From assembly GCA_021234155.1 (NCBI GenBank), contig JAJEKV010000017.1:17618372-17682371 (forward strand): DNA of 64,000 nucleotides, given 5' to 3'. Position 1 is the stretch's first letter. Each line of letters starts with the position of its first letter. The notes under the pieces are model-generated. The model made no database searches, was not told the DNA's origin, and worked only from the letters and a program-made list of their open reading frames with translations. Below, piece by piece: positions 1-64,000 of the stretch. The translations under genes and the position numbers were made by a program. The stretch comes from Isoetes taiwanensis (lineage: Eukaryota; Streptophyta; Lycopodiopsida; Isoetales; Isoetaceae).

Positions 1-73
1 ATATAAATGGTAATAACGTAGTGTTGACCTGCAGGCCAATAAGAGCGCTCTGGAGGGCCACGAGGTCGAACTA

Positions 74-610
74 CGAAGACTTGCAACACAAATTTTGTTA
101 TAACGTGTTGCAAGGGATGAAGAGTACCTTAGAAGTGTAAATTTTGTATGAAATTGATAAACTTTGATAAACTTAAATGTTGTATTAAGTAAGGTTAATA
201 ATTACCTTGTGTGGATTAAGTTATGAAATCATAAGTTAATTGGATAATGAAATAGTACAGTAATGTCTTAAACATTACCTTAGAGTAGTTCTAATAATTA
301 AGATAGTAGTAAGTATGTAATTATAGATATTGTAAAATTAATACAGGATTTTAAGGTGCGAAGACTTGCAACACAAATTTTGTTGGAATGTGTTGCAAGG
401 AATGAAGAGCACCTTAAATAATAATTGTATATGAAAGTGTTAAATTGTGATAAACTAAATGTTGTGATAACGGAGACTAATAAGTACCTTGTTTTTATAG
501 AAGTTACGATTTGACAAGTTATTTGATAATGTAATGGCGTAATAATGATTTAAAAATATTACCTTAAGGTAATCTTAATAAATGTGTAAGTATTATAGTA
601 GTATATCGTA
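74..610 (+). repeat. Diverged tandem duplication, about 285-bp unit
   Basis: The block starting CGAAGACTTGCAACACAAAT occurs at 74 and again at 359. In both copies it is followed by the same order of landmarks: GTGTTGCAAGG, ATGAAGAG(T/C)ACCTTA, GATAAACT and a later ATTACCTTA. The second copy fades near 610. It sits in the 3' untranslated part of the element and looks non-coding. Confidence 0.7.
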
Positions 611-679
611 TGCATCAGGTTGATTGCAGGTTAGGAAGATTCCAAGGTGGGGAGACCCACGATGCTGCGGACCGCATCA

Positions 680-696
680 TTTCAAGGTGGGGAGAA
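680..696 (+). promoter_or_regulatory. Polypurine tract (plus-strand primer site) before the LTR
   Basis: TTTCAAGGTGGGGAGAA abuts the LTR start TGTGACGTTCC at 697. A purine tract of the AAGGTGGGGAG kind next to the 3' LTR is the usual primer for plus-strand DNA synthesis in Ty3 elements. A second copy, TTCCAAGGTGGGGAGA, lies 40 bp upstream at 640-655, as if the tract region had been duplicated. Confidence 0.7.
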
Positions 697-2198
697 TGTG
701 ACGTTCCAGTACGATATACGGTCTCAAGACGATATCGTCTTCGCGACCGCCACGCGTACCGCCGTCCAATCGACGCGTGTAATAAGCGTGTACCAAGCAA
801 GGTCGCCCTAGGGGCAACTTGCAATGGTGCGCTTACACTTAGCAATGCGCGGCACTTTTAGACCTTTAACCCATTAAAGGTAGACCAAGGGTCATGGAAA
901 CCCTAAACCTAACCGATAGCCTACATAAGGCACCAAACCCTAACTTTTCCTTTTAAGCCCCACGGACCTTCCGAAAGTTCCGATTCGGGGCACGAGGAGT
1001 CAATTCCAACTCCCATGATTTGTCCAGGCGCCCCAGCTTGTCGATCGTCCTCCCACCGCATTTCGGCGAAGCGTAGACATGGACACCTTTGGATCGAGAG
1101 GAGTGAACCAGGGGATCGGTATTTAGTCGATTGAATAGCCTAAACCTTATTCCAGCCTTGAACCAAAGGGTTTAGCCTATTAAATCACCCCTAGTAGCCA
1201 AGCGGATCCCGAGATTGACTCTAACTAAAGAACCTACCTCTATGTATGATATAGATTAGTTCTTATTCTTTAGTTCTATGATGATGCGATGGACGGATGA
1301 ATTCTGTGAACTCACTGTATTGGGAAGGGGGGTAGAGACTTGAAGCTTAGTAGATGATGCTCCTAGATAGTCCCTCTTAGTGCATTACTAGATTTCGGCC
1401 TGTGTACAAGAACCCCACCTGGTTGTGGGTGAAGGGGCCAGACTGGCTTAGAATGAGGTTCGTGTTCTGACCCTTGACCCATCCCTCCCTCGGTGTGTAA
1501 GGCCTACCGGGGGATCGAGTGACTAGGTCTAATGGCTTGCCACCGAGTGTGGGTAAGGCATGGGCTCGACACCCGTGGGGTGGAGTTCACCTTCCAGTGG
1601 GTTAAGTCGAATAAGGGCAGTGGCCCTCTAGTCACCTTGGGTCAGCATGTAGATCTCTGGAGGGAGTGATCCCTACCTGCCCCATCGGGACTGGGGAGAT
1701 GTAACCTAGGAATAGCCCCTTTGGCTATGCACCCGGCGGGCTACAGTCAGGTCCCAACACTTTTCAACCTACTCTGCAAAGTGTGCATAGGAGGGGCGGA
1801 TGGAGTGGACAACCCAATGCCATGTTCTTATGCCAGCCCAATCCATTGTCATGATTCTGTTTGCAATGAACTCTGGAGGCCCAAGCTTGTCAGTCTATCC
1901 CTGTGTCTAAGCCTTGGGTAGGAACTTCCTTTGTATTGTGCTGATCTTTGTCTATGCAGATATGTGGTGAGCCATCCTTCGAGATGGTCATGATGTGCTT
2001 TGATGTATATGTACTTACATATGTTTACGCTTCCGCAGCTAGGTAGGCCCTGAGGGAGACAGGGTAAATGACACCTTCATTCTTCCCACTGGATTGCAGT
2101 GATGTGTGGAGGGCCTTGTATCAGCGTGGAGCTGGTATATGGGATGAACTCCTGTTTGTATACAATGAGTGCACCGTATATGAGTAGGGGACGTCACA
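697..2198 (+). mobile_element. LTR A (3' LTR of the element entering from the left)
   Basis: Begins TGTGACGTTCC right after the polypurine tract and ends GGGGACGTCACA, so the ends are TG...CA inside a longer inverted repeat (TGTGACGT / ACGTCACA). About 1.5 kb. It shares ordered blocks with the LTRs at 2.2, 12.8, 37.8 and 46.3 kb: a GGCCTGTG(T/C)ACAAGA block, the GACTGGGGAGAT block, the GTGTGCATAGGAGGGGCGGA block and a CCGTATATG block near the end. Sequence between the blocks is strongly diverged from those copies, so it belongs to the same superfamily but a different or older lineage. Short open frames inside it are chance frames. Confidence 0.75.
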
Positions 2199-3751
2199 TA
2201 TACTTCAAAGTACGCTTAGGGGAGCATGGCCAAGTTATATTATATAACTTTGCCAACCATAGGATGGAACTATTTCCACATGGCCCCATCCTATTGGGCA
2301 ACCCGCCACACGGATGCACCCTAGTAGAGCCACGTGGCATGACATGGCAACCCTAACATAATTATGACCTAACCCTAACCCGAAGCCACTTTTGGATCCT
2401 ACCATCTTGGAACCCTATTTCGCCCGAAATTCCATTTCGAGAACCGTTTGTCGCAGCATAGCACGGATTAGCAGCCCCAAGACAGTGATTACGTCACAAG
2501 GAGCGGGAGCTACCCCGTCTCACTTGTAAGCCATGGAGACCCCAGGAGCAGGTGGAAGTTCCTCCAAAGAGGTATTTGGAGTAGTTTCTTAGGTAGACCA
2601 TCTGGAAGGTAGGACTCCAAATAAGCTAGTATCTTGTATTTCTAGTAGAGCCCCCCTAAAATCCTCAGTTCGGATCTTGAACCCTAATCAATGAACCCTA
2701 ACTATAAGTTAGATGTATATGATTAAATTAAATGTATTTTTATTATTATCATGTATTTGAGATATGATGTTGGTTGGTCATGTTTGCTCCTCTTATATTA
2801 GGAAGAAGGGTAGAGACCTAGTAGCCGCTATTTAGATGTTGCTCCTAGTTTAGACCCCTTAGTTCCTATTAGATGCAGCCTGTGCGTAGATCCCATCAGG
2901 CTATGGAGGCTATGAAGTGACTGAGCACCACACAATGGGTCAATGGTAAGATAGAGGGAGTCCTTGTTGAGCGCAGCTATTGGGAACTTGGAGCAAGCTA
3001 GGCTTATAGCCGGTCACTTCGAGAAGGCCGGGTATGAGTCCGACACTTCCTGGGCCAATGGTGCCGCCCTGACCCTCAGGAGTTGTAGGTGTTGGCCTGG
3101 CTCTTGTTTTGGGAAGTTCAGTCGGGTAAGGATGTGTGTCGCCACGATCCTCTAGCTGCCTATCGAGCCATTGTCTTCCAGGAAGGGGAGATGCAACCCT
3201 TCCTACCTCATCGGACTGGGGAGATGCAACCTGGAGTAGCCTTGTTGGGTGATTACCAAGAGGTTACATCTCCGATAGATTACAGTCCCAACAAAGCCTA
3301 ATTTAGCCCATCTGCAAAGTATGTGCAGGAGGGGCGGACGGAGCGGTCAACCCTAGCCATTGTCTATAGCCAACCCCACCATTATTATATCTCAGTCTGC
3401 TCTATCTTGAGGCCTAGCCATCGGTCTACTTTCCCTTACGAGTCTGAGCCTGGGCATGAGCTTATATGTTTTATGATATGTTGTTATCTTTGATATATCT
3501 ATAGATGGATGGATGTGCTACCCTCCGTGGTAGTTGATTATGTTATATTATTGACAATGCTGACATTGTAGTATACTTCCGCCATTATAGGAGCCCATAG
3601 GGGACGGGCGCAAAAGACACCTCCGTGTTTTCCTACCTGTGCCCTGGCCATCCCAGGAACGAGGCAGACGGAGGGCCCATGTAGCAGATGATGCTGGATG
3701 GGGGGTTTCTCGTAGGGTATACGACGGGGCTATACTTAGGAGAGCGTCACA
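2199..3751 (+). mobile_element. LTR B, diverged LTR fused directly to LTR A
   Basis: The right end is clear: GGAGAGCGTCACA at 3751, the family's terminal signature. The left end abuts LTR A with no internal region between them. Shared blocks include AGACC(T)AGTAGCC/TGCTCCTAG near 2817-2850, ATAGCCGGTCACT near 3005, CATCGGACTGGGGAGATG near 3209, GTGTGCAGGAGGGGCGGACGG near 3322 and ACCTCCGTGTTTTCC near 3620. Its left boundary near 2199 is approximate, because the family's left end motif is degenerate here. Confidence 0.6.
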
Positions 3752-4166
3752 CCTACAAGTATAGCTAGAAAAGGATGGCCATTGTGATAGACCATTGTAC
3801 TTTGCAAGGCGAAGTTGTAACACGTCCTTTGCTAAAGGGTCAAACTTTGTGAGTTGTTCTATCCTTGTGTGTGCATTGAATTCTCCCAATAATATGACCC
3901 GTCCCAACTATCTATGTTAGTGTATGTCATTGTATAGATCGACATAGGGTCCAACCTATCCACATCTGTGCAGTAGTAATAGAAGTTAGAATCTGCATGT
4001 GAAAAGTAGCATGCTGCCTGAAAGAGGGGGTCGCCACTGCAATTTTGTACTTGTACCCACAAGTAACAACTGTGCCTGCCCATCTTTTGCAGAGAGACTG
4101 ACAGTGCCAAGGCTGTTCAATAGTAACAGGCAATACACCCATATCTCTGCTTACCTGTGCACTCAT
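3752..4166 (-). pseudogene. LINE endonuclease (EEP domain) fragment, frameshifted and truncated
   Basis: Read on the minus strand, two overlapping frames give the order expected of an apurinic-type endonuclease of a non-LTR retrotransposon: CYLWVQVQN, then FQAACYFSHADSNFYYY, then GRVILLGEFNAHT, the last matching the conserved G-x-ILLGDFNAR core. The frame changes between the second and third motifs, near 3900. The similarity stops where LTR B ends (3751), so the rest of the endonuclease and any reverse transcriptase were lost or displaced there. The family assignment rests on motif recognition. The copy is not functional. Confidence 0.6.
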
Positions 4167-5761
<1,595 letters not shown>

Positions 5762-5809
5762 GTGTGTGGTCACATGTCTAGTTGGATGCTGCATAGTGGC
5801 GTGACGTTA

Positions 5810-5938
<129 letters not shown>

Positions 5939-8900
5939 CCCTTTTATAGATTCGAAGAAGAAACCCACATCCTCCACAAATCATTGGAAGCCATCTTTAT
6001 GCGGAGCTCATTGAATCTATGTAGATTCAAATCTGGCACTAAAGTGCTCATATAGCTTTCATATGATGCTTCTGCAAATCAATGCTCTTTGAATCAAATA
6101 TATCTTCTTTGAGTCAAGGCTGCATAATATAGAGGACATAACAAAATCATTGTTTGGTTAAACAAGCCCCATCATAGTTTAGAAGCGTCTTTGCTTGAAG
6201 AAGAGGGGGCATGGCTAGGCATCTTTAAGGTTTTAATCACATACCTTCAATATTCCTTGCACTGTGAAGGAGGCCTTTAGGCTCAGAGGTTCAATTCCTC
6301 TGCTTCTAGTGTATAGGAGGTCGAGTGCAGACCATGTAGAAGGAAAACTAAGATTGTGTCCTTGGGCTCTTTGATTGTGGAAGATTCATTAATGATAGCC
6401 ATTATTTCACTAACATTATAATTATGCCACAAATGCCCTGCAACCATTCCATTTTGATTAAAAACAATTGTCATCCCACATGCTTTATTTTAAATAACAA
6501 AAGCACAACATCTTTACACACAACTCAGATGTGTTGCTTCTAGAGGCAAGAAATAGATCACCAGAGGAACCAAACTAGTATGTATATTCAAAATTAAAAA
6601 AGAGTAGAAGTAGAAGCTGCCCTTCTATACACTAGAAGCAGTGGAAGAAACTGGCCTTGAGGCCTTCACTAGAAAATATCTTCTGCATCAGAAGCAAGAA
6701 ATGGTGCTTTTCTATTATGGTAGAACTTGGTCATGCAAACCTACAAAAAGAAGAGGATTTGCCTACCCAGTCCCTCTAAAAACTAGAGGGTTGAAGGACA
6801 TATATGCAAACTCCTCCATCATCGATACAAAGCGGGCAATTAAAGAAACCAACTAGAAGAATCAGTAGAATAAATATATTCATGAAATTTGCGAATCAAA
6901 TCCATTTGACATGATACTATGATGAGGCACTAGAGAGAGACGCGAAAGAATGACAATTGTTTCAGAGCTTATAATCTGAGCTCCGTATATCAGAATTAGA
7001 TGATCCTGGGATTATTGGAAAGCTGCAAAGAGCTTCATATTGATACATGATTCAACCCTGATCTATCAAGTAGGTATCTGCTTTTTGCACATTTCCATTC
7101 GGGTACCCCTTTTTGCCGTGCATGCACTGCAGATTTGACAGTAAGATACCTTTTAATCAGAATTCCTAATGACTCAGTTTTCACTTATTTGTATTGCGTT
7201 GAAAAGTTCTCTTCAAGGTCATTCTATTGGTGCATGATATGGCCATGCTTAGTTGACTTTTCTGAGTCTAAACAACATCTATACGATCTAATTTAGTTAT
7301 ATTTTTAAAGATCTTGCACTCTATTATTATTTTCTTCTTGCCATCACAAGAAGAAAAAATATTGACTCAGGTCTTGTGCATTTTTGAGTTTTCAAAATGA
7401 GAAGTAATTCTTGCTTGATAAAAGATTCTCAACATCAGCCTCAACAGTCTGGCAGTCTGACAATGGTGGGTGTTCAATAGTCTAAACTAATTGGTCCTCA
7501 AAGACTATTGTTGGACGAGAATAATAGACCTGATATTGCAAGGAATTTTTAGTCCTCAATAGCCAGTGCTAGAGATCAGGCCTGACACATTTATCTTCCT
7601 AGATCAGAAGGATCTTTAAAGTGTTGTAAACCTGCAAGTTCAATGCTTTTCACCTATCCTTCGTGATCAGGTACAAATTATTCATTCCGAGGGAGGGATG
7701 GCATCCGCATGTATGACTGTGTCTATTGTGAAATGGAAATAATTGTTATAATTAATAAAGACTTTGGTATCCCAGACACTGATGACCTATATGTGGGACA
7801 TTAGAAGAGTTACTGCTACAGCAGAAGCGACGTGTGGAGAGAGAGTGCATACATTGGAAAGTGAACATGCTGAGGTGGGAGTATAGACATCTCCACATTC
7901 TCTAGTAGACCAGCAACCTCAACATTAAGCTAGCGAACAAGAGCAGGCTGCCTCAGTGTCTGTTGCTACCAGGATCCTGAACTTGCGTATTATAGGGGTT
8001 GTAAAGACAGAGACTAATATCCATTCAGACGTTGATGGGGCTTTGCATTTCTTCATTGACATCATGTATGTGAAGGTTGCTGGAGTTGTCTCTGCTACTC
8101 GGGTGGGAGCAGCAAGACCTGACCGTCCTCGACATCTTTTGGTTTGGTTTCAAGATGCTCTTAGCTGCCAACATGTTCTTTAGCATGGCAACCATCTCAG
8201 GGGGATCAGTTCCTTAGTATAGGGGGACCTCTCCCCTCTTCAAATGCATAATCACCAGGAGGAGCTCCGCAAGTTGTGGGCAGCCCGCCTTTAAAAGAAA
8301 TGGGTGGCATACAGAGGAGGCACAACAATTACTCTAGATTAATGGTCTATCAATCCTTGGATTGGCTATGTCTAGATAATTTAAATATTATAAAATTTCC
8401 ATTAGCATTAACATTATCTTTTTTTCTACGTTTGGGCTTTCCTGCCCCTTTTGTTGTTCAGGTCCCATGGCCAATTTGGTCTTCATAGACATTGAAAAAC
8501 CTACTTACTTACCTACCTACCTACCTACCTATCTATCTATCCATCCATCCAAATTTGGACATAACTATAAATGGTTAACAAAAATAATTGCACACAACAC
8601 ACATGAGCATTCTACGTATCTAGACACATGAAATAAAAAGGTTAACTCTTATAATACCTAGAAAAAGAATTGCGGTAACTTTCTACCTAACATATGCCCT
8701 TCCATCGCCTAACTAGCAGTTGCTCCAACTATAGCCTGGGTCACCATCCATCAATACAAAATTACAATCCTGCATTAAGTGCTGCCACTGTTCACATTCA
8801 ATATCCTAAACAATTTTTTACCCTTTTGCCACTCTTGCTAGCCTCAAGTTCAATTATATTCTCCACAAGAAATCAAACTACATGAGCACCAACTAAACCA

Positions 8901-10314
8901 ACCAATATAGCCGAAAGTGCACCTCTCTCATGAGGTCTTAGCACTGCTTTATGTTGAGATGTCATCCTCCTTTTTAGAACAGAAGGAGGAATCCAGAGAT
9001 TGCTAAATGCTCTGTATCTTTTTGCCATGAGACGAGAAGGAAAATAAATCAGAGTAAGACTAAGACTACAGTAGTAGGCAAAGAGAAAACATATCAAAAT
9101 GCTATTTGAAGGACAATTTTAAGTACATTGGAATAGAATTTACTGATGATTCATAAATGGAATATTGGGTTATATAATGTCTTTATTATATGGAAAAAAA
9201 TATGCAAGTAAGACAGTGGTACGTGCAAAAGATCATGTATAGGATGGTGTTGGTACATTAGTGGTGTTGTTGTATGGATGTCTAGTTTTACCAAGAAGTA
9301 AATAAGATAATATTGAGAAAGTGCAGAAAAGATTTTTATGGCAGGAGCTACGCGTGAAGGTTCGATGATGTTAACTGCAGTAGCCTGAAGTAGACATGAT
9401 CCCACTTGAAACTGAAGCACTATATCAAATGCATGTTTTGTATGCTAGATTAGTGCATATGGATGGATCACGATTATCTCTTCAAGCCTTCTATAATCAA
9501 ATCAAATGACTCATATATTAGATGGTATCAACAACTTATCTCATGGTCCAAATGGTGGGGCATTAGTCTCTCAGAAGTACCAAATACTGATGTCGGTATA
9601 TGAGATTTGTAACAGATAGAATACTACGAAAAACTATGGGCTTAGCCAGGAGTTAAGATGAAGTTTTATCTGCGCGAAGTGAATCCAATGTTGATTTATG
9701 TGGAACAAGATTATGTGTATGCAGGCATACCAATGAAGAAAAAGAGTTTTATATTGCAGGCAAGGTTAAATAGTCATCATCTAGAGATTGAGGTAGGTAG
9801 AGGAAGTATACTACGTGAGGTCAAGTTCTGCCCTTGCTGTTGGGAATCTCAAATTGGAAGTGAACAATATGTTTTTCTAGTGCAATATGCTTGCTCAATT
9901 ACGCAAAAAATATAGCATTCGGAATTGCTTTTTCTGAGCTTCTTTCCTTACAACCAACACTCATGGGGGCAATATCCTAGTGGTGGGAGCTTCGAAAAGA
10001 AACTCTTGATTGAACCAGTATGCTGATGAGCTTGAGGCCCAAGGCCTTGCATAGTTGTGTTATGTCACCTATGGACCTGGGGTCTCAAAGAGCATGATAG
10101 ATAAAATAAAATAAAATGAAATTTATAAGCATTCACCAAGTCCCCATTCTTCTTGTCCCTTGGTCAAGTTAATTTACGTGTAAAGCAATACTAAAAGCAA
10201 ATGCCAAATCGACTTCGTATTTTCATAGGCTATTTTCTAAATAAAACGCAAGAACAATATTTTAATGGCAGTAGCTAAATAATTTTTTTTACAAGGATAG
10301 AGGAGCTCCTAGCT
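5939..10314. other. No recognisable gene; one short tetranucleotide repeat
   Basis: The longest frames are 60-90 codons and lack recognisable motifs. A short ACCT/ATCT/ATCC tract lies at 8497-8552. The last few hundred bases before 10315 must contain the CLPP3 promoter, but no clear TATA box at a sensible distance stands out; a T-rich patch (AATTTTTTTTAC) lies about 30 bp before the start codon. Confidence 0.5.
8497..8552. repeat. (ACCT)n/(ATCT)n/(ATCC)n microsatellite
   Basis: A compound tetranucleotide tract: CTTACTTACCTACC units drift into ATCTATCT and then CCATCCATCC. Confidence 0.9.
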
Positions 10315-11751
10315 ATGGCGACTGCATCATCTGTCATGGCAAGAGTAACTACCTTTTTACCAACATCCACCCATTTTTGCACCTCCGAGCTTCCATGCAA
10401 TAGACCCACAAGCTTGTGTTCTTTCCGGCCTCTCAGATGCAAAATGGGCGCCTATGATTCTCTCACAAAAAATGTTTCCCCAACTATGTTTGAGGCTGCA
10501 CCGTTTGGTATATATGGATCTCAAGCTCCTGCGATGTCTCCTCAACGTTCTGCAGAGGCAGATGTAATGGGTTTGCTTTTGAGACAGAGAACTGTGGTTT
10601 TAGGTTATGAAATGAATGATTTTGTAGCAGATGCCATCATCAGCCAGCTGTTGTTGCTTGATGCAAATGATCCTACTAAGCCTATTCGTCTGTTTATTAA
10701 TTGCCCCGGTGGCTCAGTGAGGTAAGTTAACATTGGGATTCAGCTGTATTATGATTTTGTTATCTCTTTTGAATTGTAGATGTATATGAGTTCAGCATGA
10801 TGCCTACTGCATTACAATCATGTTCTGAAGTTTTAGAATACTCACTTTAATGCTATGGAGTTGCATGGAGTTCTCATTGACTGCTTCTAGCATTTCTGTC
10901 ATGCTCATATAAACCATTCCGCTATCCATTGTATCCAAACCAATACTTTGATTGGAACCATCAGCTTATTATGTTCTAATTAAGCCGACCTTGAACAAAG
11001 AAAAGATGTTGTGCAAGCACATACTTAGATCCTTGTACATGACAATATGCCAGTTAAACTAAAAAATTTGCACTTCTGAGAGTTTTCCACAACCAGGCCA
11101 CATACTTTGTATGCATTATTTCACAAATCTGATTCCAGCCATTTATTTCCGTTCAGTTGTCGCAGCGTCTCTCCACCTTATGTGCACATTATGTTAAATG
11201 TTACCTTGTCTTTCTGTTGTTATATCTATTTACATGCTGACTTACTTTTGGATGGCCAATTATATAGTGCTGCAATGGGTATTTATGACGCCATTCAACT
11301 ATGCCGTGCTGATGTTTCCACGATAGCATTTGGCTTGGCAGCATCAACTGCATCTATAATCCTTGCAGGAGGTTCAAAAGGCAAGCGATATGCAATGCCA
11401 AATGCTCGAATAATGGTCCATCAGCCTATGGGAGGAGCCAGTGGACAAGCCATTGATGTGGAAATCCAGGCCAAAGAAATTATGTATCATAAACAGAATT
11501 TTATTCGTATATTATCTGAAATTACAAGGCGACCATATGAGCAGGTGGAGAAAGATATTGATAGAGACAGATACATGTCCCCTGTCGAAGCACTGGAGTA
11601 CGGAATTATAGATGCCGTGATTGATAGAGAAGCCATTATTCCACTCGCTCCTGTACCAGAGAAAGTGCTTCGCAGGCCAGAGATGAGGGATGCAGAAGCT
11701 GATCCACTAAAGTTCTTGACACCAGTAATTCCAGATGATGAGATATTCTGA
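10315..11751 (+). CDS. CLPP3: Plastid ATP-dependent Clp protease proteolytic subunit 3 (ClpP3-like)
   Basis: Serine peptidase subunit (family S14) of the plastid Clp core, which with a Hsp100 partner degrades stromal proteins. Two exons: 10315-10721 and 11268-11751. The 546-nt intron has GTAAGT at its start and TATATAG at its end, and the join restores the Gly-Gly-Ser-x-Ser region in frame, giving 296 residues. Residues 1 to about 45 are Ser/Thr-rich and basic, as in a chloroplast transit peptide. The triad is complete with the usual spacing: Ser162 in GLAASTAS, His187 in RIMVHQP, Asp236 in DIDRDRYMSP (25 and 49 residues apart, as in bacterial ClpP). So this is a ClpP and not an inactive ClpR. 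The C-terminal tail ending IPDDEIF and the GYEMNDFVADAI segment are characteristic of plant ClpP3 rather than ClpP4, 5 or 6. No frameshift or stop is seen. It is the only apparently intact host gene in the window. Confidence 0.93.
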
Positions 11752-12786
11752 GGTTTTGAATCTTTTCCATGGAATAATTCTTACAAATTTGCAATCAAGA
11801 AGAAATTTCAGGCTTTTGAAAATAGCCAGTTTGTCTTTATTATTATGTGGATTAGTGTTATGCATGTTTTTTAGCCTACTTTCTCCTGATTATAAATGAT
11901 CACAAACCCAATGAGAGATCGGGCAAAGCCAAATGGCCCAGAAATTGTATGCAACAGAAAGATCATACCAACAGAAATTGCTAGAAGAGATATTAAAAGC
12001 TATTTCTCCTTCTATATATGATTGTTCTATTTCATGACTAGGTATTGCTCTGTCATTGACTTCCTAGAATGTAAGGTAACATGGTCAGTTTATACGAACA
12101 ACATAGCGACTGACAATGCTGATTTACCAATAGAGCGTGTTTCATGCTTTAGAATTTATGGTGGTTCATATTTTATCATTCTAGGCTGACAAACAGCCAT
12201 GATTTATCTTCGGAGACTAAGGCTGAAATTCCACTACTGGATGTGGCAGTTATCTATGTGGTATCAAATGTCATAAAACATAACTACAAGACTGGATGGG
12301 TGATTCTACACGAACAAGCATGGGATTCTTTGCACACGAGGCGGAAATCCAAAAGGACAGAAATCAGAAGGGGATGTTCCAAACCACAGGCTTTCTGGAG
12401 GTCGTTGAAAATTTTAGAAACAAGGTGCATGAACAATTCTGCTTCTTTCTAGAACAGCAATGGCCCACGAAAATATGGGACTCCAAATCAGTTACAACAG
12501 ATCCATCACAATAGAATGGGCTACTTCAAGAATCAATAGCTGCAATCTATAACTTCAAGATTACAACACATTTTGCAAGAACACATCTTTGTTCCAATAG
12601 ATCTATGTTAAATGTTCAACAACATGAAAACAATCCTGCTCAGTATAAAATAAACTGCCAACAACTAAGGATGCATGTAACTACAAATAGGAATCAATTC
12701 TACAAACTCAAATAACTTGCAACACATTCATTCCTCCTTTGAAGTCTTGAGGTCTCCTTTACCAAAGTATTCATAAACCAACTCAT
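11752..12786. other. CLPP3 3' flank, no further gene
   Basis: AT-rich 3' flank of CLPP3. Frames of up to 72 codons (12243-12514) show no motif. The last part, before 12787, may be the interrupted continuation of the minus-strand open frame on the far side of the solo LTR (see 14325-14590). Confidence 0.5.
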
Positions 12787-14324
12787 TGTGACGTTCCATA
12801 TATTTATACGCCTTTTAGGTATAAATACATGACACGTAACTATGAATAATTAATAGTGCATTAATTATTCATAAGCTAAGGTTAGCTATGCTAACTCATT
12901 AAATATTAAGGTGAAACCTAACCCTAAACCCTAATTCGAATTTAGGGCTTAACCTAATATTAAAAAGGCCTAAATTAATTAGGAATAACTAATCTAGAAC
13001 TGCCACCTGGCCCAAATTGATAGGGCAAGATAGACCTGCCAATTGGGACACCCAATTGGGGCTTCCACCCCAATTTGCCCCAAATCGATTTGGGGAAAAT
13101 TGGTGGAGGAGGAGCTGCTGCTCACCTTGGATTCCAGCCAGAAGGATGGAGAACCAGAGAGATAGCTATGATACCGGTTAGTTTTAGCGTAGCTTGTATT
13201 CTTCTGACCCTTATTTGAGTAGATGAATGATTAAATTCTATTCTATGATCTACTTATGATGATGATGGATGTTTGTATCTGATTCTGTTTTCTCTTTATG
13301 TTCCTCTTGTGTTCTATTGGATTAAAGGGGGCTAGAGACCTAAAGGCTATCTAGATTTAGTGATGCTCCTAGCTAGAACCCCTTAAATCCCATTAGATGC
13401 GGCCTGTGCACAAGAGCCCACTTGGCTGTGTATATTATGATGTGATTCAGCACCACATAACGAGTATGATGGTGAATCGGGGGTGGGGTCTTGCCTGCTA
13501 CATGACTCCTATAGTGTGCTAGGCTTATAGCCGGTCACTGAGAGGGCCGGGTATGGGTCTGACACTCCCTGGGTCGCCGATGACGTGCCAAATACTTATG
13601 TGGACGCCCTGGACTCGAACGGGCAGGTGAGCCGGCCTTTAGATTTAGGGAAGTAAGTCGGGTATGAACCGGGGGGTCACTGAGGTGGCACGTGTTCTCT
13701 AGCACACCCAGGGATCCATCATGCTCGGGGAGGGGACGCCTCTCTGACCTGCCTCATCGGACTGGGGAGATATAACCCGGAGTAGTTCCATAGGGTGATT
13801 CCATGGGATTGCGTCTCCGGAAGGCTACAATCACGCCATAACATGTTTCAGCCTATCTGCAAAGTGTGCACAGGAAGGACGGATGGAGTGGACTACCCTA
13901 GCCATTGTTCTATGCCAGCCAACGCCATGTTATACTTCTGTCTGCTGTTATCCGGAGGCCTTGACTGTCAGTCGACCCCCATGAGTCTGAGCCCGGGTTA
14001 GTGCCCTTATTTATGGTGCATTTCCTTTATTATGTTGGTATTCTGTTGTATTCTTATTGCTGATGATGGGCCACCCTTCGTGGTGGCTTATTATTTATTT
14101 GTATTGTTGCCAGGTGCTAATATGTATGTACGCTTCCGCCATATAGGATTCCCATAGAAGGCGTGGGACGAATGACACCTCCGTGTCCTTCACCCGGACA
14201 CTTGCCCATCACAAGTGGTCCGAGTCAGACGAAGGGCCTTTCTATGGTGGAGTAGTCGCCATGGAAGAGGGGATTTCCCGTATTTATTCGATGGAAGCAT
14301 CATATAGGTTCGGGGAGCGTCACA
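12787..14324 (+). mobile_element. LTR C, solo LTR with 5-bp target duplication
   Basis: Starts TGTGACGTTCC and ends GGGGAGCGTCACA, matching the ends of the 37.8-kb LTR. It shares the blocks GGCCTGTGCACAAGA, ATAGCCGGTCAC, CATCGGACTGGGGAGAT, GTGTGCACAGGA, AGGCGTGG and GACACCTCCGTGTCCTTC in order. It is flanked by CTCAT (12782-12786) and TTCAT (14325-14329), a 5-bp target duplication with one change. No primer site or internal region follows on either side, so this is a solo LTR left by recombination between two LTRs. Confidence 0.9.
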
Positions 14325-14590
14325 TTCATGGAATGCTTTTTATACAATGTAGCTGCCAAAGCATTGCAACATGCTGAAATAGCTATAGAAATTGGCACTA
14401 CTGTTTTGAGAGCGTTCCTAATCAGTAACGCAATTGCTTCACTGTCTTCTTCAAGTGTTCCTGCAAGGGTTTCCGTGAGGTTTAAGTTCAGTCCATTCAC
14501 TCTAATCAGTGATGCAATTGCTTCACTGTCTTCTTCAAGTGTTCCTGCAAGGGTTTCCGTGAGGTTTAAGTTCAGTCCATTCACTCTATA
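14325..14590 (-). pseudogene. Unrecognised open frame interrupted by solo LTR C
   Basis: On the minus strand a frame runs through two 28-residue repeats (each containing NGLNLNLTETLAGTLEEDSE) and then a hydrophobic stretch (VVPISIAISACCNALAATLY) up to the LTR target site. If the LTR and one copy of the target duplication are ignored, the frame stays open for about 26 more codons on the other side (12786 downward) before a stop. That is compatible with an exon split by the insertion, but 26 codons can also stay open by chance. No family is recognised. Confidence 0.3.
14420..14587. repeat. 84-bp direct tandem duplication, two nearly identical units
   Basis: Units 14420-14503 and 14504-14587 differ only at AATCAGTAAC versus AATCAGTGAT. 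The length is a multiple of three, so the minus-strand frame is preserved and encodes a duplicated 28-residue segment. The near identity means the duplication is recent. Confidence 0.95.
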
Positions 14591-14663
14591 TAAATTATAT
14601 GAACATGCTTATGTCACATCAACATTCAAGCGCTTCATTCTATGCGCTACTCTTAAAAAAAAA

Positions 14664-14732
14664 CTATTCTATTCTATTCTATTCTATTCTATTCTATTCT
14701 ATTCTATTCTATTCTATTCTTTCTATTCTTTC
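14664..14732. repeat. (ATTCT)n pentanucleotide microsatellite
   Basis: About eleven ATTCT units, then imperfect TTCTATTCTTTC. Confidence 0.95.
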
Positions 14733-15654
14733 TTTCACATTCATGAAGTTCCAACTTTGCCTTCTCAAACCATGACCTATCAAAATTTCCATTTAACAAT
14801 ATTCTGAACTTGGATATGCAACACTCTCGGACATGCTCTCGAGCTTAATATTATTTTCCTTTAATGATATTCTGAAGGGAACTATGGGAAGGCAAAATGA
14901 ACATGTTCAACATCCATTCTAGTGCTTGATTGAATGAAGTTCTAATGATCATCCTTATGCCCTAAATGGTGGGCATCCAAGGTCTGGGTGGGTATGCAAT
15001 ATCTCCAACAAGATAGTAGTTACAAATGTAGTAGCTAGACGAGACAAAGAAGAACAGAGTAAAATCCTTTTCAATTATGACAGTTTTGTGTGTTTTGCTT
15101 TGAAGCAATGATCGACAAGTGATTTCCATCAATAGCACCAATAAGATGTGAGATTCTCCTACTTATTCAAAGTCCTTTGTCAAAATCTCTAATCTATCAT
15201 TCAATGACCATTTTATGCACAGGTACCTAATCTTCACTTCTCTGCAAATTCCTCAAATAACTCTAAGGGCAGTAGTATATCCTACACCTTACATGTTTGC
15301 AACTCCCCTAACGATAACTCCAATTGCCATTTTGCATAAATCTATGCACATTACCTTCTCCATTGAAATATATACACACATCTTGGTGTCTTCACGTACA
15401 AGAATGGGGCCTAAGGTATGAAAAACATGATGGAAGGTAGCTGTATATAATATAAGCTTGCTTCTGAACATATCATTAGTATAAGAATGTAGAAGAGCGC
15501 TCTTCATGAATGATGATAGCTTGTTATAACGCTAAAGAGGATGCGGATATCTTAAATACTTTCCATCAGAGGAACCAATCCTTTCAATATGAAGACACAT
15601 AATAGAAAACACCCATGTGATTTCTCCAAGAAATGCTACCCTGTATAGAATATC
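14733..15654. other. No recognisable gene
   Basis: AT-rich sequence with frames of at most about 70 codons and no motifs. Confidence 0.5.
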
Positions 15655-15789
15655 TAGCATAATAACAGGGGGTTTTCTTTGTGTTTTTATACACTTTTTT
15701 GAATGGTTTTCCTATGATTTGGTTGTTGTATTCATTTGCATGTACCAAATAGTATTTCTAGAGTGCTTCATTTCTTGACCGTTGATTTT
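15655..15789 (+). repeat. Dispersed repeat R3, copy 1
   Basis: Starts TAGCATAATAACAGGGGG and runs to about CGTTGATTTT. A second copy in the same orientation lies at 62895-63030 with the same start and end and scattered substitutions. Function and class unknown; no terminal inverted repeat is obvious. Confidence 0.8.
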
Positions 15790-15910
15790 CTCATTCTGTC
15801 AATTTTCCTAGTCTATGGTTTGAGTGCACGGGCCTCTTTAATATATTTAGTCTCAATTTAAAAAAAAGCAAAAAATTACAAACACATGCAGAAATCGACC
15901 AGATGCATTT

Positions 15911-16014
15911 AGGGTTTTTGGGTTGCCCCTAGGGGGGCAAACCCTTGTTTATGTGGGTTTTTAGCATATCCTAGGTATATGCTAGAATATCCCTAGGATA
16001 TGCTGGTGACTGCT
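15911..16014 (+). repeat. Dispersed repeat R5, copy 1, with a palindromic core
   Basis: Contains GGGTTGCCCCTAGGGGGG, in which TTGCCCCTAGGGGGGCAA is a perfect inverted repeat, then TTTATGTGGGT, CATATCCTAGGTATATGC and GGTGACTGCT. A copy in the opposite orientation lies at 35827-35934. Both copies sit upstream of, and in the same sense as, a gene remnant (neprosin-like here, small ORF plus PPR there). Confidence 0.75.
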
Positions 16015-16579
16015 AAAATCCTATTCTTCCTTGTAAATGCTCGGTCACCTGCGTTGTGGGTCAGGAATCCTTGAACCGGCTAACTGGGAAGACAGACAAA
16101 GCTCCAACGCTCAACGTGTGGCTGTCTCTCCGTGATTTCCATACTCGCATTGGCCCTAAAGAGCTGGTGTATTGATCTTGAATCTGATGTAATGTCATAA
16201 CAACGTGGCTGTTTCTAGAGCTCTTGCAAAATGGGAAAAATAGTCGGATGGGCTCTACACAGGCCTGGCTCCTGCATCGCATCTCTATTTTTATGGGTTG
16301 GCTCATGCATTCATATCTTTATTTTGTGGATACAGATGTCATTGCTCTGCCTTCGTTTCTATATACGTCATAGTATGGGTTTTTGGATTGTAGACCATGT
16401 TTCATGATCCGGATGTTGCAAGGAGAGCTTTTGTGGAATCAACTCTGATAGATGGTTCGTCAATAGAGCTCTGATCATTTTCGTAGTGGCCTTAGCACTT
16501 CCCATTGGCTTGCATTTTTCATAATGCAGATTCAACAGGTTTTAGTTGATTTCAAAACTCCATTTCAGCATCACCTGCT

Positions 16580-18026
16580 GTGGTAATGAAGCATCACCTA
16601 CTGTGCTCACTGGATGAGGTGCATGTTTTAGGCAGAAGGGAATGCAAAGCTCGAAGATTATACATGTACATTGATGAGAAGATGAGGCCCTCCTACACCC
16701 ATCAGAAAGACTTGGATTCAGGTAAGCTCCTTCACTCTTTGATTCCCTTCTTAGTCAACCATCTCATTCGTCTTTTAATGGATTGAAGCGAATAATACAT
16801 TAAACATGCTTTCAAATCCAGATCGTTATTCATGGAATCCATTTCCAAAACCACCGATGAAAGAGACACGCATTTTGGAGCCTTATAACTGCCAGGGCAG
16901 TGAATCGAGATCATTAATAGAGTGCAAGAAAAGTTGGAAATCATGGCTCAAAGCTAACTAGAAAAATAGTAACAAAGAGTACGATGATATTTCTTTTAGA
17001 TGTATGAGCTCCTAAATGGAGATAGAGACCCTCACTTGTTTATTTTCTGGACTGTAAGTGATCTTTAATGACTCCATTCTAGTTATGGCACACAAGATCC
17101 ACGTGTTTGCCTCTTTCTGACAGAGTACCACTTACTTTTGCTTCTGTATTTCCTGCATTTGTCTTCCACAGGCAGATTCTTACAAGGCATCTGGCTTCTA
17201 TAACCTGAGATGCACAGGATTTGTGCAAACCAGTGGCAGAATACTACTTGGAGGAAGCATTTCTACTTTATCAAGTCCTGATGCAAGCCTCTACTTCAAA
17301 AAATTTGTCATTTTCAAGGTATGCTTGGTTATAGGAACTTGCCATTACTTTTTTTTTTTGAAGGCAAGATGTTTTAATTTATAATAAATATGGTATACAA
17401 CCTTATTTATAAGCCTCTTAAAGGCTAGATGGAAAAAATTTGCACCACACCCAAAAAACAGGTGAGAGTGAGGCACTAACTAACTTAGTACTAAAATTAG
17501 AGTAGCTCTACATCTTCTTTGCCACATCTGATACTATTAGCGGACACACGTCCAGCCTTCTTCTCAACATGCAGCAAATACTAAAGGAGCAAGTCTACAT
17601 CCTTTCCGCCCATTAGCTGTGTCTCACTCCTCCCTGCAGTTCGGGTGTCAAAGATCCCTTATGGATTGAATAGAATTAAGCCCTGAACAGCCTAGATTGG
17701 GAGCTAAACCAGATGCATGTTCTTCCAATTCAAATGAAAACCAAAGGATCGTGTAGGAGCTGAGGCCATCTGAAGCTCCTACTTGCCATTACTTGTCTGG
17801 CTTGATAATATGTTTAACCTTCTTTTTAGCTAGTTAAGTTAATACCCTGTTACCGTAGGACCATAAACTTCCTCTTGATATATTGCATAGATGGTCTTCA
17901 CGATTCTTGCAGGTGGACAGGAAGCTGTGCTGGTAATGTGGTAGCTTGAGTCTGGAAAACAACAATTTTTACCAAGACTTGGGGGCCCTATTTCATACAT
18001 TGCTGACAGTCCAGATCCTTCTAAAT
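16580..18026 (+). pseudogene. Neprosin-domain (DUF239) protein gene, decayed
   Basis: Exon-like pieces of a plant neprosin-family protein (secreted glutamic-peptidase type fold) with good splice signals. 17000-17053 (after TTCTTTTAG, before GTAAGT) encodes NGDRDPHLFIFWT, matching the GD-x-x-TRLF-x-YWT segment. 17172-17318 (after CTTCCACAG, before GTATGC) encodes SYKASGFYNLRCTGFVQTSG and then ISTLSS, matching the signature A-x-GCYN-x-x-C-x-GFVQT and the following I-x-P-x-S. Both exons are phase 0. A further piece from 17913 (after TTCTTGCAG) starts VDRKLCW and keeps ENNNFY and ALFHTL at the positions of the GNWWL...GYWP...LF region, but has an in-frame TAA at 17934. Upstream pieces around 16600-16720 and 16818-16960, including KMRPSYTHQ, may be the activation-peptide region; that part is weak. 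A retroposon sits in the intron after 17318. The stop and the missing pieces argue for a pseudogene. Confidence 0.7.
17350..17780 (-). mobile_element. Poly(A)-tailed retroposon in an intron, 13-bp target duplication
   Basis: Flanked by ACTTGCCATTACT at 17337-17349 and 17781-17793. The left side begins with a T-tract (17350-17359), so the inserted copy lies on the minus strand with its poly(A) tail at the left. The roughly 430-bp body has no clear reading frame. The length and tail fit a truncated LINE or a long SINE. It sits inside the neprosin-like gene. Confidence 0.85.
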
Positions 18027-19490
18027 TTTCTGTGAGATCAACGCTGTGTCATAAACTACTTACACATTCCTTTTTATTCATGTCTCACAGTTAAGTTGCG
18101 CTGATAATTCCATAAACTTTTTGAACATAGGGAATGGTTCAAAGCACCAAGGTTATATTTTTCTTTTGTGCGTTCTAGATGTATTGTTTGGCCTTATCTT
18201 GGTGTATTTAGCATATTCAATATTTTGCAGCCATCTACGCTCCCACATAAAAGTTATAAATATAAGAGCAACACGAGCGCTATGCTGGAGCCTCAGAAAG
18301 GCAGTATCGTTCTGCCTACTGTCAATTCGGTGCACTTTTATGACTGCAGATTTGATAGGCATATTGCAGAGGTTTGTTTTTTTCTTATGTTAGGTTAATG
18401 GAAACATATAATCTTTGAACAATGGCAACATGGAATAGGTTCAGGTTCGTAGATCTCTATTTTTATCGTTTCTTAAGATCAAGTAAAAAAATTGTGATTG
18501 TAATTTCGTTACAATAGGTTCAAGTCCTTCAAAAGAACTATGTTTCGGGGTCCGAGGATTCAATCACATTCTGTAAATTGATGTGCTTTATAGATTTGTC
18601 ACTAAATATTGTGTCCGAAAATATTTTTGGCCCTATGATTTAATTTTGGTGGCTGTACTTGGATTTTCGGCTTATGGCTTGGATATGGCCACGGTTGATA
18701 TTAGAGTTCCAGATGAAAGTATAGGTGGTACATTTCTGTATTGTTTGTTCAAGTGGGGCAAGTCCACAGATAGGCAGTTTGATCTTTCTCTATTCAGATT
18801 GAATAAGAAATGTCTACATTCAATCCGATTTAAAGCAAGGGCTTTAGGGCGTATATGGTAAACCTTTTAGGTAGGAGGGCGTCCTACCTCATACAAGAAA
18901 GTTGAGGGCATTTTTCAAAGCTCATACAACATTCTCTATGACCACAGGATGACCACAGCAAGTTGCTCCATGAGCCCGTCCTGGCCATTCTGATATGCAT
19001 CATACTTTCAAAAGCAGCAGAATTGTCCCGTAGTTCTGGGTTGTTTGCAATGATGGAAGAAGCTTATATGACAATTATCCAACGAAAAGCCCGGAGTTGG
19101 GAGTTGTTCTACACATTGCATAACATTTGGTATCCATGGCATGCAATTTTTTTATGAGAAGTTCCACATGCACATCAAATACGTTTCTAAACTTCTTTTA
19201 AATGTATGTTATTTTGCAGCGTTACTGAGCGTAATTAAGATACAGATCCAGAGCTTATGACCCTTGAATCAGGAACAGAGCATTCTCATAGTTTTTTATT
19301 TGTTCTGCAGATGCAGAACGAAGTGGGCAAATAAAGATATTCATCCCTTGAAATGTTTCTTTTGCAAAGCTGGTTGGCCTCTTATAGAAGCTTAGTGAAA
19401 AAGAAGCAACCGTAGTTCGCTTATGGACGGTTGTAGACTTTTACTTTTGCCATTTCTATGGAATCATTGTGATAGATTGGTCCTTAGGAT
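18027..19490. other. No recognisable gene
   Basis: Frames of 60-92 codons (18121-18398, 18583-18861) with no domain motif; the region should hold the last exons of the neprosin-like gene if they survive, but none is identifiable. Confidence 0.45.
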
Positions 19491-19855
19491 GGGTGTTCTA
19501 TTTGCAGTGCACTTTGGCGTTTTGATGGCTTCTATGAACAAGAATATTATTTTATAGAGAAATATATTTGCACGACATAAAAGTGTACCAAGCCTCTATC
19601 TAATGTTTGCAAAGACAAGCTTAGTCTACGCAAGTTGTGTGAGACCATGGAACGTTTGGAATGTATGAAGTTTGTAATCGTTAGCAAAAATGTATGGGCG
19701 TTTTATTTGCACTGCACTTTGTCATTTTGATGGCTTCTATGAACAAGATTTTTATTTGATAGAGAAATTTATTTGAACGGCATAGAAGTGTCCCAAGGCT
19801 CTACCTAATGTTTGCAAAGAGAAGCTTAGTCTATGCAAGATGTGAGATCATGAAA
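19491..19855. repeat. Diverged tandem duplication, about 202-bp spacing
   Basis: Copies start at about 19491 and 19693 with TGGG(T/C)GTT(C/T)TATTTGCA, and both contain TTTTGATGGCTTCTATGAAC, then CTAATGTTTGCAAAGA and AAGCTTAGTCTA. No coding sense. Confidence 0.9.
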
Positions 19856-21239
19856 CTCTTTTTCTTTTGTGGCACAAACAATTTCTTGCAATTTAGTTTG
19901 CTTTATAAGGCATAAGGGAGAAGTAAACGATCCATTGATCAAATGCATGCTTAATATATATTGCGATGTTATTAATTGCGCACAACCCAGGAGTGATTTC
20001 TGCCTTTGTAATTGACATTGGTGTGCTACATAATATTGCAAAAGGATTAGTTCATCCAAGCGCTATATATGTGGATTAGAGTCCAAATGCCCACAGGCCT
20101 CGAAATTGTAATTGAAGTAATGTTAAGAAGTCTACAAAATGTTAACTTGAAGGGTTAAATCATCTATACTGCTCAGGATAGACACACTTAACTTCACATC
20201 GTCCTTCAATACAATCAAGTATGATAAACTTCGTATAATTCTTGGGGAACAGTTTAAACTTCAAGGTAATCCCAAATAACGCCTAACCACAACACTTGGG
20301 CAAAGCTCCCTATCTTGGCAGGTCTTATTTTTCAAACACTATCATAAGCACGTATGATGCAAGTCGCCGGTGTCAGAATAGCGATCTAATTGTCGCCCGA
20401 TAATCTGGCAACATCATATTTTAAATTCTTTTGGTGCCTAATAATGTTGAACTCCCATTCCAGGTTGAGCGCATGCAATTTCCGCTGCGTCCAACCTTTG
20501 ATATGAGATGTGGAGTCCGAGACCATTACCACTATATGTTAGGAGAGAGACTATCTACAACAACATTTCAGAATGTAATGTGCACATGATCTACACTGAT
20601 TCGTTCGTCTCTCTATAAGGCACACGGCATTGTTGTAGTGCTCATTGCAAGGAGAAAGATCAATGTGGTATTTAAGATCAAAGCATTTTGGAGTGTTTTG
20701 GTTTATAGAAGACAAATCTGTAGTAGATATCGAAAGATTCTTGAGGAACTCTAATCGAGAACACTGTAATGATGATATTATTTTTGCTAACAAACCGCCC
20801 TCCATTCACAAACATTCTCTGATTGCATCTAAAATTAAGACTCAAGGAAGGCAATACCAACAAACCCCTTAGTCTGATATGGATTTAGTGGAGATTTTGA
20901 TGGAGACACACTCCATGTATTTGTTCCGTGGTCCGTATTATCTCGATGGGCAACCCTCCGTGCGCAGCACTTGTTGTTTTTGCTTAAGCTACGAATGGAA
21001 CTCCATAACCCTATCTCGTGTTACCCTCTTCATCTCGTGTTTTAACAGCATTTGCAGACTGCAAAATAAGCTGAATTTTTACTTCCTTCTCCTCTCAATT
21101 TGAAGAGCCAGATGTGGGTCAACGTTTTCCGACAATGGTAAGCTTCTAGGCTAAAATTTCCTTGTGAAGGATACGATGCTTCGTCCATTCGTGGGTTTAA
21201 CCCTAAAACCCTTGATTCTGCTTTTTTTCTTTCTGCCAG
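19856..21239. other. No recognisable gene
   Basis: Short frames only. Contains GGGCAACCCTCCGTGCGCAG at about 20949, which recurs on the opposite strand at about 28690 and marks a small dispersed repeat. Confidence 0.5.
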
Positions 21240-21756
21240 ATGCTCAAAAAATGGGCTTGATATTTCCCAAGCAAAAGACCCGGCTTTTAAAGATGTTCTT
21301 TCTTTCATTTGTCATCGAATATCTGTGAAACCAGCATCCAAACCTCATCTTTCTGCTAAACTCTGCTTAGCTGGTTCTAGAATCCGTTTCTTAGGCATGA
21401 AATTTAACTGGTCTGCATTTATCTGCGACAAAATCCGTAAGGAAATCTGTGCTATTAAGGAAGGGAAATACTGGAAATGTAAATATGCTCAATATATAAC
21501 CATGATTTTAGAATATAGTATACAGGAATTTGGAGGAAGAGTATGCATGTCTTTGAAATTAGAAGAAAAGCAGAGCTTTTTGGTTGCAGAAGATGCGATT
21601 AACACTTCAGTCCTAAAACAACACCGCGAAAGCTTGGCTACTACACAGTCTGAATTTATCAATGTTAGTAGTGATGAGGAATCAGTCGCAGAGGCTATTC
21701 CTGTTGCATCAAAACGCCCTAAAATTAAAACGGATTATGATGCTGATTATTACTGA
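21240..21756 (+). CDS. Unrecognised exon-like open frame, about 172 codons
   Basis: A frame without a start codon opens right after an excellent splice acceptor (a pyrimidine run ending TTTCTGCCAG at 21239) and runs to a TGA ending at 21756, so it looks like a terminal exon. The first in-frame Met is at 21325. It contains LCLAGSRIRFLGMKFNWSAF and YAQYITMILEYSIQEFGG, then a Ser/Glu-rich acidic stretch (NVSSDEESVAEA) and a basic KRPKIK patch before a DYDADYY end. The organisation (a folded domain, then an acidic tail with a nuclear-signal-like patch) suggests a nuclear or transposon-derived protein. I do not recognise the family. No upstream exon was found with confidence. Confidence 0.45.
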
Positions 21757-23195
21757 ATTGTCATTCTGTTTCTGACCTTTTAAGCTTTAAGATATCATGG
21801 CAGTGGGTTCCTTATCACTAATTTTGGCTCCATTCCAGAAATCATTGGATGGCAAAATGCTTTGTCTAGTTCCTAATCTACAGTTTCTACTTGCAAGCTC
21901 TTCACCGAAATTAAACTTGCAAGCTGGTTCTTCTAAAAAGACTTATGAACTGGGTGCAGGTTAGAAGCTGGTTTTCTCTCAAAGAATCTTCAATTATGCT
22001 GCCAGATTTGAGTTGATGGGCAATTTGACCGGAATGCATGCAACCTCTATTGGGTAGACTATGCACAAGAAGCAATGTGTGTCATTTGCACATGGACCAC
22101 AAAAATCATCTCAGGTAAATCTCTACACTAGCCTGCATTTTGATCTATCTAATCCTTTGTAACTTATTGTACATCCGAAGATCTTCTTACCACGATGTAC
22201 TGCCAGTTTCAGAGATACAAAAGATGTTAGATGCAGGAAAGCCTTGTAGGATCAAAACAGAGTGGAGCAAGAAATTTGGTGGTTATAGGATGTATATGGC
22301 CTAACTTTTACAGGCGATCTGTGGCTTCCATAAAGCAGCAGCTGCATCAGCAATTTGGGATGTTTTGAAAACTTCCATGGATTCCAGTTTTTTACTGCTA
22401 CCAATAATGAATCACCTCACTAATGAAGCAATCTAGCAGCAATTTTAATGCCAAGTTTTTGGGAACTGAAGAGTTTAAATGTTCTGCTGATACAGATCAA
22501 CCGACAAGAGTCATCGTTGGGAAGGAAAAACCTTCATGGGGTCTTCAACATTGCTTGGTTCTTGTAAATTCTTAGGCTGTTCAGACTCCTCCAGACTGCA
22601 CAAGCTACTTTTGTTATGCTACATATTCATTGTCGGTGCTTCATTATAGGAAACTTGAGAATGGAGAGAAGATATCTTGGTTGCTGCAAATAATATCTTG
22701 AGGTGTAACTGCCATGTTCTGCAATGATCTCATGCTATGCACTTATTACATCATATCCATTACTTCTTAGTTTAGGCTACCAAGTTCCTTAAATTTTGTG
22801 TAAGTTGACTACATGCATGCTTCATTTGCATATTCTTTATTGTTTATTATAAGTGTTGCTTATTGCAGAAAGAAAGATTTGTTATTCCATGAGTTACTCT
22901 ATTCTGGTATGTTGATATCTAAGAAAGGCTTCACGCCAGTTGAGATAGCTTCAATTCTTATGTGTAAAGTCAATTGGGATACAAACATGATTATGTTCTT
23001 AAGACTTCTAAAGTAGTGCCTCCATTAATCGAAGTAGGGTATTCGGAGTCTCAGACTCAAAGTCTAAATTTGGAGTCTATAAATTATGCAATTTAAAATA
23101 TATGGTTTGCAATAACACATCATTCATTTTGTATTTTTATTTTTTTGTTTACCTCGAAGTTTATCTATCTTTGCTTCTTTTGGGGCCCGAAGAGC
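21757..23195. other. No recognisable gene
   Basis: Frames of less than 70 codons, no motifs; T-rich before 23196. Confidence 0.5.
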
Positions 23196-23312
23196 CCAAT
23201 TTTTTTTTTTAATATAACAATCAACATAACTACTATTAATATTGATTAACACAAACCATTACATTCAACATGTTTAAATTAAAATCCCCCTAAAACCCCC
23301 TTTGGTTTGGGT
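23196..23312 (+). repeat. Dispersed repeat R4, copy 1
   Basis: A GAGCCCAATTTTTTTTTT start is followed by ATTAACACAAACCATTACAT and then TTTAAATTAAAATCCCCCT and AAACCCCC. The same order recurs at 63815-64000, where the middle is expanded by short tandem units. Confidence 0.75.
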
Positions 23313-24120
23313 GCAACGAGAGCTGTTGGATAAGCATATTCACCCCTTATTCCTTAATCTACACCATACACAAAGTTCCTCATTTGTGGGGTATGGATGT
23401 ATAGAATTTGCTATACTGTATAACAAGATTCGCAAAATACTATAAGATTTACAGTATGAAAATTCGATAAACATTCAACTCAATCATATTTTAAACATAA
23501 CTAGAAACGTGTGCCCGGTCATGGACGTGTGATTGGGTGACCTAATAGAATAATAAGCTATAGATAAATAGAATAGGAAGCTATAAACGTAATCCACATA
23601 CATTATATTTCTAGATGTAACAGAGTGTCAAGTATGAATGGTATAGGAGTTTTGGATGTCAAGCATTAGCCATGGGTGCAAGGAATGGGTAGGTATAATG
23701 GAATGCATATATGTAATGGGGTAGATATAATGGAGTATTGGTTGATGTATGTAAGAGCTTGAGATTTTGTCAAAGATCGCAATTCCAATGTGTAGTTTAA
23801 CACAAATGCAGTTAGAACGTAGTGGAACATTACATATTGAGTGTGTGTGAATGGGAGGTGGGAGATGTGTGTGGGTCTCGAGTGTGTCGCTTCATAATAT
23901 CTAGTATAGCCATAGCATGAGCATTGGTGAACCCAATGATGCTAGCATACATTTTGTAGCCATTGAGCAAGATGTTTAGTTGATACATGTGAAATTTGTT
24001 GTGGAATATAAGGTCCAATAGGTATTTGTGGTGGAATATGAGGTCCAATAGAATGTTAAGTCTTAATGCATGACTTACAATGTTGGCTTTGTATTCTTAT
24101 AAGTTTCGCATAGATTAGAG
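23313..24120. other. No recognisable gene
   Basis: AT-rich, no supported frame. Confidence 0.5.
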
Positions 24121-25640
24121 CCCTCGGATCGCCATGCTGGGAAGGGACGAGCTATTATATAAGGCCACTCCCCCTTTGGGACCGGTTATCGGCGTCTTCT
24201 CACAGCAGCACTTCGTCCATTCTCGTTGCTTCCCTCCCTTCCCGCCCTGCTGCGTGGGGGCATGCGTCTCTTTTTCATTTATGTTTTTTGTTCATGCTAT
24301 AATCATGTTTTCTTTTTTTTTTTCTTTTTCTTTTTGTTGTCCACCTTGGGTGTTGCTATAATCATGTTTTCTTTTTCATCGGCATCATGCCGCATTATTC
24401 TCCACCTGCGAGTGATTGCTGTTTATTTCCACCTCGAGGGTGATGCATATTTTCACATAATGGTTCTCCATCCGGTGGGTGATGCTTTTCCACCCTATGG
24501 GTGATGCTATTTCTTTTCTGTTGTGTTCTTTTTCATCTGTTTTTATCGCTCATATCTTTGGGAGCTTATTGTTGTGCGGTTTGCGTCATCATTGCCGTGC
24601 ATGTTTGCTTTTCTCTAACCATTCATGGGTGTTTTTTAGGGTTCTTTTGTGTTGCTTGCAGGATTCCGCCGTCTTCTGGGGTCCTGCTATATTTGTGTTC
24701 GCCATCAACCCATCTCCTTCGGTTCTCCAGGAAACACATTCAAGGTTGTTGGCGACCATTTCTCATTAGGGTTTTCCTCGAAAACCCGAAAGGGCGGGGT
24801 TTTTTATCCCGATGAGAAGTTGTCGCCATTACCCTTCTATATTGCCTGTGCACATTTCTTTTTACGGAGTAGTCCGATATTGTTCCTATGGTCAGCTACC
24901 CCTCTCTATTCTTCAAAACATTGTATACTGCTGCTGTGATGAATGACAAGCCTATCTATCGGCCGGTTTTGTGTCTCTTGCGAGTCCCTTCCCAGAATAA
25001 CCAGTTTAAACCATAAAGTTAATTCGACAATGGTTTTGGTATTATCCATGCTTAATGTCCATAATTTCATCGGCGCTTCCTCTTCTCTCAGCAGTACCTT
25101 ATTCTCTTTGAACCCACCCTCCCCCCCTTCTTTGTTTATTATATTTTGTACAAGTTCTGTTTATCATGTTTTTCCACCTGCTGGGTGATGCTTTTTTTCC
25201 ACCCCCTAGGTGATGCTATTCTCTGGTATGTTGTCTCGTTTGTTGTGTTGGTGATGTGCAGGTACAGGTTGGCGAGCGACATCTGTTTCGACTTCTCTAT
25301 GCGGGGGTTTTTGGGAGCGATTCTATGCCTTACGTTTGTCTAAGCCCCTTGCCGAACGCTTATCACTAGGGTTTTTCCTCGAAAACCCGAAAGGGCGGGT
25401 TTTTTAATCCCGGTGATAAGCTTTCGGCAGGTACATCAGCCACTCATCTATTAGCATTGTATTTTTTTGGGGGTCCAAATGATATAATTGGATTTTCCTT
25501 TTTTTTTCGTGGGTAGTTCGCATGTGTGCGGCTACCCACTGTCCACCATTGTAGAAAATCTGCTGAGATGAATGAGAAGCCTATCGGGCGGTTTGTTGGT
25601 TTCTTGCGAGTCCCATTCTAGAATATGTACTATTATTAGT
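24121..25640 (+). mobile_element. Duplicated retroelement leader or LTR-like region
   Basis: A TATA box (TATATAA, 24156-24162) is followed by C/T-rich leader-type sequence and then two similar units of about 0.5 kb. Each unit has a repeated '(G)GGTGATGC' motif in TTTCCACC context, a hairpin block (24761-24818 and 25361-25420) with AGGGTTTT...AAAACCCGAAAGGGCGGG...TTTTTTA(A)TCCCG, and an end AATGA(C/G)AAGCCTATC followed by TCTTGCGAGTCCC(T/A)TTC. This resembles the U3-R-U5 part of an LTR element or a small terminal-repeat element with partial internal duplication. No gag or pol frame is seen; the open frames here are low-complexity Phe-rich shadows. Confidence 0.5.
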
Positions 25641-28072
25641 TGTGTGCATGAAGTGGCTACGAATGGATGTCCATCTACTTGACTTCAATTAAAGTTCTAG
25701 TGTAGATACATGTGAATGGGTGTATGATGATGTTATATTGGGCATAAGGGCATGCTCATGTATGTTCACCCAAAAACTAATTAACCCTTGATAGATACAC
25801 ACTAAAAGGGCAGGCATGTGTGTAGTAAGTTTTATAATATAATATGGAGGATGATGATGTAATGATGCAATTGTGACGGTGAAGTGTTTGCATTTTCAAT
25901 TGGTTTTGAAATAAGGATGCTTGATATTGAGTACTATTGAATTATATTTCATAAATTACAATTTAAGATCATTGTGAAGGACCTAATTTGATACTTAATG
26001 TCGTGAACACACCACCACATAGGGTAGAACTTCTCGCCATCTGCCTTTATCAATGAGATCAACAGAATTAAAACAACAAAAATCATAGATCTTCCCAAGT
26101 GGCAACTAGCAATCGAACAATCAATATATCACTTAGGGTACATAGACACATAGTTTATTTCTTACTGTTAGCTAGGTTTGTTAAAACTTGAGGACACTCC
26201 ATATACTTATCCAACCTAAAAATGGATAAAAAAATCAGGCATTTTAGATTTAGTTCCGATTGGAAACGTAGAAACAACAACAGATTTAGTTCACATATTA
26301 GTTCACGAAAGCTCTACTTCTATTAAATTATCATATCCTATACTGGATTCCAAATGAGAACAAATGAGAGCAAACTGAGGCTTGTTCTGTATGAGGTCAA
26401 GGGAGACAAAATAGTAAGCACGTTCATTGTATGCAGATACCATGAAGCTGGTCTTGTAAAGCTCTACATTCTAACAGTCAATGATGCACTTCCAACAACT
26501 GTGGACTGCACCAAATCCGAACAAATTGAATATGGAAAACATTTTAGATAGGTCTGCACTTTGCAATGAACTTATCCAGCCAAGTATTCTGAGCCTCAAC
26601 ATTCCATTAGGTTGCAGTAATTTGAGTTTCAATAGAATGCTTTTCAGTTGAGGAATGGATTCATTGCGCAAACTAAAGCTTATGTCTTTTACTAATTCAC
26701 ATTACCCTCATAAAATGGGTTATAAATTCAAGCATTCTACTGCTAAACCATTCAAGTATTTTTTATTCTACCGTTCTGCAAAATTCTATGTAATCGTATA
26801 GATGCTTGACTAAAAAAAAATCATGAACACTAACCATGCTCATTGCTCTCCAAACCTTAGAACCATTTTTAGTCGCATGCATGGTAGTCACGATGATTAT
26901 CTAGACATGGATTATATGCTGCTAAGAGACCATGCAAAGGCACCAGCAATCTAAGCTTTCTATCTCACTGCATGTAGCAACGTACAGAAGTCTAGGGTGT
27001 CGTAGCTCTAAAGTGAAAAACTGAGGGTAATGAAGCATGTGCCCTTGACATGGTACTACAAAGTTGAACTATTTTTTATCTCTGTTCCTATCATTTAAGC
27101 AAACAGATTTGCAATCATTTTAATATTAGCCTTTGTATTACATCTCTGGGCCTTTGCATTCTCTTGTTTAAGTCTAAATAACCTAATTAATTTCCATAAA
27201 TTGCAGAGGAAAACTGGAACTCAGCATAAAGAAACTGATGGCCATGATCTAAATCAAAATCTGTTGCTTAAGACCTAGATTTAAAATCATGTTTTTGAAA
27301 CCTCGAAATTCTAAACATTCTCAAAGCCTAAACATTCTCGGTGGGCCGATCCATTTATAGAAGTCGTGCAAGATAGAAGATGGAAAAAAATGACATGGAC
27401 AGATCTAAGGGCAAAATCCCTTTGCTTGCAATGTTGCTCTTCAAACTGTATTCCGATGATTCAGAAGCATGAAACCTGGTCAATCTGCACACAGAATATA
27501 AATAAATTTAATAATGAAGATTAATGAATTTGCTACTTAACAAAGACACAAATAATTTTCTGGTTATTTGCAACTATCTGAAGCTGATAAATCAATGCAA
27601 TAATCTTTTGCAATCGAGAAGCAACTTTACATGTATGATATAGAAGGATGTATTAGAGCATTTATATTGGATTACAATGGAGCATATCAGGACATCGAGA
27701 TGGGCATGGCCAATGAGACCTCATGAGCATTAAGACCACTAACAAAGGATAGAAAGAGCCTAGTACATCCTAGAACAGACTCCATATTTCTGCACCGAAT
27801 TGACAAAGAAAGAAAAAGGAAGAATTTACAAAGGCAAGGTGTTGGATTTTATACCAGTTCGAATTGTTCTTGCAGCACTTTGAAGCTAAGACAATACCAC
27901 AAAATAAAATAGGCATTCGAAATGAATTCATGCAACACATTTTTTTCTCAAGAACGGACCTTTGTTTCAGCTCCTAACTGACTGAAATCTAATAGTAGCA
28001 AATGAAAGATGCAAGCAGGTAACCTTAAATCTTGGATTATCTCCTCCTGTGTGCGGTTTACACATTATAGAT
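25641..28072. other. No recognisable gene
   Basis: AT-rich; no frame above 66 codons, no motif. Confidence 0.5.
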
Positions 28073-28512
28073 TAGAATGCTGCCATTAGAGATATTTGAA
28101 GTGCTTTGTCAGCACACTTAAAACTGCTTAGAATATTTTCTATAATAATGAAACTGTATTTTTTCAAGATGGAATTATTTGCCATAAATAAATACGTTGA
28201 AGCTGTTACAATACCAAACCGGTTTGCCAATTTTAAGTGCCTCCTCTATATTCCACATGTCAATAAAAATAAAAGTATTTCTTTGCATGTTATACATCAG
28301 AATGATGCCATTAGAGATATTTAAAGTGTTTTGTCAACACAAATATTTGCAATCTTTATTTTGAATTGAAATTGTCCTTTTCCAAGACACCCGTTTCCAC
28401 ATGGAGTCATTTGCCATAAACAAATACGTTGAAGATGTTACAATACCAAACCAGTTCGCCAATTTTAAGTGCCTCCTCCATATTCCACATGTTAATAAAA
28501 GTATTTCTTGCT
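28073..28512. repeat. Diverged tandem duplication, about 226-bp spacing
   Basis: Copies at about 28073-28288 and 28299-28512. Shared blocks in order: TGCCATTAGAGATATTT, TTTGCCATAAA, AATACGTTGAAG, TGTTACAATACCAAACC, CCAATTTTAAGTGCCTCCTC and TATTCCACATGT. They differ by scattered substitutions and small indels. Non-coding. Confidence 0.9.
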
Positions 28513-28782
28513 GATGAAATGCTTTGCCCATTCTTTGCTCATAGGCAATTCTGCCCAACTCAATGCTCTTGCAAATGTCAACTTTCTTAGGAACAAAAAA
28601 GTATAGCAGGAAGCATGCCGCTGAAGTTGGGACACCTTCAAAATTTAGAGATGCTAGACAAACAAGGTGCTGCGCACGGAGGGTTGCCCTTCATGGTCGG
28701 AGAGTGAAGTGGCTTAAATCATAGTTCAAAGTCATGTCTTGACAGTCAATTTAAATTGCTACTTCTAGACAATAGAATATTT

Positions 28783-29044
28783 GAACAACGTACTGAATAG
28801 CTACCTCTGGCTCAAGATCAAAAAGCTTGCAGACATCCTTTGCAACATCCAAAACACGCCTCTCCTTCTTGGTACCAATGTTATAAACATGGCCAACTTC
28901 TCCTTTGTGAAGAACAACATCAAAAGCTTCAGCAGTAACTCCTTACATTGCTGCATCTCCATGGATCGGAAGCGGTCTGCCCTGCATTGCAAGAAGGATT
29001 AGCTTAGGTATCAGCTTCTCAGGAAATTGATTGGGGCCATAAAC
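28783..29044 (-). pseudogene. UDP-rhamnose synthase (RHM) exon fragment, broken
   Basis: On the minus strand the frame reads [55 protein letters not shown] and DVAKDVCKLFDLEPE, in the order found in the N-terminal UDP-glucose 4,6-dehydratase domain of plant RHM enzymes, which make UDP-rhamnose for pectin. At the place where the family has a conserved segment between the IHGDG and EDVAEAF motifs, this copy has an in-frame TAA (28943-28945) and lacks several codons. Neither the N-terminal NAD-binding half nor the C-terminal epimerase/reductase half is visible nearby. It is a captured or decayed fragment and cannot give an enzyme. Confidence 0.85.
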
Positions 29045-30673
29045 TGATTCACCAAAGAGGCATAAATCTGGTTGGGATCATCATTATTTTGCAGAAACAG
29101 ATCATTATCTGTCATCTTCGATCTGGCCATGTCCAGACCATATTTAAACAGACTGGATAAGCCAATGCTGTGGACGACGACCAGACCTGCACTGGCCAGT
29201 TAGATGGTTTGCACAGCCGCCATCAACTTGCAAGCCAATGAACATGTTACTTTTAACTTCCTCAACTAGATCCTCTTTCTATGCAGTTACTTATGCAATA
29301 AATAAACCCTTGACAAACTTTATCAGTATGATATAGTTGTCTTGTGTTGAAAGGACAATAGCTCGATTAAACACGACCAATTATATGCTCAAAATTGTAG
29401 AATGACAATGATCTAGATGCCACTGTGCATACTTCCTGAAACAAGCCCACAATATCCCATCAATAGTATTATGCATTTTTTTTTTTTTTATCATCCGCAA
29501 TATCAAGATGACTTCACGAGTTTCATAGTATCCACTTGCTTGTCGTCTTTTACAATTGGAGTTGTCTCTACACAAAAATAATATAAGATAGAACAAGTAA
29601 CAAAATTAACATAAAATAATACAGGCACTTGAAATATAAAAACATCATAATACTAGGGAATACTTCTTGGAGGGTTTTTTCTTTATTGGTTAAGAGGGTT
29701 TCTTTTTTTTTTTGTTTCCTGGTAGATAAAATTGCAAACAATTTAATGGCATTAATAGTTAACCAAAGAAATTCAAAATGACAGTTGATGTAAATGGAGA
29801 AAAACTTGGAACACATTCTAAACCATATTAGGAGGGAAAAAAAAAAAAAAAAAAAACGCAGCACATTAACATGTTCCAAAGGACTGATCGAAGGGCATCA
29901 TCTGTAACTACAACTTGGATGATGTCAATAGACAATCTTGGATCCCAGTTTAATACCCTTGCAAGGACATACGCTATATGCTTGCATGGAGTATAGTGCT
30001 TCTTCATTGTTCTAACCTAAAAATCTGCACAGGTGCATGTTGAACATTTGTAAATGCTTACTTTGTAAGTTCTGTTGGGCCTTCTAATACGATATTCAAC
30101 ATGTGAATGAGGTGTGACGACTCTCCTTGATACCAATTCACATTCCAATTGCAGAGCTTGTTCAAGCCAAATTTTTGCGTCGTTCCCCAACTTTGATGTT
30201 TGCAGTACCGCTTTTGTTAAAGAGTTTTATCTTTCTGTGTGGTGCAACACTCCATTTATCCATTGACATATCCTAATGGCCAAGAAAATAGTGAACTGTC
30301 AGGGATGCAAATTATCAAAGTAGTATCTACATTCAAAATAGTACCCCCATTTATTGCAAAGAGGCTCCAGTTAAATCAGCAACCCATCAATTTCATCTCT
30401 GACTCACATGCGAATGTCACTTCTTTTGTAGATATCAAATTATTGATTGTCATTTCCATGGAAATCGTCTTGTCTGTTTCTCTTGGCCCTTTCGTAGCAG
30501 GAGATCCACTCGACTTTGATTGAACCATTTGCTGCATTTGCACTAGTTCTTCATGACTTGATAGTGATCTAACTGTGTGTTGCTGGCATCGCCACTGGTT
30601 GCACGTCTCGCATCCTACATTTTGCAAGTCTCTACCATTAGAGAATCCCTTACAGGACAAGGGATCTGAGAGC
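29045..30673. other. No recognisable gene
   Basis: Includes an oligo(A) tract at about 29838-29858 and T-tracts at 29467-29480 and 29703-29714, which may be tails of old retroposons. No coding motif; the frame at 30376-30807 on the minus strand runs through repeat R2 and is taken as spurious. Confidence 0.45.
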
Positions 30674-30857
30674 CTACTACCAGGGTTTTTCCTCCCATGT
30701 GGGGGTTTTTTCATCCCAGTAGTAGGGACACATTGTATAGTAGCATTTGTCTTTTTTGGTGTGGTTTTATCTGCTTTGTGTACTGCATGTACCGTCTCAT
30801 AGGTCAAGTTTGGCCTCCGCGGACGTTAAAATATACTTCCTTCCTTCCTTCCTTCCT
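30674..30857 (+). repeat. Dispersed repeat R2, copy 1, ending in a (CTTC)n tail
   Basis: CTACTACCAGGGTTTTT, then GTGGGGGTTTTTTCATCCC and GTAGTAGGG (the ends pair as CTACTACC/GGTAGTAG-like arms), then TGCATGTACCGTCTCATAGG, GGCCTCCG and GGACGTTAAAATA, and finally CTTCCTTCC repeats (30836-30857). A 5'-shortened copy lies at 42405-42578 inside the histone-bearing retrotransposon. The fixed 3' end with a simple-repeat tail and variable 5' end fit a SINE or LINE-derived family. Confidence 0.75.
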
Positions 30858-32089
30858 CATCACAATATTCACAAGCCAGTACACCTGCATTCTTAGACAA
30901 TGCGCCAAAAATATGTTGCTTTTTCAGGGTTCCCCTCCATTGAACATCGTTTTCAAAACCTCTAGAAAGAAAATAATCACAAGTTTGGAATATTTAATCA
31001 CACCATCAAATGCTTGACTTGTTTTCTTTGGCCTGCTCCAGTATCACCACCATAGGCAAAAGTATCACCACACCCCCTTTTTTTTTTTTGGGTGCTATGT
31101 TTGAGCTCTGCTTTAAGCCCTATTTTGTCGTGCATTTTGTCGTGTAATAACTAAAAGAAAGTTAGATGCTTAAAACACCATAGGAAGATACACGTCAAGG
31201 ATTAAATTGAAAATAGATAGTATATTTGTATATGCTATGGAAACCTCATATGAGACATTGTTCTTGCGCCAAACTATAGAAAACCCTCTAAACCGTTCCG
31301 AAAAAAACCCTCCAAAAATCTGCACTCATAATACTACATCTAATTCCTTGTCATCAAGAATTCACATTTGTATTGGAACGAAGACGTAAGGCCCATTTCA
31401 AATTGCTTTCTTATCAGAGCTCATTCTATTTTATTCTTGAGCTTCTTTTTCCTTTGCTGGTGTTGACATGCTCCTCCAAGCTTGTGCCACATCAACTGAA
31501 CACGAAAGGCTACCTTCATACCAAAATATAGCTAAATTTTTATTAAAACTTAACTTAACAAACACCTAACGACCAAGCAAAACATGGTTTGCACCGGTCA
31601 TGTTACATTAGTTGTAGCTAAATGCTTAACAGGTACAAAGTCGTGAAAGGTATGTGGCTAAAATACTTAAAAGTGACATACAAAGTCATAAAACTTAACA
31701 GAATCATGTGTAAAGACAGGTAAAAACTAACGAAATAATGGATTTGAACCTTCGATGCAATCCAAAACGAGGACAAATATATCTTAACTTTGAATGTTAG
31801 ACATGAAATTATGAATATTTCAAATCTTATTAGGGGGAAGACAAAAGAAAAAAGGAGCCCAAGGCAGAGGCGTATTTCATAAAGGTGGAAGCTGTTAGTA
31901 ACCAATATATCTCTAGGACTCCTACTTCCTCTCGTACTGGATGAAAGGGCAGCACTATGGCCTTCCTTGTCGAACTATAAGGTCCATTCTCAAAGCTTGT
32001 CCATTATATGGAGACGTGGTCCTATTAAGTGCGCTTCCTACTGGTTGTTCTTATAAAGGTCAATTTTGTCCTAATGGTCTGTTTATACA
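30858..32089. other. No recognisable gene
   Basis: AT-rich; T-tract at about 31077-31090; frames below 100 codons without motifs. Confidence 0.5.
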
Positions 32090-35000
32090 GTACAGTACCC
32101 AATTAAAGCTTCAAATCTTTTGGTTATGTTCCTCAATCTCTTGCCTCAATCAAGTTGCTGTAAATAGTCTGTATCCTGCGGCATGCATCTGGCAATGGCT
32201 GACCACATAGCCACATCAGGTTCCAAAGGAAAGCTAGATACAAATTCCTCTCCTTCAGTTATCCAAATCAATACGGAATATATGAAAGCCCAAGAAGGTC
32301 AACTATAGATCCATAATGTTCTTTTGAAATCCCTTTGTCTGGTTTGTCAAAACTTCCAATAAAAGCATGTTAAAGGAATATATTTAGAAAAAAAGTCATC
32401 AAACAATCTGGCATGACTGCATGCACAAAGGATGCAAAGAATTTTGTAAAACTGTCTTTATCTTTTTGAACCATTTTGCTGCATTTTGTTAAATAAAAAT
32501 GAGAAAGAAGGACCTCTTTTCCCTACACCCCCATGATGGCTATATATTGCAATCATAGCAGTCCATGTCAATGTATTCTTTAGAGGCATCTCATTGAACA
32601 TTTTCTGTGCATCCTCTAAGCTTCCGCACTTGCCGTACATGTTGATGATTGCAGTCTCAAGAACAATATCTGGTTCCAGGCCGCTAGTCATAATGCTTGT
32701 GTGAACTGGCCTGCACTCCTCTAAAGATGTTAGGGAGGCACATGCATTCAGCATATTTACATATGTGACCTTATCTGGCTTAAGACATTGCTGAAGCATT
32801 TCCTTGAAAAGGCTAGCAGCTTTCTTGCCATGGCCATATTGGGCATAAGCAGCCAGCATGGCATTCCATGCAACGACGTCATGTTCCATCATCTTGTTGA
32901 ACATTCTCCATGCTTCGGCAACATTCCCACACTTGCCATACATGTCAACAAGAGCAGTTCCTATAAGCATATCCAACTCTAATTCAGCATCAAGGATGCA
33001 GGCATGGATAGGCTTGCCACTACCTAAGCTTTTTAAAGCATAATGGGTCAGGATAGCTATAAATGTGACTTTATCTACCCAAATGCTCTCTTGTTGCATT
33101 TCCCTAAAAATGGCACAAACTTCTCTGCTATCAGCACTTGGGTTTTCTATCATTGTAGTCCAGGATATAGCATCACGTTCAGGCATTTGCTGAAATACGA
33201 ATCTTGCTTCTCCCATGCTACCACAATTGTTGTACATATTCTGAAGGGCATTCCCAACCATCGTGTTTGAATGCAAACCAAGGTGACAAACGTAGGCATG
33301 TATCAGCTTACCCCTTGCAATTTCTTTAACTGAATCAAATCCACCAAGAATGATGAGAAATATGATATCATTCGGCATTAACCCAGTTGCCTGCATTTGA
33401 TCAAATAAAGAAATAGCTCCACTAGGATATCCATCCAAAACATATGCTGCAATTAAGGCTCCCCGGGACACTATATCCAACACATCAGTTTTCCTAAATA
33501 CATCTATGGCATCTTTCAAATTTCCACACTTGCCATACATACTAAGAAGGGCATTTCCAATTTCGAGAAGAGAATATAAACTGTCTTTCACAACTACGGA
33601 ATGCAAGTACTTGCCACCTGCCACCATCTGCAGATTTGAACATGACTTTATCATTATTAGGCAAGTAACTTTGTTAGGATGAACACCCTCCACTTGCATC
33701 CTCCAAAGCAATGCAAAGGCCACCTTGAGATAACCTTGTTTAGCATAGAGCGATATCAATACTGTCCATGATACTACATTTGGCTTGGGCATGACATAAA
33801 ATGTTCTTGCTGCGCCTTCCACACACTTACATCTTCCATACATACCAATAACTGCAGCCCCAACTGCAATATCTGATTCCAGTCCATTACAAATAATATG
33901 ACAATGAATCAACCTACATTGTGGTAGAGAATGGCACCTATTAACAAGAGAGAGACATTCCAGCTTGTTACTGTTAGGATTCTGCTGCATTTCAACTAAT
34001 GCAACTGTATTTCTATAGACAACTTCCTGCTGCATTTCAATTACAGCAGAAGTATGCTTCTCGCAACATCGGTGCCCACTTTTGGATGCGCCATATGACA
34101 TATTGCGTCTAATCCATCCAATAGGTGATTCAATAAACCAATCATAACCATACTGATTTCTTCGTATCCTATTATATGCCATTGTGTCAGAATTAAAATT
34201 AGCTCCACTGCTTAGCGCCTATATGCACTTTCCAGACACATCCAAGTATCACACTAAGTCCACCAATGTGTAAAAGTCGTGCAACTATCATATCCAAAGC
34301 AAGGCAACAACAGAACACTGTAAGTAGTTGGGATGCTGACTATTCCAATTTGCAATTTCTTATTAAATCTGGCTTGACATATGAACCTGCCCATGTCCAG
34401 TATAAATAGACCCAGCTTGCAAAGGATATGGCCACCAGGTCACTCCATGGTCAGCTGAACAAATATAAGGCTGGGACTATTGCTCTTAGATTGATAGTCT
34501 GAATAAGTTGCCAACCTGTGAGTTAGTATATGGTAGCATACAATCACTCGTCTCCAAGCAGCTTGTCTTCTTGGGGTCTGTTGTCCAGGAAACAACATCT
34601 TGTTCCCAGGTTTCCACATTTAGCATACATATCAACCAGAGTGTTTCCCATAACAATGTCAATGTTAAGTCCAGATGAAAGAATCTGCTTATCTATCCAT
34701 CTGCCATGCTCTATGGTGCCTATGACACAACATGCCTTCAAGATGCTCAGAAATGTCACTTTGCTAGGGTGTAAGGCCTCATATTGCATGTTTACAAAGC
34801 AATTTATTGCACAATGGCCTACTTCATGGAGTGCATATCCTGCAATCATTGTATTCCATAATATACCACATCCTTAGATGGCATTTCCTCAAAGACTCTG
34901 CAAGCCTCTTCTAAGCTTCCACATTTGGAATACATGTCTATTAGCGTGCCACCCAACACAATGTCGGACCGAAGCCAGTGTCCAAATATATACTGGTGGA

Positions 35001-35301
35001 AGTATCTCCCCCATCCTACACAACATGCCCCTTCCAGACCACCAATACTGTTGCTTGCCTTCAAAGTGCTTAAGAATGTGAATTTGTCTGGTTTAGTGGC
35101 GAGCTCCTGCATTCTATCATGCAGCTCAAGGGCTAATTCAAATCCACCAAGCTTGGCATGTGCATCAATGATAGCGTTCCATGTATATTGGCTGGGCACT
35201 GAAGCTTTGTTAAATGCTTCGTTTGCTTCAACTACGCTTCCAAAAGAGGCAAAAAGGCGAATCAGATAGTCAAGCCAATAGAGCAATTGAATCAAGCCCA
35301 T
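32090..35301 (-). pseudogene. Pentatricopeptide repeat (PLS-class, E-type) gene, decayed
   Basis: Minus-strand series of PPR motifs broken by several lesions. The 5' piece (35301-34846) holds motifs such as YTWNAIIDAHAKLGG and GGTLIDMYSKCGSLEEA, and ends at a frameshift near 34855, where the next frame resumes with MIAGYA. The second piece (34849-34544) ends in a deletion plus frameshift in which DVVSWTT is visible out of frame. The main open part is 34182-32458. After its stop the ancestral frame is still readable: ILCACSH, then (after shifts) HYGSIVDLLG and FPLEPDVAMWSA, which are typical of the last PPR motifs and the start of an E domain. A DYW domain is not recognisable. The full-length ancestor was probably an organelle RNA-editing-type PPR protein; this copy is a pseudogene unless the 574-codon part is used alone. 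Confidence 0.85.
32458..34182 (-). CDS. Longest open part of the PPR gene, 574 codons
   Basis: Contains about a dozen P, L and S-type PPR units, for example NVVSWTVLISLYAKQGYLK, GNALLSMYGKCGNLKDAIDV, GTALVDMYGKCGNVAEAWRM and VVAWNAMLAAYAQYGHGKKA. PPR units bind RNA one base per repeat, usually in plastids or mitochondria. The first about 60 residues (MAYNRIRRNQYGYDW...) are not PPR-like and contain two MQQ-rich segments; no clear organelle-targeting peptide. The stop at 32458 falls inside a motif (NKMQQNGSKR, where the family continues into the next helix) and homology continues past it, so the stop is secondary. It may be a remnant rather than a working gene. Confidence 0.6.
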   Translation of the reverse strand: MAYNRIRRNQYGYDWFIESPIGWIRRNMSYGASKSGHRCCEKHTSAVIEMQQEVVYRNTVALVEMQQNPNSNKLECLSLVNRCHSLPQCRLIHCHIICNGLESDIAVGAAVIGMYGRCKCVEGAARTFYVMPKPNVVSWTVLISLYAKQGYLKVAFALLWRMQVEGVHPNKVTCLIMIKSCSNLQMVAGGKYLHSVVVKDSLYSLLEIGNALLSMYGKCGNLKDAIDVFRKTDVLDIVSRGALIAAYVLDGYPSGAISLFDQMQATGLMPNDIIFLIILGGFDSVKEIARGKLIHAYVCHLGLHSNTMVGNALQNMYNNCGSMGEARFVFQQMPERDAISWTTMIENPSADSREVCAIFREMQQESIWVDKVTFIAILTHYALKSLGSGKPIHACILDAELELDMLIGTALVDMYGKCGNVAEAWRMFNKMMEHDVVAWNAMLAAYAQYGHGKKAASLFKEMLQQCLKPDKVTYVNMLNACASLTSLEECRPVHTSIMTSGLEPDIVLETAIINMYGKCGSLEDAQKMFNEMPLKNTLTWTAMIAIYSHHGGVGKRGPSFSFLFNKMQQNGSKR

Positions 35302-35310
35302 TGTGAAGGA

Positions 35311-35665
35311 TTATGAACTGTAATCGTCTGCCACATTCCAGTCTCTCCATTTGGTACATTGTTGCACCAATTGATAAGCATGGTCTATTGATATAGGAAT
35401 ACCTTTTTCAACATCAAGCTCACAAACATGGAGTGTCTTATCCAACCATGCCGCTGTGCTCCAAACTCGAAAATATCTATCATTGCTGATGGTAGGGAAA
35501 CCTAAACCCAACCCAAATATGTGTATATCAGAGAAGAACTACAAGAGGTCAGCTCTTGTAAACGAAGCCAGAGTCCAATCTCTTACCCGAAAGAGTAGCA
35601 ACTCCATGATGTGGCAAGGCCCATAGAGCAAGCATAATTGTTGCAGATACAGCTTTGGCATTCAT
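35311..35665 (-). CDS. Possible two-exon small secreted protein, 89 residues
   Basis: Minus strand. Exon 1 (35665-35587) starts MNAKAVSATIMLALWALPHH, which looks like a signal peptide. The exon ends at a good donor (GTAAGAG). An 85-nt intron follows (35586-35502), ending GGGTTTAG, and exon 2 (35501-35311) continues in frame to a TAA. The mature part would have two Cys (HVCELD and QQCTKW) and Trp-rich ends (FRVWSTAAWLD, TKWRDWN). Without splicing exon 1 hits a stop within the donor. The family is not recognised. It ends 10 bp before the PPR remnant begins, and repeat R5 lies about 160 bp upstream. Could be a chance pairing or the head of a longer, lost gene. Confidence 0.4.
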
Positions 35666-35826
35666 TTTCAGATCTTTCAACTACCACAATGCCTAAATCA
35701 CTGCACCCAACCTTCTTATGTGAAGAAAAATGTTCTTCCTTCGTTTCCACGCCTGCGCCATAGCCACGCCTGCAGAGGAATGGGGCTGGATGACCGAGAG
35801 TTTACAGGCAGCAGCCAGTTTGGAGC

Positions 35827-35934
35827 AGTCACCAGTATATGCTAGGCATATGCCGGCATATACCTGGATATGCCCACATACCCACATAAACGAGGGTTTG
35901 CCCCCCTAGGGGCAACCCAAAAATACATATTTAT
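35827..35934 (-). repeat. Dispersed repeat R5, copy 2 (opposite orientation)
   Basis: The reverse complement shows GGGTTGCCCCTAGGGGGG, GTTTATGTGGG, CATATCC(A)GGTATATGC and GGTGACTGCT, as at 15911-16014. Confidence 0.75.
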
Positions 35935-37813
35935 CTAACAATCATAAGAGAATGCAACTATGGGATGGCAGAATATAGTCCAACAACTATGAGAATACAA
36001 TAATCATAGGCGTACAATTCAAATTACATAGTAAAGGTGTTGTACATATAGGCCCTAAGTTACAGCCCCATCTATTATGGCATGTCCTAAAATTATGCAA
36101 AAGCTTACTCATAGGGCTCTGCTATTCCACTGGCCATTCCTATGAAGGATCTTTGATCTTAGATGGAGACAGAGCGTGGCTATTATGCATTGCACATGTA
36201 CCTAAATCTAGCATAAAGTTTCATATAAAAACTTACCAATAGAAATGGTCAAAGAAAGGTTTACCTCAGTTCAGTTATTTGTCCTTGTGTCCTTCATGAA
36301 CTCTAAACAAAAAAAGGAAGATGTTAACACGGTAGCAAATAAATAACCTACCATAGCCACAGGACACCCGTTTAATTCATGGCTAGTGGATTAGCGATGG
36401 CAGATAGAAGTGACCACCAGATTACTAAAAATTTAAACCTGACCATAATCGGCTCATCCGTATATATGAGGTCCAAATTCATGCTAGCTAATATAATTTG
36501 GAGAATTAGATCTTTGTGAAATAACCGCAAATCATACATAACAAAGAATTTCAATGAAGCATCAGAATAGAATAGGTTTTTGGTGATCCTCATACCAGGT
36601 ATAAAATGGTTGAGGAACACCAATGGCTCCAGACTTTGCAGCAAAACTAAATCTGTATTTCCATACTTAGAAATTTGCAGAGAGCATCATGCCAACCACT
36701 TAGATTAGCAACAGAACAGAACAAAAGAATAAAGAACATAAAGCAAAGTTTGAGTTACCATTATATAGTGCAAGCTGGACCGAAATTGAGAAAGAAGTTT
36801 TAGCATAGATAAGGAAAAAAGAAAAAGTCAGTTTGGCAAAAATGCACAAATTGGCATGCATCAAATGTGAGCTGTTAGAAGTCACGAAGCACAAACCAAA
36901 TCCCCAGGCATGGACATGGATGGAAAGAAAAGACACAATTGGAAGAATATAAAGTGATTAATGAAGTTTTAACATAGTGCAATGTTAGAATTGCACCTTC
37001 TAACACCATACTTATTTAAGAGCAGGCATTTGAATTCTCTTAAGCTACCAGCTCCTGACAAAATTGCAAGCGAATAATGCTAAGTCTGAAAATGGCTAAA
37101 ATGTAAGGCACATGAAAAAAAAAACAAACTGGAAACCTTGGAGCTTTAGTCTGACTGATCTGAGCTCCAAGAAAAAAAGAAAGGCATGTTCCATACCTCA
37201 TTATTACACCTCCGCAGTTTTGCTGATTGAAGAGGGAACGCGGTGCATATGAACTCCGAACTCCTTCATATCGTAAGTTCCAGACCTGGATCCTTCAAAG
37301 ATTTCTCCACCTTCCTCCCATGACATTTTCTAAACATACATCTATAGTAGCTCTTGCATATCCAAATTCGCAAAAACTGAATCAAATAATGTGTTTACAA
37401 TAGAATAATGCTTTAAAACATTCGCTGCAACATGGGCATGCATGCAGAAAAAATAACGCTTTACTTAAGACCCATCTGTATTGCCTTAGAGAAAACAGAA
37501 AAGACCTACTTAATCCGGACGTGGAAAATAAAATGCATTAAATCTCAACAAAAAGTGATTTTAATCCACTCCTTTGGCTTACAATTTTCGATCTGTAAAG
37601 TAACAATCGTTCTTCAAAATGGCTATTTGGATATGAAGTCGAACAAATCTAGGAAATTGGTTAGAGTAAGCTAGTATCTACTTGAGTATGCCAACCATAA
37701 CGATTCTTTGAATTCGAAGCAAGGGTAAGCCAACAACTACTTGAGTGCCAAGCAATAGAAGCAAAGACTATCTATTGCCCACAAATACATCATAGCTTGG
37801 TACATAAAAAACT
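35935..37813. other. No recognisable gene
   Basis: AT-rich flank of the large retrotransposon; frames up to 90 codons without motifs. Confidence 0.5.
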
Positions 37814-39870
37814 TGTGACGTTCCAAGTATTTATACGGTATACGTATAAATATACTGACACGTCACGCAGTAGAGATACGCCACCATGGGGTATTTTAAC
37901 CTAGGGGGTTGACCTAAAAGGGATTAATTTAGCTATGCTAAATTAATTATTAAAGGATAATTACCTATAATTAAGGAAATAGTATTTACTTAACTCAGTT
38001 AAGTTAATTGATTACTTAGGAAGGTACCACCTGGCCAAATTCGATTGGCCAGCATGGAAATGCTAACTTGGGCCATCAAAGTGGATCACCACCCCAATTG
38101 GCCCCAAAATCGAACCAGGAGGAGCAGCTGCTGAGCGTCCCAGTTGCTGAGTGCCCAAGTTTGCCAGGCACCCAAGCCTTAGAAGATGGAGGCACCCCAT
38201 GATAATGGATCAAGTCGAAACTCGGGTTAGTAGATAGTCTAGTTTGATATTTCTAAGGCTAGCGCTTTAGTCAAGTTCTCTAAGTCTTCTCTGGTTGTTC
38301 TAGCTTAGGATTAACCCTTCTTTGATAGTTAGGATTACATTTCAATTATGGATTATGTCTATTATGAATGGATGGATGAATCTATGAAAGTATTTCTGTT
38401 AGCCTTCCGTGAAGCAGGGATTAGAGGGGGGTAGAGACCTCTGTACCATATGCTTTAGTATGCTCCTAGTAGCTCCTTTAATTCCCAATTATTGCGGCCT
38501 GTGCACAAGAGACCACCGAGTCATGGATGCTATGGGATTGCTTAGCACCAGAGAAGGGACGCAGTGGTGAAGTGGGGGTGGGGTCTTGCACGAACATACA
38601 AGGCTCCTGGGACTCCTACAGTGGGCTAGACCTGATAGCCGGTCATGTAGAGGGCCGGGCATGGGTCTGACACTCCCTGGGTGCAGAGGTGTGACCCATA
38701 TGGGGCACCCTGTACTTTGAGTAGATTTAGGGGAGTAGGTCCCCGGGGGATTCACCTCTATTATAGGTATATATGCCATGTGCGTTCCTTAGGTTGCCAA
38801 AAAACCCATTGTATACGACCGTTCCATATGAAAAACCCTTTGTATACGACTACATTATTTGTGAAAGAATGCAGCCCATATCATATAATTACTTGCCCAA
38901 AACACTCTTACTTGACAACCCCTTCCATACATATACGTTATCTCTATTATTTTATATATATAACATATATTATCATAGTCATATCATATTATCACAGAAT
39001 CCCCAACAGTAGAAGCTCACAAAAAATGATGGACCCTTACAGTATGAATATGAATCGAACACTGGCGCAACCACACTCCCTCTGGTATCCGTACGACATT
39101 TAAACTATAAAGACCTTATATTTTTCTTATGTATACAGTACCAGCGAGGCAATACAAAAACCCATTTAATGCACTCACATGTTTCATACCCCATAATCTA
39201 GGTGAACCCCCTGGGAGTAGGTCGGGTAAGGATGCGGGAGTCGCTGATGCGGCACGTATTCTCTAGCTCACCCATGGAACCGCTGTGATCCTGGAAGGGG
39301 ACGCTTCCCTGACCTGCCTCATCGGACAGGTCTTCATGAAACCTGGAGTAGGCTCGAAGGGTGATACCTTGAGTCTGCGTCTCCGGAAGGCTATAGTGAT
39401 GCCATAGCATGATTCGACTCATCTGCAAAGTGTGCACAGGAGGGGCGGATGGAGTGGACAACCCTAGCCAATGTTCTATGCCAGCCAATGCCATGCCAAG
39501 ATTCGGTTTGCTGATCTCTTGAGACCAAGCCGTCAGTCGATCCTCACTGGAGTCTGAGCCGGGGTAGAACCATGGGTTTGGGGTGTTTTCTCTAGTATTG
39601 AATGTATCTTCTCTGTTATTATCAGTTGGATGGATGTGCCGCCCTTCGTGGTGGTATTTATGATATGATTATGTTGTATGCTAACCTTGTATTCACACTT
39701 CCGCGACATAGGAGCCCCATTGAAGGCGTGGGCCGAATGACCCCTCTGTGTCCTTCACTCAAGCATCTTTCCATAGATGGCCCGAGTTAGACGGAGGGCC
39801 CTGCTCATGGCGAGATGGTTGCCATCCCCGTATGTATACAGAGTGCCGTATATGTTCTGGGAGCATCACA
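37814..39870 (+). mobile_element. LTR D, 5' LTR with an inserted MITE
   Basis: Begins TGTGACGTTCCAAG and ends GGGAGCATCACA directly before the primer site. About 1.58 kb once the 472-bp insertion (38741-39212) and one copy of its target duplication are discounted, close to LTR C. Open frames in it (for example 39198-39494 minus) are not supported as genes. Confidence 0.9.
38741..39212. mobile_element. 472-bp MITE-like insertion (MULE type likely)
   Basis: Interrupts the LTR relative to the copy at 46348-47036. It is flanked by GGGAGTAGGT at 38731-38740 and 39213-39222, while the other LTR has a single copy. The ends are inverted repeats: CCCCGGGGGATTCACCT on the left and AGGTGAACCCCCT on the right. 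A 9-10 bp target duplication with terminal inverted repeats fits Mutator-like elements. No transposase frame; non-autonomous. Confidence 0.85.
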
Positions 39871-39886
39871 GTGATATCAGAGCCGT
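39871..39886 (+). promoter_or_regulatory. Primer binding site (initiator-Met tRNA)
   Basis: One base after the LTR end, TGATATCAGAGCC differs by one base from the usual plant site TGGTATCAGAGCC, which pairs with the 3' end of initiator methionine tRNA. The same sequence follows the second LTR at 47038. Confidence 0.9.
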
Positions 39887-40552
39887 GATTTCGGTTGCTC
39901 GAAATCATAGCACTGACCAAACCCTAACTCGTTAGTTCGGTAGTTAGGTGGGAGTTTAGGCTAGTGTGATTGTTTAGCTCTTTGATGTTTGGTTTTGTGC
40001 TAGGTTGATGTAATAGATTGTAAATTTTCTAAGAAGTTTAGGGCGACTGGGGCGACTGAAGTTTAGGGCGCTCGGATGAAGGCGAATATGGTTCCAATGG
40101 ATCGGGCACCTCCCAAATATACCCTAGGGGGCACGTTACCCGAGATCAGAGTGGCGACAACAGGCCGAAAAAGTCAAAGGGGCGCTGCTGTCGGATTGAG
40201 TGTTTTTCTCGGAAAGTTATGACCGTATAACGCTAGCAGCGCCCCATACGGTCCCGCGTATAAAAATACGCGTCCGTTTAAAAAAAAATAAATAAATAAA
40301 TAAAAATTTGAAACTTTTTTCTCAAAAGTTAAAAGTTAAATTCAAATTTGTGTTACTTTTTCAAAAATGTGTTAGTTTGGACGACTTTCTTCCGCCATAG
40401 CCGCCGGACTTGAGCTCCTTTTCCGCCATAGCCGACCTCCACTGATACCTTGCAACCACCCTAAACCCCTAGCGCCTTCGCCTACCCTCTAGTGCTACCT
40501 ATCCAAGCCTAAGCGCCCTACTTATTCTCTCTTGTTGTCCATCGCTAGTGCC
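39887..40552 (+). other. Leader of the retrotransposon with a TATA-like box
   Basis: Untranslated leader. TATAAAAA at 40259-40266 is followed by an A-rich tract (AAATAAATAAATAAATAAAA) and a C-rich stretch with two GCCATAGCCG repeats before the ORF1 start. This could be a private promoter for ORF1 in addition to the LTR promoter. Confidence 0.45.
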
Positions 40553-41857
40553 ATGATGCCGCGTTTCAAGCTCACCGTGGACCTGAACAAGGCGACTGTC
40601 TTCCAGTTGTATAGCGTCTTAGTAGACCATCTTGTAGATGATAGTCCCATGATCGATACTGTTCTCAACCTACTTGTGACTCATTTTACTGAGGGCCGTA
40701 GAATCCCTTACCCCATCTTCCATTTTAATGACCGCTTCCTCATGAAGTTAAATGCTGCAGACCAACCTTACACCCTTGTAGAGCAGCCTGACCAAGCCTG
40801 GGCCATTGTTAAGTTCTATCCACAAGCCGGGCCCGAGGAGGATCCTGCGGAGCTTATCTGGACAGAGGCCCAACGGATTCTACACCTTGCTAGGGTAGAA
40901 GACCTTCAGCAAATAGCCAGTGCCCTACCGGAAGAGCGGGCTAGCAGTTTCTATTACCTTGGTAAAGGCCATGTACTTATGTACAGGGACCATTACAACC
41001 TTCCCCCTTTCTTTTGGAACGAAGAACTGTATAGCTTTGTCTTCGAAAATGTTCCACCCAGCTTCACTCAGGATCGCATGGACCTTGTACAAGCTGACAT
41101 GCGAGCTCACCCGGCCCGGTACCATACGGAGATTGCCAGGCGGATACAAGTGCGTTTGGATAAAGAGGCCCGGGATGCTGAGAGAGAGAGGCTCCGTAAG
41201 GAAGAGGAGGATGCCCAAAACCAGCAGGGCGGGGACCAGCAAGTTGATCAGCAGGGGGGTCAGAATGTTAACTAGCAGGGGGATCAAAACGTTGACCAAA
41301 ATATAGATCAACATGTGGATCAGGACGGAGGCCAGAATACTGTTGTCCCGGATAAGGAGGATCGGTGGAGAAACAGGAAGAGGAAGCATACGAAGCCCAC
41401 ACGGGGAGGCGTCGATTACAAGACCCGGCTTCAGAAGGATGCCCAAATTGGGAAGAACACGTCGGCTCAGTGCCGGGAGCAGATTGTGCAGCGGGCGAAA
41501 CATCCCTCGACCGACGGGAAGTCCTTGCGATTGCTCCAGGCAACTATCAAGCCAAGGAAGCCCCATAGGTTCCGACCGGGCATAGTAGCTCTTCGCGAGA
41601 TATGTAAGTATCAGAAGACTACCGAGCTATTGATACGCCGGCTACCTTTTCAGCGACTTGTCCAGGAGATTGCTCAAGAATTTAAGACCGACCTGAGGTT
41701 TCAGACCTTTGCTATCCTCGCACTCCAGGAGGCTGCCGAGGCTTACCTCATTGAGATTTTGAGTGACGCCAACCTCTGCGCCATCCATGCAAAGAGGGTT
41801 ACTATAATGCCCAAGGACATCCAGCTTGCAAGGAGGATCCGAGGGGAGTTTCGGTGA
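40553..41857 (+). CDS. Retrotransposon ORF1: unknown N-terminal domain plus histone H3 core
   Basis: Starts at one of two adjacent ATGs (40553, 40556). An N-terminal part of about 200 residues has no recognised fold. It is followed by a charged coiled-coil-like stretch ([20 protein letters not shown]) and a Gln/Asp/Gly-rich linker of repeated DQ-x-VDQ units. An in-frame TAG (41273-41275) lies within this linker at a place where Gln (CAG) is expected; the frame continues unchanged past it. Then comes a basic patch (RNRKRKHTK) and an H3 module. From KPHRFRPG (from 41558) to RRIRGEFR at the end there are 99 residues, as in canonical H3, with no indel and about four-fifths identity by eye, including [24 protein letters not shown] and [21 protein letters not shown] shortened H3-like tail ([15 protein letters not shown]) precedes it, but no ARTKQTARKS start. 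Variant residues include Cys at position 52 and Glu-Ile-Leu-Ser near the end of helix 2. It is not CENH3-like, as loop 1 has normal length. Confidence 0.85.
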
Positions 41858-42106
41858 CTATGGGAGCTACTGTAAAATTTTGTAGACCTATCTATGTAAA
41901 ATATTTTCTTTTGAGGCTGTAAATATAAAGTGTCTTTTTCCGCCACTTGGTGTATATTTAAATGTAAATTATTAAGTAAATAATAAAACTCTTTCTAACC
42001 TAGGAAAGCGTGCCGAAAAAGTATAAAGTTACTTTTGGGCCATTAGGGTTACATTTTCGATAGCGTTTCCAGAGTTTGTCTCCTCCTCCCTTGCGCCTTC
42101 TTCCTC
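41858..42106 (+). promoter_or_regulatory. Spacer with polyadenylation-like and TATA-like signals
   Basis: AATAATAAAACT (about 41981) looks like a plant poly(A) signal for ORF1. TATAAAG (42022-42028) followed by a pyrimidine-rich leader (TCTCCTCCTCCC) precedes the ORF2 ATG at 42107. This suggests separate transcription of ORF2, although the LTR transcript could also cover it. Confidence 0.4.
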
Positions 42107-43665
42107 ATGGCTCACCCGACGCTACAGCAGTGGTACTTGGACGGAGAGCACTGGGACCCTGCCATTCCCTTTGATCTTCTCCATCCCCATCTGCTCTAGC
42201 AAGTGGACCTTATCACTAACATGCAGGCGCATCCCGACTATGCTGCCTTTCTTCAGTTCTATTGTGAGGAGATCGTACCTGCTTGTGTCTTTAATGAAGA
42301 CGACTCACAGCTCTACCTCGACTTCCACACCTTGCTCGAGATGTTGGGAGGCGATGAGCATGCCAGGAATGTCATTAAGGGCATAAGGAGGAGAGGGACC
42401 GACCTCCCAAGTGGGGGTTTTTTCATCCCGGTAGTAGGGTTCTACTGTACAGTTACATTGTTTGTTTTTGGTGTTGGGGTTTTTGGCTTTTTTGCCTGAT
42501 GTTCTCTGCATGTACCGTCTCATAGGCCTCTGGCCTCCGTGGACGTTAAAATAAACTTCCTTCCTTCCTTCCTTCCTATCATTACTATAGATCGGGAAGT
42601 CTGTTTCGAGGCCCGATTTGCACTGGCCATCATCATGGACCAGTATATCGAAGATAAGCAGATAGCTGCCGAGCAATCTTCTACACCAGTACCTCCTGAC
42701 CCGGAAGATGATGAAGTCGTCGACGAGCAGGACTTTGCACGGTGGAAGGAGTTAGCCACCGAGGCACCGGCAGGACGAGATAAAGCCCCCAAGATCGAAG
42801 GGCTAAACCTCCTCCCTGCCGTACTCTTGAACAACCAAGAGTACTTGACTCTGGAGGACATCATGTGGGCCTACCGCGTCATTGCTGATTGCGGGGTCGT
42901 CGCAAGATAGAAGTCCTCTATGATCTTGCCGAATACTGCCAGGCTGACTTCCTCGACTTTACGACACCGGTTGTGCATCCGCCACAGGTCGAGAACTTGT
43001 TGGTATATCGGCCAGAAGAGCTAGAGCCCGTTGAGACCCTTTTGTCTCTTCGGCAGTTCTTATTGACTGACACACCCCAGCCTTCGGAGGAGCAGTTTGT
43101 AGCTCACATGCGGCCTCCTCCTGTAGATCAGCCATTGCAGATCACCATGGGAGGGGTGGATCAGGGAGAGGAAGACCTTTGGGACACCAAGATGAGCCTT
43201 AGGGATGACAAGGAGGAAGCAGAGCAGGAGAAGATCCCTGCCAACTTGGAAAAGGAAGCAGAGACCTCCAGGGATCCCCAAATCAGGGCGATGGGCAACC
43301 ATTTGACCTGATTCTTCCTTTCCGCCTTCCGGCAAGGTGAGGTCTTGTTCTTCTCCAAGAATTTGGGGCCTTCTTCTGAAGCATCTTGGTGGGCATTTCG
43401 TGCGATATCCACCTTGGCGGGCCATAAGAAGATTGACTATCACGCCACCACCATTACCTTGGTCCGACGAGATTTGGCTATCGTAGCATTGGAGGACGTG
43501 GCGGGCTGCGCTAATATGCGACTCCTTGTGGCGGCACCCTTGGCCACTTGTTTGCCACCAGAGGCAGCAGCTCGAGCCGCCCTCTCTGCTAGCCCCAGCA
43601 CCATCTTGATGCGCTACCGACCACCTCCTCAGCCTATGGACGAAGAGGAGGAACCTAGTTCTTAG
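42107..43665 (+). pseudogene. Retrotransposon ORF2: unknown protein with a possible C-terminal histone fold, broken
   Basis: Opens MAHPTLQQWYLDGEHW and meets an in-frame TAG at 42197 followed by CAA, then continues (QAHPDYAAFLQFYCEEIV). A repeat R2 copy interrupts it (42405-42578). The frame resumes (CFEARFALAIIMDQYIEDKQ), shifts near 42905 (into EVLYDLAEYCQADFLDF), and has an in-frame TGA at 43309. The last part reads LGPSSEASWWAFRAISTLAG and DYHATTITLVRRDLAIVALE, which keeps the spacing of loop 2 and helix 3 of histones: HA-x-x-(I/V)-T-(I/L)-x-x-(K/R)-D as in H3 and H4. The GPSSEA stretch resembles the start of H2B helix 2. A Pro-rich acidic end follows (PMDEEEEPSS). The fold assignment is tentative. 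The four lesions make this copy inactive. Confidence 0.55.
42405..42578 (+). repeat. Dispersed repeat R2, copy 2, inserted in ORF2
   Basis: Begins AAGTGGGGGTTTTTTCATCCC-like sequence without the 5' arm seen at 30674, and ends CATGTACCGTCTCATAGG, GGCCTCCGTGGACGTTAAAA and (CTTC)n. 5' truncation together with a constant 3' end and simple-repeat tail point to non-LTR retroposition. No clear target duplication is seen. Confidence 0.75.
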
Positions 43666-43858
43666 ATATTTTTCTTATTATAGTTACGCATCTTGTATCG
43701 CGTATAGTTGTAAATTTTGATTGGCATTTTTTTTAGCCATCATACAATATATGTGCTATTTTCTTTATGCTTTATAATTATTGTGTCATTGGCTACGATT
43801 AAATTGTGTCCATATAATACTTGTTTGTTTTTTTTAGAGTATAAGAAATTGTTCGATA
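43666..43858 (+). other. AT-rich spacer between ORF2 and ORF3
   Basis: Contains T-runs and a TTTTTTTTAG and CTTGCCGTCTTACAG sequence just before ORF3 that could serve as splice acceptors; no coding sense. Confidence 0.4.
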
Positions 43859-44347
43859 TTGTATATTCATTCTTGCCGTCTTACAGACGATGAGCTCGAA
43901 GAAATAGAGGACCGAATAACCAACGAAATACGAAGGGACGATCAAGGACCTCCCGACCAAGATTATGGCCAACGGTACGGGGAGTATCCAGATCGGGATG
44001 ATGACTACGAAGCAGGGGAACCCGTGGAAGAAGGAGAGCCCTATGACTCAGCTAAAGGCTTGGAAATAGTCAATATTCTCCGAGAGCGTGCCTTTGAGCA
44101 GTTACAACAAACTCTCCGACGTACCTGGGATTACTGGGAAATGACAAGGCACGAAGCTTTTGCGGATGCCAATGACCATTTATGGCAGATCTTTTATGCG
44201 CTAAGAAACCTTTTTAATTTGCTCATTATCAGTCCTACCTTAGACTACCAGCATGTTATTATCCAGGCATGGGCTCGCTACAAGGTAGTCAGGGCAGTAC
44301 GGGAGAGCGTCCGCTACTCCATCCTGTACCCTTTTGCGCAGCCCTAG
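43859..44347 (+). CDS. Retrotransposon ORF3, unrecognised acidic protein
   Basis: Open for 162 codons up to TAG at 44347. It may begin at a spliced exon: CTTACAG|ACGATGAG at about 43887 is a good acceptor and the first true ATG in frame is not upstream of it. The N-terminal half is very acidic (DDELEEIEDR, RDDDYEAGEPVEEGEPYD); the C-terminal half is helical and aromatic (LRRTWDYWEMTRHEAF, HLWQIFYALRNLFNLL). The last residues, VVRAVRESVRYSILYPF, faintly recall the H4 C-terminus (VVYALKRQGRTLYGF), which is too weak for a call. No frameshift in this piece. Confidence 0.5.
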   Translation: MYIHSCRLTDDELEEIEDRITNEIRRDDQGPPDQDYGQRYGEYPDRDDDYEAGEPVEEGEPYDSAKGLEIVNILRERAFEQLQQTLRRTWDYWEMTRHEAFADANDHLWQIFYALRNLFNLLIISPTLDYQHVIIQAWARYKVVRAVRESVRYSILYPFAQP

Positions 44348-44626
44348 TCCTAATCTCCTCAGTTTTTCTTCTATGGCTAAATATGTGTGACTAAAAGTTG
44401 TCTAATGTACAGCCTTAGGGCTAAATATGTCTATAATCACTCCTTTTGTACTGTATGACCCTAAGTTTTGTTAAAAATATATCTCCAATGTAACTGCTAC
44501 TTTGACTTAATAATAGAGATCTTTTCTTTCACTCTCTTGTATTGTCTTCATTATTATTTCCTAGCACTACTTAAATGATCTTCTTTGTGACACGTGGTAT
44601 CACAATAATTCTCCTTATACCTTCTT
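44348..44626 (+). other. Spacer between ORF3 and gag
   Basis: AT-rich, with TTAATAATAGAG-type poly(A)-like sequence near 44508 and CACGTGGTATCACAA just upstream of the gag ATG. Confidence 0.4.
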
Positions 44627-46347
44627 ATGGTCAATATAGACGGTGCACGTAATGCCTCATGGCAGACACCCTCGAATGCTAGCAGATTAACACCTGAGCA
44701 AGAACTCATGTTGATGAAGCGGCAGTTAGTAGAGCTCCAAGCTTATGTGTTAAATGCCAACCCACCACAGCACGTACAGGAGGACCGACCGGAGTTACCT
44801 CCGTTACCACCAAGTCCACCACCACAGCAGCCACTTGCACCAGAACCAGGCCCTGTACCCGCACAAAGGAGGCACCATTCCAAACGTCGTCGAAGCTCGT
44901 CTACGGATAGTGCCACATCTTCATAATCAGCCACTTCTGTGTCTTCAGAGTCGTCTATATCATCTGGTGACCATGCAAAGCGCCGGGACAAGGAGTACCG
45001 TAAGACGGTTGATACGACCATAACCAGTATATGGAAAAACAGGAAACTGGCCCAGTTTGATGGGAAATCTAGAGGCGGCCTGAATGCAGAGTCCTGGTTG
45101 GACGAGATGAAGGAGTTTGAGAAATCCTATGGCATGACGGAGAAAGATACAGGAAAAGTTGCCACCACAAACCTTACAGGAGCCGCTCATATTTGGTGGA
45201 AGGGCTATGCTAGAGCCAAGCATCTGGATAGAAGCAGATGCAAGTTCAAAAAGTTTGCCAAAGCTTTTAAGTCGCATTATGTGCCCCGTGCATACAAATG
45301 CCAACAGATTCAGACTTTTTACAGGTTGGAGCAGAAGGGAATGTCAGTCCAGGCCTACACAGATGAATTCATGCGCTTGAGGCTGTATGTCCCAGGAATG
45401 AACGAGAAGAGGGCGGTGGAGGGCTATATTGAAGGATTGGCCCCCTCAATTAAGCGAATGGTTAAGGCCATAGACCCGAAGTCAGTTGCAGAGGCTGAGG
45501 CTAAGGCATTGAGCCTTGAAAAGGAGACACCAAGAAACCAGTACCAGCATCCTGCCTCTTATTCCCAACTGCGCCCGTACACACCTTATAAGCCCCGTTC
45601 ACCAAGTCCTGGGCCTTCTCAGCAGAACTCTAACGGCCGCCAGGAAAAGAAAGTCACCTTCAACATGCCTGACAAACCGAACAATGTCGGTAAGGAAGTT
45701 CGGAACCTCTTACAAATTACAATCTATTCCCAAAGAGGCCCGAGAGCAGCTCCGCAGAGATAGGGCATGTTACAGGTGTATGCGGCCAGGGCACTTCATG
45801 CAGAATTGCCCTTATGTCACACAGACAGCCCAGCTGGCCATGGCCGACCTCGATTGGGACGATCTCGAGTCTACACCACCTGTCGAGGAGGAGGCTCCCG
45901 AGTATATTCACGGTGCATCTCATATCCTTGCAGCCATTGAAACCAGCAATGCTGAAAGTCAGCCTGCCGTTATTTCCACTATAGGTACACATAGTGGAAG
46001 TACACATAACTTTGCTTCTCCTAGAATGGCCCAGGTGTTGCAGCTAGAGACCTTGAGATCCCGACCAAAACCTGTCACTTTGGCCAGTGGTAAAATCAGA
46101 CATACTCATGGCCGTCGCATTAACCTTAAAATGCAGCTGCCAAGTGCACCAGTTGCATTGGGTGCCGAGTTAATGGATATTGGCAAATATGACCTGATTG
46201 TTGGTATGGAATTCTTGGCATCTACAAAGGCCAATATAGACTGCGAGAAACGAGAGGTTACCTTCAACGCAGCTAATGGAGCCCGCGTAACTATAAAAGG
46301 TGATCCATTAAACCCCATTATGCAGTCTATATCCATCAGGCAGTTAA
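44627..46347 (+). pseudogene. gag-protease of the retrotransposon, with stop, frameshift and mutated active site
   Basis: Starts MVNIDGARNASWQ. A TAA at 44924 interrupts the frame, which continues unchanged. The capsid-like Retrotrans_gag segment follows (SWLDEMKEFEKSYGM, LTGAAHIWWKGYARAK, FKSHYVPRAYKCQQIQTFY, LEQKGMSVQAYTDEFMRL). A frameshift near 45710 is followed by a CCHC zinc knuckle, CYRCMRPGHFMQNC (45768-45809), and a retropepsin-like domain (YDLIVGMEFLASTKANIDC). The catalytic site reads THSGST where DSG(A/S)S/T is expected, so the catalytic Asp is His (CAT at 45990). Coding homology ends abruptly at 46347 where LTR sequence begins; reverse transcriptase and integrase are absent. Confidence 0.85.
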
Positions 46348-47036
46348 GGGGCACCCTGTACTTTGAGTAGATTTAGGGGAGTAGGTTGGGTAAGGATGCG
46401 GGGGTCGCTGATGTGGCACGTATTCTCTAGCTCACCTATGGAACCGCTGTGATCCTGGAAGGGGACGCTTCCCCGACCTGCCTCATCGGATAGGTCTTCA
46501 TGAAACCTGGAGTAGGCTCGAAGGGTGATACCTTGAGTCTGGTCTCCGGAAGGCTATAGTGATGCCATAGCATGATTCGACTCATCTGCAAAGTGTGCAC
46601 AGGAGGGGCGGATGGAGTGGACAACCCTAGCCAATGTTCTATGCTAGCCAACGCCATGCCAAGATTTGGTCTGCTGATCTCTTGAGACCAAGCCGTCAGT
46701 CGATCCTCACTGGAGTCTGAGCTGGGGTAGAACCATGGGTTTGGGGTGTTTTCTCTAGTATTGAATGTATCTTCTCTGTTATTATCAGTTGGATGGATGT
46801 GCCGCCCTTCGTGGTGGTATTTATGATATGATTATGTTGTATGCTAACCTTGTATTCACGCTTCCGCGACATAGGAGCCCCATTGAAGGCGTGGGCCGAA
46901 TGACCCCTCTGTGTCCTTCACTCAAGCATCTTTCCATAGATGGCCCGAGTTAGACGGAGGGCCCTGCTCATGGCGAGATGGTTGCCATCCCCGTATGTAT
47001 ACAGCCGAGTGCCGTATATGTTCTGGGAGCGTCACA
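46348..47036 (+). mobile_element. LTR E, 5'-truncated LTR
   Basis: Matches LTR D from GGGGCACCCTGTACTTTGAG (38702) to the end, GGGAGCGTCACA, without the MITE. It is joined to the protease region at a GGGG microhomology. It is followed by a primer site instead of host DNA, so it is shared with, or belongs to, another element in tandem. Confidence 0.85.
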
Positions 47037-47240
47037 GTGATATCAGAGCCGTGATTTCAGTTGCTCGAAATCATAGCACTGACCGAGATCATAGCACTGA
47101 CCGAAATCTCGCGCAGATATTGGTAAGCTGGCCGAGATTGGAAAGCCGGATTTGAAGCAAATTGATGTTGATTTTTATGAAGGAGTCTTGCAACAGCATA
47201 TCAAGAATGTATTGGAGCTGAATTCTTTAGAACACTGACA
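47037..47240 (+). mobile_element. Primer site and short leader of a second, truncated element
   Basis: TGATATCAGAGCCGTGATTT is repeated after LTR E, and TCGAAATCATAGCACTGACC is shared with the leader at 39899; a short ATCATAGCACTGACCGA unit is then duplicated. From about 47110 an open frame (KLAEIGKPDLKQIDVDFYEG) runs to TGA at 47236; its family is unknown. Confidence 0.6.
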
Positions 47241-49323
47241 GAAAGAGGTGGAGTAAGATGTGCATTCAATGTATTTCTACCAATTGCTGCCTTTACTTTC
47301 TTTTTCAAGCACGAGAAGATTAGCGTGGCACCAATAACATATACGGTCAGCAAGTAACAGGAAAAGTAGGTAGCATGAAAGTGGAGGGCAACTGACTGAA
47401 ACCTCAGTTGCATGGGACACACTAGTATTCAGGTATGTTGCTTGATTCACTTTAGTCCTTGATTAAGTCTAAAATCTTTGGCACTTGCTACTGCAGGTAC
47501 AGAATCACCAAGCAGATATTGTATGCAAATTACTTTGTGGAGAGAAGACGATGCATTTGCGAACAAGAACATTGGGAATGGAAGCGGTGGAAGATCACCA
47601 GGCTACTTCAAATTCAATGGAGCTCTCAATATCTTGTACGGGCATGGGTGACAGAACTTTTAATGTGGAGGAAGATTGGACATTATTTGCGTGCAGGAAG
47701 CTAGTGGGACCCGAGCCACCCACCTCAATATTTTTGCAAATGTTCAATGTATAGGTTGATGTTCAATATATGTGACCACGCATAGAAAACCCATTATGAA
47801 TCACTTATTTTGGAATGTTCAACGAGTGGAAGTGCATATAAAGAACTTTAGAAGACACTTTCACGATTTTGCATGGGTTACCCAATTAACTTAAATGTAG
47901 TCAATAGAAATGTTTTTTCAAATTTGATAACATGAGCATGTCAGACGTTCACGCTATAGAAAAAGGACAACAGTTGTAAATTCCACTACTTACAGATGAA
48001 GTATTAACAATGTTTAATGCATATTGGAAGCATAATAATAACACTTTAGAAAGCAAGAAATGAATTTCTGTAAACATTTAGCAATTTGGAAAAGGGCAAT
48101 GCTAATGAGGACGTAATCACATTAAAATTCAAATTTTACGTTTGCAAGAATTGGTGATGACGCTGTTTTAACTAAGTATGTTAGAACACCCAATATCTTA
48201 ATATAGTCATGACAATGCTATAGACCCAACTTAAAAAATGCACTTCATGCTTTGAATCATGCATCTAATGGCTTTCACCAAAATTTCAGTACAGAAATTA
48301 ACGTGAATGAACGTATACAATGGTAGATTCAACGAAAACTTTCAACATCAATCAACAAAAGGATTGAACCAGATTTTTGACAAAAGGAATGGATCCATGT
48401 GGAGAAGGGATTTCTTTCTCCACACGGACCCAAACCAATTGCAACTCATATGGAATTGCTTATATATGATGTCTTGTTTTTTTTAATTGAACATGTGGGA
48501 TATATGCTGGCAGAAAAAATTTTGTCTTAGGGTTTAGGGTTCTTCTTTCCGACTGTATGCAACGTGGACTGCTGCTCGGTCGATTGCTGCTCGGATTGCT
48601 GCTCTGTCGATTCTTCTAAGGGAGAGGTATGGGTAGTCAGAAATCTGATGCCACTGTTGAGTGTGAGGCAGTTGCACCCTTGGATATCAAGAGATACCAC
48701 CAGACCATATCCCAGAGGGTCGTGATGGCGTACCTGGAGATGGACATAAAAATAGAGGATTAAATTCTAGCTTAGGCAGGCAGCACCACTGCGCCAAATG
48801 ATGCATCTGGAAGTAACCTTTGTGAGGCACTAGGAATCCTGGTGCATGTATGAAGTCCTCAGCACTTCCTACACCTACGAGTTCTGTCCGGATCAGTGTA
48901 AATATCAAACTTTTTATGCCAAAAAAAATCTCGGCTAATATGGACTGCAACTCCCTTTTTTTGGTTGCTGGCTATTACGATTATTCATGTTCAAAGTTGT
49001 TATGTTATCGGATCAAGTTAATATCAGTTCATGCTATACTATTTTTGGAAATCAATGTAATCTTTTTCTTTTGTTGGATATTAAACGTGTTCAATTATGT
49101 ACTTGGTTCGTGTTAATAACAGTTCAGGTTATTATGTTTTCAATTCATGTTAATATCAGTTCAGGTTATTTGATACCAGTATCTGTACCGAAATAAGCTT
49201 GCTTTTTAAATGAAATACACACATGATCTACAATTCTTCTGTTAACACATGTCTCACAAGTTGTCTTCACCATACTTCAAGAGCAATATCTACTACCAAT
49301 TCTCTGCCTCTTCTGCCTCCATG
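47241..49323. other. No recognisable gene
   Basis: AT-rich sequence. A 89-codon frame (47485-47754) has mixed composition but no motif. Short internal repeats around 48990-49170 contain TTAATATCAGTTCA(G/T)G in several variants. Confidence 0.45.
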
Positions 49324-51725
49324 CTAACAAGCCTTGGCTAGCAGCAGAACTTTTCTTTTCTTTGAGGCCTTAGCCAATGCCTTATGCAACTGTGGAGTAG
49401 TCTGTCTCGCAATATTCTCTTCATGACGAGAAATTACTCTCCTGTAGAACCATTGTGCCATCTGTATGAGTGGATTTGACAAAGAATGTGATCCTCCACG
49501 CTGAGTCTTCCAGTTATATGCAATCTTGGTCTGTTTGTGGGACTTCTCCATACCTTGCGTGTTCCAAATTGATAAGCTTCCATACTTTTGAGCAAACCAA
49601 GGCCCATGAGCATATATGATGTGGACATAATGAGTGACCGCTGTTTCACCCCAGGCCTGAATGTATGCATGTGTAAATTCCCTGACCACCACCCTAAACC
49701 TGGCTATTTCAGCCTCAGTTAAATATGTCTTCTGTAAAAGGGTGTTCAAATTTGACAGGGCATTCCATGCAGCCACTTTTCTCACAGTACCATTCATGCC
49801 ATCTATTCTATCCCTTTCAGCCTCCACTAATTTCAGACCAAATTCATAAACACCACCCTTAGCATTCTCAGGCCTGCTCAAGAAATGCCTAGCTCTAACT
49901 CCACTAATGGATACCTTGGCTGGGACTGAGGCAGCTTTTCCATTACCCGACTTCTTGTGGTCTTGTTCCAGTTTGACACATCCACCATGCAAGCCTGCCT
50001 CGAACAATACTTTTTCAACCCTCTCAATGCCTTCTTCCCTCTCCTCCCCTCGGATGTTCCAAACTAAACACTCCCAGTGATGTATCATCTTCTCCATAAT
50101 CTTGACAAGTGCATGAAGAGTGCAGATATGCACTCTTTCTAGTGGTATTGGGAGTATTGGATCAAATGTGTCATCCTTCAAGTGACGATCATGAGGCATG
50201 TTCTGATCACATTCAAGAGTGCTCTTGGACCCTTTCTTATTCTTCTCCTTCAATGTGTAGCAGCAATAAATACAATTCCTTGTGGTCTTGGCACCTAAAG
50301 AACTTATGTTATACATAGCCTTTTTTGTCGTCAGGTCGCATGCCAAATGGAGATTAACAATAAAGGAACCATGGCCTACAACACTTAATTTCTCACCATT
50401 GCCATACATACCTAGCAGCCTTGGGATATTTGTCTGGTCAAAAACCCATTTCAAAACATTGTAGTTCTCGTTCTGAACCTGGAACATGCCCAACCACCAA
50501 GTATGGTCTTCTGATTGCACAGAAAATCAATCTGGATCCCTAATTTTCTTCTTCTTGTTCCTTTCCTCATCATACTTGCTCGTGAATGCTCGCTCATCGA
50601 AATGGATACTCTCTCGTACTTTGTTCTGTGTGACATCTCCATCTCATCCAGCTTCAAGCAAATTTCGAGTTGCCCATTCACCTCTACCTCCTGTATGTCA
50701 TAGTAAACAATCATGAAACTTAAAACCTTATCCAATTCAAACCCCACATTATTTTTGGCATGCAGTCCAAAAATATCTCTCTCTTTACTTCTTGAGCCTT
50801 TTTTGGGATCTTTTCTAGTTTTTTTTTTGGCACCCTTACTGTTCCCAACGGTAACTGGAGCTGCAACAAGAAAATCACATTCCAGAGAATGCATGTTCCC
50901 TAATATTTCACTTACTGAAATGTTTTTCCTCCTTTTGATTAGATCTAAGCTGTAGGATCTAGGGATGACAATTTTCTTTGTATTGAATGACTTCAAAGCA
51001 TCATAAAATGGCTTGAACAGCAACTTGTAGCCATGCCTACTGATCCCTACAGTATCACAAACCTCTTGAACTTTGGATGCATCAATTTTAGAGTATATCT
51101 CGCCAACCACATGTTCGAGCACTCTTTTCCAAAGACCAATGTTTGAAGGGTCATCAAGCAAGGAAATTATCTCATCATTGTTGTTGTAACAATCTGTCCT
51201 ACATTGTGTGGCCTCTTTGTGTTTAACACATTCTTCATTGCATAAATTCTTCTCTTGGTAGACCATACCTCATATCCAAGTTCTCAATTGGTTTTTCCCT
51301 TTCTTCCTTTCTCGCCATCCAAGAGAGGTCCTCGTCATCCGGGCCAATCTCTTCTCAGCAGATACAAGTTTCCTCTTCAACTCATTTGCACGATTGCTCT
51401 CTGACTCACATTCTCGCTGTGTCAATTTCAACACACAATTAGCAAGCGTTTTGTCAGCTTCAAGCTGCAATATGTCATTTTTTAATTTTATGATTGTCTT
51501 CTCTTTCTCCTTCATTGCACTTTCCATTGGCATGCTTGTTCTTGCTAAATTATAGAATTCTTCATTTCGTTCGTGCATGCACCTTAATAATCTGTGAATT
51601 TCAGCCAACAATTGGCCACTGTATTGCATCATGTTTGTGCAATATCCAAGCAAACCTGATTTACCTTCACAAGCAAACTTTACTAAGCTGGCAACCGAAT
51701 TAAAATCTGGATGATGTTCGGTCAT
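49324..51725 (-). pseudogene. Transposon-type gene of unknown family, broken by a stop and a frameshift
   Basis: Minus strand, apparently intronless. First segment, 151 codons (51725-51270): starts MTEHHPDFNSVASLVKF and has a long coiled coil (KEKEKTIIKLKNDILQLEAD, ANELKRKLVSAEKRLARM). An in-frame TGA (51270-51272) separates it from the second segment (51266-50451, 271 codons; KVQEVCDTVGISRHGYKLLF). The frame then shifts near 50500 into a 398-codon segment (50520-49324). This has a CIYC...C zinc-finger-like cluster near its N-terminus, HICTLHALVKIMEKMIHHWE, AWGETAVTHYVHIIYAHGPW and GMEKSHKQTKIAYNWKTQRG. The motif style (a THICTLHA-type helix, then EKSH-x-x-K, then a basic Lys-rich end) is that of repeated, transposon-borne proteins of lower plants and animals; I cannot name the superfamily. 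Terminal inverted repeats were not found. Confidence 0.6.
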
Positions 51726-51974
51726 AGGATTCTTTGGGTAAATCTCTCCTCTTGCCCAAATATTTGCATGTTTTGCTCAAGAATTGCACAATGCATTCTA
51801 ATCTTCAAGATGCCCTGAAATTAACCTACGCTTGTTTGTGGTTTGAGCATATTCAGCTAATGGGAGGTTAATTGTAATCTGGGCCATAATAGTGGAAGCA
51901 AGCAGTTGAAGCAACAGAGTATGGGCAACTGCCCGGGCCATGATCCTGTTGGATTTTTATCAGGGTGCAAGGTT

Positions 51975-52049
51975 TGAATTTTTGAATTTGGATTTGAATT
52001 TGAATTTGAATTTGAATTTGAATTTGAATTTGAATTTGAATTTGAATTT
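51975..52049. repeat. (GAATTT)n hexanucleotide microsatellite
   Basis: About twelve GAATTT units, the first slightly imperfect. Confidence 0.95.
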
Positions 52050-54643
52050 CATATGTGAAAACATCAAAGCAGATCGGATGGAAGAAGGAGCTGCGTCATG
52101 GATCAGGTGGGTATGCACGGCCAGATTTTGGATCCAAGAGGCAGCATTCAGATCTATTATGGACTTCGTATGCCATCGATTTTGGTATACAGTGGGTTGG
52201 TTGATCCAAAACAAATGCAGGCGGCCAAGGAGCTCCATTCACGAGAAGGGAAGATCTCCCCAGCTAACCCACACGAACTTGGCATCAGGGGAGCATAAAA
52301 AGGAATAAGAGATTTGAAATGGGGGTGGAAAAGATATCACAGATTTGCATTATTAATGCAAAAAATTGACCCATAGCCCCATATTATATTTAACAAGAAA
52401 ATACATGGAAAATAATCTATAATTTCTTAGGGGGGCCTTTGGAGACCCCAGATTCTTGCATTCTATATCCTATGATATATCTTTCATAGATTATTGAATT
52501 CTAATATTGTCTAGTTCAACCCATTATTACTTCAACTATATGTGCAAGGTAGGCAACTAGGGAACTATTCAATAATGCAATGATATTTTGCAACTTTAGG
52601 AAAATTGTGCGTACAAATTAGCAGAATCAAGTTCAAGTGAAATGATTTACATGCCATACAACGACAAAGCCCCTTTTGGGTGCCATACAGTGTGCCTACG
52701 TGACTCGGAGGGCAGTTTTTTGGGCCAATTTCCTTATGTATGCTTAGAGTTATCAGTTATGGGGTTTTTGACCACTATCTGGGTAAATTTTGTATAGAAG
52801 GGTTCAAATTTCTCTTTCGAAAAACCATATTCTTCACAGCCTTTCGCCCATATATGATCCATCTATAATCATCGTCCATAGGTTCCTTTTCACTTCGAGT
52901 TTGAATACTATATCTGGGTTTATTGTTCCACTTCTTCTCTTTTCGTCTCAATCTGCTACCACAAAAGAAAGAAAAGAAAAGTTAGAGAACCGATTAATTT
53001 ACAATATATAAAAAAAAAGCAAATAGAATCCAAGGTTTTGGCTATGGAGCTTACGGCTGTCTGGTTTCAAAACCATCGTCTTTCATTTTTGCAAAATTTC
53101 TTTCATGCCACAAGCTCTTCGTGGCTAATCCCTTTGTCTGGATGCCAGAAGTGGATATGGAAGAATTTGGTATCTGTCATAGAGACCTTGCAGGCGGTCC
53201 TCCGAGGCCAGTGCCAAAACGTAAATGAGTGAATGGAGGCTGTAGGGGAAGATCAAAAATTCAAAATTAGTATTGTGTCGTCCCGCACGAGGAGAGAGGG
53301 AAGGATACTGGCAATTGATTCAAAACGGGCAATCAATGCTCCCAGCCCACGTCCCGCAAAAGGAGCCGCAGCCAGAAGGGAACGCTGCATGCGGCGTAAC
53401 ATGCGGCGTTCCTGGCACGGTTTCCAACACAGATAGATAGTTGTTCAAGTAGATAAATAGATAGTACACAAAAAACTCACAGGAACTTTTGTACAAAAAA
53501 TACAACATAATTTAATTAGTACTCATGTCATAGAAAAATGGTCACAATATTTTGAGGACACTCAACATCATGAACCATGTTTGGCCCTTAAATTTTCTTT
53601 ACTATTTCTGCAATAATAGCTTCAATCCCTTGATTGCTATTTGCTATCCTTGCCCCCCTTTTTCCATGACCTGTACCACTTCATTCATTTTGTCACTAAC
53701 ATTTTTCTTTTATTACTCACATTTGGTATCAACATGGACATTTGCATCATCAATTGTCTCAGAGATAGTGAGACAATCTAAGAAAAAATAAAAAAATAAA
53801 AAATAAAAATTCAAAAAACACTGGCAAGTTCATGAAAAACATATAAACCATCAAATACAGCACAAATCCCATAAATAACATATTCAACAAAATATAGACT
53901 TATTCAGATTCAATAGATAGCACTTCAAAGATACTATAATAAGATTATTATTATTATTATTTATTTTATTTTATTTTTTTGTTTACTCTCATTGTCTTTA
54001 ATAAACTTTAACTCTCTCTTCAGATTAAAAGCATGATGGTTATTTAGAGCATAAAATTTATTTCTAAATTAATTTTCACGTGAACCTATTTCAAATTATA
54101 TTCTTAAATATACAAATTTTCTGAATATGAATTCTGAACTTTTAGTAATTTAACAATTTAAAGTTTGGCAAGAGGATGGTTTGTAAATGAATCCTGATAG
54201 TTAGATAAGTGCTTGGCTTAATACTATTATGAAGATAATTTATAAACGCATAGTACAAAATGATAGTTAAAAATCTTATGAACAATATTTGACAAGAAAA
54301 AAATTATTTAATTATAAATACTAAACTTATATCTGGTCGACTATGTATAATGATACTTGTTAAAATTTAAGAAATTATTACAAAATTTTAAAATTCCTAT
54401 CTTTTGAATTATTAAGCTTTCTCTACTATCATTAATAAGCTATTAATTGTTCAATTTTAATAACTCCTCGATATATCAAAATAGTGAAAGGACTACATAT
54501 GTTAAGAAGTAAAACATTGTTAATACTTTATTATTGTATTGTTGTTACAAAATTATAAAGTTCTAATGCTTTGAAATTTAAAATTTTATCCACTACTATT
54601 TATAATAACTCTTAAATCTATATATTAAATACTGAAAGAACTA
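52050..54643. other. No recognisable gene
   Basis: Strongly AT-rich, especially 53800-54640 with A-runs and TTATTATTATTATT tracts. Frames below 125 codons, without motifs. The segment GCATGCGGCGTAACATGCGG near 53388 is a short tandem motif. Confidence 0.5.
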
Positions 54644-55149
54644 TCCTATATTATAAAATCATGGCGTTTGTCTGTCTGCCCGATTGACGGCCGAGATCCC
54701 CCCAATGTCCCTCCACCCCTAGCGACAATCTAGATTATCCACGCCACGTGTGTTTTTGATGCCAAACCCTAGATTGCCATGTCATTTTAATGGCATTAAC
54801 TATGGAACTTGAAAAGCCACTGTATACTTTGACGGGTCCCCTTTCGTTTGGTTTTTTCCAAAGCTATGTCGTTCCTTCCTTCTTTCTGTTTCGGCGTCCT
54901 GCCCTGCCCGATAGTGGGTCCCCAGAAAGTAGCAGAAGCTCAACCATTCAGGCAGAAAGGCTAAGGGATCCAAATCCTTTAGGTCTATGGGGTCAAACAT
55001 CATGTTAAGCTTCAACGGTATGGGGTCGGACGTCGTGTTAAGCTTCAATGGGCTCTCTTTTCGTTGCCGGACATGCCGCCATAGCCTTTCTCCCCTATCT
55101 TTGTGGTTCTTATTTCCCAGCAGCAAGAGTATTAAGGGTGTAGAGCTTG

Positions 55150-55744
55150 CAGGGATAGGTTCTGTACGTACGAAATCTAAATTCCTACGTATAAAGTTAA
55201 AAAATATGTATTTTTTTTGAAAAAAACGTATTTTACCTATTTTTTAGTCAGCCGTGGGAAAAAAAAATTTCACAGACGCTGAACCTTCTGTTTCGCTATC
55301 ACGAAAGTTTTTCAGCGATATCTTGGCAATAAAGAAAATCACAGATGCGGTGGTAAGTTTCGCGTCGCTGAACGTAACGTTTGCGTCGCTAGCTTTCAAA
55401 TTTCAAATTCGTTAAAAAAAAAAAAAAAAACTTTTTTTGCTACCGCTTTATCTTGTTTTTGTTTACGAAAAAAGTTTCACAGATCGCGGTTTATAGGATT
55501 TCACGTACGCAAAATTCAAATTTCAAATTCATACTATTTTATTTTATTTTATTTTATTTTACTGTTTCGCGTACGCGAAAAAACTTTCGCGTACGCGAAT
55601 TAGATGTTTTCACGTACGCGAAAATCTTCCAACGTCGGAATTTTTTTTCTCGTATTTTTTACGTTTTATACGGCAAATATGTGCCGTATCATACAATTCA
55701 TACGTATTCCGTATAAAACGTACGACGTATTGAACCTATCCCTG
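55150..55744. mobile_element. hAT-type MITE, 595 bp, perfect 8-bp target duplication
   Basis: Perfect 13-bp terminal inverted repeats CAGGGATAGGTTC / GAACCTATCCCTG are flanked by AGAGCTTG at 55142-55149 and 55745-55752. CAGGG ends and 8-bp duplications are the mark of hAT transposons. There is no transposase. The interior has clustered palindromic motifs (TTTCGCGTACGCGAAA and variants, about 55498-55625), likely subterminal transposase-binding sites. It lies within the Helitron, so it inserted later. Confidence 0.93.
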
Positions 55745-56440
55745 AGAGCTTGTGATTTCGGTGATTTTATACATATATGTTAGTTTTTGCTTGCTTATGT
55801 GCTGCCTTTGGTATTGTGGAACAACGTGTTCTACTTGATTTCGTGAGGCAAGAAGAAAAAAATGGTCGCCTGTTGCATTAAAAGACATCTGCAACTTCTG
55901 CCTAAACTATTATCTATTTTTCCACAGATGTTGGGCTTATGTGAATTGTTCCATCCTTAATCGGATAGTGTAGATCCACTCTTTTCCTTACCAGGAGTTG
56001 TAGTTTTGCATTTGATGGATCTACAACTGAGCAATGGAGCATGAAGTAAACACAACTAGATTGATTACAGGAGTGATTCCTACCAGGTTTGAAATGCTTT
56101 TGTCTTTTTGTCTATAACAGGGAAGCATTGAAAGTTATATTTGATTGATAGAAGTTCGTTTCTGATAAGAAAAGGGACCTCAGAATACTGCACATATCTA
56201 TTGGGCTTTTTAGTAAAGTGGCTCACTATAACCAATGCATGCATAAAGTTCTAAGAAATAGTTCCATCCTTAATTCACTTGATTCTTCAAAACTTTTCCT
56301 GTTTGCCATGCTTCTGGTTCAATATCAACCAAGTTTTTCCAGCATATTTGCAAATGAAGAGATTATAAATTTTTGTTCAGAATAATAAGAGAGGATGTTT
56401 CTGACATGATTTATTAGGAATTTAATATTTGGGTGACATC

Positions 56441-57498
56441 ATTTCTTTTTGCCCATCTATACAAGCATAAACTACTTTCTGCAGGGGCCATTGAGAGTGC
56501 TAGACCATTTCGAATTAGAATGAAATGCCATGGAAGTGGTATGTAAATACAATGCAGATCTGTTGCATGCTAATTTTGTGAAGACCCTGAATATAGAACA
56601 GGTTTCTGCATAATGTTAATGCACGAACTTCATGGTAAAATTGGCTTTTATTTATGTTATGCCTCTGAAACCCCAGATGTAATTTGATCAGTTCAAGTAG
56701 GAGAGGAGTAGGCTACCAACTAGAAGGAAAAATATGTAAACATCTGTAAAGTCTATAGCATCATCAGTGATTGTTGTCTACCATATAACTTGGATATAGG
56801 GTATCAAGATTTGGCCACAGCCATGTAGGACTTGGGATGAACTGGATGTGTAGCAAATATTGTTGCAAAAGATACTATGGAACATGTATGGTATTATTCG
56901 GTTATAAGAGGGTTCAATTATTTAGAAATGATTAGGGTAAATGCTAGGATGTTTTCTGGACAGATGCAACAAGACAAGTAAGTAGCCATGCAGATTCAGT
57001 GCGGCTTCTTGCTTGCAGATTTGGGCAAGAACTTTTGCCCAATTTCTTTTCGCCCATCTGACACGAGCATAAACTTTTTGCAGGTGCCATTGAGAGTGCT
57101 AGACCATTTCGAATTAGAATGGAATGCCATGGAAGTGGTATACAAATATAATGCAGATCTGTTGCTGCAACAACCCTAGAGTATACAGTGTTGCATGCGA
57201 ATTTTGTGAAGACCCTGAATATAATACAGTTTTTTGCATAATGTCAATGCACTTACGTTATGCCTCTGAAACCCAGATATAGTTTGATTTTTATCCAATT
57301 CAAGTAGGGGGAGGAGCAAGCTACCAACTAGAAGGAAAAACATGTAAGCCATCTATAAAGTCTGTAGCATCATCAGTGATTGTTGTCTATCATATAACTT
57401 GGATTTGGCCACAGCCCTGTAAGACTTGGGATAAACCGGATGTGTCTTGTTTGGCAAAGTAAGCAAATATTGTTGCAAAAGATAGTGTGGAACATGTG
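56441..57498 (+). repeat. Direct duplication inside the Helitron (about 450-bp units, 601-bp offset)
   Basis: Copies at 56441-56889 and 57042-57498. Each begins ATTTCTTTT(T/C)GCCCATCT, then a splice-acceptor-like TTTNTGCAG followed by an exon-like frame (PLRVLDHFELEWNAMEVVYK in copy 2 at 57084-57179; copy 1 has TGA for the Trp), then non-coding sequence shared to AAAGATA(C/G)T(A/G)TGGAACATGT. The exon's family is unknown; it is probably a captured host exon. Confidence 0.85.
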
Positions 57499-58118
57499 TC
57501 TTTGTTGATTTTTGTTGTTGAGGTACTTTACATTCTTGCAAAAAATTGTATGTAAACTTTTGACAGTTCTCCGCTCAAGTTGCCCCAAACTTTATTAATA
57601 AGCAACATTTCTATCTAGAGATCATATCCAATTTCTATCTAGAGATCATGTTCAATTTAAAGCCTTTTGAGTTCTCATCTATCTAGAATATAGTATAAAG
57701 CAATTTCTTATACTGCTACCTAAACTAATTTATGTAACTAAAGTTATTGTCTCTGATATCTCTAAGAGTAGTGCTTTTGGTCCTCTCCCATAGCCTACCC
57801 CACTCTTGATGCACATGTTCTGTCCATTCAAGATGAAAATTGTATCATCTTCTTTGAACATATACAACAAATAAAAATATTTTCATGCAACCGAATGTAC
57901 TTCACACCAATTATGGGCAACATTATCATAAGGCATCAAACAAAACGTATTTCTAGATTCTTCGTGCCATCCCATGGACTGCCCATTATTTTGTCATGAC
58001 AGAGACATGCTTGCTTTCATCAATTACACTCTAAGCCCACTTCCAAGACATCACATGGAACGATCACAAAAGGTGAACAATCACATGCAAAGCCCACCAA
58101 CGGTGGGCAATGTACTAG

Positions 58119-58922
58119 TATATCTTTAAAATATTGGCATTTAAAAATATTTAAAGGAACTCTTAGGTTGAAATTAGTTAGATGATAAATTTTATATTTT
58201 GAGGACTATTTTTATTATTGAAAATAAATAGCAAAATATTTATTATAACACCTATAAAATATTTTTATTATTTTTGAAATAAGTAGCAAAATATTATGTC
58301 ATTTGTATTAAGCAGGATATAATTAATTGGGGAGAATAACACAATTTTTAGAATTTCAAGCACAGTTAATTTGCTCAAGCACAAATACTTTCACATATTT
58401 TTTAAGTCCAAGACACATGATTATGCATGATACATATATCCATACAAATCATGCATGATACTTGTACGTGTACATGCCCAATAATGGTGCTACAATGTAC
58501 ACCAATAATTCACATGAATAATTTTACGACTATAAGAGCAGCTCCATCCGGTGGTAGAAGTCATTCATCTGCCATGGCTTATTTGCCTACTCGTCCAGAT
58601 CACATCGAGACCATTACTTGCTCCATGAGCTACAATGATCTTGTTGGATGCACGATAAGAGGTGTTCTCCTTGATCCCTTCCTGCAATCCAAGGCTAATG
58701 TTCATGAGTTTGATTGCCTCGAGCTTCATCGTGTTGTGATCCACCTTATTTGGCTTCTTGAGTGTCATACCTACGAGCTGAATGGGATCACCTTAGCAGA
58801 TGTTGATGAGTGAATCATTGACTATATGCCATCAATAATGTGTGCATGTATTAAGGATTTAAGGATGTATAAGCACCTATTAAAGATGTATGGATGTATA
58901 AGCATAATGAATAGCATCTGAT
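58119..58922 (+). other. AT-rich flank with an unrecognised 128-codon frame (58427-58813)
   Basis: The frame's second half (MAYLPTRPDHIETITCSMSY, then VGCTIRGVLLDPFLQSKANV and HRVVIHLIWLLECHTYELNG) looks protein-like in composition, while its first 40 codons do not. No family is recognised, and it may belong to the transposon gene on the opposite strand next to it or be a captured piece. Confidence 0.3.
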
Positions 58923-61900
58923 TTATCGAACCTGGATAACTTGTTCAAGTGTCCTCATTGCCTTCAGTTGCCTCTTTAGCCAATAATTCTTGTAGCTGGA
59001 TCCCACACTATTAGGGATCACCACTAACAATGGTTTCGTCTCTACAGCCCAGCCGTAGTCTATTGTTTTCAAATGTTGATACCGTGGCGGGTCATTGGGA
59101 TTTGGCCGCCACTTCTTACTCCAGCAATCCCTGTACTGCATTGCGTATGGGGTGCTCTTCTTAGCAACTGGCTCCCAACAAGAGACAAACACCTCTTCAT
59201 AGTGGGGGAGACTAGGATCCTGTATTGGTCCTCCTCAGCGTAAGCCATCCACGTTGGGCAGTTATCATGTGATCTGATGAGCAAGACCATACCTTTCTTA
59301 ATACCTTATTATGGGTCAAAAATTTCGACTGCATTCTTAAATCAACCTGAATATGGCCCTACATAAGGAGCTTGTTCAATGTGTTCATCCACCAACACAT
59401 CTTCGGGCTCTTCCAATGGTTGTTGCCTAGTGCTGGGCCAGAAATCTTGAATGACCGCCATACCGGGCTGCACATCCCCAAGCACACACAAGAGGGCGGA
59501 CCAATAGTTAATTACCTCATTCATATATGTATTGGACCATGAGTTATCGCCTGCTCGGGAGATAACTTCCTGCCCAGTGCATCATGTACTTGGCAATAGA
59601 TGCTCTCAATGCACCTATATCTTTTAAACTCCCATATGGTTGCATGACCTTGGGTGACCCCTTCAAAATCATAGGCAGACCGTTGGCATCCTCTTTCCAC
59701 ATCCTGATTCCTTTTTCAGGTCGCCACTCACTATGCCCGGGCCTCATCTTATAGAACATTAATGGCCATCCATCTTTCATGCAGAACTTGGAGGAGAGGT
59801 TCTAAATGACCATATAACCGATCCTTCTTATCAGAGATGAAACCTTTCACGAATTCCTTCTAGTTAGGGACCTCAGTTACAAGGTAAGGTGAAGGAGATT
59901 TAGAACTACACTCCCTGAAGAGTTGCATAAGCTCTGGAGTAGTCAGTGCATCCGATCTTCTCATTAGAGTCGCGTAGTTTCCAAAGAAAGTATCTACGTC
60001 ATCATGGATATGTCCAACCATCATGAATCCCGGTTGAACCTGATAAAAAATGCTCCACCAAACTAGGTAAGACAATGAGAACACGTACCTATTCTTGTTC
60101 TGACCCGAGCAATTATCAAGCTGCAAGTAGAGTCTCCTCGGTAGCTTCTTTGATTCTTTAAGCCTCTTTGGGGAAGGCGAGAAATCACTTCTGGTGCGAT
60201 TCGACACCTTTGTCCTCAAAGCCTGGGTGTTTAGAACCGATAATGCCCAAACCACATTCAGGTCGATCTGTATCTCTCAAATGGCCCTCAACTGTCATTA
60301 ATACATCCTCGAGAGTCTTCAACGCATGATTTAGTGATCCCACATGAAGGTTACTATCGTCGCATCAAAGGTCCAAAGAAAAGTGACCCAATGCACCGAT
60401 GCCGTGTCCATGCATCAAATGTTCCTATTAGGCTGGAGAGCGGTGAGACAGAGCTCTCCAAGACCAATAAAGACTTCTATGTGAGATCTGAGCTGTCATA
60501 TGTGACTTTCTTTCAATCTCAAGCTCTCTTCTTTCATTTGGATCTCTTGTCTTAACAAGCTTTTCCTTTATCACAATACAACTATTGCACTTAGAAAAAG
60601 CTATTCTCTTGGCAATTCCAACCTCTGAATGGTTCTCTTTCTATCCATATAGAAAGGATGAGGGAGAGACGTGCTTCCCAGTCATCTCCATGACAGCAAT
60701 ATCGATCTCTTGGTGTATATCCTTTTTAGTCAATATGGAAAGTAGTCTCTTCATATTTTATCTGATGCCCTCACTTGTAATTTTTGAACGGTGTGGCATT
60801 GTCTCTGCATTTTCATCTATATACATCGATAGGACAACATTACCAGCCAGTGTATATGACCTCCGCTTCTTAGAGCCACAATTTTCATGTTTGTTATTGA
60901 GCATTATATATTTCACTTTACCATTTCCAGAACAAAGGTCTAACAAAGGTTGTGCACTCCGAGCTTTTCATGTTTCAGTAGAAACTCCTCATCTCGGCTA
61001 CCTCTTTGGTTGTAAAATTAGCACAACATCTCCTCAGGCAGCACAATGATGACCTGAACTGGAGAATGGCATCAGCAGTGGTTTTCCTATCACATTTATT
61101 GAATTCCAGATATGCTCTAGATCTACGGGTGACTATCGTGTAGGATCTTTTTGGGGCTATATTCACCTCCTGCTTCAGACTATATGGCTCGATCTCCATA
61201 TCCTTCTCCTTAACTGCTACCACTAGCCTGGACACAAGAACACCATTAACGAACACCAATGCTAGTGGCCATCTGACAAGATCATGTATTTATGGCATTT
61301 CCGCGCATGCTTGACAACGCATTGTAATTCTGGCAGGCAGAGGAAACAGGGCCACAACAATAGCTCCTAACCATTCGTCACCCAACCTCACGTTGCCTAC
61401 AATATGACTTGGATCTGTAAAAATAATGACCCCGATGCATAAGGCAGATTGCAGCATTCATGCAATAGAGTACATTGCTTCTCCACAAGCTCGTCTCTCG
61501 AGATCGCCTGCATTGTGTTGGCCTCTTGATTTTCAAAGGCATCATTCTCTTGGCATTGCCAATTGATGTATTTAATTTGTGATGGATGAGTACAAACAGC
61601 ATGTGTCTCCTCGAATGGACCTTTGATATCTTTCTTGTGCCATAGAATAAAAGAACCCACAGCCTCAGCAAGCGTCCCTATCTCTGTCTCTGGATATGGG
61701 AGTGGCAACTGCCCATCAAAGACTTCATGAAGCGAGATGACCACCAGATCCTCTGGCACACGAACATTGTGATGGTGCATGAAGGTATGTGCTCTTCCTT
61801 GTGCTACCTTCATGCCTAGCATGTGAAATTCTACTATGTCTTCCATTCTGCAGAAACAAGTGCTCGTGAGATTCGCAGCGACGATTCTCGCAATCATACT

Positions 61901-62272
61901 TAGATTCTAGCCACACATACAAATTGCTGAACAAACATCGCCATCGCGATTTTGTTGAGTACTAAATTGCAGTGCTCAGCAAAATTGCAGGATTACCAGT
62001 GCAAGAGGAAGGGACATTCCTAAGATTTCCAATATGAAATGCAGAGCAGATGCAATGACCTGGCAATGAAAGCAGAATGCAGGGACACAGGGACATAACA
62101 AAATGGTGTAAACGATCGTTGCAACGATTCTTTTGAGCTCGCTGAAATCCATCAACCAAACCATGGCAGATCCAAACCAAATCCTTAGACAGCATGATGC
62201 AATTAACAGACAAAGGGTGTTAATATTAGGAAGACAGCAATTATGGAGCATCAGGAACGTGGATGTGATCAT
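58923..62272 (-). pseudogene. Decayed DNA-transposon gene with a DUF7869-like segment
   Basis: Minus-strand pieces in order. 61897-61397 contains EDLVVISLHEVFDGQLPLPY and LAEAVGSFILWHKKDI, which resembles the C-terminal module of plant CACTA (En/Spm) transposase-type proteins. 61259-60975 ends CCLRRCCANFTTKEVAEMRS, like the region before DUF7869. 60255-59860 has LYLQLDNCSGQNKNRYVFSL and FMMVGHIHDDVDTFFG, the LDN-x-x-x-x-NKN and GH-x-H-x-D-x-D motifs of DUF7869. 59780-59544 (MKDGWPLMFYKMRPGHSEWR) and 59290-58923 (KKWRPNPNDPPRYQ) are later pieces. Frames change several times, so it is inactive. Terminal inverted repeats were not found. The order, with the CACTA-like piece first, may reflect a fusion or two neighbouring elements. 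Confidence 0.6.
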
Positions 62273-62894
62273 AGGAGTTTTAACTATCTTTTCAGGAAGT
62301 AAATTGGAGGTTAGAGACTCGTAGGGCTAGTGATTCTTCTTTGAAAGCTGGAAATTAATGCATGAAATACCTGTATAAACTGCTGCCATCGAAATTACTT
62401 TAATTTAGTTATCAATTGCATGGCGCTCTTTTGTCAGTGTGGGCGCCTTTGGTTTTGGATGAATCTGCCTTCTAAATCTGTGATTTCTGTTTGATCATAG
62501 TGCGTCTGATGAGCGGCTTTAGATACTTGACATTCCCAAAATTATTCAAATGTCGAATATCCTTCCACTAAAAGCAGCACCAAGAATGGATTCAAAATTC
62601 AAAAGAAATGTAAATTTTCGTCCATAATTAAAATATCAATCTATGCGGGAAAAGGACGGTTGTTTGTTCCGTGGGTGTTTTATGGTCCGACACGCCACTG
62701 AAAGAGGTAGTTAAAGTCACTTTCTAGGTTTAAATTTCTCATTAGGATGTCTACATGGACCTGCAGTGGGCAGATGGAAAAGTGATTTTATTGGATTCCA
62801 TGTGGTGCCGCTGGCCATAATGACGCCGGCAGTCTTGGCAGCGCCATAATGACGCAGGCATTAATGGCAGCACCATTATGGCAGAGCTAATATG
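62273..62894. other. No recognisable gene
   Basis: AT-rich; imperfect short tandem units based on GCCATAATGACGC(A/C)GGCA at 62813-62880. Confidence 0.5.
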
Positions 62895-63030
62895 TAGCAT
62901 AATAACAGGGGGTTTTCTTTATGTTTTTGTACGCTTTTCACTAAGGTTTTCCTATGATTTCGTGATGTATTCAAATGGATGTACTAATGCGTACATCTAG
63001 AGTGCACCATTTCTGAGCCATTGATTTTAG
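62895..63030 (+). repeat. Dispersed repeat R3, copy 2
   Basis: Same start (TAGCATAATAACAGGGGG) and end (CATTGATTTT) as 15655-15789, same orientation. Confidence 0.8.
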
Positions 63031-63047
63031 CCTTTTTTTTTTTCCAA

Positions 63048-63160
63048 TGGTCAACAACCAATGGCTCACAACAAAAGCCCCTTTTTTGTGCATGTGGTGC
63101 ATAATGGTCAACAACCAATGGCTCACAACAAAAGCCCTCTTTTTGTGTGTGTGGTGCATA
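63048..63160. repeat. Tandem duplication, 56-57-bp units, two copies
   Basis: AATGGTCAACAACCAATGGC begins both copies (63048 and 63104), each ending GTGGTGCAT. Confidence 0.95.
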
Positions 63161-63814
63161 ATGGACACATGAAGGGCTTGAAGGGCGCATGTAGTGCAGT
63201 TTCCCCGCCGGCAACACATTTCTTATCATAACTTTTGATCCAGAGCTCTGTTTGAGATGATTTTTATTGCATTGGAAAGCTCTCTCCGAGATCTTTTTGA
63301 TAGTGTATGATATGGATATGTTTGGTTAAGTTATCTATGCTAAAACAGCAATTTTCCGACCGGGTTTAGTAGGCTTTCACATCTTACCAGCTGATTAATA
63401 CAGGATTGCGCTATTGGATATTGTTTTATGGCTCATTCCGAATGAAGCTTGCAAAAAATTACCATGCATTTTTAGATTTTGAGGCTTCTAGATCCTTGTG
63501 CTAACAAGCAGAAAAGTTTCCCACTTTGGTTTCTCACCACAAGAATCCATGGAGGCCAAAGGCTGCTGTTAAATTCCAGTTGAAAAATGTTTGTGTATGG
63601 TGTTGCAAACTTTATGACTTTTAGAATAATGGGATCAATCAATCTGCTCTATCTTTATGGTAACTTTTACTTATGTTATATTTGTTTTATTGTGATAAAA
63701 TTCAAAAGCTACAGGTGATGAAAGCCTCAAATGAATTCTAGTTTTTTTTCTGGTTTGAATTCTAAAATTTTTGTCACACGGGGGTGTGTGTGAGGTCCCT
63801 AAGGCCCCGATGGG
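63161..63814. other. No recognisable gene
   Basis: No frame or motif supported. Confidence 0.5.
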
Positions 63815-64000
63815 GCCAATTTTTTTTTTTTTGTAACACAAACCATTAACATCCAACATATAAAAATTAAATCCCCCAACACATAACAACCAACACATAA
63901 CAACCATTGACATTAACAACCAACACATAACTACCATTGACATTAATTAACACAACCATTGGGTCCAACACATTTAAATTAAAATCCCCCTTAAACCCCC
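63815..64000 (+). repeat. Dispersed repeat R4, copy 2 (runs off the window)
   Basis: A GGCCAATTTTTTTTTTTT start, ACACAAACCATTAACATCCA, then short tandem units (AACAACCAACACATAAC) and TTTAAATTAAAATCCCCCTT at the end. The same order is seen at 23196-23312 without the tandem expansion. Confidence 0.75.

Follow-up and report, generated by a model that had tools for sequence, protein, structure and literature searches.

A histone H3 core encoded upstream of gag by a family of Ty3-type LTR retrotransposons in the genome of Isoetes taiwanensis

The window analysed here, a stretch of 64,000 nucleotides of Isoetes taiwanensis DNA (contig JAJEKV010000017.1, positions 17,618,372 to 17,682,371), was found to contain a copy of an LTR retrotransposon whose features all lie on the plus strand. 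A 5' repeat (39213..39918) consists of an LTR part that runs to 39871, a primer binding site (PBS)-like site (TGATATCAGAGCC, 39872..39884) and the start of the leader. It is followed, in this order, by ORF1 with a histone H3 core (40553..41857), ORF2 (42107..43665), ORF3 (43859..44347), gag and an aspartic protease (44627..46344) and a 3' repeat (46345..47084). ORF2 is broken in this copy and measures about 460 aa in relatives in which it is open, while ORF3, of 162 aa, starts from TTG in the ORF listing; no known family was identified for either product. The gag product possesses a Ty3 capsid (Pfam Ty3_capsid, 1.1e-17) and a weak zinc knuckle, and the frame of the gag and protease region is broken. 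The 3' repeat directly adjoins the protease region at about 46345 and comprises an LTR that runs from an internal point to 47037, followed by a second PBS and leader stretch. When the 5' repeat is aligned with its match at 46377-47084, 691 positions agree, 14 are mismatched, every one of these by a transition, and 4 columns hold gaps, corresponding to a K2P distance of 0.020.

The first-pass annotation of this DNA had described a young Ty3-type element with the H3-encoding frame situated between the primer site and gag. The Ty3 type and the position of ORF1 are borne out, with the amendments that ORF2 and ORF3 also precede gag and that the window copy, for all the low divergence of its repeats, is a rearranged remnant and no intact young element, since reverse transcriptase (RT) and integrase are missing and both repeats extend beyond the end of the LTR to take in the PBS and part of the leader. 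No RT, RNase H or integrase was found between the two repeats. Inside ORF2, approximately 160 extra bases at about 42409-42570, with CTTCC repeats at their end, are absent from five relatives; these look like a short insertion, perhaps a SINE. Elsewhere in the window, on the minus strand at 49324-51725, three consecutive long ORFs of 398, 271 and 151 aa gave no Pfam match at E<=0.01 and are perhaps a broken DNA transposon or gene.

The frame of ORF1, at 40553-41857 as originally annotated, amounts to 434 codons and a stop at 41855-41857, with one in-frame TAG at 41273-41275 in the window copy that had gone unmentioned. Its N-terminal domain (40553..41230, limit approximate), for which no known family (Pfam) or fold was found, is followed by a Q-rich linker, a basic segment that takes the place of the H3 tail (41405..41557) and a histone H3 core of 99 residues (41558..41854, positions 37-135 in H3 numbering). 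Using the segment after the TAG, the core was identified by the Pfam Histone model with E=1.1e-40 and 139.1 bits against a cut-off of 26.4, and it was found to be colinear with H3.3 of the PDB (E=1e-49) without gap or indel, in agreement with the indel-free 99-residue core claimed at first. A chance likeness is excluded.

The claim that the H3 tail had given way to a new domain and a basic, Q-rich linker is likewise supported by the alignment of ORF1 products. The canonical H3 N-terminal tail (ARTKQTARKSTGGK) is absent from the 17 ORF1s aligned, and neither canonical ARTKQTARKS nor AARKS is present in the basic segment of the window copy; K4, K9 and K27 are thus missing in their usual contexts. 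The possibility that the tail-like segment is a remnant of the H3 tail, for which 'STGGK' is suggestive, was rejected as unproven, because, in 2000 shuffles for each of five tails, the alignment score was reached 79, 108, 265, 361 and 1283 times. An identity as CENH3 was also considered and rejected. CENH3 has a longer loop 1 and a divergent alpha-1, while in the rows that could be read without gaps loop 1 does not depart from the canonical length.

The nature of the carrier could be read from a relative, C949 (L032, L037), in which ORF1 is open and matches to RVP_2, RVT_1, RT_RNaseH, rve and Chromo (3.2e-8) lie downstream. This gives the order protease, RT, RNase H and integrase with a C-terminal chromodomain; gag is also present, and the RT is split over two frames in the assembly. 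The LTRs of C949 are at least 836 bases long with a K2P distance of 0.027, and the whole element is at least 12.4 kb. Its PBS is TGGTATCAGAGCC, which we take to be the usual initiator-Met PBS of plants; the LTR analysis of C949 gave a TGGTATCAGAGC PBS. On this domain content of C949 the carrier is assigned to the chromoviruses, the Pfam scan for RT (frames of at least 120 aa) having covered C949 alone among five relatives taken over 9 kb. Two of the remaining four relatives end or break off within gag. The C949 chromodomain, read by eye, lacks two of the aromatic residues, the first and the third, and so shows the pattern described for type II chromodomains in the available text of PMC3350952 and PMC6317226.

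A hAT-borne H3 was considered as another candidate and rejected, LTRs, gag and pol being found instead of a transposase and terminal inverted repeats. No inverted repeats of at least 80 bases were found at 34000-56000 of the window. Two observations were made on neighbouring sequence of related loci. At about 5769-8602 of L035, a related copy is broken within gag by approximately 2.8 kb of other sequence. Downstream of C949, at 4062-6000 of L037, a gag/protease-like coding stretch with a repetitive proline-rich region was recognised by eye, and this is perhaps a different retroelement.

Searches were performed on this one genome (1,110 contigs, 1,658,258,908 bases). With ORF1 as the query, a DNA search (best 40 of 1,696 candidates) gave at least 43 matches of 80-100% identity, the window copy included, and 34 of these 43 span nearly the whole query. 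Among the 30 best matches that were fetched, the H3 core is readable without a split in 27 (the split cores of L015, L016 and L021 were dropped from the core alignment) and unbroken in 22, this being the 27 minus L008, which is partly out of frame, and minus four with a stop; eight of the 30 are therefore broken.

A profile search with the Pfam Histone model (best 150 of 8,704 candidates) placed 15 host H3 genes with a canonical tail at the top, with 135 rows ranking below them. The next 15 rows (L053-L067), read as loci, were all found to have element-type cores; one of them, L067, duplicates L010, and another, L066, gave no match to the first motif used, yet has a full H3 core in the alignment. 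Four more, L068-L071, were read by region and had been picked for their long frames. A few short-frame rows among the remainder of the 135, leaving aside those that coincide with the fetched loci L001-L030, may be host genes. Many copies of ORF1 are broken. Of the 135 rows that rank lower than the host genes among these best 150 candidates, 29 were found to lie in open frames of at least 430 aa, and a frame of more than 380 aa is open through the H3 core in 17 of 48 distinct copies sampled, four of the 48 being those picked for long frames. A search with the N-terminal domain of a second lineage, lineage B, gave matches of 47 to 100% identity (best 150 of 2,440).

The H3-bearing ORF1 is a family trait in the Isoetes taiwanensis genome and not a single copy. 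The single captured pseudogene that the first-pass annotation had named as the opposing case does not fit the presence of the trait in two lineages, nor the finding that the N-terminal domain and the H3 part are both encoded in 30 of the 30 fetched loci, a count partly built in, because loci were ranked on the whole of ORF1 and complete copies were favoured.

The two lineages are deeply separated, yet their domain order is the same. Lineage A includes the window copy and lineage B is made up of L056 and L068-L070, with identities between the two of 35-39% in the N-terminal domain, 39-41% in the tail-like segment and 80-83% in the H3 core. A further copy, L072, has an N-terminal domain 53% identical to that of lineage B and an H3 core that is present and broken by a deletion and a stop. 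In L056 of lineage B, ORF2 again follows ORF1. Between the lineages ORF2 is 45% identical (L056 2125-3330, L035 3080-4468), and in its predicted structure residues from about 44 to 120 are the main confidently modelled part.

A tree was built from 39 rows (33 element H3s, four host and two Arabidopsis sequences), from which the five sequences whose core is interrupted by a stop codon (L020, L026, L027, L028 and L058) were excluded. With a bootstrap that had not settled, the element H3s were found to group together in a single clade, separate from host H3 (95/88), within which lineage A (100/97) and lineage B (99/96) are separated. This single clade supports one capture of H3 as the most likely origin, and together with the many copies it sustains the view that a host-type H3 was acquired by a Ty3-type element. 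Residue H87 is common to lineage B and, among the 15 host rows, to the H3.3-type gene L052 only, which is a weak hint that the source may have been an H3.3-type gene.

The first-pass annotation had further proposed that the histone fold was kept under selection, and the pN/pS of the H3 core was found to be far below 1 across copies, and not near 1, the outcome that it had named as speaking against function. Pairwise comparison, in which copies are treated as independent and in which pS reaches saturation both between lineages and in comparisons with the host, gave a pooled H3 core pN/pS of 0.082 in lineage A (780 pairs from 40 rows, with L020, L026, L027, L028 and L058 kept and the stop codon in their core skipped). 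The partly out-of-frame L008 and the repeats L032-L036 and L067 were dropped from these sets. A value of 0.093 was obtained in 26 rows chosen by DNA likeness to the whole of ORF1, the H3 core being under a quarter of the query used to choose them, and values of 0.072-0.095 were obtained across subsets of open lineage-A frames. Overall, the lineage-A range was 0.07-0.13 for the H3 core against 0.18-0.24 for the N-terminal domain. Fourteen open lineage-A frames gave 0.084 for H3, 0.237 for the N-terminal domain, 0.375 for the linker and 0.237 for the tail-like segment, and a set of six lineage-A copies gave 0.127 for H3, 0.142 for ORF3, 0.155 for ORF2, 0.244 for the N-terminal domain and 0.306 for gag (the gag value from 10 of 15 pairs). 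Variants of the H3 core shared by at least two copies showed a pN/pS of 0.089 against 0.299 for singletons, the pattern to be anticipated where constraint operates during the active life of the copies.

In three lineage-B copies (L068-L070) the ratios were 0.000 for both H3 and the tail-like segment, 0.214 for the linker and 0.275 for the N-terminal domain; the H3 value carries little weight because the core hardly varies, with a pS of 0.036 against 0.435 in the N-terminal domain. These three copies look like mosaics, or like copies between which the H3 part was exchanged by recombination or conversion. The H3 core was the most constrained part, or tied for it, in every set compared. A captured host chromatin domain is thus found to be kept in many copies, with ratios that indicate strong purifying selection on the H3 core. 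That the core is a functionless passenger, captured and then multiplied along with the element, would be compatible with the eight broken cores among the 30 fetched, and the H3 of one fungal hAT family did end in this way, with all but the original gene inactivated (PMC6710886); this reading is contradicted by the data so far, since pN/pS is close to 0.09 and both lineages have open frames, and its likelihood is negligible.

Comparison of the core with host H3 showed that 77 of the 99 positions retain the host residue in 90% or more of the 44 element rows, with 44 positions invariant across all 59 rows. Several differences from host H3 are fixed or nearly fixed. At position 60, lineage A has P (38 of 40 rows) and lineage B has F (all four), position 64 is R in 39 of 40 and position 134 F in 40 of 40 rows of lineage A, and position 87 is F in all 40 of lineage A and H in lineage B. 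Position 86 is A or T, position 89 mostly I, position 102 E, D or A (G being kept in one lineage-B row), position 105 S or G and position 107 A in 44 of 44 rows, while the residue preceding K37 is R in the aligned lineage-A frames. With 25 positions that we take to be DNA contacts and 17 that we take to belong to the H3-H3 interface region, 21 of the former and 14 of the latter were kept at 90% or above; those below are positions 41, 42, 64 and 86 for DNA contact and 107, 124 and 133 for the interface. The AlphaFold model of ORF1 was poor even for the H3 part (mean pLDDT 49.4) and lends the nucleosome reading no structural support.

These residue patterns bear on two alternatives. A histone fold can serve in other proteins as a dimerisation module, and in ORF1 it might do merely this, with no tie to nucleosomes; the residues taken to contact DNA are, however, no less conserved than those of the dimer face, and this explanation is very unlikely. 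The second alternative concerns the stretch 87-90, which reads mostly FAIL in lineage A and HAIL in lineage B against SAVL, TAVL or HAVL in the 15 host rows, and which is involved in chaperone recognition (PMC9145170). With this stretch altered, the H3 core could act in trans as a poison that competes for histone chaperones or caps host nucleosomes, loosening silencing genome-wide. By reasoning, a benefit in trans would be common to competing elements and hard to maintain by selection in each lineage, and host H3 is abundant, so that such a role is rather improbable.

The reading favoured here, with a rough probability of 0.6, is that ORF1 encodes a working histone of the H3 type in which an element-specific module has replaced the modifiable tail and which acts for its own element. 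The three roles suggested in the first-pass annotation, namely packing of the element's DNA, marking of its chromatin at insertion and disturbance of host nucleosomes, are all treated here as hypotheses. That the product is a functional H3-type nucleosome subunit appears likelier still, while a role in tethering or anti-silencing is put forward tentatively. As selection has kept H3 nearly unchanged, the element probably works by entering or reshaping plant chromatin; selection on the H3 core alone does not establish nucleosome entry. From the conserved residues, the H3 core is expected to pair with host H4 and to enter host nucleosomes or (H3-H4)2 tetramers. Less certain is that ORF1 would act in cis, tied to the RNA, particle, cDNA or insertion of its own element, which is suggested because a diffusible benefit would be common to competing copies.

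Action in cis would also be inherent in the main rival explanation, according to which the H3 core and host H4 are packed in the particle or on the cDNA for compaction or protection and never meet host chromatin. The linker is basic, and DNA viruses are described to encode histones that form viral nucleosomes (PMC9145170), but most residues of the H3-H3 interface and of the nucleosomal DNA path are kept, beyond the needs of simple DNA binding, and we regard packing as unlikely.

Under the favoured reading of a tail-swapped histone that serves its own element, the N-terminal module may tether the particle, cDNA or integrase complex of the element to nucleosomes, which is a guess, as this domain matched no family or fold. 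Lysines K4, K9 and K27 of the H3 tail carry silencing and other marks, and a new copy could be wrapped in chromatin that is without them. The favoured role would be docking or self-marking, with a tail unable to take the usual silencing marks. To our knowledge, integrase chromodomains of the type found here, without an H3K9-methyl cage, have no known partner. An improbable extension is that the chromodomain of the element's own integrase reads the element's own tail-swapped nucleosomes as a private chromatin address, and if this were true the element would carry both a histone mark and its reader.

Histones are the host's main tool for the silencing of transposons. If the favoured reading is true, the family would represent a direct instance of a transposon that writes chromatin of its own, with the tail lysines that bear silencing marks removed and a new module in their place. 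It would offer a testable system for how integrase locates chromatin, for histone evolution outside host genes and for the partner of type II chromodomains, which is described as not yet identified in the available text of PMC6317226.

No retrotransposon-encoded H3 was found among the titles and beginnings of abstracts listed from the open-licence literature, and the word 'histone' is absent from the available main text of the Isoetes taiwanensis genome paper (PMC8566536). The element resembles the plant chromoviruses of PMC3350952 and PMC6317226 in its gag-PR-RT-RH-IN order and C-terminal chromodomain, but as described in the available text of these sources they have no element-encoded histone, and that of PMC6317226 makes no mention of an additional or extra ORF or of 'upstream of gag'. 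Capture of host genes by retrotransposons is known from other cases, including an AlkB domain captured by orchid Gypsy elements (PMC9289625) and captured cytosine methyltransferases (DNMTs) such as that of KnitGypsy-Dnmt3 (PMC5890265). The latter is, like the Isoetes element, an LTR Gypsy element of the green lineage with a host chromatin gene, its Ka/Ks being <0.2, but its enzyme lies inside the pol frame, whereas the captured product in Isoetes is a structural protein, a histone, and has an ORF of its own ahead of gag.

H3-like genes have been described within hAT DNA transposons of the fungi Pyrenophora tritici-repentis (PMC3538342) and Pseudocercospora fijiensis (PMC6710886). In both cases an H3 core is borne and multiplied by a transposable element, but the carrier is a DNA transposon in the fungi and a retrotransposon in Isoetes. 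Furthermore, the H3L of Pyrenophora may have drifted (PMC3538342) and the H3 copies of P. fijiensis were inactivated except for the original (PMC6710886), whereas the Isoetes H3 is fused to a new domain and under strong selection in two lineages. Single viral histones, namely the bracovirus H4, which joins host nucleosomes, and the xenomavirus H3 (PMC9145170), resemble the Isoetes system in that a single histone, close to that of the host but altered or lengthened in its tail, is encoded by a parasite. These are encoded by DNA viruses and are described as having longer tails, whereas in Isoetes the H3 core is fused to an N-terminal domain of approximately 220 residues and is carried by an integrating retroelement.
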